64,000 nt of DNA from Pagrus major (lineage: Eukaryota; Chordata; Actinopteri; Spariformes; Sparidae): assembly GCF_040436345.1 (NCBI RefSeq), contig NC_133230.1, forward strand, positions 6,097,297-6,161,296, read 5' to 3'. The notes beneath the pieces were generated by a model. The model saw only the letters and a program-made list of their open reading frames with translations. It made no database searches and was not told the DNA's origin. A program made the position numbers and the translations under genes. Each line of letters begins with the position of its first letter. Position 1 is the stretch's first letter. Shown one piece after another: positions 1 through 64,000 of the stretch.

Positions 1-207
1 ACATTAACACTATCAAAGCATGACACAACCAAAAACATAGAAAGCATTACCACCACCTAACTAACACCATGACATGACTAAAAAGAAACTTTCTGGCCTG
101 AAAGCCCCTTCGATCTGCTGAGATAACTTGTGGTGCTCTAGATTTAGCAGTGAAGGTCTGTGTGTAGAAATGTCTCATTATAACTGTGGTCATCTTCTGG
201 TTTTCAG

Positions 208-3200
208 GCTGCCGGCTTCGACTCGATGGAGAGTCAGCTCAGCCACGTGATGGAGGAGCGGGAGTGTGCGGATAAGGAGACTCTGGGCCTCCGCAACCAG
301 CTAGACGAAGCTGAAGAGAGGGTGAGAGTCTGCTCTAAAACACAGAATCATCTCTATGTTGGATCATACATAGTTACACACATTTTTGACATAGTCCTGG
401 AACAAGCTGAACCTTGAAAAAACAGTGTCACTCAGGACCAAACGCGTTCCTTTCTCCTCTCCAGGTGAAGACGGCGGAAGAAACTCTCCAGGCTGTGAAC
501 CATCAAAGCGTCCGTCTCAAGTCGGACCTCCGTGTTCTGCAGCAGGAGAGGGACTCCCTCAAACATGACGTCGCGGTGCTACACAAACAGCTGCAAAATG
601 TCAATGATAAAGTAAGATTATCTGATGTTTTAGTACAGCAAAAACATGAAAGAGCATAAAAATTCTTTGGCTTTTTTTGCAGGTGATGTTGAAAGATGCA
701 CAAATGAGGTGACAAGGCAGCACAGTGTTGCACAATGTGTTCAGCAGACCTTGACGTGTGCCTTCATTCATCACAGAACCATGTCTTGGAGAGGGCCCTG
801 CACTCGAGCGGCCTCCAGAGTAAGACCAAGAAGCGTTACAGAGACGAGATGTCTCGGCTGATGGAGCAGGATCACCAGCTGCTGAGGCAGGAGAACGAGC
901 GGCTTCAGGCAGAAGTGCACGACGTCAAAGACGACCTGGTGCAGTCCAGAGAAAAGGTGAGCCGAGGACGACGGCAAACTGTAATGAAGTCCGTGAACTT
1001 CCTCTCTCTGTCGCTAATCTATAAGCCCTTTACTTTATGTCTTGCAGGTCCGTCAGCTCGATGCTACCGTCCTGTCCCTGAAGCAGCACAAACAGCAGAG
1101 TCAGGCCTCCCTGGTGAAGGCCTTGGAGCAGGAGAACGCCTCCCTGAAGCAGGAGCTCGAGGCAAAGACAGAACTCACCAGGGTACGAACTGCATAAATC
1201 TGTCCAGATAAGCTTTTATCAAATATTCTGATTATGTGGCGTCTGCTCAAATTCTTGTTGCGTTTGCTCTGTGTGTTTCAGGGCCGTGAAGCAGGACAAG
1301 GACACTCGGAGGTGGAGAAACTTCAACTAGAGAACGAGGCACTCAAAACCCAAATGGCTCGACTGTCCACACAGCTGCTAGATGTAGGTCACGGCGCCGA
1401 CTTTTTTGCTTTTATTCGAGTGGTTTTCATGATTAGATGGTTTTTTTTAATTTCAATGTTGCAAAAACAAAGCAATACTGACACTTCGCGAAATACACAG
1501 ATTAAGAAATGACCCCCTTACATCAGTGTTTTGTTTGGCACATTAGCACAGAATAAGTGAAGTCTGTACTTTACTCGTATTTACTGACATTATTCTTTGG
1601 ATATGATGTCAAGGCCTCCGTGTAACATCAACGTCTCAGAAGCAAAGCGTCTGTTCTTCAGCGGCCACATTAATAATATAGTTAAGAGTTGTTTTGCCCA
1701 CTTTCTGCACGTGTCAGAAGAATAAACACACATTTGCGGCTCATTCAGATCCAGTAACAGACGCTTTGTCGCTGTGGTTGAATGTGACGACCTTTGTTGC
1801 TCCTAACCTTGTATGTCATCACTCGTTTTAAACGTCAGTATACAGTAGGCGATCTCACAGCACACATTTTGACAACTTTTCACTTTATTATGAGCGACAA
1901 TCAACACACAATGCAATACAATACAACCCCAAAGCACAAAAATGCAGATTGACATGGGACTAATCTTATCACATGACCTCTGTGTTTGGTGAAATATGGC
2001 AGGTAATTTGTGGTGGAGTCCTCTGAACATCCTCTGAAATGATTATTAATTAGAAGAAGGCCCCAGGTTATACTGGTCTAGTATGAATACAGCTAAAGAT
2101 AAGAAAAAACAAACAGGGTGATGTGCAGAACTTGACAAAACAGGGATGAAATCGTCATAATAATTAAAATAATTAGTGTTTTAGGGATGATCTGTTACAG
2201 TACACATGTTTATGTGTATGAGGGGGTAATGGAGGATTAGATTGTTGTTAATTAAAGTATAGTGTTACTGTCTTCTCTTACTCTTTCTCTTCTTTGTCCA
2301 GTCATTTCAGGCTCAGCTGGTCGAACTTCTGCCTCCATCGCCTCACAGGATGCCCAGGGGACAGCACCGTGGTGACGATCAGGGCAACATGCAGGTAGGT
2401 CCAACCCGATCCTTCCCTGATAGCAGAGTCAGGCAGACACACACTTAATTTACAGGATAAACATTAAGCCTGCTTTGAAATTCAACACAGAGTGAAAAAT
2501 CCTGACCCATAGTGCCATTGCATCGCTGCACAGTTTGGTGTTACACTCGTCTCTCACTGTATCGTCACAGTTACCATGACTTCATAATTAATGACTATAA
2601 GGAGGGAGTCACGACCGACATCTCATGTCGGGAATGTTTTGGGATGTAATGGGAGTTGTACCCATTGTGTTTCTTTCACTGTCACTTTGGTTTTGTGCTC
2701 ACTCAAATAAATCACTCAATTCAGGTGCTGAAAATATATTTATTTACATTTTTCAAATTGCTTTGTGGCTGGAAATTCAAAGAAAACATTAAGAGCAACT
2801 TGGTTTCTCGAACACCTGAGCTGAGTGTCATTTTATTTCTCATGACCTTTATGTTGCATGTTATATGAAAGCTGGGTGTGCGGCGCTCCTTGTTTCGGTG
2901 CTCGTCGTAGATCCATCTCATCTCCTCATGTCGTGTGTGTTGTGTTTACTTTCTGGGTTTGGTGTTCAGTCTGTGGTGCCTGTGTGTGTTTCTTCCTCGA
3001 GTTTTCTGAACTCACCGTCATTATTTAATTTTCCATCTTGGGACTGAAGGTAGTTGCAGTGGTGACATCATCTGGGTGTGGTCCTGGTGGCTGTTTTTTT
3101 CCATTTGTCACCTTGTGTTAGAGTCCTACGGCACAAACCTCCATCTCTCCCCGACTAGATAAACATAGTTTATCTGTAAATGGAGTCATCCCACTGTTGG

Positions 3201-6157
3201 CGTGTTTTAATAGCATCTGACCTTTTCGTTGTGTCACTTACATCTGCGGCATGACAATACTTGTTATCACTAGATTATGGATGAGTGTAGCATCTGTGTT
3301 TATTCACATGGTTATTTCTTATTTATTCATAAAGTATTGGATGAATTTTGTGTATGTAGCAGCCAGTAAAACCTGTGTGAATAGAGCTGGGTTTAAAAAA
3401 TACATATATTTTCCGATTCAAATCAATCTTAATTTGAATCGTCTGATGTCGATTCATAATATCCCGAGATCGAATTTTTTGATATGTCTTCTGTTGTCTG
3501 TCTGTCGTAGTTTCACACACAGCACAGCGACAAGGACTTCATGGTGCGTTTAAGTGCACCTTGTAAACTCAGAAACTTTCCCTTGGGCCTACATCTGTCA
3601 TTACTTTCTTGTTCTTTGACTACAGCATTTTTAATAATTAGATACTAAAATCATAATGATCAACAATATCCCACACATTTCTCTATATACACATTTTGAC
3701 CACAAATCTGTGAAACCATTTAATTAAATTCTTAAGCAAAAAGTAAACAATCTTTCTAACTTGAACGGCCCAACCGTCCCCTTAAATTCAATCAAGCCTA
3801 ATATAAAATAAAACATTTTAAATCTGTGAGATCTGGGTTTTTAATTGGATCCACAAAGTATTCTCACTCGTAGATACAAGCCACCTTAATACGCCTGTTT
3901 ATCTCGCAACGTTAAAGAAAGTGAGAAAAAGTTTCTGGATCCGTCCCTTTGTCTGGACTCGCTCCAAAAGTTAAAGAGACCCATCCTCCATCCAGGTTTC
4001 ATGGAAATCTGTTCAGTAGTTTTTGTGTAGTCCTGCAGACAAACCAACCAACAGACATGCGTGAAAACATAACCTCATTGTCGGAGGTACTGATGCACCA
4101 TAAGTTCTCGTAGAAACTATAAAATCTAGAAGCAAAATTGGTGTTGTAACTGAAGTATCCCTAATCGGATCAAATCGGATATTGAATTGAATCGGAATAG
4201 CTCGCCGCGGTACCCAGCTCTATGTGTGAAGGCCTGTCAGCCGAGCAGGCGTGTGTAGGTTTGTAGGATTAGTGGACCGGCAGAGCCGTGGTGAAGTGTT
4301 CCTGCCTTTTCTCTCCAGGGACCGATGCCGGAGCAGCGGGCGGCTCACGCAGACAGCTACCGGCGGATCGGTGGACTGTAACGCCAGCGTCTTTCCCTGC
4401 TCTTCACTCTAGCCTCTTCTTCTTTTTTTTCCTCCTCCACGACTGCTCTTCCTCTGCTACGCTTTTGGAGCCCGAAAATCTGACTGACTGTGGCACACGA
4501 TGCCGTCCTTTTCTGCATCCTTATAGGAGACTGTGAACAAAATGTGGTGCCTGATTCAAAAGGCATGAATGTGTAGTTGTATTTTCCTGCTGCTAGGTGG
4601 CAGGAAAACACAGAAAAAAAAGGCTCCTGAGGTTTTTTCCCAATGGGATTTTAATTGAATACTTTAAAATTTAAAGTCAAACATGCCATATCAAATTTAA
4701 TATCTCCAAGCACACTACAATGTTGTTTCTTGACAGACTTTTGTAAGAATTTTTATAGTTTTTAAATACAGGGTGTATTTTTTGGGGGGGAATGTTTCTG
4801 CACTTGTAGCACTGATAATTGTCTGAAACAGGGTATGTTCATCCCTCAGAGGCTAAAATCTCGTGCAACAGCTCGCCTTACGACCATCGAGGAGTGTTAA
4901 GTTGAGGCGAGGTCAGTGCCTGACAGCCTCCTGAGCCTTTTCTAACAATCAAGCAAAAATTCAAACCTGCAGTCGTCAGGTGATGTTACTGTGTGTCCAG
5001 TCAGGGTTTAAAGAGATTTCTTCATGAAGTTTTCACTGTTAATCTTTGTTGTTTTTTGTCTGTATTTCTTATCTAACACTACACATAGTTGAATGTTTTT
5101 TTCTTCCAGCTGTTTATGTTGTGTTTGTGTTTCTGGGACTGTGTGTGTTTCTGTCTTTTCTGCTGCTACACAACCAAAGCGAGTCGCATCTTTTCAGCTT
5201 CTGTTCTTTCTTCTAAACACGGACTGTTCACACAACTGTTAACGCTGAGTGTTTATCTAGTATTGATTATTATCCCTGTTAGTGTCACCTGTGTTCTGCT
5301 GAGTCATTTAGTGAGTCTTTATTTTTTTGCACCATGTATAAACCCAAATGTCTGATGATGATGTTTCTTTATTTTATTTATTTTAATAGAATCGTGTTAG
5401 AGTTCATTTTATTTATGCATTAAATTATTTTTTGTAGAAGTATCTGGAATAATTTTATACTTATTTATATTTTATTTATTTGTTTTTTTTTAGTCGTTGT
5501 CGTCTCCTTTTAAAATAAATCATTTAATGCTGAAATCAAGATAAAATAAAGCATCTAGCTCGTAAACATGTCGTCTCTGAGTCGTTTCATTTCTGTCGCT
5601 CGTCAGTCTACGGCAGCTCAAAGGGAACAAAATTCTAGTTTCGTTATCGTTCTGCAGCATTTTGTTGATCTCGCTCACTGTCTTCTCACCAGGACGAGAG
5701 GGAGAGGAAGATGAAGAACATGGAGGAGCGTATGAGGGAGATCGAGCTGTCGCTGCACAACGTCAAACTGCTGCTCAGAGAGAAAGTCGCTCAGCTGAAA
5801 GAACAGGTACACGTTCACGCATTCAACATGTGCACAACCTCACAGACGCTTGACCTCCATCGCAAGCTTCAGCCTCATAGATGGAAAGGTGCAATTAGAC
5901 TGTTCATGAAACTATCATCTACTCCCTCTGACTTTTTCTAGCTGCACAAGAACGGCAAAGCGGACGTGCTGATCAAAGACCTGTACGTGGAGAACGCCCA
6001 GCTGCTGAAAGCTCTGGAGATCACCGAGCAGCGGCAGAAAATCACGGAGAAGAAGAACTACCTGCTGGAGGAGAAGATCTCCAGCCTGAACAAGATCGTG
6101 CGTGACCTGAACCCCTCGCCCCTCTCCTCGCTGCCCTACCACTACACGTGCTCATAA
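208..6157 (+). CDS. nin: Ninein (3' end of gene, partial): centrosomal coiled-coil protein
   Basis: Ninein anchors microtubule minus ends at the mother centriole (family knowledge). Eight exons are visible: 208-321, 465-611, 777-956, 1048-1182, 1282-1383, 2302-2394, 5693-5806 and 5942-6157 (stop TAA at 6155). All are flanked by AG/GT and all are phase 0, giving 366 residues of almost uninterrupted Glu/Gln/Leu/Lys-rich coiled coil. A proline-rich break, LVELLPPSPHRMPRG, falls in the sixth exon. The last exon carries VENAQLLKALEITEQRQK and LLEEKISSLNKIVRDL, which I recognise as the ninein C-terminus. The N-terminal EF-hand part lies left of the window. Neighbour SAV1 fits NIN synteny. A diverged ninein-like paralogue is the main alternative, and the synteny argues against it. 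Confidence 0.85.
1384..2301 (+). other. NIN intron, no feature seen
   Basis: This AT-rich stretch lies between two confidently placed NIN exons. I see no coding potential, RNA gene or recognisable mobile element in it. Confidence 0.5.
3382..4222. mobile_element. Non-autonomous hAT-like DNA transposon (841 bp)
   Basis: The element starts TAGAGCTGGGT and ends ACCCAGCTCTA, which are perfect 11-bp terminal inverted repeats. It is flanked on both sides by the identical octamer TGTGTGAA (3374-3381 and 4223-4230). An 8-bp target-site duplication is the hallmark of hAT transposases. There is no transposase ORF inside, so it is a deletion derivative or MITE. It lies in a NIN intron just upstream of the alternative terminal exon. 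Confidence 0.85.
4319..4381 (+). CDS. nin: Candidate alternative terminal exon of NIN
   Basis: A pyrimidine-rich acceptor (ag at 4317-4318) opens a frame in phase 0, the same phase as every other NIN exon here. It encodes GPMPEQRAAHADSYRRIGGL and stops at TAA 4379-4381. No donor is needed, because AATAAA signals follow at 5514 and 5545, giving a 3' UTR of about 1.2 kb before the next exon at 5693. Used instead of the last two exons, it would replace the final coiled coil with a short polar tail. It could also be a chance open stretch. Confidence 0.55.
   Translation, partial: GPMPEQRAAHADSYRRIGGL
5514..5550 (+). terminator. Two AATAAA polyadenylation signals for the alternative NIN 3' end
   Basis: AATAAA occurs at 5514-5519 and 5545-5550, upstream of the penultimate NIN exon at 5693. 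They could terminate the transcript that uses the alternative last exon at 4319. Confidence 0.35.
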
Positions 6158-6880
6158 CTTATTATCTAAAGGCAGCCGTGAAGTGCAGTTCATTCACTGA
6201 GAAGTCTTTAAAAAAACAGCCAAATGCACAAGAAAAAGGCCTTTTATCCCACGCAGGTTAAATCCTGTTAAGCCTAATTTTACTGTGTTAAATATGAAGT
6301 ATTTTTATTTTATTTTATTTTATATTAAGTAGCTTTTATCATGTTGGACCTATGAAGAACCAAATGTGAGGTTAAACTGTAAAGAAAGCCTTTTTATTTT
6401 ACAGTAATTTATCATTTTAAAATGTTTTTCAAAGAAGTAGCTGTAACAAGTAACTAACTACGTATTTTTACCACGACACTATATAAGCGATACTGAAGTG
6501 CACTATTTATATAAGTGTTCTTGCGTCCGTGTTGTCAGAGAGATTAATGTGCTGATCCGTCTCTCCTCTCCCGCTTTAGACTTTATGTAAAGAAACAACA
6601 AACCTGTCTGTAGTCGCATCACGTGAGCAGACAAGTCAAATAATCTTGTGACCTTTTCGAGGTGTTTGCTCTCGTGAAACTCCACCTGGAGTCACAATCA
6701 AGAGGCAATACTCTCGATTTAAATGCATCAGATTAAAACAGCTACTGAATGTTGCAATATGTAAAGTTTTATGTGCCATTATGAATGTTTTTGACTCAAA
6801 TGAAGGATGTTGTCTTTGTAAATGCTGCCACATAAGCACTAAAGTTGTAAAACAGGGTAATATTTTGCGTAACATGTAAA

Positions 6881-6886
6881 AATAAA
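6881..6886 (+). terminator. NIN polyadenylation signal
   Basis: AATAAA lies about 720 bp after the NIN stop codon, before repeat-rich intergenic DNA begins. It is the best candidate for the main 3' end. Confidence 0.5.
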
Positions 6887-6960
6887 ATACATGGACTGTG
6901 TTTGGTTTGATTTCTCACCTGATTAATGTGTTTGTGCTGCAGGATTAGCAGTCTGTGGTA

Positions 6961-7145
6961 CGGCTGGGCAGTATATTGGTATTATATCATTATCATGATA
7001 TGAGACTATGCAGGATGTTGTCATAGATTTTGGATATCATGATGTGACATAAGTGATGTAATTATCTGAGCTTAGCTGACTATTCTACTCGCTCTAATAC
7101 TTGTTTTTACCCACTTAGTCATCATATCCATGTTACTGATGATTA
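6961..7145 (+). repeat. Dispersed repeat beginning GGCTGGGCA (copy 1)
   Basis: This stretch is homologous, in opposite orientation, to 21214-21540. Shared blocks include GAGACTAT, TAGATTTTGGAT and TTTACCCACTTAGT. The GGCTGGGCA end resembles the terminal repeat of fish DNA-transposon-derived repeats. No target-site duplication could be defined. Confidence 0.55.
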
Positions 7146-7170
7146 TCAGAATTCACACTTTATATTTTCA

Positions 7171-8212
7171 TTCTTAATTATGAGATACAAAGTCATAATT
7201 ATGAGATAAACGACTTAATTATGAGGTACAAAGTCAATAATGAGATAAAAAGTTGTTTGTGAGATAAAAGGTGATGATTGTGAAATAAATGTCTTAATTT
7301 TGAGATAAAAAATATATAATCATGAGATACAAAGTCAAAATTATGAGATACAAAGTCATTATAATGAGATAAAAAGTGATAATTGTGAGATAAAAGTCTT
7401 AATTATGAGATACAAAGTCATAATAATGAGATAAAAAGTGAAAAATGTGAGATAAAAGTCTTAATTATGAGATACAAAGTCATAATAATGAGATAAAAAG
7501 TGATAATTGTGAGATAAAAGTCTTAATTATGAGATACAAAGTCATAATAATGAGATAAAAAGTGAAAAATGTGAGATAAAAGTCTTAATTATGAGATACA
7601 AAGTCATAATAATGAGATAAAAAGTGATAATTGTGAGATAAAAGTCATAATTATGAGATAGAAAGTCATAATGAGATAAAAAGTGAAAACTGTGAGATAA
7701 AAGTCTTAATTGTGAGATAAAAAATATATAATTTTGAGATTAAAAAGTGATAATTGTGAGATAAAAGTGATAATTGTGAGATAAAAGGTGATGATTGTGA
7801 GATAAAAGTCTTAATTGTGAGATAAAAAATATATAATTGTGAGATTAAAAAGTGATAATTGTGAGATAAAAGTGATAATTGTGAGATAAAAGGTGATGAT
7901 TGTGAAATAAATGTCTTTATTTTTGACATAAATATATAATTATGAGATACAAAGTCATAATAATGAGATAAAAAGTCATAATTATGAGGTAAAAGTCTTA
8001 ATTGTGAGATAAAAAATATATAATTGTGAGATTAAAAAGTGATAATTGTGAGATAAAAGTGATAATTGTGAGATAAAAGGTGATGATTGTGAGATAAATG
8101 TCTTAATTGTGAGATAAAAAATATATAAATACGAGATACAAAGTTATGTCAGATGAAATGCGTCTCATATTTTGACTTTTTGTCTCATAATTATAACTTT
8201 AACTTTTATAAG
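7171..8212. repeat. A/T-rich minisatellite, ~20-bp unit with 62-bp higher-order repeat
   Basis: About 1 kb of tandem units is built on AATTRTGAGATAMAAAGT-like words. Between about 7390 and 7640 three ~20-bp units form a 62-bp block that repeats several times, alternating gataattg and gaaaaatg variants, so a 124-bp period is also visible. From about 8161 to 8212 the unit appears reverse-complemented (TTTGACTTTTTGTCTCATAA). Minus-strand open frames through it simply follow the repeat. Confidence 0.9.
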
Positions 8213-8229
8213 TCTCAGTTCACACTGTC

Positions 8230-8611
8230 ACACTCTGGCCTCCATACAGACACACGCAGGCTGCCCGTCTGTCACTTCACTCCCTGAGGCGTGAGTCAGA
8301 CGGATGAGCGATGATCTGAGCCCAGTCGCTGTCTCAGTGTTTGTGTCTGCCTCGCTGAGGTTCGGATGGGCAGGACTGCACAGGAACATTCCCCAGTGCT
8401 GCTCAGAGTCAGAGTCAGAGCGGACCGGACCACTGCAGCAGCACAGCCTCATCCAGCGGCTCGGGTTAGCTGGCTAACTAGCTGCTAGCTAATCTACGGC
8501 TTAAAATGTTTACTTTCCGCGCCGTGCGAGCTGAACGGGATGGTCGCGGGGTCGAGGGATTGTGCCATGACATTACAGCGACGTGTTGTTGATGCGTCCG
8601 AGCCTTGAGTT
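8230..8611 (+). promoter_or_regulatory. SAV1 promoter / 5' UTR region with upstream ORF
   Basis: This stretch is richer in CpG than its surroundings and precedes the SAV1 ATG. It contains an upstream ORF at 8506-8592 (28 codons, TGA stop) that ends 19 nt before the SAV1 start. The transcription start is not marked by a TATA box. Confidence 0.4.
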
Positions 8612-14080
<5,469 letters not shown>

Positions 14081-15450
14081 TGTGTGTGTGCAGTCGGGAC
14101 GTCTCGCTGCCACACCTCTCTGAGGTTTCCACAGTTTGGGAGCGGTCGAGGGTTTCCTTTGAAATCATGATTGACTCTTAATTGCCTCTTTACCAAACAC
14201 ATCTGTGCCTTCGCTTGATCCAAATATATCAGCCAGGAAGTCAAGAGACACGTCGGCGGGGGGCTGCCTTCCCCCCGATGTGACACTCAATTTATGAATG
14301 ACCATGTGACTGAAAAAAAAACACTCCAATGAAGAAAGAGAACCTATAATGTGCTACATCTGGAGAGAGACTGCTTGTGGTGCCATTTACAGCCCTGAGA
14401 AATGAATGGATTTCTGTTTTTACGACTGAGGAGGACAGTCTAAAAAACTACGGATATTTGTCCAAAAACATCCTGAGATTGTGCCTTTTTAATACAATAA
14501 AAACGCAGCATTTTTCAATGTCTGCTCATGTCTTGTATACACCAGCTACACCGTCATTTGTTCCCGTGGGAGAAGAATGACCGGCAGCTTCTTCTCATTT
14601 CTTTCTGTTTGAAATACTTTTTCCTTTTGCGTTGTTACCCTCTTAAACTGAAACCAACTCTTTTACATTAAACAAAAAACTGCTCATTTTTCTTTTTCTT
14701 TTTTTTTTTATGACATATCCTTTGAGACAATCCACCAAAACTTTCACAGATATTTAAGTTTTGATATGAAACACGTCTTTTATTTAAAAGACCTTTTTCT
14801 CGGATGAAGCATCACATTTGATGCAGCAGTTTGAGCATCTCTTCGGCTCTCGGCATTACTGTAAGTCAGGAATATTCTCGTATGTGTGTGTTTATAATGA
14901 AACATAAATAAGCTACTGGAACGTTTTAAAACACTTCAGAAGACACACTAAGTTTGCCAAAAGTGCAATTCAACTTCTTGTTTCATTCTTTCTGGATATT
15001 TCTTGCCTCGGTAATGCCTTATTTTTTATGGACTGACACGTCTCTTCTGTGGAAGAAGTGCAGGTTCTTGGAAACATATTCTATTGATCGCTAATCAATC
15101 TGCTTATTCCCTTCTTAAGATACTCAGAAATGTTTTTATGCTGGAGGTTTTGTAGTAGAGACGGGTGCTATCTTCCAATCAATGAAAAAACGACAAATGT
15201 TTTACGACACTAGTGCTTTCAAAATATGCAACAACTTCTACAGTGTTCAATGGGACGTGTGATAACATTTCTGAATGTCCTCGGTTGTCTGATTGTGTAA
15301 CAGTAACAGTGGAATATGTTTGTACGGACCTCTCTTCGATGAGTCCTTCACTATGCAAGACGGTCTCGATCACATCTTTTCAGAACGGTGTCATCAGTTT
15401 GTACATATCTGATTTTGTGTATTGCAAATACAGGACATAAGCAATAAAGT
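14081..15450 (+). terminator. SAV1 3' UTR and polyadenylation signals
   Basis: AATAAA occurs at 14496-14501 and at 15443-15448. The region between is unique, AT-rich and free of repeats, as expected of a long vertebrate 3' UTR. The distal signal is the likelier full-length end. Confidence 0.5.
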
Positions 15451-15529
15451 CTGCAGTGAAGAAACATTCAGCTGATGTCTGTACAGTCGTTGCCTCTTGC
15501 TGTCTGTTTACTTCCACATGGAGCCTTAA

Positions 15530-15583
15530 AGGGTCACTCCACCACTTTTACACATTAAAGTGTGTTTACACAGTGACGTCCCT
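15530..15583. mobile_element. Tiny TTAA-flanked hairpin element
   Basis: This 54-bp segment is bounded by TTAA on both sides (15526-15529 and 15584-15587) with imperfect inverted ends, AGGGTCACT against AGTGACGTCCCT. Its left 45 bp recurs at 19036-19078 (AAAGGGTCRCTCCACCA then TTTACACATTAAAGTGTG), so it is part of a dispersed family. Confidence 0.55.
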
Positions 15584-15754
15584 TTAAGCAGACGTACATT
15601 CACCAAACAATTAAGTTAGACTTTCCCTTTTAAGTCTTTCTATTGTAAAATCTTAAAATAGTGATGATTGAATGATGTAAGTGAGTTTGATACTACAAGA
15701 CTGTTTCCACATGAATCTGCTGAAGAGGGGAAAGTTTCTCTTTGCTCGTCTTAA

Positions 15755-16264
15755 AGGGGAATTCTGGTATGTTTAAGCCTGGGCTCTTACATATTTTGGT
15801 GTGTAACTGAATAATAATAACTATGGAAAGGATCCCTACAGAGATAATCCCTCAAGTTGCAGAGTTAGATATGAAAATATAAAGAGTGGAGCAAGATGGA
15901 GGACGGACACTGGCATGCGGAGCCAGAATATTTTCACATCTAACCCGGTGGAGGCTTTATTTTGACCAAACCAAAGAGTTTTATTTTGTTTCTGAGTTTG
16001 AATGAAGTGTTTTTCAACGATAAAATTACTGTTTCTGACAATGGAGTCTGGTAGATTTGGCATGAGCCATATAGCGGCTTTTTTCTGGTTAAACATAAAG
16101 GAGCTTATTCTTTAACTAATAGGTCTCAGGGATCCTTTCACAACCTCAGTCTGTCTGTGGCTAAAACAAGCACTTTCTGTGGACGTACTTTAACGGTTGA
16201 AGATCATTTATACACTTAAATAGGTAAACATAGGGCCCAGGTTTAAAAATACCAGAATTCCCCC
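15755..16264. mobile_element. TTAA-targeting MITE (510 bp)
   Basis: The left end AGGGGAATTCTGGTAT and the reverse complement of the right end, GGGGGAATTCTGGTAT, form inverted repeats that continue about 30 bp (to GCCTGGGCT / ACCTGGGCCC). TTAA lies immediately outside each end (15751-15754 and 16265-16268). A TTAA duplication is typical of piggyBac or Kolobok-type transposases. There is no transposase inside. Confidence 0.8.
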
Positions 16265-16315
16265 TTAAATCAAGATGATTTTGTGACTTTAAGTGTGACA
16301 TTTTTGTGACATTAA

Positions 16316-16652
16316 AGGGGCAGTATGTAGTTTTGGAGAAGAAATTCAAACTCAGAATTTTAATATTTACAAAAAGAGGTAATAACACAAACTCAGATCT
16401 ATTTATTTTTTCAATAACTGAATAAACAAGCTGTTCTCAGAGGAAAATAACGACTGTTTGAAGCTAGAGAGGCGGCAGGGTCCGCCAAATATAAACAAAG
16501 TAAAACAGTATGAAACTGTGTTGTCCTTTAAGGTCAGTTTTGTTTGTTCAGTTATGAAAACAAAGAGAGTTTGTTTATTGAGTTTGTTTAGGCCCAACAA
16601 AGATCTTTCTCTTCTGATTAAAATGTCTTCCACAAAACTACAAAGTGCACCT
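16316..16652. mobile_element. TTAA-targeting MITE (337 bp)
   Basis: The left end AGGGGCAGTATGTAGTTTTG and the reverse complement of the right end, AGGTGCACTTTGTAGTTTTG, are inverted repeats. TTAA flanks both sides (16312-16315 and 16653-16656). It belongs to a different family from its neighbour at 15755. There is no coding capacity. Confidence 0.75.
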
Positions 16653-16656
16653 TTAA

Positions 16657-17820
16657 ACTTTTGAAACAAAAAATATCTGCAAATTCATGATTTCTGGATG
16701 TAATTTCAATAAATTTCAGTGGACAAAACATACAAACATATCGCACACAAACCATTATTTAGACCAGAGTGTTTAAGACTTTTAAATGTCTGGAGGGAAT
16801 CTTTAAAGAAATTACTGGACTCTAGTTTTCATTAATTTGGTCCAACTTTATTTATTTCCTTGTGACTGAAATTTTGCAGTGCGTGTGTGGAAAAAACTCA
16901 GCAGTGTTGACTTGTAAGAGGTTGATTCATTTGACCCTTCACTGAGGCTCCCACGACATCCGGAGTTGATTTAAGTGTTGATGGGGGCGTCTTTAGGAAT
17001 GAATTGTTCCTTCCAAGAATAACATGTTTTTTGTTTGTTTTTTTTCTTTTTTGAACACGTCAAATCTTCAATTTCTTATTTAATCTGGAATGTAAATGCA
17101 ACATAAACTAAAATGCTACTTTTTCTGACTCGTGAATGGACACTTGAACGCAGCCATGAAGGAAAAACCTCACGAATCTTAAAGCGGACTTAGATGGTTC
17201 TTTGCGTGAAGGCCTCACTGATGTTGATTATACATTGTGGAAGACTCGAGAAGCCACTCTGCCGCAGTGCCTTTAAATTTTCATCCCTTGAGGTCAAACC
17301 TCAGTATAAACTTGCTAAATATGCATGACAGTGTTCCTGTACTGTCGGTGACCAGATCTACAGAGAGAGAAGTGCTGCAGCTGTACATGAAGCAGTGAGC
17401 TCTATGATTAAAAAAAAAACAATAACCACAGTTTTACAAATGTACAGTAACAGTCTACCAAGCCGAAGTATTCACACACCAATACGAGCCTTTTGTTTAC
17501 AAATGCAAGAACACAAGTCCGGGGCCTGGCCTCTTTCACCATGCAACAGTTGTTTTTTTTGTTTTTTTGTTTTTTTACAGATGATTCAACTTAAGTGTGT
17601 GAAGATGATGACAGAGATGTGGAATGAGGATCGTTTTCCAAAAGCAGGCCCGTCGCCCCGCCTAATAACAACTCGCTTTGATTCCTCAGCGGCCACAGAA
17701 CAGCTACATTCCTCGGATTTGCTCGAACATTCAGTGAGAAAAAACACAACAATGGTTTCACCCACCACCTCTGCATCACAATGGAAAAACCAAACACACT
17801 CTTTCCCCCTCAAAGACCAA

Positions 17821-17852
<32 letters not shown>

Positions 17853-18704
17853 ACAGAGGATCACTGTGTAATTACAAAACTGCAAGCGGACTACAAAGTG
17901 AGAGATAATGTCGGCTGTGTTGTGTAAACTTTGAGCGGCTGTCGCTCTGTTTTTGTCTTTCCACCCGGTGCTCTTACATGTCCCTGATCCAGAACCAACC
18001 TCCAAAACAGAACTGTGTACAACTAATAAATGTGCCTTTGTAGATGTGAAATCAGTTTTTACATGTCATGGCACGATACCACTTTGTCACAACCATTAAA
18101 ACTCGATTTTTTTTTTTTTTTATAAAGTATACCTGGTTTTTAGAGCTTAAAGATGACAGACATTAACCATTTACCATGCTGATGATGCTTGTAACGCTTC
18201 ATTATTTAACATACAGTACATATTTTGGCTTTCAAACATCGCAGATCATAGATAGTATTTTTTAAAAACAGCACTAAACTTCAAAGAACAGAACGATCGT
18301 CACAAATGGGGGGAGTTCACAGATTTGGCTATACTTTTGAAAAAATCGTTGTCGGTGACTAACGAAGGAAAAAGAAACCCGTCTGATATGAAACCAACAG
18401 CTGAGTGGAGGTTGGATGTGCCGAGATCTCCTACAGTATCTGTACAGGTGTTTGTTTTCACAGACAAAAACGTGGGAGACAATGATAAATGGCATCCATC
18501 GCCTGCTGAGGAGATGCTCTGACTTTGCCTATACATGAACATTATACAGTCCGTTATAGGTTTAAAGTAGTGGATGTATTGGTGGGCAGTACCAGCCAAT
18601 ACCAGAATAAAAGAGTGCCTGATGGGTGAGGATGTTCCTCCTCCTCGTCCTCTTCCTCTTCCTCCACCTGTCCATCACCAGGAAGTCCCTGCTGTCTTAT
18701 CTAA
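16657..18704. other. Intergenic / ATL1 3' UTR side between convergent SAV1 and ATL1
   Basis: The stretch downstream of the ATL1 stop probably contains its 3' UTR (minus strand). Possible minus-strand AATAAA words lie at about 16847-16855, but none is decisive. A CA repeat lies at 17820-17854 and a T run at about 18105-18121. No gene is seen. Confidence 0.45.
17820..17854. repeat. (CA)n microsatellite
   Basis: About 17 CA dinucleotides with one TC interruption, in the ATL1-SAV1 intergenic region. Confidence 0.9.
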
Positions 18705-26906
<8,202 letters not shown>

Positions 26907-27065
26907 AATACTGTCCTTAAATCCCTCTGTTTGTCCGTTAATGAGCGGCCCTAGTCGGCAGTCATGGGTGTAGGGAGGATGCTCAATCTCCAGCGAAAAC
27001 GATGCTCGTATGGCAGGAGGATGATGGAGCTTTTTATTCCCAGCGTCATGCGCGGCTCGCACCGG

Positions 27066-27079
27066 CCGCCAGGGGGCGC
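27066..27079 (+). promoter_or_regulatory. CTCF-like motif 1
   Basis: CCGCCAGGGGGCGC fits the vertebrate CTCF core (CC-N-C-Y-AG-R-K-GGC-R-S). It lies in the ATL1 5' flank. Confidence 0.6.
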
Positions 27080-27252
27080 TGGTGTCTGTTGTTCCCCCTC
27101 TCTGTTAAAAAAAAAAATAGCAGGTTTATAATGCGGAAAAAATGAACGTGGCTCCTCGCGCACTGTGTTAAACTGTGTGTGGAGCAGAGGGGGTGAACTG
27201 CACGTCAAGTCTGTTTTTTAATGTAGGCTGGAAAATACATCTCCAGCTGCTG

Positions 27253-27266
27253 CCGCTAGGTGGCGG
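27253..27266 (+). promoter_or_regulatory. CTCF-like motif 2
   Basis: CCGCTAGGTGGCGG fits the same core in the same orientation, 187 bp downstream of the first motif. Confidence 0.6.
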
Positions 27267-27923
27267 TAACTACAAAGAGATCGGGATCACATGCTGCCTT
27301 CGGGTACCATCGGGAATATCCAGACTTCTTACTTTTTATACAGATAAGTAAGTTCTTTTCCACTACGTTTAAGAGAGAAATGCTTTATTTGTTACTCACT
27401 TGTATTTAACCTCGAAGATTAAGAAAGTATACTTGTTGTTACATGCGTCGTGTTGCGATTTGTTTGTGACTGCGTGGGAGTCAGACATGTTTGACGTTGT
27501 ATTGATTTTTCTAGTGAGGGGCTCCGATTTTTCCGAGGAGCTCGTGAACGCGGCATCGGGATCCTGTAACTGCGGGTCCAGAGAGATTAGCAGCGGCAGA
27601 CTGTTGCTTTTCTTTCCTCGGGTGGTTTTTGGGAGTGAATTTAGGAGCTAATACTTGACATTATTAATGTAGTTCACCGCTGTTATTGTACACACGAGTC
27701 CGAGGCTTCTCTAAAACTGTCGGCGGGAGGAAATGACATGTCAACGGCTAAACTTAGTGGTATTGTTGAAGTGGACTGTGCCGCCGTTGCACTGAGGGAG
27801 ACGGAGTGAGCAGCAGCAGCAGCAGAAGACTGAAGTTTATTACTGTTTCCTCGATAACAAAGGGGGGCTGCTTTTCTTTACTCGACGCCATCCTACGGGT
27901 AAAAGATCTCGACTTGGTTTAAA

Positions 27924-28629
27924 ATGCGAGACGCGCTCGTCCACGGTGTTTGCATTGTGAAAGGTAGGCACGGTTGAAGTTTGGGAAACCAGCAGCGAAG
28001 CTAACTTAACGTTTTGCTAGCTAGCATTAGCTGCTAGCTGGATGCTAAGCCCCCCTATAACTCACCCATTTTTATCTGTCATGTCAGACCTGGCTCCGGC
28101 TATTTGCTGGTCGTGCTCATGTTATATACACGCTAATGTTATTGTAGTGGTGTGTTACATACTCTGTTATGAGCTCTGAACAACTTTTATTTGAGTGTAA
28201 GCTGAGTTTGGGCTGACAGATGTCAGGACATGTGCCAGAATATCAATGTCCTCATCTGTTTTGATGCTTTAGACGCACTTGAATGAAATTTCTATCAAGT
28301 GTGTGTTACTATTTTTGCAGTTTTTTAATTAACTTTATGTAAAGGCTGTCTTGTAAAACTTTACACTTGTCTCTTTCAGGACATGGATCACGGAGAAGGA
28401 CCCTCTGAGTAACAGTGATTAAGTCATATTCAGGATCTTTGCTTCATCAAACCACCACCACCACCACCACCAGATTTGATCAAGCCAACTAAATGTAAAG
28501 AATCGTCTGGTTCAAGCTACCATGGATATCTTTCCCCGGCCAAGCGGTGAAATCCAGAGGAGGAACCCTCAGCATGACTTCGAGCTCATTCAGAGGGTGG
28601 GAAGTGGCACATATGGAGACGTGTACAAG
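27924..28629 (+). CDS. map4k5: MAP4K5 5' UTR exons, uORFs and first coding exon
   Basis: Exon 1 (untranslated) ends at 27963, exon 2 spans 28380-28629 and coding starts at ATG 28522 in context TACCATGG. Two upstream ORFs precede it: one starting at 27924 and crossing the splice, and one starting at 28383 (MDHGEGPSE, stop). A CAC-triplet run at about 28451-28471 lies in the 5' UTR. Confidence 0.75.
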
Positions 28630-31600
28630 GTACAGTGAAGCTTGGGGTTCCCACAGCCTGTCACCAGAGCTGGACGTGTCTTGGCTTCCCATCACATGAG
28701 TAATCGTCCTAATTTAAAGCAGAGTGTTGTATGATTTGGAAGTCATGATAACATGTGGCGAGCACATTTGACAGTAGCTGTTGAGGGAGGGCCAAGTTTT
28801 GCATCCACTGCTGGAGTCTTCTGCAGAAATACTCTTATTGACGGAGATTTAAAGGTGCTATGTGGAAAAAAATCTAGTTTTAATATTCAAATTACAGAGT
28901 TACAAGTTAGCCAAGCACCCAGTCCAGACCAAAAGCTGCACAGCTACCTGAGCTAACAAGCTAACAGCACTTAGCAGCAGTTAGTGGTTACTGATATGCT
29001 GCCCTTTATTTGTTTGGATTGAATTCGAAAGGTGTCCAATTCTTACATATTGCACCTTTTTAAATGGTGGGAATCAAAATTCAACTTATCTTACAATAAT
29101 GTCACATGGAACAACTTGGGTTATATATCAGTTGGTAGATGTAACATAAGTTTACTTTACTGCAGTGATAAGTTGATTAATCAGTCAGAAGATTGAAGTC
29201 TGCAACAGTTTTGGCAATTGATTCAGTCTACTGCCAAATATTTGCTGTGCATGTGAGTAAATGATCTAACTCATTCCTTCACCACAGAGTAAAGGAGACG
29301 TATACCACTAACTACAAAATACCTCATTGCACATTATGTCCCGTATTCAGAGTTGTAATTAAATTAAAGTGCAGAAGAAGTTCCCTATAAGCAGGCAAAA
29401 TATTCTCTCATAGTTATTTTATACTATCGTGCTATTATTGCTGGTGTATTAGCATGTTAGCAGGATTATAATGTTGCTGGTCAAGGTGGAGCTGATTGTA
29501 GCTATTTTATGTTTGTTTTGGTGGTTTAATTTACAGTATAACAATTCTTGATATTTTATATGGTCGCTGAACCTTTTAAAATCTTCATCTGCATAGTAGG
29601 TATATCTGTCAGATAAAAGGAAGCGGTGTAAAAAAGTGCAGTACTTCCTCTAAAATGCAGTGGAGTTAAAGTACAAGGTCACAGAAAATTTAAATACTCA
29701 ACTAAAAGTTCGAGTATCCAGGACTTGTGCTTAATTACAGTACATAAGTATGTGTACCTTGTTTTTGGTGAGACAGAACAAGCCGTATGAAGATGCCACT
29801 TTGTGCTCTGGGAAACTATGATGTGCATTTTCTTAATTTTATATACTGAAATAATAAGTAAACTAATCAACAATATCATCTGCAGATTAATCAGTAATGG
29901 AAAACAATAGTTGCAGCCCTTGATTTAGGTTGTGTAAATATTGTGATATAACTAGCTGTTGTCTTTTCCTGGTTGTGCGTGCTGCGTTACGGTTAACTGG
30001 AACAATTTTCTGAACTTGTTTGACTGTTCAGGTTGTGTGAACACTGAGTGCTTGTGCCTGCTTGTCCTTTTTATCCACATTAATGTTTTCTTTTTGTGGT
30101 GGAGACAATATTACCCATGCCAAATCCAAAGCGCCAATATTAACTCATCTATTAAAGATAGAAAAGATTAATATCCAATTTTGGGTTGAATTACCTTTAT
30201 TGAACTTAAGTTGTACAAATTACCCTCAATATGGATGACACAATGATACATGTATAGGCTACATGTTGCCAGACTATCAGCTACAGCATTTTTATCTTTA
30301 AAGAAAACAAGGAAGCATTCAAGTACTATATTTGCAAACTCTCGAAGCCCCTCGAGTTTCACACAAGCTTCGCAGCAACATTTACACAGTCAAATAAACA
30401 CATTGCCCAACACAGGCCTGTTTCAGAGGTTTAGTTGAACTTTACTATGATTTCACAAAATATTTTGTCCTGGCAGACATGAAACTTGATATGAACTTGA
30501 AATATATATATTTTTAATAGCACTAATATGGTAGATTTCAATATCGTAGGTAAGCAAATGTACACAGTTCCTGTCCCAGAGGTAAAACATTTCTGTTCAT
30601 ATTTTTTCTCATAGTTGCTCGAAATTTGCAAATTACATCATAAAATCCATAGAAACATATTTCTCTATGGCTGTGTGAGTATCAATTCTTCATTGGCATG
30701 CACTGGAGAGACAGCTGGCACTGTGCTGCTGAATCTCACTTCTCATTTTTTCAATGAGATATGAGATAAACGAAAGTCTTTACACAAACTGTTCAGCTAA
30801 ACACGATCATTTAAACAGATTATTCCTGCTGTCTGTTGGCAGTAGTGTTTTGCTGTAGAACTTTCTTGTTTATTCATCTGCCACAGATAAACAGACGATC
30901 CATGTGATCCAGGGTGTGATAGTTCAGGCGGCCTGTCATGGTCCCTCTCCATACAAAGCCTCAGTGGCCAGCCCCCACCCCCAGACGGGCCACCAGTGGA
31001 ATGCTGCGCCTGGTATTCTCTCACAGCTCGCAGGCTGCGGGGCTGCAGCGGCCTGAAATATGATCAGGCCCCTGTCTAAACACGCGTTTCACTGTGGGTG
31101 TGTTCAGGGCCGCGCTGACAGCGGAAACACCTCAAATTGGGAAAAGTCCTCCTTTTGGCCCACTCAGTTTACTCTGTGCTCAGTTGAATTTTAACGGGCA
31201 CACAGCATTCCTCGCCTTGGATGATTCATTACATCTGATTATAATAATTTGAGAATCACATATTCTTTGTCCCTGGCGATAATGATTAATTTGTCTACAT
31301 TATCATGTCATAGCCTTGGCTCTCAGTGCAGTGTGTTGTTATAATATCCCTTCATATGCTAGGATTCTGTTTAGAGGTTTACTTGACATTAGACATTGGA
31401 TGGTGAAAACTTAATGTTTGATTATCCAGGTCAAAATAATTGCGATTTACTATATTATCCTGATTAGATTTAGTTTAGAAACAAATATTTCTATTGCATC
31501 GTGGATAGGACACAGATCTTTATCAATTCAGCATCCTTTTCAATGTAAAACAAACAATCCCAAACAAACGTTTTCTTACGTCTACAAGATTTGTAGACCA

Positions 31601-34600
31601 GGACATCTCTGCAGCACTACAGTACTGCATTATAATGCTGTTTGTCAATGCTTACTCAAAAAACTGCAGCTTTTTGCAATTTGAATATTGTAATTTCGAT
31701 TATATTTCAATTAATTGTGCAGCTCTAGAGGGAAGGAGCCAAAGGATCCTACACACGTCGATAAGCCCCTTCATAGTTTGCAACAACTTCCTTGTTGTTA
31801 ACTATTAGGTATAAGGAAATCATTTTTGGTTTTGTAAAGTCCCTGTCTGCCTTCGGTCTACATAGACACCTGTTTTTCCGTCAGTCTCACTAGTGATTGA
31901 TCTTGTGTCAAACCTCGTGTCTTTAGAGGTCTGTTACATGCCAGACTACTTCTTCTTACAGTCGAAGATTGTTTCAGGTTGTTGAAGTTGATGCATCAAA
32001 GATTTGAACAGTCAGTTCAGAACTTCCCCTTTTTGGGTATTAGTTCTCAGGTTAGTAACTTCAGGAAATGTGAAGATAGACACAGGACGCAAGAAAGTAC
32101 TCGGTCATTACCGAAATAAACTCTGTCCACAGTTGAAGGTTAACTAAATATGCCTTTGTACAGTACATACGCATACATACAGCAATGTGTTTGTAAACTG
32201 GTTTTCTGTTGTGTGTGTGTAGTAGAGCAAGTTCAAGCTTTGTGTGGTGAACAGTTTGTGTGTGTGAATCAGCAGCACATTCCCTGTGTTGAAAGGTGGC
32301 CGTGCTGGAGGGTTTTATGGTTTATGGCTGACTTAGCTGCTTGTACCATTGCTTCACTCCCACGGATTAGGGAGCATCCCGTCTTGACCTGGTTTCAGAA
32401 GTCAGTGCTGCCTGCTTTAAGATACAAATTTCACAGATGATGAATGGACATGTATTTACATCTCACGCCACTGAGATGCAGCTGTTGGCATAATAAAATA
32501 TCACACTGTGTGGATGGTGCGGCACAAACATACAGAAAAAATCTAAAAGAATTTCAAGAATGAATAAATTACGTAACTTGAAGATTGACTAAATCATAAG
32601 TCATCTACAGCAAGAGTATTTAAAGGTTTACTGTCATAGTTGTGGACAGACTGGCTAGCGTCTCCCTGCTGACTAACCATGTCCACAGGTTGACCTAATG
32701 ACCTTTGGTGAAGATGCTTGTCTAAGCAAACTTAAAGTTTGATTTCAGCAGAGGTGACTGATGGGTTTGCCACAATTTGAGAATGTAATGACGGTGGATT
32801 GGTCTAATGGAGGTGCTGCCATTTGTATCCCACGGTTAAATGTTTTCACTCCAGTTCTCACAGAGGCGAAAGGATCATCCAATGACACTTATTGGTTTAA
32901 CGCTTATGTAGGTGAAACTGCCACTGAAGTTTCCGTAGATTATTTTCCTGTAGATTGACTAATCACATTACTTGTTGTGGAAGGCAATCTATGATTGATT
33001 AAGCAGTGATCGTAACATAGTGTGATATTTGTAGCATCACTGACTATCGTGCTGTTGTGTCTTTCAGGCCCGAAACATACAAACTGGGGAGCTCGCTGCT
33101 GTGAAGATCATAAAGTTGGAACCAGGTAAGGGTGATCTTGTCATTATCTCAGTTTTTCTCATCACAGTGCTGTTTTTTGAGCTGAAAAATATGGAGAAGT
33201 CTGGAAAACAAGTCTGGAATTTTCCAGGGTTTTGAATGGAATGCACAAAAAGTACTAAAAAGGAAAAATATTGTTGTACAGCGCCAATACTCATGATTGC
33301 ACATATTTATGTGCTCATAGACACACTGTCGTAGATATATTTTAGCTTCAGTTGTTAAAGAAACATTTCCTCTTCCACAAGTGAGATCTTTTATGTGAGG
33401 AAGAAGAAGAGGAGGACATTAGTGACTGTGCCCAGCTCTGGGGTCTGCGCTGTTGGTGACCTAGTGACAGAGTTAGTGCGATCCAGATTAGTGGGATTAC
33501 GACGGGGGCTTTATGCCATCAGCAGCCAGACTGAGCTCAGCTGATTACCAGTCAGCGAAGGAAGAGATTCACTGCTGTTTGTTTTCTCTTTTCATTCATC
33601 GTGTTACTGTTAGGCTGGCAGTGAGAGGATGTGGCACTTGTGGGATGGTTGTGTCTGAGATTTATAGGTTTTGACTACTTCAGGTCAGGTAGCATTTTGT
33701 TCTGTGTTTGAGCTGGAAGTTCAAAGTGATCGTTCCGAACATGTTTTTTTTAAACTTCCTGATAAGACTGTGAAGGTCCTGAGCTCTTATTTAATGCATA
33801 GACACATTCTGCCAGAATATAGGAGATCGGGCAGATTAGTGTGTCTGTGTCCGTGTCTCTGTGTGAAGCAGAGGATCAGAGAGCTTAGCTGTAAATTGGA
33901 AGAAAAGGCAGAAGAAGGGAAAGGGACGTATTTTACTTGCTACTTGCTGTTATCACTTTTGAGAATAGAAATGGTTCATCCACACCTCAGGGCTGCCAAT
34001 TACAATTAATTTTATTAGAAATAGATGGATTATCAGAGCTGTTATTCAAGAGTTTTTTCGATTATCAGTATCTGCGCTTTTTTTTTGTCCAATTGCCGAC
34101 AAAATTAATTAATTTAAAAGTGCGCTGCTTTGGCTCTGATGCAGCATCCTCTCTCTCTCGCTGTGTTTGCCACTCTGTGGTCTCACTCGATATCCTGCTC
34201 AAAACACTTTCTGATTGGTTACGCGTCACAAGAAATAGCCTAACACTCAATAATCTGAATCTGCAAAGTAACTAGTAACTTAAGGTTATTTACATAACCC
34301 CGGTTCTCTGAGTAATATGAGTGAGATGTCTCACTATGGGATGCACGCCTCGCTGCAGCCCTCAGAAGCATTAATCTCATTACGCCAATCCTGATTGGCT
34401 GGTGAAACGTGTCCGTCCGCCTCAGGTAGTCCCCTCTACCTTAAATAGCGCATGCGGACGGCACCACGTCATTCAAGATAAGCACCTCTTCTCACTCGCC
34501 CAAGCAAGAAGGGATGTCTGGTGAGACATCTCACTCATATTACTCAGAGAACCGGGGTTATGTAAATAACCTTAAGTTCTCTTTCATAATATTTCGTTCG

Positions 34601-37600
34601 ATGTCTCACTATGGGATGTGGTAGCTCCCGTATTGCCAGACAAGCTTACCTAACGTCCACCAACCCACAGGGAAAAGTACTCTGTTCCAATCAGGACAGC
34701 AAAACCGCGCGTGCCACGCACGGCGCGGAGACGTCCAGCTTATAGAAGCGGACAAAAGTGAGAGGCGAGGACCAACTCGCTGCAGCACAGATGTCCTGAA
34801 CAGAAACTCCCCTGAATAAGGCCCAGGATGCGGCCAAACCCCGAGTCGAGTGCGCTCGCAGGCCCACAGGTGGCTGCAAACCCTGACTCGTATACGCCAA
34901 AGCAATTGCCTCCACCACCCAGTGGGATAGGCGCTGCTTTGTGATAGGTTTTCCCTTATGAGGATTAGCCCAGGAGACGAACAGCTGATCGCTCCTCCTG
35001 AAACCCTTTGTCCTATCCATGTAAGTGCGCACCGCACGGACTGGACACAACGCATGTGACCGCTGCTCTCCTGGTGAAGCAGCAAAGGCCACAAGGTCAA
35101 TAGGAGAAATTGAGCCGACCACCTTAGGCACAAAAGCCGGGTTGGGCTTCAAAATCATCCTTACATCCCCCGGGAAGAGCTGAGCGCATGACGAATGCAC
35201 CGAAAGCGCATGGATGTCACTAACCCGTTTAGCCGAAGCCAGAGCCAGTAACAACACTGTCTTGAGAGACACGTGTTTCAAGTCTGCTCCCTCCAGTGGC
35301 TCAAAGGGAGGTCCTTTAAGACCCTCCAGAACCACAGCCAGATCCCATGGTGGTACCAGTGGTCTGGACACGGGGAGAAGCCTGCGCGCTCCCTTCATAA
35401 AACGGCAAACCAGCGGGTGCTGGCTCGCTGTTTGCTTTCCAAACCCCACGTGACAGGCGGCGATAGCTGCCAAGTACACCTTAACCGTGGAGAAGGCTTT
35501 TCGTTTGTCAATCAGGTCCTGCAAGAATGATAATATCACTCCTACTGGACACTGAAAGGGAATGTGGCCATTTCTGTGACACCACCCCTCAAACACTCTC
35601 CACTTACAGTCATACAGGGACCTAGTGGAGGAGGCTCGAGCACTTTGTATGGTGGAAATCACGCGCTGTGAGAGTCCCACAGCTGACAGACTGAGCCACT
35701 CAGGGGCCAAGCCCACAGCGCCATGCGTTCTGGGTGCGGGTGGAAGACCGCCCCCCCCCCCTGCGATAGCAGGTCCCTGCGCAGCGGGAGCTGCCAGGGC
35801 TGAGCGCACAGCAACCGATATATCTCCGCCAGCCAATGCATCGCAGGCCAATGCGGAGCTATCAAAATCAGTGCGTGGCCGTGCTCCCTCACTCTGGACA
35901 GAGTGGGGGGTATCAAGGCCAGGGGGGGGAACGCGTAAAGAAGCTCGTGCGGCCAGGCGTGCGCTAGTGCGTCGACGCCGAGGGGAGCATCCATGCTGCG
36001 CAGAGAGTAAAACAGCGCGCACTGCGCGTTTCCTCTCGACGCGAACAGATCCACCGTGGCCCGACCGTAACGGCCCCATATCTGTTCCACAATTTCCGGG
36101 TGTAGAGTCCACTCCCCGTATACTGGCGCGCCCCTGGACAACAGGTCCGCGCCTGTGTTCAGGGCTCCTGGGACGTGCGTCGCTCTCAGGGAGAGGAGAC
36201 GACCGCAGCTCCACAGGATCAGTTTGCGTGCCAGCATGTACAACCGACGGGAGCGTAACCCCCCCTGACGGTTGATGTACGCCACTGTCGTCGTATTGTC
36301 CGTCCTCACCAGGACATGATGACCCGTGAGAGACGGAAGGAAATGTTTCAGGGAGAGGAACACCGCTGACAGTTCCAGAAAATTTATGTGAGACCGCTGG
36401 AGGTCCACACTCCAGTGGCCCCTCACAGACCGGCCCTCGTGAATTCCGCCCCAGCCCGTCAGGCTGGCGTCCGTAGTGACCACCTTCCTGGACAAGACGG
36501 AGCCCATGGGCACCCCTTGTGTCAGAAAGGACGGGACGCGCCAGTGGCGCAGCGCCCTGGCGCACCCTGGTGTGACCAGTATCCTCCGTGCGCCATGACG
36601 CACGGGATCTAGCCCGCATGAGGCCACCCAAAGCTGGAATTCCCTCATGTGGAGGCGACCAAGATGGACTACGAGAATGGCAGACGCCATCAGCCCGAGT
36701 AATCGAAGACACAATCTGAATTGAACAGATTTGCCTGGATGAAAGAGCGCGAGACATGCCCTGAAATTTTTCACCCGCTCCGCCGAGAGGCGCGCTGTGA
36801 AAGTCACCGAGTCCAGAGATAATCCCAGAAAGATTATGCCCTGCGCTGGGGATAGCATGCTCTTTTCCGCGTTTATCACGAAACCCAGATCGATTAGGTG
36901 ACGTGTGAGAATACGCGTGTGCGCCCTGGCCTCCTGCTCCGACTGTGCCAACAGCAGCCAATCGTCCAGATATGTGGCCAAGCGGATGCCCTGCCGTCTC
37001 AGCGGGGCTATTGCCGCTTCTGTGCACCGCACAAACACCCTCGGGCTTAATGACAGACCGAAAGGGAGCACGCGGTACTCGTAACAGCTCCCTTGGAAAG
37101 CGAATCTCAGATACTTTCTGTGGGGAGGATAAATCGGGATATGGAAATACGCGTCTTTCAGATCGACAGAAGTGAACCAATCGTTCTGTCTCACAAGGCG
37201 CAGCAGGGATGCGTGCGTAAGCATCCTGAACTTGTATTTCCTGAGATATTTGTTCAGAGCACGTAAATCCAGGATAGGGCGAATACCGCTCCCCCCCCGT
37301 TTGGGGACCAGAAAATACCTGGAGTAAAAACCGCTCTGACACTGTGCGGGAGGGACGACACAAATTGCTCCTTTGTTTAACAGTGAGAGGATTTCCTCCT
37401 GTAAAACGCGAGCTGACTCTCCCTGAGCCTGGGAGTGTATTATACCGGCGAATCGCGGAGGAACAGCTGAGAACTGCAGCCTGTATCCCCTCGCGATCGT
37501 CCTCAACACCCAGGGTGGAGCTGCGAGCGCGGCCCATCTCTCGCATCTGAGGGAGAGAGTGGACACGCACCGCAGCCCCTCCACCATGAGAGGCTCCAGC

Positions 37601-40600
37601 CGCGGTGCGGTGGGGCTCTCCCTTGGTGGAGTAGTGACATGGCTCCCGGGCGGTGCTGTGCAATTCCGCCCGGGAGGACAGCGCAGCAGCGGGGACCCCA
37701 CAGCCCCCCCCACGGGAAAAGCCGCAGCTTTCCGCCGAGGGGGGACAGCGGATGTCGCCACCGCGCTGCTTATTCTGATAGTTTTGGCTTTTTTTATTAG
37801 CTGCGCCCTCGGCACTCGGCCTGGATGCGACAGCGGAACACAATTTATTTTCTTTATGAAAACTTGTGTGTGTGTGCGTGCTTGTGGACATGAGTGAGGG
37901 GCAACTGCTGAACCCTCTGCCGTCAAATGTCCGTCTCTCCCGGCTTGCTCTGGCAAGGTCCGTGGCAGCTGGGAGACGGGGGCGTGGGGGGCCCCTGAGC
38001 GCACGCTCGAAAGCCGAACAGGTGGAGCTGGAGAACGGGGAACTTCCAGCTGCATCACCGGTGAAGAGAGGAGCCTTCAGGCCGCTCTCTTCTTCCTCCT
38101 GGCCTGGTTAGTGGCAGCTTGCGCGGGCTGTGCCGGCGGAGCTGCAGCCGGGGCCGAGGGTTTCTTGGACCAGCCGGCCCGGCTGGGCAGGGGAGGTGGG
38201 GCGGGCCGGGGTTTCGACAGTTTAGGTATTTTAAACTGCGAAACTTGGGCAGCAGCCTGCGCGAAGGTTTTCCGCTGTGCAGGCGGAGAGGGAGCTTGGG
38301 GCTTTCGAGGGAGGCAGAGCTGGAGAGCTTCGTCTTCCTTCTTTTTGGCTTCACACCGCCGTTGCATCGAAGCCAACGCGGAACCAAAAATCCCCTCCGG
38401 GACAATGGGCATGTCCAGGACGTCGTCCTTCTCTCTGTCTGACAGGTTGGCGAGGTTGAGCCACCGCGCTCGTTCCTGCAGAACCATTGCCCCCATCGAC
38501 CTTCCCGTGGCCTGGACCGCACAGCGTTGGATACGGAGGCACAGGTCGGTGATGACCGGTATCTCCTCCCACGTAGCTGGGTCCTGAGTTTGCACAAAAT
38601 CCTCGCATAACTCAGCCTGATAAGCCGTGAGCAGGGAGAGGACATTGAGCGCTCTGGCCGAAAGCGCCGCCGCCTTGTATGCCTTTTCAGTCAGAGTTGA
38701 CTGAAAACGGTCAGACTTGGATGGCAGGCTGGGGCTCCGGGAGGACACCGCTGACAGCCGTGGGTGAAGGTGCGCTGCAACGAGTGGCTCCATCGGAGGC
38801 ATGCGGAGCAGACCCAGGCTCTCCATCGCTTCACAGTCGAGGGACGAGGCTCCGGGGATCGGGCTCCTGCTGCTGTAAGGGCGGTCTCTCCATGAGCGCG
38901 CCACCTCATCCAGCAGCTCTGGGAAGACAGGGAGACGTTGCTTCGTCGCACTCTTAGCCAAGGGCAATTTCTTCCCCTCGTAGCGGGATCTGGTGGTCTC
39001 AGCTACGACAGCGGGCCAGGGGATATCCAGTCGGGCAGCAGCGCGTTTGCACACGTCGAGCAGGTCCGAGCTGGGGAGGGGAGAAGCTGGTGTGCTACTC
39101 TCATCTCCATCCCGAGAGGCGACGGAGGCCGCGGGCTGTGCAGCCCGGGCCGGAGTGATGAAGATGTCGTCCTCTTCTTCATCCTCTGAGATGAGGAGTT
39201 CCGAGGCGCCATCGTCATCGTCCCCATAGTCCAGTTCCAGGACGTCTTCCTCCTGCGGGGGATCCGCGGCTAGGTCGAGCTGGGAGCCCCAGCTGGCGCT
39301 AGCCTCCGGCATCGCCACCGCAGCGACCTCCATCTCCTCTCCGCCTTCGACGGCGGGGCCGCCGGGAGGGAGATAGGGGTCATGTCCAGACAAGCTAGCT
39401 TGGCGGGCTAGCCGTCTGCGGAGACTCTTGACGGTGAACACCGCACAGTGTTGACACGAGCCGGGGACGTCGATAGCTAGCCGGGCGTGTTGCAGCCCCA
39501 GGCAGCTCGAGCAGACCTGGTGTGGATCCGTACTCGATATCTTATTCCCGCAACGACAGAGTCGGGCCCCAGAGTCTCCGTGCCCTCTGGTGTGAGGGGA
39601 TTTAGCCTCCATTCCTCGCGAGCTGGTGTGCAGGCGGGGAGTCGAGGCAGTTAGCTGGTGTGCTAACGTGAAGAAGCCGAAAAATTAGCTGGTGTGCTAA
39701 TACTCGGTGCTCGAACTGCCGTGGTGGGGCGTCGAGGACAGTGCTGGCCAAGCTGTGGAGAGCAAGGAAAGCACTGGTTCGATCTGGTGTGATCGATGAA
39801 GCACAGAAAAAGATATCCAAAAAGCTAGTAGCGCCCGGCGACGGAAGCTAAATAAGGTCCGCCTGTGGACAGTTTAGCTAGCTAGCCTTGGACGTGAGAT
39901 ATGCTCCGAGTGAGAAGAGGTGTTTGAATGACGTGGTGCCGTCCGCATGCGCTATTTAAGGTAGAGGGGACTACCTGAGGCGGACGGACACGTTTCACCA
40001 GCCAATCAGGATTGGCGTAATGAGATTAATGCTTCTGAGGGCTGCAGCGAGGCGTGCATCCCATAGTGAGACATCGAACGAAATATTATGAAAGAGAACT
40101 ACAGTTAATAAATAAATGCAGTGGAGTGGAGGTTTAAAGTGGCAGAAAATGGAAATACTCAAGTAAAGTACCTCAAAATTGTACTTAAGAACAGTATTTG
40201 AGTAAATTGTAAGTAGTTACATCCATCACTTTATATTCTAAACTTTGATGTTAACATTTTTATTCTACCGCAAATGTATATCGGTTACAAATATCGTTTA
40301 TCAGTCTTCTTGATTATTAACAATCTGTCTTGATATCTGCCCTGAAACAAACATATCAGTCAGTCTCTTAATGTCATTACTGATTAATCTTCTAATTTTA
40401 TCTATAAAATGCCCCTCGACAGCTTTTCAGAGTGATGTTTTTTATGTTTTAATTTGTCCGAACAACAATGGTTTAAAAATGGTTTAGAGCAGAGTTAGTT
40501 AAGTTTAACAGAGAGGATTTTCTAGTCACAAATTGTCCTGTATTCCCGTACATGTATTTCAGTTGCATAACCCTGGGCAGGTTTTTCCTCCCATAAGCAT

Positions 40601-43600
40601 CTTTAAACTTCATTTACATTCGCTCTGTTCATATTTGCTTTATCTTTTTATGAGATGACGGGAGGATTAACCCGGCCCAGGTCGTCCTGTTTAAGCAGGA
40701 CTCTATTTTCTTTACCCCCACTCTTGCAAGAGTCACTCCTCTCCGTGCTTCAGGTAAACAGCTTTGGGTGGACCATAGAGTCAAACAGGTTTGACCAGGA
40801 GGAGGAGGAGGAGTGACGTTGTTATGAAGAAAGGGACTCGGGCAGAGAAAGGAGATAGGAGTGGTGAAGCCCTCTGGCTGCAGAGGCTGCAGGGAACAAA
40901 GCAATTTAATGTGATAAGTTGGGCAGTAAACAACTATTGAAGACTGAATGAGTGTTGGTTGTCACTCACTGACCATTGATGGACTGTACAAACTCTTAAT
41001 TGCCAATTACTACATCTCACCGTAATTATCTTTGTGACAATTAATTTGTCTTTGTTTTGGAGTTACTGTCCATGAGAAGTTGGTACCAGCCTCCTGGCAG
41101 TTTCCATTAGAGATTGTGCTTCATGCCGTTAGGGTGTGGATCAGTGTCTCTCATCTCTGCGTGCATTTTTTTTCTATATGCTGTCCTATCAGAAGCAGTA
41201 ACTTTCCTCAGACGGTTTCATTTTTAGAATAAACCATAAACCTCTGTCCTTCAAAGATGCAATTTTAAAGGTAAACTGACATAAATCCATATTGGTCAAA
41301 TTAGCTCCAACACACTGAGTTGAAGCTTGAAGCGATGTGTGAGCGTGTGGAAATTCAGAGAGCGGAGGGAAGCGTTCATTCTGGGAGGAAGTGGCTTCAC
41401 TCTTTTGGCCTCAACTCACCGAGAAGAGAACACGATCTTGTTTTGTTTTTTTTGTTTGTTTGTTTGACCAAGCCTCAGTCATGTTACTGAAATTACCCTT
41501 GCTCAAATTTTTGTGGCTTTTCGCACCATTTACTCTCTGTCAACAGACATGTTTGAAAATGCTTGTGATCAACAGTATGAACATGACACCGAATTAAATA
41601 ACCCTGTAATTACAGATGCAACCATGTGGCATTGTAACATAATTAATGAGTTCCCAAAAGTGTGACTTTTACTTTTACTAGAATTTTCTTATGTGCAAAC
41701 AAACAAGTTCTCGCAAAATTATTTCCACGTCATCTTTAATGAAGCTGTAACCCTCTGTGAAACACTAACTACATCCTAAAAATGAAGACAGATTAACAGA
41801 TAGAAGGTCAGGGTTCAAGCTGAATAATATTTGCACTCATCATAATCTCTGTTGACATTGTTCTGCATGCTTGATTTATTCCTGTTGCAAACTTGTCAGG
41901 CATCTGTAACAAGAATCATAAAAAGAGATGGCTATGATTAGCTTGTAGGAATAAATCACTGAAACCAGTTCTCAAGCATGGAAAGAGCAAATAAGAGGAA
42001 TCCCATTAACATGACTTAATAAGGAAGTTGAATCAAGCTATTATAAGTCATATTTTGAAAGTAGTACCCACAGCTGCATTTAAAACCAGTTGGACGAATC
42101 AATATCTCAGCTGTGCAAAAGCTAAAACATATTTTTGTGACATGTCTCCTCCCTTTGATTTATGGACAAGGTTAGTCATATTCTCTATTTTTGTTATTGT
42201 CAACAAATCCCATGAAAACACCAAAATCAATCATGTGTCAGTCTGTCTCTGAATACTTTCTGACCACCTCACTGTCTGTTACACCCAGCCCCATGGCCAT
42301 TGGTTCTCACCGAAGAAGAACATCTTTAAATGTAACCGATAGTTTTGTTTACAAAAGGCTCAGTTATTTCTTAAAAAAATCAAGACACTGTAGTTTTTTG
42401 TAAACGTCACTCAAACTGTAGTAAACGATGCATTAGTTGGTGACTATTTTCAGCTGTGAATTAATGCACCTTTGCTAATCCAGTGTCTAGTGAGTATTCA
42501 CAGCAGCAGGACAGCGTGTGTAGGTTGACTCAAAATAAACTACAGTTCCCATGTTCATTGTAATGAAGCAACATGTAACCCAGTTTTTCAGTTGAAAGAA
42601 GAAGTTCAAACATGCTTTGGCTAAACAGAAAACACTTGTTAGTCTGATGAATTCATTACTTATTGTAGTCCTTTTTTAAAGTGATTTATGGACAGTAAGA
42701 CTTTTTGCTTCGACCAGCAGCTCCATAGGTTGCTCAGCTGATCAGTCCACAAAAAGCGGTCGGTGAGTCAAAGGGATACCTGGGATACCCTGCCTCTTAG
42801 ATTAATCTGATGAACCTGTTTTAAATGAAAAGAAAAGTGATGTTTGTGATATATTAACCACTTAATGGTCTCCATCAATGCAAGTACATAGCTGTTTTTG
42901 TGTTCTGTTGTTAAGACAATATTTTAAGTCTTCTAATGTCACTATATACTCAGATCAGTAGCTGAGGATACTTTAAAAAAGCTACTGGAAGTTCTGTGGT
43001 TTGTTGTTTATCGGGACGTGTTGACATTCCAACCAGACTTTAATTCAGACACTCACGTGAGAGAGCCTAACCCCTCCCAGACAGCCTGAAAAACAGGCCT
43101 GCTGTTCAACAGTCGCCTCATTGGGTACAAACTGTTTGTGCTCTCAAAAAAAACCTCTGTGGTCCAGGATGTTTCTCCATTTATCATGTTTTCTTCCACA
43201 GTTCAAGTGCCCCTGTACCACTTAAATTAGGCTGGACCACAAACCACCTGGTACAGTGTCTGGACCTATGTATAAAATCCAGGTCAGGGAGGCTACAGTT
43301 GCTGTAGTAGCCAAAATTTGCGAGACTGTTTTGTGAGACAGCTGTTTTTTTTTTATGACAGAACATAACCATCAAAACAATTTCGTTTACATGCAACATA
43401 GATGTGCAGAGGAATAATATAAATGATTTGACAGAGATTGTATCATTAAATGAGTTTAGTCTGGACTGATGCATTTAATGACGGTCTTGTTGATAGAGCG
43501 CTGAAGCTGGCAGAGTCTGGTAGATCTTAACCTCCTGGTAATGTATTCCAGGGCCGTGTCCCTGCACAATTGGGAGCAGCTGGGCTTACATATTTTTGTC

Positions 43601-46600
43601 TTCTTACTTCCTACTGGTCGGATGTGTTAGAGTGCTCTGCTGAACTGGAAAGCAGCCTGGATATCAGCCTCTACCACATAAAATGTAAAAGTACAAGGTG
43701 TTCCTTCTATTGTGATTGGCTGTCCTATAATCTGCTGTATTTGATATTGAACCGTATATTCAGAGGGGATTATGGGAAGACTTTGTTCTGTGGTCTTGAG
43801 TTTGGCAAACTAAAAGGAAAGATTTGAGGTTTTTTTTCTAAAAGTTCAAGTCGTACACAACCTTTGCCTCATCTGAAATGCTTTGAGTGGTTATTTTTGT
43901 CAACGTTTCAAATTCAAGGTTTGCTCTCGTGTCAGAAACATAAATTTTATTTTTGTGGGTTTTGCAGATGAATCATAACTTAAGGTTATTTACATAACCC
44001 CGGTTCTCTGAGTAATATGAGTGAGATGTCTCACTATGGGATGCACGCCTCGCTGCAGCCCTCAGAAGCATTAATCTCATTACGCCAATCCTGATTGGCT
44101 GGTGAAACGTGTCCGTCCGCCTCAGGTAGTCCCCTCTACCTTAAATAGCGCATGCGGACGGCACCACGTCATTCAAGATAAGCACCTCTTCTCACTCGCC
44201 CAAGCAAGAAGGGATGTCTGGTGAGACATCTCACTCATATTACTCAGAGAACCGGGGTTATGTAAATAACCTTAAGTTCTCTTTCATAATATTTCGTTCG
44301 ATGTCTCACTATGGGATGTGGTAGCTCCCGTATTGCCAGACAAGCTTACCTAACGTCCACCAACCCACAGGGAAAAGTACTCTGTTCCAATCAGGACAGC
44401 AAAACCGCGCGTGCCACGCACGGCGCGGAGACGTCCAGCTTATAGAAGCGGACAAAAGTGAGAGGCGAGGACCAACTCGCTGCAGCACAGATGTCCTGAA
44501 CAGAAACTCCCCTGAATAAGGCCCAGGATGCGGCCAAACCCCGAGTCGAGTGCGCTCGCAGGCCCACAGGTGGCTGCAAACCCTGACTCGTATACGCCAA
44601 AGCAATTGCCTCCACCACCCAGTGGGATAGGCGCTGCTTTGTGATAGGTTTTCCCTTATGAGGATTAGCCCAGGAGACGAACAGCTGATCGCTCCTCCTG
44701 AAACCCTTTGTCCTATCCATGTAAGTGCGCACCGCACGGACTGGACACAACGCATGTGACCGCTGCTCTCCTGGTGAAGCAGCAAAGGCCACAAGGTCAA
44801 TAGGAGAAATTGAGCCGACCACCTTAGGCACAAAAGCCGGGTTGGGCTTCAAAATCATCCTTACATCCCCCGGGAAGAGCTGAGCGCATGACGAATGCAC
44901 CGAAAGCGCATGGATGTCACTAACCCGTTTAGCCGAAGCCAGAGCCAGTAACAACACTGTCTTGAGAGACACGTGTTTCAAGTCTGCTCCCTCCAGTGGC
45001 TCAAAGGGAGGTCCTTTAAGACCCTCCAGAACCACAGCCAGATCCCATGGTGGTACCAGTGGTCTGGACACGGGGAGAAGCCTGCGCGCTCCCTTCATAA
45101 AACGGCAAACCAGCGGGTGCTGGCTCGCTGTTTGCTTTCCAAACCCCACGTGACAGGCGGCGATAGCTGCCAAGTACACCTTAACCGTGGAGAAGGCTTT
45201 TCGTTTGTCAATCAGGTCCTGCAAGAATGATAATATCACTCCTACTGGACACTGAAAGGGAATGTGGCCATTTCTGTGACACCACCCCTCAAACACTCTC
45301 CACTTACAGTCATACAGGGACCTAGTGGAGGAGGCTCGAGCACTTTGTATGGTGGAAATCACGCGCTGTGAGAGTCCCACAGCTGACAGACTGAGCCACT
45401 CAGGGGCCAAGCCCACAGCGCCATGCGTTCTGGGTGCGGGTGGAAGACCGCCCCCCCCCCCTGCGATAGCAGGTCCCTGCGCAGCGGGAGCTGCCAGGGC
45501 TGAGCGCACAGCAACCGATATATCTCCGCCAGCCAATGCATCGCAGGCCAATGCGGAGCTATCAAAATCAGTGCGTGGCCGTGCTCCCTCACTCTGGACA
45601 GAGTGGGGGGTATCAAGGCCAGGGGGGGGAACGCGTAAAGAAGCTCGTGCGGCCAGGCGTGCGCTAGTGCGTCGACGCCGAGGGGAGCATCCATGCTGCG
45701 CAGAGAGTAAAACAGCGCGCACTGCGCGTTTCCTCTCGACGCGAACAGATCCACCGTGGCCCGACCGTAACGGCCCCATATCTGTTCCACAATTTCCGGG
45801 TGTAGAGTCCACTCCCCGTATACTGGCGCGCCCCTGGACAACAGGTCCGCGCCTGTGTTCAGGGCTCCTGGGACGTGCGTCGCTCTCAGGGAGAGGAGAC
45901 GACCGCAGCTCCACAGGATCAGTTTGCGTGCCAGCATGTACAACCGACGGGAGCGTAACCCCCCCTGACGGTTGATGTACGCCACTGTCGTCGTATTGTC
46001 CGTCCTCACCAGGACATGATGACCCGTGAGAGACGGAAGGAAATGTTTCAGGGAGAGGAACACCGCTGACAGTTCCAGAAAATTTATGTGAGACCGCTGG
46101 AGGTCCACACTCCAGTGGCCCCTCACAGACCGGCCCTCGTGAATTCCGCCCCAGCCCGTCAGGCTGGCGTCCGTAGTGACCACCTTCCTGGACAAGACGG
46201 AGCCCATGGGCACCCCTTGTGTCAGAAAGGACGGGACGCGCCAGTGGCGCAGCGCCCTGGCGCACCCTGGTGTGACCAGTATCCTCCGTGCGCCATGACG
46301 CACGGGATCTAGCCCGCATGAGGCCACCCAAAGCTGGAATTCCCTCATGTGGAGGCGACCAAGATGGACTACGAGAATGGCAGACGCCATCAGCCCGAGT
46401 AATCGAAGACACAATCTGAATTGAACAGATTTGCCTGGATGAAAGAGCGCGAGACATGCCCTGAAATTTTTCACCCGCTCCGCCGAGAGGCGCGCTGTGA
46501 AAGTCACCGAGTCCAGAGATAATCCCAGAAAGATTATGCCCTGCGCTGGGGATAGCATGCTCTTTTCCGCGTTTATCACGAAACCCAGATCGATTAGGTG

Positions 46601-49600
46601 ACGTGTGAGAATACGCGTGTGCGCCCTGGCCTCCTGCTCCGACTGTGCCAACAGCAGCCAATCGTCCAGATATGTGGCCAAGCGGATGCCCTGCCGTCTC
46701 AGCGGGGCTATTGCCGCTTCTGTGCACCGCACAAACACCCTCGGGCTTAATGACAGACCGAAAGGGAGCACGCGGTACTCGTAACAGCTCCCTTGGAAAG
46801 CGAATCTCAGATACTTTCTGTGGGGAGGATAAATCGGGATATGGAAATACGCGTCTTTCAGATCGACAGAAGTGAACCAATCGTTCTGTCTCACAAGGCG
46901 CAGCAGGGATGCGTGCGTAAGCATCCTGAACTTGTATTTCCTGAGATATTTGTTCAGAGCACGTAAATCCAGGATAGGGCGAATACCGCTCCCCCCCCGT
47001 TTGGGGACCAGAAAATACCTGGAGTAAAAACCGCTCTGACACTGTGCGGGAGGGACGACACAAATTGCTCCTTTGTTTAACAGTGAGAGGATTTCCTCCT
47101 GTAAAACGCGAGCTGACTCTCCCTGAGCCTGGGAGTGTATTATACCGGCGAATCGCGGAGGAACAGCTGAGAACTGCAGCCTGTATCCCCTCGCGATCGT
47201 CCTCAACACCCAGGGTGGAGCTGCGAGCGCGGCCCATCTCTCGCATCTGAGGGAGAGAGTGGACACGCACCGCAGCCCCTCCACCATGAGAGGCTCCAGC
47301 CGCGGTGCGGTGGGGCTCTCCCTTGGTGGAGTAGTGACATGGCTCCCGGGCGGTGCTGTGCAATTCCGCCCGGGAGGACAGCGCAGCAGCGGGGACCCCA
47401 CAGCCCCCCCCACGGGAAAAGCCGCAGCTTTCCGCCGAGGGGGGACAGCGGATGTCGCCACCGCGCTGCTTATTCTGATAGTTTTGGCTTTTTTTATTAG
47501 CTGCGCCCTCGGCACTCGGCCTGGATGCGACAGCGGAACACAATTTATTTTCTTTATGAAAACTTGTGTGTGTGTGCGTGCTTGTGGACATGAGTGAGGG
47601 GCAACTGCTGAACCCTCTGCCGTCAAATGTCCGTCTCTCCCGGCTTGCTCTGGCAAGGTCCGTGGCAGCTGGGAGACGGGGGCGTGGGGGGCCCCTGAGC
47701 GCACGCTCGAAAGCCGAACAGGTGGAGCTGGAGAACGGGGAACTTCCAGCTGCATCACCGGTGAAGAGAGGAGCCTTCAGGCCGCTCTCTTCTTCCTCCT
47801 GGCCTGGTTAGTGGCAGCTTGCGCGGGCTGTGCCGGCGGAGCTGCAGCCGGGGCCGAGGGTTTCTTGGACCAGCCGGCCCGGCTGGGCAGGGGAGGTGGG
47901 GCGGGCCGGGGTTTCGACAGTTTAGGTATTTTAAACTGCGAAACTTGGGCAGCAGCCTGCGCGAAGGTTTTCCGCTGTGCAGGCGGAGAGGGAGCTTGGG
48001 GCTTTCGAGGGAGGCAGAGCTGGAGAGCTTCGTCTTCCTTCTTTTTGGCTTCACACCGCCGTTGCATCGAAGCCAACGCGGAACCAAAAATCCCCTCCGG
48101 GACAATGGGCATGTCCAGGACGTCGTCCTTCTCTCTGTCTGACAGGTTGGCGAGGTTGAGCCACCGCGCTCGTTCCTGCAGAACCATTGCCCCCATCGAC
48201 CTTCCCGTGGCCTGGACCGCACAGCGTTGGATACGGAGGCACAGGTCGGTGATGACCGGTATCTCCTCCCACGTAGCTGGGTCCTGAGTTTGCACAAAAT
48301 CCTCGCATAACTCAGCCTGATAAGCCGTGAGCAGGGAGAGGACATTGAGCGCTCTGGCCGAAAGCGCCGCCGCCTTGTATGCCTTTTCAGTCAGAGTTGA
48401 CTGAAAACGGTCAGACTTGGATGGCAGGCTGGGGCTCCGGGAGGACACCGCTGACAGCCGTGGGTGAAGGTGCGCTGCAACGAGTGGCTCCATCGGAGGC
48501 ATGCGGAGCAGACCCAGGCTCTCCATCGCTTCACAGTCGAGGGACGAGGCTCCGGGGATCGGGCTCCTGCTGCTGTAAGGGCGGTCTCTCCATGAGCGCG
48601 CCACCTCATCCAGCAGCTCTGGGAAGACAGGGAGACGTTGCTTCGTCGCACTCTTAGCCAAGGGCAATTTCTTCCCCTCGTAGCGGGATCTGGTGGTCTC
48701 AGCTACGACAGCGGGCCAGGGGATATCCAGTCGGGCAGCAGCGCGTTTGCACACGTCGAGCAGGTCCGAGCTGGGGAGGGGAGAAGCTGGTGTGCTACTC
48801 TCATCTCCATCCCGAGAGGCGACGGAGGCCGCGGGCTGTGCAGCCCGGGCCGGAGTGATGAAGATGTCGTCCTCTTCTTCATCCTCTGAGATGAGGAGTT
48901 CCGAGGCGCCATCGTCATCGTCCCCATAGTCCAGTTCCAGGACGTCTTCCTCCTGCGGGGGATCCGCGGCTAGGTCGAGCTGGGAGCCCCAGCTGGCGCT
49001 AGCCTCCGGCATCGCCACCGCAGCGACCTCCATCTCCTCTCCGCCTTCGACGGCGGGGCCGCCGGGAGGGAGATAGGGGTCATGTCCAGACAAGCTAGCT
49101 TGGCGGGCTAGCCGTCTGCGGAGACTCTTGACGGTGAACACCGCACAGTGTTGACACGAGCCGGGGACGTCGATAGCTAGCCGGGCGTGTTGCAGCCCCA
49201 GGCAGCTCGAGCAGACCTGGTGTGGATCCGTACTCGATATCTTATTCCCGCAACGACAGAGTCGGGCCCCAGAGTCTCCGTGCCCTCTGGTGTGAGGGGA
49301 TTTAGCCTCCATTCCTCGCGAGCTGGTGTGCAGGCGGGGAGTCGAGGCAGTTAGCTGGTGTGCTAACGTGAAGAAGCCGAAAAATTAGCTGGTGTGCTAA
49401 TACTCGGTGCTCGAACTGCCGTGGTGGGGCGTCGAGGACAGTGCTGGCCAAGCTGTGGAGAGCAAGGAAAGCACTGGTTCGATCTGGTGTGATCGATGAA
49501 GCACAGAAAAAGATATCCAAAAAGCTAGTAGCGCCCGGCGACGGAAGCTAAATAAGGTCCGCCTGTGGACAGTTTAGCTAGCTAGCCTTGGACGTGAGAT

Positions 49601-52600
49601 ATGCTCCGAGTGAGAAGAGGTGTTTGAATGACGTGGTGCCGTCCGCATGCGCTATTTAAGGTAGAGGGGACTACCTGAGGCGGACGGACACGTTTCACCA
49701 GCCAATCAGGATTGGCGTAATGAGATTAATGCTTCTGAGGGCTGCAGCGAGGCGTGCATCCCATAGTGAGACATCGAACGAAATATTATGAAAGAGAACC
49801 CAAATTGTTATCCCAAAATGTTGTAGTGTTCATGCCTGCAATCATTTTGTGAGGTGTTTATATACAAATGGAAAATATCTCATTTTAAAATGAAAAAAGC
49901 CCCTGCACAGAAAATGAAAATATAATTTTTTGTCCATGTGTGTGTGATTTCTCCCTCGGTTTCCAGGGGATGACTTTTCCATCATACAGCAGGAAATCTT
50001 CATGGTGAAGGAATGCATGCACCACAATATTGTGGCCTACTTTGGGAGCTACCTCTGGTAAGAGCCAGCTTAAAATACTCCTGCTTTGTCATTTTACACT
50101 GTATTTTCTCCTCTTTCACAGCCAGTCTGAGCTCTTACATTTGTGGAATTCATATGTTACTGTCAAAAGCATTTAATGAGCCGCTGCCTGAAACTCACAT
50201 GACGTCTTTAATTACTTAGTCACACCTGTGTGTGTGAAAGTATGACTCAAACTATTGAACCTGGCTGACTGGTGCTGACTTGGCCCTTCGGTGCCAGGAT
50301 GCAGCACTCATGTTTTAATGCAGCCTATGTTTTGTGGCTGCTATCTGAGAGGAAGTAGTGCCGGTCCGCCCACCACTGCCTCCGACTTCCAGCAGGTTTA
50401 ACTGGAATATGAGCCTGTGATCTGTTTTTATATGGCTGTTAGTCCAGAGAGATGAACGTCTAATCCCAGCAGGAATGTCTTGGTACAGTCTCGCCACACC
50501 GCGCGCAAATGGTTACTGTAAAATGTTAATGAGCAACACACCATGCATTAATTATTGTAAAACTAGATTAATTGTATTAAAAGAACCACATTTTTATTTG
50601 GGGAAGTTCCTGACTTGAAATCATTTCCATGTCCAGATGAAAGGTGTGAAAAGTGGCACAGATGTGATTGGGTATCTGGGGCAGTGCGCGGTATCAACTG
50701 TGCTAGCCAAATGTCACAGTTTGATCACAGTCACAAGGTTTTATTTTTAGCTTTTTGTCAGAAGGATGACATCATTCTTTTAGTCAACCCTCTTGTGTCA
50801 TCCAGTTCACTCAACTACAGACGCCATAAACTCTATATCAATTGTTTCGCAATCGTCAAAATACTAGCGCGCCCAAAAAGCTGGACTATCTGACTTTAGT
50901 TTATAGCTGTCGGCTTTGTGGTATTATGTTATTAAAGAGCAGAGAAGAAAAGGGGCTGATATGTGGGTATAAAGATTAATGTTTTTAGGGCCCTCATACA
51001 CCAGACCGATGGTCGGTCGTCAGCCAACGTTGGGGCCGTTGGTGAGCATCTGTGGCCCTGGGGCCTAGTACGTGCAGTGTGTCCCAAAGTGTAGGCACTG
51101 CTCAGCTGTTGTTGGCAGCTTTTCAGCATGTCGGTTAGATAAATAACTCTGATTAGTTGTCCAGCGAAGTGAATGAGTACATGTGAAGAGCAATGGAAGA
51201 AAGGGAAAGCCCCTTGAGCCTGTCTCATAAGCCATGATATAACCCATTTAGCACGGTTTCTTCTTATTTTTACCCACTGCCTCTTCGCCAGTGCCATTTG
51301 TTTATATCAGACATATTCTCAATATATATATACACCGATCAGCCACAACATTAAAACCACCGACAGGTGACGTGAATAACATTGATCATCTCATCACAAT
51401 GCGATGTTCTGCTGGGAAACCTTGGGTGCTGGCACTCATGTGAATGCCACTTGACACCCACCGTGTGCCTTGGTGCTCGACACCACAGGACACCCTCAGA
51501 GGTCTTAAGTCCATGTCTTGACAGGTCAGAGCTGTTTTGGCTGCACAAGGGGAACCTTCCCAATATTAGGCAGGTGGTCATAATGTTATGCCTGATCGGT
51601 GTATATAAGCTAGTTGGTCTTTGCAATGTGTTTCAGTGCATCTTTCTGGCAGAGAGAGAGGCGACAGGAGGCGGGACAGTCAGACTTTGTCACTCCTAGT
51701 TCTTGGATGTTGGTTTGGTGTGCCTGTGCCCATATTCTTGGTTGTCAGTTACGTGACAATGCATCTCAGACAATGCTGTGGAGTAATGCAAAAGTAATAT
51801 AAGTATTAGCAATGCCTTACTTTAAGAAAAATGCAGGTAATGTGTCATACATTACATTTTTTAAGTAACGACCCGCATAATGATTGTTAGTGTGTGTCGC
51901 TAACTGTCAAAGCAGCCGATCCTAACTAATTTTCTCTGATTTCATCAGTCGAGAGAAGCTTTGGATATGTATGGAGTACTGCGGTGGAGGATCTCTGCAA
52001 GACATTTATCATGGTGAGTCATAAAAAGGGTTTTAAGAACTGTTCATACATCGTAAAATCCATCTCTGCCTCAATCCTTACCCTGCAAACATGAAATGCA
52101 TTGTGTTGTTATAGTGACAGGACCTCTCTCAGAGCTTCAGATAGCGTACGTCTGCAGAGAGACCATACAGGTGATTACACTTTTAAATCTTTTATTGAAT
52201 TAAGTTTCAGTTTGAACTCAACTCAGAAAACATCTTGATTTCCTTTTCAGGGTTTGGGATATCTGCACAGCAAGGGCAAGATGCACCGTGACATCAAGGT
52301 ATCTTATCTTTTATCTTTTGTTTTTGTTCTTTTCGCCTTGATTTTATTCACATCAGGCCCATTGACATGTATCACACTCAGATGCTTTGCTTCATGCCAG
52401 CACAGACAGATTAGCACTCAAATCTATAAGATATAAAGCTCAAAACATTAGAGAAAGACAAAGACTAAAAGAAGCAGCTGTAGCTCAGCCTGCAGTCCGG
52501 AGGTCTGACACGTCTCTGATGGAGCAGCTCTGCAGAGGTGTGAACTCAAGTCACAGGAAAGCGTAACCTCATTATGTTCTCATTTTAAAGCGGTGGCCAA

Positions 52601-54368
52601 TAGTGTCATTTAGTGAGGTTTTGAGGTTGAAGTGAAGCCGATGGTGCCCGGTGTACACATGCAGTCTGAAGCCTCACTCTCATGTGTTATCACAGAAGGT
52701 CAGGGCTGGACCTATTATCTTTACTCAGCTCTACGCAGCAAGCACTTCCTGTTTCCTCTACTCTCACCGCAGGATGCTACCAGAGACAGTGTCACTCACA
52801 GCCAACAGAAACACAGAGTTGAGCTGTCAAAAAGCTGTGATAGTAGTGCAACTTTACTGCCAGTCAGATCAGTAACAGAGCAGCAGTTCAAGACCAGATG
52901 TTACTGAGAAACGTGAACATGTGATTGAGACTTTGTTTTAAACCAGTTTGACAACACAGCTCACCTCAGTGCTTCAAGCATCGATCACATGAAACTAAAA
53001 TATGATTGTCTCTTGTATGTGTGCTCTTGAGGGGAAAAAAATGTTAATGGGATTCTTTTTAACAGGGGGCCAACATCCTTCTAACAGACAACGGAGATGT
53101 GAAGTTAGGTAAGTTGCTCTTTAGCGTCTTAATTCTCAAGGACTTGAACACCTCTGTAGTGTTCAGTCATATGTGGATTACATAACCTGAAAGGCCCTGT
53201 CAATCCTCGTTACAGCTGACTTTGGAGTCGCAGCCAAAATAACAGCCACCATTGCCAAAAGAAAGTCCTTCATTGGAACACCTTACTGGTGAGTGTGTCG
53301 CCCTCATCAAATAAGCCATTCTGCCTTTGACAGGCCATGTTGAATAGGTTCCAGTTTTAGTCAGAGATGCATTGATTCAATACTGGCAATCAGATACTGA
53401 AACGTTTTCCAGTCAGCTGTCTGTTTGACTACATTTTATCTAATAGAATCTGGTTTGTGGTGAAAAGGTGGTTAGAGACGTGCGTCACCTTAAAGATACA
53501 AGTTCAAATCCCCAGAGCCGCTGAAGTGTTTGTGAGTGAGACATTGAGTCCTTGGCACCTCTGCTGATCCTGACTATTAAAATCACCTCCACTTCCAGGA
53601 TGACTAATTATCTTAGAAGAGCCAGTTTATTTCAGGAAGTGCAAGGCTTCTTTCAGACATGTTTTCTGACCTAAAATCATATGCATTTTCAATCTCATTA
53701 GTTTCAGTGGTTTTCTCAACCTTTCATCATGTTTTTTTTGATATGTCGTCATCAATTCTTGTCCTGAATATGTGCAGGATGGCTCCAGAAGTAGCAGCAG
53801 TGGAAAAGAATGGTGGTTACAACCAGCTGTGTGATATCTGGGCTGTTGGCATCACGTCCATAGAGCTGGCCGAGCTACAGCCTCCGATGTTTGACCTACA
53901 TCCAATGAGGTATGTTCCACTTTCCATAAAAACGACCAGTCAGAGCTTCCTCAGATGATACTTGGGCTACTTTCAGCTCTTGTCAGCGTTCTCATGTTTG
54001 ATCACGTCTTCGGTTGCTTGAATGGTCATCATGTAAAAAAAAAATGTTTAGGGTTGTATTAGAAGAAGTTGCAGACCATTTCGACTTAGTTAAGTCTGTC
54101 GAAACCAGTCTTGATCCATGTTTTTTGTTCTTCCGTAGAGCTTTGTTTTTGATGTCGAAGAGCAGCTTCCAGCCTCCGAAGCTAAAAGACAAAAACAAAT
54201 GGTGAGTTACTCAGATTATTCAGTGTGCTATTCTGGGATTACGTAAATAAAGATGATCGTATTAAAACAGTGATTTTGTTCTCCAGGTCCACCGCCTTCC
54301 ATAACTTTGTCAAAGTATCTTTGACAAAGAACCCAAAGAAGAGACCCACTGCAGAAAAACTTCTATCG
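28522..54368 (+). CDS. map4k5: MAP4K5 kinase-domain exons
   Basis: Coding exons are 28522-28629, 33068-33125, 49967-50057, 51949-52013, 52115-52170, 52251-52298, 53066-53108, 53216-53288, 53778-53909, 54139-54201 and 54287-54368. Phases agree at every junction. The exons carry the glycine loop, VKIIK lysine, [13 protein letters not shown] hinge, [29 protein letters not shown] and [12 protein letters not shown], so the kinase core is intact. Confidence 0.93.
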
Positions 54369-57300
54369 GTAATAAATCTTAATGCTCACAGACGTAGATT
54401 GAAACTGATTGAAGAAGCAGACAGTTCTGCTGCTTCTTAAAAGATAGTTTCTTTCATCATTAACACTGTGCATGTCTCTGAGGAAAGGTGTCTCCTCCTA
54501 ATGGTCCAGGAATCTGATGATTAATGCAGACAGTTTAATTACTCTATAACAGTGAAACTAGGGAGTTTGATATCATTCCTGTAGGAATGTTAATCTTCCT
54601 GGTTGCATGGACCTTGTTTGTGAGATTAGAGATGTATGAACTATTGTTCTCAAACTATGCATCAGTTTCTGTCTTGTTTTATTGCAGCATGTGTACGTGG
54701 CCCAGACGGGTTTGACGAGGAGGCTCGCTGTTGACCTCCTTGATAAGATGAACAACCCGGACAACCACCAGCATTACAGCGAGGTGGACGATGATGACCT
54801 TGAGGTAATGACTTAAAAAACAGACTGTATTGTTTTGTTGAAAACAGATTGTGGGAAAATTGGCTTTTGCTTTAATAAACTAGGAAGGAAGTTGAAAGGC
54901 CTTAAAGAACCGATCAGAGATAAGAAGATGAGAACCGACAACTTTTTTGAAAGTATAAACCTGGAAATATAATAAATGTGCTCCATTTTGACTGTCTGGC
55001 TGCAGGAAAATGTTCACGATAATAAATCTTTCATCTTTCTTAACAAATATCTTTCATGCAAACACTGACAGACTATCAACAGTGAATGTCAATATTAGCA
55101 CGTTTTTCTCAGCAACGTGACAGTAAAAGATAAAAGGTGAGCTTCGCTGAAGTTTATTTCCATGTTCCCCTAAAACTTCCCTTCCCCCTCTTCTTGATTC
55201 TCTCCATCGACATTATTATTCCAACTGGAATCAACGTCACATCTATGTGGCAGCCAAAGAGGTGGTACCAGTGCCTTTTAAAAGACCATTGTGCTATTTC
55301 TCCCCCCTGACAGCAGTAGCACTGTGTTGGCCGCGATGAATGAAAAAACCCTGAAGGCTATTGACTGCAAGCAATGGAGCTTGTTGCAAACAAACAGCCT
55401 CTGGGATGCATAATAATGTGATGATGTAAAAAGTAGCTCTCAGTTCTGCTTGGGAAGTTGTTTCTCCAGATTATTTCATAAGAGTAAAATCATGATTGTG
55501 CCAAATGACTCGCAGCAATGCAGCATTGTTGTTTCATAATTTAATAACACTTCACCCACTTGTCTTGCCAAGTGCTGCTCCCACTGTAAAAGCCTATTTG
55601 CTTATCTTTAAATCTCTGTCTTCTTCACTCTTTGTTCCAGCCCCTCTCTGCAGTCAGACACACCATCCGCTCTACCAACAAACACGCCCGAGCCGAGAGG
55701 ACGCGCTCAGAGATTGACTGTAAGTGAACAAAAAGCCCAAACCCATCACCAAGACCCAACCCCCCTGCCTTGTGTCTGTCCTGTCATTGGTCAGCGTGTC
55801 AGTCACCCCGGCTGTTTAGCCTGATAGAGCTCTGGCGGCTTGTCTGAGGGTCATCCCAGTAATCCTGAAGCAGTCCCTGGCACTTTTCCAGACCACAGCA
55901 TGCGGTAGTGTGTGTAAAAATAGCCCGGGGATTCACGGAAGAGAAAGTGGATGTAGTAGAAATCCACGATGCTTCTGTGTTGTGCGATAATTTTTAGTAG
56001 CAAGTTCACTGTCGCTCATTGTTTTACTCAATGAATAATGTGTAATAGCTTGTCTGAAGGGGTCATAAAGGTTTCTTGAAGAATTTGGTTTCCAGTCAAC
56101 AGTTGTTGGAACTGAATTTGGCAGAGGATCCAGCTTAATAGATTGTCCCCCTTCAGGGAAGTTGTTGTGTGTCTGTGTTGCCATCAGTCGTTCTAGATAG
56201 AGTTGAAAGCTGTGTCGTGTCTGAAGTGTGTGTTTCTCATATCATCATCTTAGGTTGATGTTGTAACAGTCCAGTGTTGAGATATGTGTCTTTGTTGGAA
56301 GTGTGTTATATTTACGTTAAGTTATCCATTATTGTTGCCCGTAGGGAAATTCATTACTTGAATTTCAAAGGGACGCCCCAAAATTTTTGATCTGGGACTA
56401 AACTCTCCCTTTAACCCATCCTATGTAACAAGACCGGTGCAAAGCAGTGAATGCCTTAGTCGAGGGCACTGACATGCACGTAACATACATGTTTTTGATG
56501 TCTTTATTTGTAGCTTCATTGTGTTTTGTGCTTGTCCGTTCTTTGATCGTTTGTGCAAGATTCACTTCCTGTTTAGTTGTAATCTCTATTTCTCACAATT
56601 ACGTCTGACTTTCCCTCCTGCATGAAGCAAACAATGGGACAGTCCAAGGAGGGCCAGGCTCAAGTCCTAGCTTCACTGAGGGACACAGGGGGGCTGCAGG
56701 TCAGTGACAGTGTAGTGAGACAGTGTGTGTTTGTTCCCCAGCTCACTCCTAAGACTTCCTGAGAAACAGGATCATGATGTAGCACATAACAGAACATTGT
56801 GTTTGAGATTTAAGTGGCACTAATAAGGTGAGCTCCTCTGCACGGGGTGATTACTTACAGTTCCTTTAGCTCGAATATTTTGAAACATTGTGACATCTTG
56901 GTTCCTGTAAGACTGACTGAAATAAAATAACGTTGTAATGACTAATCAGATCTTAACAAGGAAGTAAAGTTTGACTCGCGTCTCACCTGATTCAACAACT
57001 TCACTTGCTCAAAATGTTTCTCTGTATGTTGGTGACTCACCTCCTCGTTGTTATCAGTGTTTTAAATGCTGCAGCACCTCCACATTATCAGCATTCCTCG
57101 AGCAGAAAAACACACAAATCTGTGGTTTGAATTCTTGAATACAAAGTTTCTTTGTTAATGAGAAGCTGATTATGTGGGAGTATTTATTGGCAGGTCGGTT
57201 GATTTATTCGCCTTCATTATTACAGCAGGATCACACCATGTTTACACTGGACACTAAACCAATCTCCTGTATGAGATCAACAGTTTGAAAGAATGTGACC

Positions 57301-60300
57301 TCAAAACTAAACTCAGACGAATCTGTTCTGTGATTTATATGTAATTCTTGCTCTCGCACCAATATTTTCCCCAAACTGAGCAGATCTGGTTAGTGTCAAG
57401 TGTAATCTGTGTTTGTCTTTGGTGACCAACTCATCAGACTCCAGACCAAACATATACATAGCGGCATAATAAATCTGCAGAGGACCTCTGTGGTGTTTTG
57501 GCAGGTACATTGTAATGGAGTTGATCTGCTTTTGGTTTATTCTTACAAGTGATTTCTTTTTCTTTTTTTGTTAAGAATGGACTGAGCGTGTTTACCAATG
57601 CTCTTGGCCGCTACTAATGCACAAGGGTGCTACTCCCAAGGCTTTGTGTGTCTTGAAGTGTTGGGCGCTGATGCCCTCTAGTGCCTAAGGTGTGTGCAAG
57701 ATGATCGAAAAGCTAAATTAGATTTTTTCATTTACAGTCGACAAGCTCCAGTTTGAACCACCGCTCCGGAAGGAAACTGAAGCTCATTCTGAAATGGTAA
57801 TAGTTGTATTTAGTTTAATCAACATTCAACCACTAATCACTTAATTTTATTGCATGTAGAAAAAGGATATCTGCAAATTTATAAATGCAGGTTTTTGAAA
57901 AATCTATTTTTGTGTGTGTGTGTGGCTTTCCACAGGATGTGAGTAAAGATAATGACTTCCCTTCCCCGTGGAGTCCATTTGCAGAGGGAGGAATAACAAC
58001 CAGGTAATCCATGGAAACTGCTGTCACGGGAACTGCTCCTATTTACCCCCCCTCACTCTCTCTCTCTCTTTCTCTCTCTCTCTCGATCTGGACCTGGTTT
58101 ATGTATTAGATGGATGCATCTCTTGAGATTCATCCTAAGAAAGGAAACACACGCAGTTAAAGTTTTGTTGCTGTAGTTATTTTACATATTTTGAATCTGT
58201 TACATCCTCGATTCCCCAAAAAAAGTTGTGACGTTGTTTAAGACGTAAATAAAAACAGAATGCAACCATTTGCAAACAAACTGTATTTACCAACAACAGT
58301 TTTATGAAGTGTGCCCCGTCCATCATTTGTGTTTTATGCCTTACACAGCGTCCCGACTCTTTTGGAATCAGTTGTACTATTAACAAACACAAAATGTAAA
58401 GCTGCATGAAGTATCGGTGGTAAAATACATTAGTTTAATTCTGTAATCTGATATCCTTGTTGACACTAAATGTCAATACATTTTCTTTTTGATGCTCCTC
58501 ACTGTCTCTCACTTTAACCAGCTTGTTCACTGAAGCTAACCTGTGTCTGTGCATGAACTCACTGTCCCCACCTGCACTTAAAATGTTTTTTTTTTGGCTC
58601 CCTCTCACTTGTCCATGTGCTTTTGACTGTTTTTCTCCTTCCACTTCTTCTCTCTGTCCTCCTGTGGCTGTCTGTCTCTCTTTCACATCAAGGAGCCTTC
58701 TCAAAAGCGTTGAGGACGAATTGTTCCAACGGTAACACTAACACTGTGTGCGCTGTAAACTCTAAGCCATCCACCCCTCGCCTGGTCCCCCACCCTTTTC
58801 TCAGTGAGGTTTAGCTCCCACCACGTCCATAAATCACCCTCCCTGACACCTCTCCATTCACCATGTTTGGTATGATGATAGCTGTAGATCCAAACTGTGC
58901 ATCCTGCTGCATACATGTGACTCAGACAGGCAGGTAGAACAGTGCAATGTAGAAAGGGACAGGAAAATAACTACTGTATTCACACATTCATCTGATAGAA
59001 AACAAGGAAAAGATTTCTTGCACAAACAAAACGAGAAGTAAGACTGGAAGGGAGCTGGATACAGGCACAATAGTTTTAACAGCTTTTTACCCATAATTTA
59101 GGGTAAATACCTGCAATGATGTGCACATGTTTTGCATGGTGAGCAATGAATTGCATCAACATACATATAGATCTTCTAGTATTTCATGTTCACGGAGAAA
59201 ATTTCATGTCACGATCATCCTGCCCACTATTATCATAGTGGACATAGTCAGTGATGATAAGTGCAACATCCTGTTTGGCAAGACAGAAATATACCTTGAA
59301 TGCAGCTTTAGAAGTATTTTTCTTGTGGTTTCCATTCCATGATGCTCGGTTTCAGTATTACGATTCTTCTCCTTAGAGTCATACTCTCATTATCTCTAAG
59401 GAGGGATTTTACACAAACATTTACACCATTAACACGCCTCCTGAGCTCTGATGAGTCTTATGTTCCACACTGATTACTGTGTCTGTTTTCTGCAGGGGAC
59501 ACATCGCTCACCTTGAAGATGCCTTTGAAGAAGTGGAGCTGTGAGTGACGTCAATACATTAAGATTTCGTCATTCATTGCTGTAGTTTACATCTTTTTAA
59601 ATAAAAAATCTCCATTTCAGGTCAACCATCAAGCCAGGGGTTCCTCCTCCTCTGCCGCCAAAGGTGAGACCAAAAATGATTTACATGTTTGTTTGTTTGT
59701 TTTTTACTGTTTGTATTTTTGCAGATTGTTTCACTCTTTCTCTTTCTCAGCCGAGATTAAACAGCTCATCTGAGGAGCTTGGCCTTAACGATGAGAGGTC
59801 TCTGACGGTTCGGAGATTCCCTAACTCTGAGAACGGACCGAGCCAGGTGGCTCGCAGACAGAGCACACCTGAGCAGGGCAACAAGGTGGAGCACTCGTCT
59901 CCAGATTACCTCTCTGCAAGCGTCAGCAGTCCCGGCCTTTTGTCCCATGCCTCTGATCCTGGTGAGCATCAGTGTTTTGAATATTTACGTGCAATTTCCT
60001 TTCGTTAGTTTCTGTCATCTGAAACCGAGCGGGTCTCTAAATGAGCACTGGTTTTATTTTTGCAAGCTCTCAGTAAATCTGAATGTAAAGGTAAGGGACC
60101 TTGATGTAAATGTTGTAATCTTTGGATGTAAATTCTGCGTGCCTGACAGTGTGATTAATAGTTACACCACAAATGTCGTTGGACAGATAACGACTCGGAT
60201 GACAGTGTGAATGGAGGCAGTCCCAGGGCACCACCCAACCGACAGCACCGGAAGGAGAAAAAGGAATTTCCTGTGAGTCTGAAGATATTGCAAGACATAA

Positions 60301-63300
60301 TACGTTCAAATATGTATGTCAGTCGTGACAGCCACGCTCCACTCATCTTCAGTTTCAGTTGGTTTTAGGATCAAAATTTAATCTGTGGTTTACGAGTCTG
60401 TATTTTATATGTGGAGTGTCTCCAACTAGTTGGCTGAGTTTGCACTGAAACCTCAAATATGGTGTCTTTTCCCTCGTGAGATCCAAGCGGTAACAGTTAA
60501 AGAGGGAAATTTGGCGTCCACTCGTGTTGAACATTTAACCGAGTTTGACAGACACAATAGAAAGCAGCCCATATTGTTTTTTGTTTGACTGGAGCTAATC
60601 TAAGCAGCTAAATTGAAAACGGTTGGTGTTTTGTGTGTGTGTACTCTGGATCTACATTACTTTATTGTTTTTTGTTTCCTCACTCTTCCTCAGAAACCAG
60701 CTATCAACGGTCTGCCTCCCACTCCTAAAGTGCTGGTGAGTGAATCATATGTATTGTCCCTCACGTCTTTCCGCTGGCCTGGTTTCATGGACACTGTTAT
60801 TAAACTCGTCTGAGCTGCTGCTGCTGTACATTCTGTAGATATTTGGGGTCCACAGAGCTTTCTGCTTTGTGGTTGCTGCTGCTCAGCTCAGCTTCAGATC
60901 ATTAAACCCTGGCTGACATTTAGCGCTTCACTGAGCCAGAGGCTGCCTGTTCTGAGCCATGCTGCCTTTTCATTTCAGATGGGAGCCTGTTTCTCTAAAG
61001 TGTTTGATGGCTGTCCACTGAAGATCAACTGTGCCACTTCATGGATTCATCCAGACACCAAAGGTAAAGCTTCACGCATTAATTATGGTACACAAACACA
61101 CAGAATTGACGTGTTCTCTTAAAACCAGTGCTTCATATTATTTTATTTTTCCCCTCTAGATCAGTATCTGATCTTTGGGACAGAGGATGGCATCTATACG
61201 CTGAATCTGAATGAGCTACATGAAGCTACAATGGAGCAGGTACCAGCAGCTAAAATCTAAGACGGAGGATTTGTTAAAAACGATGTACAGTATTTATTGA
61301 TCACAAAGCCCCGCCCCCCGTAGTTACCGTTCTAAGACAACACATATGCAGTTTAAAGTTACAACAGTGCCTCAAGAATGAAATGATTCGATTTGATGAC
61401 AGTCATGATGCCCAGTCTCGTGACTGTGATATCTCTGAATCACATGAAGGGAGTTTTTTACATTTGACACCCAAGGATGATTTGATTTCAGACTGAGATA
61501 GACAAAAGCAGACTTCTCATTTCTAAAACAGATGACTGTCACACTGTCAGTGGTGGATTTTATCAGGGCGCAGTTAACTGCTGACATAGTGATTCCTGTT
61601 GATTTGTTTTTTAAAACAAGAATCTGGTGAAAAGAGTCGTTATTGTGCTAAAAGGCTAAAGTTGTTAGCTCCCATGTAAAAAGTCACCAGGAAAATAATA
61701 GACAGTGAATGTCACCCCTTAAAATAATGCAGATAGTCAATGCTCTTTGGCCTTTAAAGTAACACTCTGCTACTACTGTTAGCTACTGTTAAGTTAGCCA
61801 GATATGCTTCTGAATGCATGAATGAACTTTATTTATATGGCACCTGTCATGTAAAGAATAAATGTCAAAGTGCTGTACTATTCAGAAGCAACAAAAGCAC
61901 CAGAAACACGTTTAAAACCATACACATACAAGGTGGAAGGAAGAAAATGCCATCAATAGTCTCTTTAGAAAGATTACAAAACAGACAGCAGCTTATTATA
62001 GGCCCTTCTTAAAAGATATGTCAGTCAGCAAGTCTAATATATAAAGACAAATGGTTTCATATTTTGTGGGTGTTTGGCTAAAAGCAGCTTCCTCACAAGT
62101 TTTTTGTGGTGACCTCAGGGATAGTCAGTAGTCTAGCAAGAGTCCAGTGCTCTTGCTCTATAATTGGACAATAGCTTTTCAAGCAAAGGGAGCAAACACT
62201 CCTACTCACTGCCTCCTTCAAGAACCAATGTCCTAACTATACAGTGATTTTACATTTGTTTAATTCCCCCTTTAGCTGTTCCCGAGGAAGTGTACATGGC
62301 TGTACGTCATCAACAACAACCTGATGTCTTTATCTGGTAAGTGATGGACCTATCCCAGCCTCCTGCTTCACTGGCCACTGTCATAACCTGCTGCTTCTTT
62401 GTCCCGTGTTATCTGGCTGCCCCCTGAGGGCAAGACAGTCCCTCTCATATCTGCAGCCCTGAAATAACTGATTCTTTTGTTTACCATCAGAGAGCCTCTA
62501 TACACACTGTGTCCTTGTAGCACGGTGACTCATGAGTGACGCATCTGGCTTTACAGCCTGTTCTTCTGCTGAAGAACCACTCAGATATTGATCTCAACGT
62601 ATGAGACAAAAACAATGGTAGTTTATTTTATACATTTAAAACAGACCGAAAACCCATTTGAAACCAAAACTGTCGTTTGGCTGACCTAGTTGCCCCCAAA
62701 GCCGTTTCTCGGTTTAACAGTTGAGGATGGGATTACAAAGTGCGAGGTCTACTTTCGGTTTTACCTTCAGCAGTTTGCCCCTTGGTATACTTAACCTCTT
62801 TTCTCTTCTCCTCTTCCCTTGGACACTGTCCATCCTCCTCTCGCCTGGCTTGATTTGATATTCTACTAACTGGCTTCATCAGAAGGTAATCATGCTTCAC
62901 ATCATCATCACACTTCTGTTTTTACCCCTGTTCACATCTAACCTTTCTACATGTGAAACCTGCTTCATGGGACTTGAAGAAATAATGTTTAAAATATTGA
63001 AAATTACGACTACACTACTCACTGTTTTAGTCACAAAGCTGACGATTACATATTCTGTATTCTGCTGTAGGGAAAACCTTCCAGCTGTACTCCCACAATC
63101 TCATCGGGCTGTTCGAGCAGCTGAAGAAACCCGGCCTGGCTGCTCAGTTCCAGACTCACCGTTTCCCAGACAAAATTTTACCCAGGTGAGACCAACAAGC
63201 CCGGGGTCAAAACTTTACGTATGTTGCTACACTCCTGCTGTGCAGTTTTTTTGTTCCCCACTGTCTACCATCGTGACAAACTGCTGCAGCGGTAGAAAAA

Positions 63301-64000
63301 AAAGAGAAGCGCTGGCTGACTTCCCTTATTCTAGACGTCATCGGCTCTTTTAAGACTGCGGTCACAACAACTTGACTGTTTTCTCTCCTCAGGAGGTTTG
63401 CCTTGACAACTAAGATCCCCGACACAAAGGGCTGTCACAAGTGCTGCATTGGTGAGTGGCCTCTCCCTCCCAACCACCATGTTTTTATTTACTCACCCTT
63501 CCATCATTTTAAACTGTGTCAATACATGAGGAACATCCACACACCAGCCACGGCTTTCCTTTTTCTTTGCTGCATGTTTTTGTTCTGTTTTTGTTTTGAA
63601 TAAATTGAATTTCTCTCATATACTAGTTATATAAACTTGACCTACATCACTCAGTCTTTCTACACTCTTCTGTTTTACAGTCAGAAACCCATATACAGGC
63701 CACAAGTATTTGTGTGGAGCGCTGCAGTCTGGGATTGTGCTGTTGCAGTGGTATGAGCCCATGCAGAGGTTTATGCTTATCAAGGTCAGTTGGCTATTTT
63801 CCTTCTTTCCTCTCAAACATTACTGTTCCTCCACAAGTTTCCCTAGTAAGAGTTGGAGATGGGAATCTTTACGCAGCTTCAAAATTCACTAACCTCTTTG
63901 TTGGCCCTCTCTTCCCACGGCAGCACTTTGACTTCCCTCTGCCCAGCCCGCTGAAGGTGTTTGAGATGCTGGTGGTCCCTGAGCAGGAGTACCCTCTGGT
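28522..64000 (+). CDS. map4k5: MAP4K5 (GCK-I family Ser/Thr kinase), 3' truncated by window
   Basis: This STE20/GCK-I kinase acts upstream of JNK signalling (family knowledge). About 729 residues are encoded before the window ends. They comprise an N-terminal kinase domain, a Pro/Ser-rich linker and the start of a citron-homology (CNH) domain. The start [20 protein letters not shown] precedes the glycine loop GSGTYGDV at about 26-33, with catalytic Lys49 in [12 protein letters not shown] at 138-140 and DFG at 158-160. The linker start [15 protein letters not shown] and the [13 protein letters not shown] segment match MAP4K5 rather than MAP4K3, and synteny with ATL1 agrees. The gene contains an intron of about 17 kb holding two retrotransposons. 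The 3' exons lie outside the window. Confidence 0.95.
28853..29059. mobile_element. TTAA-flanked MITE (207 bp)
   Basis: The ends AGGTGCTATGTGGAA and, reverse-complemented, AAAGGTGCAATATGTAAG are imperfect inverted repeats. TTAA flanks both sides (28849-28852 and 29060-29063). It resembles the 16316 element at its tips. Confidence 0.55.
29064..33067 (+). other. MAP4K5 intron 2, repeat remnants only
   Basis: At about 29611-29760 there are words such as AAATGCAGTGGAGT and ACTCAACTAAAAGTTC, shared with the fish repeat that flanks DIRS copy 1. At about 31420-31730 a segment ends AATTAATTGTGCAGCTCTAG, resembling a DNA-transposon terminus. No gene is seen, and the open frames lack recognisable similarity. 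Confidence 0.45.
34280..34498. repeat. DIRS copy 1: 3' (left) inverted terminal repeat
   Basis: 34325-34498 is the reverse complement of 39907-40075, apart from a GATAAG / A difference after ATTCAA. The outer 45 bp (34280-34324) is not matched in the other ITR but is matched by the ICR. Confidence 0.93.
34521..34618. repeat. DIRS copy 1: internal complementary region (ICR)
   Basis: 34521-34575 (55 nt) is the exact reverse complement of the left end 34280-34334. GTT follows at 34576-34578. Then 34579-34618 (40 nt) is the exact reverse complement of the right end 40057-40096. The minus strand therefore reads right end - AAC - left end, the sequence of a circularised element. It lies 72 bp past the recombinase stop. 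Confidence 0.95.
34691..35761 (-). CDS. DIRS copy 1: tyrosine recombinase
   Basis: The recombinase integrates the circular DNA intermediate (family knowledge). The frame is open from 37891 to the stop at 34691 (1066 codons), but recognisable recombinase sequence starts only at [15 protein letters not shown] (35662), exactly where the pol ORF ends. Numbered from 37891, the catalytic set is Arg889 ([10 protein letters not shown]), His1014-x-x-Arg1017 (AHSTRG), Trp1040 and nucleophile Tyr1050 (VRFYKLD). All are present. The usable N-terminus is unclear. The frame is -1 relative to pol, and an 11-G run (35751-35761) lies in the overlap, so a frameshifted fusion is plausible. Confidence 0.92.
   Translation of the reverse strand, partial: GGGGGLPPAPRTHGAVGLAPEWLSLSAVGLSQRVISTIQSARASSTRSLYDCKWRVFEGWCHRNGHIPFQCPVGVILSFLQDLIDKRKAFSTVKVYLAAIAACHVGFGKQTASQHPLVCRFMKGARRLLPVSRPLVPPWDLAVVLEGLKGPPFEPLEGADLKHVSLKTVLLLALASAKRVSDIHALSVHSSCAQLFPGDVRMILKPNPAFVPKVVGSISPIDLVAFAASPGEQRSHALCPVRAVRTYMDRTKGFRRSDQLFVSWANPHKGKPITKQRLSHWVVEAIALAYTSQGLQPPVGLRAHSTRGLAASWALFRGVSVQDICAAASWSSPLTFVRFYKLDVSAPCVARAVLLS
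35659..38055 (-). CDS. DIRS copy 1: reverse transcriptase - RNase H - methyltransferase-like ORF
   Basis: This is the pol-like ORF of 798 residues from the ATG at 38055. Positions here are numbered from the in-frame GTG at 38058. The reverse transcriptase domain is at about 245-415, with [10 protein letters not shown] (298-307), LPFGLSLSP (331-339) and catalytic YLDD (363-366). RNase H is at about 525-645 with Asp530, Glu562, Asp587 and Asp638. The C-terminal 660-799 ([29 protein letters not shown]) corresponds to the DAM-like methyltransferase region reported in DIRS elements. The first 170 residues are Pro/Ser/Arg-rich. The ORF is in the same frame as the upstream gag ORF, separated only by one TGA. 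Confidence 0.93.
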   Translation of the reverse strand: MQLEVPRSPAPPVRLSSVRSGAPHAPVSQLPRTLPEQAGRDGHLTAEGSAVAPHSCPQARTHTQVFIKKINCVPLSHPGRVPRAQLIKKAKTIRISSAVATSAVPPRRKAAAFPVGGAVGSPLLRCPPGRNCTAPPGSHVTTPPRESPTAPRLEPLMVEGLRCVSTLSLRCERWAALAAPPWVLRTIARGYRLQFSAVPPRFAGIIHSQAQGESARVLQEEILSLLNKGAICVVPPAQCQSGFYSRYFLVPKRGGSGIRPILDLRALNKYLRKYKFRMLTHASLLRLVRQNDWFTSVDLKDAYFHIPIYPPHRKYLRFAFQGSCYEYRVLPFGLSLSPRVFVRCTEAAIAPLRRQGIRLATYLDDWLLLAQSEQEARAHTRILTRHLIDLGFVINAEKSMLSPAQGIIFLGLSLDSVTFTARLSAERVKNFRACLALFHPGKSVQFRLCLRLLGLMASAILVVHLGRLHMREFQLWVASCGLDPVRHGARRILVTPGCARALRHWRVPSFLTQGVPMGSVLSRKVVTTDASLTGWGGIHEGRSVRGHWSVDLQRSHINFLELSAVFLSLKHFLPSLTGHHVLVRTDNTTTVAYINRQGGLRSRRLYMLARKLILWSCGRLLSLRATHVPGALNTGADLLSRGAPVYGEWTLHPEIVEQIWGRYGRATVDLFASRGNAQCALFYSLRSMDAPLGVDALAHAWPHELLYAFPPLALIPPTLSRVREHGHALILIAPHWPAMHWLAEIYRLLCAQPWQLPLRRDLLSQGGGAVFHPHPERMALWAWPLSGSVCQLWDSHSA
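38077..39612 (-). CDS. DIRS copy 1: Gag-like ORF
   Basis: The ORF has 511 residues. Near the N-terminus a Cys/His cluster (C19, C21, C34, C37, H42, C53, C56) looks like a zinc-binding knuckle. It is followed by an acidic region ([14 protein letters not shown]) and a basic, Pro/Ala-rich C-terminus ending ARRKKRAA. Position and composition match DIRS Gag, which is expected to package the RNA. The stop is TGA (38079-38077), followed in frame by the pol ORF. Two of the hairpins described separately lie within codons 5-10 and about 171-178. Confidence 0.88.
   Translation of the reverse strand: MEAKSPHTRGHGDSGARLCRCGNKISSTDPHQVCSSCLGLQHARLAIDVPGSCQHCAVFTVKSLRRRLARQASLSGHDPYLPPGGPAVEGGEEMEVAAVAMPEASASWGSQLDLAADPPQEEDVLELDYGDDDDGASELLISEDEEEDDIFITPARAAQPAASVASRDGDESSTPASPLPSSDLLDVCKRAAARLDIPWPAVVAETTRSRYEGKKLPLAKSATKQRLPVFPELLDEVARSWRDRPYSSRSPIPGASSLDCEAMESLGLLRMPPMEPLVAAHLHPRLSAVSSRSPSLPSKSDRFQSTLTEKAYKAAALSARALNVLSLLTAYQAELCEDFVQTQDPATWEEIPVITDLCLRIQRCAVQATGRSMGAMVLQERARWLNLANLSDREKDDVLDMPIVPEGIFGSALASMQRRCEAKKKEDEALQLCLPRKPQAPSPPAQRKTFAQAAAQVSQFKIPKLSKPRPAPPPLPSRAGWSKKPSAPAAAPPAQPAQAATNQARRKKRAA
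39081..39100 (-). promoter_or_regulatory. DIRS copy 1: ACACCA hairpin inside gag (codons ~171-178)
   Basis: Sense strand GAGTAGC-ACACCA-GCTTCTC: three pairs, one T-T mismatch, then three pairs closing the ACACCA hexaloop. Confidence 0.6.
39583..39796 (-). promoter_or_regulatory. DIRS copy 1: array of ACACCA-loop hairpins in leader and gag start
   Basis: In the sense strand, 5' to 3': 39796-39779 TCGATC-ACACCA-GATCGA; 39701-39684 ATTAGC-ACACCA-GCTAAT; 39667-39650 GTTAGC-ACACCA-GCTAAC; 39640-39613 with GC pairs closing the same loop, a 2-nt internal mismatch and an outer GC-rich stem; 39598-39583 CCCTC-ACACCA-GAGGG. The hexaloop is invariant, while stem sequences differ and still pair. The fourth hairpin ends one base before the gag ATG (39612-39610). 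The same array is in copy 2 at 49283-49496. This pattern suggests RNA hairpins recognised through the loop. Confidence 0.75.
39907..40096. repeat. DIRS copy 1: 5' (right) inverted terminal repeat
   Basis: 39907-40075 pairs with 34325-34498. The outermost 21 bp (40076-40096) has no counterpart in the other ITR and is instead copied in the ICR. Confidence 0.93.
39953..39959 (-). promoter_or_regulatory. TATA-like element of DIRS sense promoter
   Basis: The minus strand reads TTAAATA within the ITR, about 340 bp upstream of the gag ATG. This predicts transcription starting near 39920-39930. The inverted copy in the left ITR (34441-34447, plus strand) would drive transcription inward in the opposite direction. 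Confidence 0.4.
40240..43976 (+). other. MAP4K5 intron between the two DIRS copies
   Basis: 3.7 kb of AT-rich unique-looking sequence separates the two retrotransposons. I see no gene, no further DIRS fragment and no tandem array. Confidence 0.5.
43980..44198. repeat. DIRS copy 2: 3' (left) inverted terminal repeat
   Basis: Identical to 34280-34498. It pairs with 49607-49775. Confidence 0.93.
44221..44318. repeat. DIRS copy 2: internal complementary region
   Basis: 55 nt complementary to the left end, GTT, then 40 nt complementary to the right end, as in copy 1. Confidence 0.95.
44391..45461 (-). CDS. DIRS copy 2: tyrosine recombinase
   Basis: The translation is identical to copy 1. The Arg, HxxR, Trp and Tyr catalytic set is intact. 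The frame is open upstream to 47591. The overlap with the pol ORF and the 11-G run (45451-45461) are preserved. Confidence 0.92.
   Translation of the reverse strand, partial: GGGGGLPPAPRTHGAVGLAPEWLSLSAVGLSQRVISTIQSARASSTRSLYDCKWRVFEGWCHRNGHIPFQCPVGVILSFLQDLIDKRKAFSTVKVYLAAIAACHVGFGKQTASQHPLVCRFMKGARRLLPVSRPLVPPWDLAVVLEGLKGPPFEPLEGADLKHVSLKTVLLLALASAKRVSDIHALSVHSSCAQLFPGDVRMILKPNPAFVPKVVGSISPIDLVAFAASPGEQRSHALCPVRAVRTYMDRTKGFRRSDQLFVSWANPHKGKPITKQRLSHWVVEAIALAYTSQGLQPPVGLRAHSTRGLAASWALFRGVSVQDICAAASWSSPLTFVRFYKLDVSAPCVARAVLLS
45359..47755 (-). CDS. DIRS copy 2: reverse transcriptase - RNase H - methyltransferase-like ORF
   Basis: Identical to copy 1, with YLDD and the RNase H acidic residues intact. 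It starts at ATG 47755, 21 nt after the gag TGA, in the same frame. Confidence 0.93.
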   Translation of the reverse strand: MQLEVPRSPAPPVRLSSVRSGAPHAPVSQLPRTLPEQAGRDGHLTAEGSAVAPHSCPQARTHTQVFIKKINCVPLSHPGRVPRAQLIKKAKTIRISSAVATSAVPPRRKAAAFPVGGAVGSPLLRCPPGRNCTAPPGSHVTTPPRESPTAPRLEPLMVEGLRCVSTLSLRCERWAALAAPPWVLRTIARGYRLQFSAVPPRFAGIIHSQAQGESARVLQEEILSLLNKGAICVVPPAQCQSGFYSRYFLVPKRGGSGIRPILDLRALNKYLRKYKFRMLTHASLLRLVRQNDWFTSVDLKDAYFHIPIYPPHRKYLRFAFQGSCYEYRVLPFGLSLSPRVFVRCTEAAIAPLRRQGIRLATYLDDWLLLAQSEQEARAHTRILTRHLIDLGFVINAEKSMLSPAQGIIFLGLSLDSVTFTARLSAERVKNFRACLALFHPGKSVQFRLCLRLLGLMASAILVVHLGRLHMREFQLWVASCGLDPVRHGARRILVTPGCARALRHWRVPSFLTQGVPMGSVLSRKVVTTDASLTGWGGIHEGRSVRGHWSVDLQRSHINFLELSAVFLSLKHFLPSLTGHHVLVRTDNTTTVAYINRQGGLRSRRLYMLARKLILWSCGRLLSLRATHVPGALNTGADLLSRGAPVYGEWTLHPEIVEQIWGRYGRATVDLFASRGNAQCALFYSLRSMDAPLGVDALAHAWPHELLYAFPPLALIPPTLSRVREHGHALILIAPHWPAMHWLAEIYRLLCAQPWQLPLRRDLLSQGGGAVFHPHPERMALWAWPLSGSVCQLWDSHSA
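47777..49312 (-). CDS. DIRS copy 2: Gag-like ORF
   Basis: 511 residues identical to copy 1, with the N-terminal Cys/His cluster and basic C-terminus. A single TGA separates it from pol. Confidence 0.88.
   Translation of the reverse strand: MEAKSPHTRGHGDSGARLCRCGNKISSTDPHQVCSSCLGLQHARLAIDVPGSCQHCAVFTVKSLRRRLARQASLSGHDPYLPPGGPAVEGGEEMEVAAVAMPEASASWGSQLDLAADPPQEEDVLELDYGDDDDGASELLISEDEEEDDIFITPARAAQPAASVASRDGDESSTPASPLPSSDLLDVCKRAAARLDIPWPAVVAETTRSRYEGKKLPLAKSATKQRLPVFPELLDEVARSWRDRPYSSRSPIPGASSLDCEAMESLGLLRMPPMEPLVAAHLHPRLSAVSSRSPSLPSKSDRFQSTLTEKAYKAAALSARALNVLSLLTAYQAELCEDFVQTQDPATWEEIPVITDLCLRIQRCAVQATGRSMGAMVLQERARWLNLANLSDREKDDVLDMPIVPEGIFGSALASMQRRCEAKKKEDEALQLCLPRKPQAPSPPAQRKTFAQAAAQVSQFKIPKLSKPRPAPPPLPSRAGWSKKPSAPAAAPPAQPAQAATNQARRKKRAA
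48781..49496 (-). promoter_or_regulatory. DIRS copy 2: ACACCA-loop hairpin array
   Basis: The same six hairpins as copy 1 are at 48781-48800, 49283-49298, 49313-49340, 49350-49367, 49384-49401 and 49479-49496. Confidence 0.75.
49607..49796. repeat. DIRS copy 2: 5' (right) inverted terminal repeat
   Basis: Identical to 39907-40096 of copy 1. Confidence 0.93.
50058..51330 (+). other. MAP4K5 intron 4, left part, no feature seen
   Basis: Unique-looking sequence up to the Tc1 remnant. There is no coding or RNA gene signal. Confidence 0.5.
51331..51603. mobile_element. Internally deleted Tc1-like DNA transposon
   Basis: The left end TACACCGATCAGCCACAACA and the reverse complement of the right end, TACACCGATCAGGCATAACA, are terminal inverted repeats set in TA-rich flanks, consistent with TA target duplication. 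Internal words (GATGTTCTGCTGGGAAACCT, GGTCAGAGCTGTTTTGG) match what I recall of the 3' part of a fish Tc1-like transposase gene. Most of that gene is missing. It is 273 bp, in a MAP4K5 intron. Confidence 0.8.
52299..53065 (+). other. MAP4K5 intron, no feature seen
   Basis: An intron between the HRD-containing exon and the GANILL exon. I see nothing recognisable in it. Confidence 0.5.
53440..53600 (+). repeat. Possible tRNA-derived SINE remnant
   Basis: A B-box-like word, AGTTCAAATCCCC (53501-53513), follows an A-box-like GTGGTTAGAGAC. No poly-A tail or target duplication could be defined. Confidence 0.3.
54688..60735 (+). CDS. map4k5: MAP4K5 linker exons
   Basis: Exons are 54688-54804, 55641-55719, 57738-57796, 57936-58003, 58693-58731, 59496-59540, 59621-59663, 59751-59961, 60187-60272 and 60694-60735. 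They encode an acidic EVDDDDLE patch, the PLRKETEA motif, a VPPPLPPK proline motif (SH3-type ligand) and a Ser-rich stretch. The exons at 58693 and 59496 together encode a [20 protein letters not shown] segment that I associate with MAP4K3. Confidence 0.88.
54805..55640 (+). other. MAP4K5 intron, no feature seen
   Basis: AT-rich intron with no coding, RNA or repeat signal that I can identify. Confidence 0.45.
55720..57737 (+). other. MAP4K5 intron containing candidate cassette exon
   Basis: Apart from the possible exon at 56628-56699, nothing is recognisable in this 2-kb intron. Confidence 0.45.
56628..56699 (+). CDS. map4k5: Candidate 72-nt cassette exon of MAP4K5
   Basis: A pyrimidine-rich acceptor (ending GCATGAAG) and a CAG-GTCAGT donor bound 72 nt. 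Read in the phase set by the preceding exon it is open for 24 residues, Gly/Ser-rich ([13 protein letters not shown]). Its length keeps the downstream frame. Including it changes the junction Phe to Ser and adds a Val before DKLQF. Confidence 0.35.
58053..58084. repeat. (TC)n microsatellite
   Basis: TC-rich run with single-base interruptions in a MAP4K5 intron. Confidence 0.85.
60979..64000 (+). CDS. map4k5: MAP4K5 CNH-domain exons (partial)
   Basis: Exons are 60979-61063, 61160-61239, 62276-62336, 63071-63185, 63393-63451, 63681-63784 and 63924 to the window edge. They start at [20 protein letters not shown] and continue through [18 protein letters not shown] and [18 protein letters not shown], a typical citron-homology beta-propeller. 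A possible 3-nt exon between 62336 and 63071 is listed separately. Confidence 0.93.
61818..61990 (+). repeat. Dispersed repeat with CTTTATTTATATGGCACCT
   Basis: The phrase CTTTATTTATATGGCACCT followed by AAAGTGCTGTAC is a common interspersed repeat tail in fish genomes, as I recall, probably LINE-derived. The remaining part of this intron holds nothing else recognisable. Confidence 0.45.
62883..62885 (+). CDS. map4k5: Candidate 3-nt microexon of MAP4K5
   Basis: In TTCATCAG-AAG-GTAATC an AG at 62881-62882 and a GT at 62886-62887 bracket exactly three bases. A perfect TACTAAC branch-point word lies at 62864-62870. Inserted at the phase-1 junction it converts SLSGKTF into SLSEGKTF. That is the form I recall for human MAP4K5, whereas MAP4K3 lacks the Glu. 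The branch-to-acceptor distance of 13 nt is short. Confidence 0.5.

Follow-up and report, generated by a model that had tools for sequence, protein, structure and literature searches.

The window (the whole 64,000-nucleotide stretch of Pagrus major DNA analysed here) holds two copies of a DIRS retrotransposon, each 5,824 bp long and 100% identical to one another; the preliminary description of this DNA did not mention that it occurs twice. The element and its parts are as follows.

34276–40099, minus strand (the sense strand): DIRS element, copy 1, from self-comparison and an RVT_1 match in one ORF
43976–49799, minus strand: DIRS element, copy 2, identical to copy 1
39907–40075, minus strand: terminal repeat, high side, an inverted match to the low-side repeat
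34325–34498, minus strand: terminal repeat, low side, an inverted match to the high-side repeat
34521–34618, minus strand: internal complementary regions, pairing with the two ends of the element
38077–39612, minus strand: gag ORF, 511 aa, ATG at 39612, homologues found
35659–38055, minus strand: reverse transcriptase (RT)/RNase H ORF, 798 aa, RVT_1 6.6e-27
34691–37891, minus strand: putative tyrosine recombinase ORF, 1,066 aa, weak Phage_integrase match

DIRS1-like elements are described in the available part of PMC3266345 as having inverted terminal repeats, internal complementary regions and a reverse transcriptase, and the element in the window resembles them in all three. Its inverted terminal repeats (34325–34498 and 39907–40075) are 96.6% identical over 174 aligned positions. 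The internal complementary regions pair 34521–34578 with 34277–34334 and 34575–34618 with 40057–40100, and they overlap by 3–4 bases (34521–34578; 34575/34576–34618), as in the DIRS1-like class, where the overlap is ∼3 bp and near the 3′ end. The reverse transcriptase match is strong (RVT_1, 6.6e-27). The RT_RNaseH match in the same ORF is weak (0.0011; 19.5 bits, below the cut-off of 24.8), as is the Phage_integrase match at residues 951–1049 of the 1,066-aa ORF (0.0026; 18 bits versus a cut-off of 27.1). No Pfam match to a methyltransferase domain was found in pol using general Pfam profiles, none of them DIRS-specific.

Gag has a conserved N-terminal Cys/His zinc-type motif and a basic C-terminal end. 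Homologues numbered 104 among 7,990 scored candidates, and those named are from ray-finned fish. Protein relatives include ones from Larimichthys, Nibea, Fundulus, Crenichthys and Champsocephalus. The confidence of the structure model (pLDDT 52) is too low to reveal an RNA-binding fold, and a sequence search of solved structures gave no match up to E 1. Beyond the fish genome, no DNA relatives were found in viral contigs by RT and gag-alignment scans or in genome contigs by the gag-alignment scan, and comparison of Gag with plasmids and of the RT ORF with phages also yielded no relatives.

Hairpins with an ACACCA loop in the leader and gag

Within the first ∼1 kb of the sense RNA there are seven CACACCAG words, of which four are closed by perfect 5–6 bp hexaloop stems, two by stems with internal mismatches and one by a weak stem. 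The preliminary description had listed seven TGGTGT words on the forward strand and six stems around them; all are present, two of the stems containing the internal mismatches just mentioned. Pair probabilities below are from a 1.13-kb fold.

39779–39796, minus strand: hairpin 1, TCGATC-ACACCA-GATCGA, leader; 6 bp, pair probabilities 0.87–1.0
39684–39701, minus strand: hairpin 2, ATTAGC-ACACCA-GCTAAT, leader; 6 bp, 0.91–1.0
39650–39667, minus strand: hairpin 3, GTTAGC-ACACCA-GCTAAC, leader; 6 bp, 0.99–1.0
39613–39640, minus strand: hairpin 4, adjoining the gag ATG (39612); 2 bp, separated from the outer pairs by a 2x2 internal loop
39583–39598, minus strand: hairpin 5, CCCTC-ACACCA-GAGGG, gag codons 5–10; 5 bp, 0.93–0.96
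39518–39523, minus strand: site 6, within gag, with CACACCAG; weak stem of 2 bp, ∼0.48
39081–39100, minus strand: hairpin 7, GAGTAGC-ACACCA-GCTTCTC, gag; 3 bp, a 1x1 mismatch, 3 bp
39394–39412, minus strand: related gag hairpin GCTAGC-CCGCCAA-GCTAGC at conserved RLARQAS codons, seen in the fold

The loops start at nt 309–1006 of 5,824, in the predicted leader and the 5′ part of gag. Hairpin 4 lies directly before the gag start codon, as had been proposed, and its predicted stem extends beyond that codon with the U paired and the A and G in 1x1 mismatches. The leader is free of any ATG from 39948 to the gag ATG. The three sites within gag fall in three codon phases (1, 2 and 0). Site 6 overlaps the DPHQ codons of the conserved zinc-type motif and forms a stem of more than 2 bp only if a T is bulged, and the pairs of hairpin 7 have probabilities of 0.77–0.98 (inner) and 0.13 (outer three). 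The second copy carries the same array at 48781–49496 (copy 1 coordinates + 9,700). An eighth ACACCA, at 36568–36573 within the RT ORF, has a stem of only 1 bp.

Chance is refuted as the source of the array. Counting any hexaloop word closed by at least five Watson-Crick pairs, 0 of 5,000 dinucleotide shuffles of 39061–39816 (a control suggested in the preliminary description) closed the same word more than once, whereas ACACCA is closed four times. In shuffles of the whole element (n = 200) the maximum for any loop of 4–9 nt was two, again versus four observed. When the seven 5′ arms were re-matched with the seven 3′ arms, the true order was the only one of 5,040 to give 37 pairs (mean 21.1). 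The sense RNA of 39600–39799 has a folding z-score of −7.0, the most negative of 57 windows along the element, and the antisense RNA one of −4.8. A search of region 34200–40200 with Rfam 15 gave no credible match, the sole one up to E 1 having E 0.7 (plus strand, 36296–36360).

Stem and loop change across sites, copies and lineages

The seven sites were aligned by the loop word alone. Pairing is kept through both-sided change between sites: five of the six stem pairs are changed on both sides, a number reached by 46 of 500 shuffles, and the both-sided changes amount to 13 cells versus 4.6 in shuffles. The arms are 83.3% paired versus 54.5%, and the covariation score is 0.754 versus 0.197; for each of the last three measures 0 of 500 shuffles was as high, in a control that leaves relatedness in, so that possible descent of the sites from one another bears on these values. 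When the alignment was slid, the paired fraction dropped to 26–43%. The proposal that the loop is fixed and the stems vary yet still pair is thus borne out.

Comparison between copies of the element points to conservation of the loop. In five older copies (∼10% diverged), 1 of 192 loop cells differ, 18 of 315 arm cells and 346 of 3,308 of the rest (Fisher 3.8e-8), making the loops the slowest-changing class of bases. Randomly placed sets of seven hexamers were as conserved in 31 of 20,000 trials, and this conservation is partly regional because the block 39510–39667 is conserved as a whole. Young copies show a small contrast (loops 2/504, rest 113/9,840) among 12 of 15 copies, the three identical to the query (L001–L003, 100%) being left out. 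Across 20 copies the exact loop is found in 134 of 137 site instances, and all 118 scored stem instances have at most one unpaired designed pair. The site-5 loop is altered in two young copies (to ACACTA and ACGCCA) and H-Q is missing from site 3 of P0108, a relative; therefore no single loop is indispensable.

Compensation between copies is limited to one pair. At positions 39636/39617 of hairpin 4 the window has a C-G pair, L077 and L079 have T.G and L081 has T-A. Changed pairs are broken in 7 of 17 cases in old copies and in 3 of 7 in young copies (two of these being alignment gaps). Among transitions in old copies, those that keep a pair show no excess in the arms, with six keeping and four breaking sites versus 67 and 56 in the rest. 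Of the suggestion that this is an RNA structure read through its loop, the covariation, the loop conservation and the sense z-score of −7.0 are in favor, while the freedom of the stems does not hold throughout: in the DIRS lineage L063, TTAGC/GCTAA arms also enclose other loops, and the arms of hairpins 2 and 3 are therefore not free.

The preliminary description had named related DIRS elements lacking ACACCA hairpins as evidence against its reading. Such elements exist among more distant families of the same genome, the array being absent from families B and C, and the 20 nearer copies carry the hairpins. The Gag of L060 and L061 has the same zinc-type motif, yet family B lacks the array. At the RLARQAS position this family has GCAGGCTAGC-ACGCCAA-GCTAGCCTGT in L058 and L060 and ACACCAA in L061, which may be a single G-to-A change; the gag ACACCA match of L061 (E 0.0095) was rejected as a second array since its sister copies have ACGCCAA there. 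L063 was likewise rejected as an ACACCA array, with one near-hairpin containing one mismatch. Candidate relatives L066 and L082–L087 (Gag 33–37% identical) have a similar Cys/His stretch and no same-loop array, and L067 and L088–L092 gave no interpretable DIRS leader, L088 and L090 being scanned for words and hairpins only. Simple repeats were among the matches of a genome pattern search (at least 285 forward and 125 reverse, with at least 200 and 71 when the pattern was read backward as a control), and we do not take its counts as evidence of enrichment.

Two other lineages, L064 and L063, have leader hairpins with a common GCAA loop and both-sided pair changes, a result biased upward as the rows were chosen for forming stems. 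Without selection, at least four pairs close 4 of 6 GCAA words in L064 (1050–1480, sense) and 3 of 3 in L063. When 19 other loci were scanned for shared loops without selection, L064 alone exceeded two: it has four GCAA hairpins of at least 5 bp, of which one lies beyond the leader, close to the far end of the element. L063 had two, and shuffles (25 per locus) at most two. Eight leaders from five families all have a hairpin count above their own shuffle mean. We read the ACACCA array as clade-specific, and two other lineages as using a different loop in a comparable way.

Candidate roles of the array

The reading that we consider most likely, with moderate confidence, is binding by Gag for packaging, coupled to gag translation. 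Both roles were put forward as plausible in the preliminary description. It is our inference that the loop is read by a protein, that Gag is this protein and that packaging and translational control would be the outcome. The leader and early gag RNA would form a multi-site recognition array of ACACCA hexaloops, each closed by C-G on freely varying paired stems. Gag, through its zinc-type motif and basic C-terminal end, would bind the loops co-operatively on full-length sense RNA and thereby mark that RNA for Gag particles. At hairpin 4, whose predicted stem crosses the gag AUG, Gag might turn down its own translation as the RNA passes from messenger to genome. Retroviral packaging signals lie in the 5′ part of the RNA, comparable to the position of the array.

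The main rival, which we regard as unlikely, is a host RNA-binding protein such as a germline Y-box (cold-shock) protein preferring CANC/CACC, which would repress, store or localise DIRS RNA in oocytes, the element keeping the array because it gains from germline placement. ACACCA contains CACC, and hairpins 2 and 3 contain AGCAC. However, the RNA bound by Y-box proteins is unpaired and does not require a specific stem, so stem preservation would be explained only as loop display, and the GCAA loops of L064 and L063 are not easily explained. Slightly less probable still is translational control without packaging, in which the hairpins and the start codon within hairpin 4 set the level of Gag by way of scanning or an initiation or repressor factor. 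The gag AUG is preceded by four hairpins and closely followed by one, the predicted hairpin 4 stem spans it and no upstream ATG interrupts the leader after 39948. Occluding a start codon, though, takes one stem rather than seven repeats of one loop word, has no need of a site ∼500 nt inside gag and fits poorly with a predicted stem that leaves two bases of the AUG, the A and the G, without a partner.

Sites acting in the DNA are improbable, whether for transcription factors (CTGGTGTG resembles a T-box core) or as over-represented GCTA/TAGC words that form some of the arms. These words do have the top tetramer z-score in the leader (12 versus 3.5 expected) and in the 5′ part of gag (15 versus 4.2), they rank first in four of the five further leaders inspected, and TTAGC..GCTAA arms hold other loops in L063. 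On the other hand, a fixed asymmetric core has no need of flanks that change together and pair, hairpins 1 and 5 lack GCTA, and folding is stronger in sense than in antisense. We give even less weight to priming or annealing, in which the loops, or TGGTGT in minus-strand cDNA, would anneal during reverse transcription to the 3′ end of a tRNA (NCCA) or to some other RNA. Although ACACCA ends in CCA and the priming of DIRS elements is, to our knowledge, poorly understood, six bases in a closed loop are short, seven sites go unaccounted for and the element has a single sense TGGTGT, at 35584. That same site was the only candidate for a loop–loop kissing partner within the RNA, which was rejected. 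Next to negligible is an origin in chance, against which the shuffles speak, or in protein coding. Site 6 does overlap codons of the zinc-type motif, and near relatives share the HTRG and STPA peptides encoded at sites 5 and 7, but the gag sites occupy three codon phases and four sites lie upstream of the gag ATG.

The GCAA loops of L064 and L063 are as expected were each lineage's binding protein to read its own loop. A tentative extension, which we think possible but doubtful, is that DIRS lineages carry their own same-loop arrays in leader and gag (ACACCA hexaloops, GCAA tetraloops and perhaps CCA-containing loops in two more, the last an idea that arose post hoc from inspection of hairpins), the loop co-evolving with the RNA-binding specificity of Gag as a modular code against cross-packaging between related elements of one genome.

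GACG tetraloop hairpins of gamma- and alpharetroviruses lie in the leader near gag. The portion of PMC516450 available assigns such tetraloops a part in RNA packaging and possibly also in dimerisation, and like the DIRS array they are stem-loops with a common loop word. The DIRS array differs in that it belongs to a tyrosine-recombinase element and repeats one hexaloop seven times along ∼700 nt, with some of the sites inside gag. ACACCA is not self-complementary and so cannot kiss itself, and Gag binding is here a proposal. Small RNA viruses and coronaviruses have dispersed RNA packaging signals, in which a fixed loop motif sits on varying, degenerate stems in several copies. The DIRS array shares the fixed loop and varying stems but belongs to a different genetic system, and its role in packaging is putative. 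Passages of PMC10246530 hold no closer match. The title of a paper on the Ty1 5′ TIPIRT region concerns kissing loops, and its accessible text does not mention an array of one loop word. In the available part of the DIRS1-like overview (PMC3266345), 'hairpin', 'secondary structure' and 'UTR' each occur 0 times, and it therefore describes no leader RNA structure there. No description of an ACACCA hairpin array in DIRS elements was found in the literature searched.

We know of little on how DIRS elements select their RNA or on the part played by Gag. The array offers an RNA target as short as 20 nt whose controls are built in, namely seven natural stem variants around one loop, and lineages with another loop provide material for swap tests. 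The array is also a caution that leader palindromes in tyrosine-recombinase elements are not necessarily recombinase sites. If the proposed reading is true, the principle of fixed loop and free stem known from viral packaging signals would apply to tyrosine-recombinase retrotransposons as well.

The ACACCA hairpins of the DIRS element

The window holds two DIRS retrotransposon copies:

34276-40099, minus strand sense: DIRS retrotransposon copy 1, 5,824 bp
43976-49799, minus strand sense: DIRS retrotransposon copy 2, 5,824 bp, identical to copy 1

Because the copies are 100% identical, recent activity of the element is suggested. They lie 3.9 kb apart on the same strand in unrelated flanks and are either insertions of very recent date or a product of the assembly, a single assembly having been examined. 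The element carries a 511-aa gag ORF and an RT ORF, together with inverted terminal repeats and internal complementary regions; Pfam matches to RNase H and tyrosine recombinase were obtained only below the curated cut-offs. The terminal repeat contains a hairpin (40001-40016), GCCAAT-CCTG-ATTGGC in the window and GCCAGT-CCTG-ACTGGC in three loci of another family of this genome (L058, L060 and L061, family B below), the CCTG loop being unchanged and the stem altered on both sides.

Within the first ~1 kb, seven CACACCAG words occur in the DIRS sense orientation, and their loops begin at nt 309, 404, 438, 470, 506, 576 and 1006 of the element (0-based; sites 1-7). Four sites are upstream of the gag ATG (39612) and three are inside gag. 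The preliminary description reported seven words and six stems. All seven words and all six stems are present. Sites 1, 2, 3 and 5 have perfect stems of 5-6 bp. At site 4, 2 bp are followed by a 2x2 internal loop and then further pairs outside it; site 7 has 3+3 bp flanking one mismatch. The stem of site 6 is weak. In a 1.13-kb fold with pairing distance of at most 150 nt, predicted pair probabilities were 0.87-1.0 at sites 1-3 and 0.93-0.96 at site 5. The five pairs scored at site 4 had 0.99-1.0, and at site 7 the inner three pairs had 0.77-0.98 and the outer pairs 0.13.

The sense fold of 39500-39930 gave z -6.2, and 39600-39799 was the most extreme of 57 overlapping 200-nt windows of the element (sense -7.0, antisense -4.8). 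When 63 stretches of the window were compared, most of them 930 nt long, hairpin excess was highest at 39001-39930 (14 vs 3.8, z 4.81). The second-highest excess was found outside the DIRS copies, at 12601-13530 (12 vs 4.1, z 4.77). Sense RNA of the pol region is also strongly structured at 37500-37799 and 35500-35699 (z down to -5.8 and -5.3).

Chance, coding and covariation

The shuffle comparison proposed in the preliminary description favored a real array: none of 5,000 dinucleotide shuffles of 39061-39816 had a hexaloop word closed more than once by at least five pairs, compared to four closures in the real sequence. Among the 5,040 possible matchings of 5' and 3' arms (the two stem halves), only the real one reached the observed pairing. 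Each of the three sites in gag has its own codon phase (1, 2 and 0); thus, a single peptide constraint cannot produce the shared word. When the seven sites were made into a covariance model and the 64 kb was searched with it, the best 14 matches were the seven sites of each copy, with E-values of 3.8e-5 for the best site, 0.0047 for the worst and 0.049 for the next match. Since these sites are the training set, this demonstrates no more than separation from background.

For covariation between sites, rows were picked by loop word only and compared with 500 shuffles, a control in which relatedness among sites remains. Both-sided change occurred at five of six stem pairs, a count reached by 46 of 500 shuffles. 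None of the 500 was as high in cells with both-sided change (13 vs 4.6), covariation score (0.754 vs 0.197) or paired fraction (83.3% vs 54.5%), and sliding the partner by 1-3 columns reduced pairing from 83% to 26-43%. The both-sided changes and the covariation score bear out the original claim of a fixed loop on differing stems that still pair.

Copies, relatives and other families

A leader query of the Pagrus major assembly (786 Mb, 25 contigs) yielded 21 rows among the best candidates scored, read as at least 20 copies. Across the 20 copies, 134 of 137 site instances carried the exact loop, and all 118 scored stem instances (six sites) had at most one unpaired designed pair. Differing cells in 12 young copies numbered 2/504 in loops, 7/816 in arms and 113/9,840 elsewhere, both loop changes being at site 5 (ACACTA, ACGCCA). 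In five copies diverged by ~10% (L077-L081) the counts were 1/192, 18/315 and 346/3,308 (Fisher 3.8e-8). Random placement of seven hexamers matched this conservation 31 times in 20,000 trials, because the entire block 39510-39667 is conserved. These five copies have 17 changed pairs, of which 10 were still paired (nine G-U, one compensated) and seven broken. The compensated pair, 39636/39617, went from C-G to T-A and is T.G in two other ~10%-diverged copies. No excess of pair-keeping transitions was found in the ~10%-diverged copies (6 vs 4 sites; rest 67 vs 56). With one compensated pair and no transition excess, compensation is observed mainly between sites and hardly between copies.

A Gag search gave 104 protein matches, a short leader-plus-gag query two and a leader-plus-gag alignment 81, the named ones being ray-finned fish. 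HTRG, the reading of site 5, lies just upstream of the zinc-type motif in 31 of 82 proteins with the motif, including those of Champsocephalus and Crenichthys, and is absent in 51. A reading frame crosses the leader in five relatives (P0034, P0094, P0108, P0117 and P0144), known here from protein alone, with bases obtained by back-translation. Four of the five retain LHTS at site 4 and four LAHQ at site 3; STPAN at site 2 is retained in one of two covering relatives, with STQAN in P0117. At the outer pair of site 2 in P0034 and the fifth pair of site 3 in P0094, back-translation places G for the window's A opposite C or U, paired under any codon. At site 3, at least one mismatch is unavoidable in P0034, and the loop word is lost in P0108.

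More distant loci from a Gag search of the genome were grouped by leader similarity, the window's element being family A:

Family B: L058, L060, L061
Family C: L059, L068
Family D: L062, L064
Family E: L063
L064 leader, 1080-1225 (sense): four GCAA-loop hairpins
L063 leader, 1190-1320: three GCAA-loop hairpins

Leaders of different families align in short stretches only. The ACACCA array is absent from the family B and C leaders in this genome. Related elements without ACACCA hairpins, which the preliminary description counted against its proposal, therefore exist in these families; the 20 closer copies are not of this kind. The GCAA hairpins of L064 and L063 have the same architecture as the ACACCA array with another loop, and the L063 leader also has TAAA- and CAAA-loop relatives of them. 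With rows chosen by stem, GCAA stems showed both-sided change at four of five pairs (0/500 shuffles).

Hairpins in eight leaders (one A, three B, two C, L063, L064) reached ~2-4 times the shuffle level, the weakest excess being in L059 (7 vs 3.5, sd 2.0). CCA-containing loops were in excess in A (5 vs 0.38), B (2, 3 and 4 vs ~0.3) and L068 (4 vs 0.31) and less clearly in L059 (2 vs 0.41; 10/100 shuffles); no such excess was found in L063 (1 vs 0.34) or L064 (0). GCTA/TAGC is over-represented in both orientations in DIRS leaders and early gag (39930-38900; L059, L061, L063, L064), its excess ranking first in the window leader and in four of the five further leaders compared, and third in L068. 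In the window's element, 28 of 41 occurrences fall within the first 1,200 nt; hairpins 2 and 3 have arms made of this word, and the same arms surround other loops in L063.

The leader of the window's element has a 16-18 nt stretch around GCTAGCTAAACTGTCC (39863-39881) in common with the leaders of L063 and L059, which for the most part do not align with it elsewhere. By eye, another gag-bearing family (L066, L082-L087) has a ~65-nt structured unit twice in its leader, with arms unlike between the two units and pairing apparently retained.

Possible readers of the loop

These data show a multi-site RNA array, confined to the 5' part of the element, that presents one conserved loop on stems that are interchangeable. 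Together with the sense z of -7.0, this supports the structural part of the earlier proposal of an RNA structure read through its loop, and we are highly confident that selection acts on the array at the RNA level. A candidate protein would read the ACACCA loops. Gag is the natural candidate because its own RNA must be told apart, its gene is adjacent and the zinc-type motif is conserved N-terminally; the main rival is that host Y-box proteins read them. Since the gag start falls within hairpin 4 as predicted, this hairpin may act in a messenger-to-genome switch. A role in Gag-mediated packaging or translation is plausible, and we lean slightly toward it.

In the titles and abstract openings of the listed literature matches on DIRS RNA structure or packaging and on ACACCA hairpins, where subscription journals are sparse, no such feature was described. 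The array shares the principle of a fixed loop on retroelement RNA hairpins with the retroviral GACG tetraloops (PMC516450). Fixed-loop hairpins in DIRS elements, with loop words specific to lineages, appear to be new.
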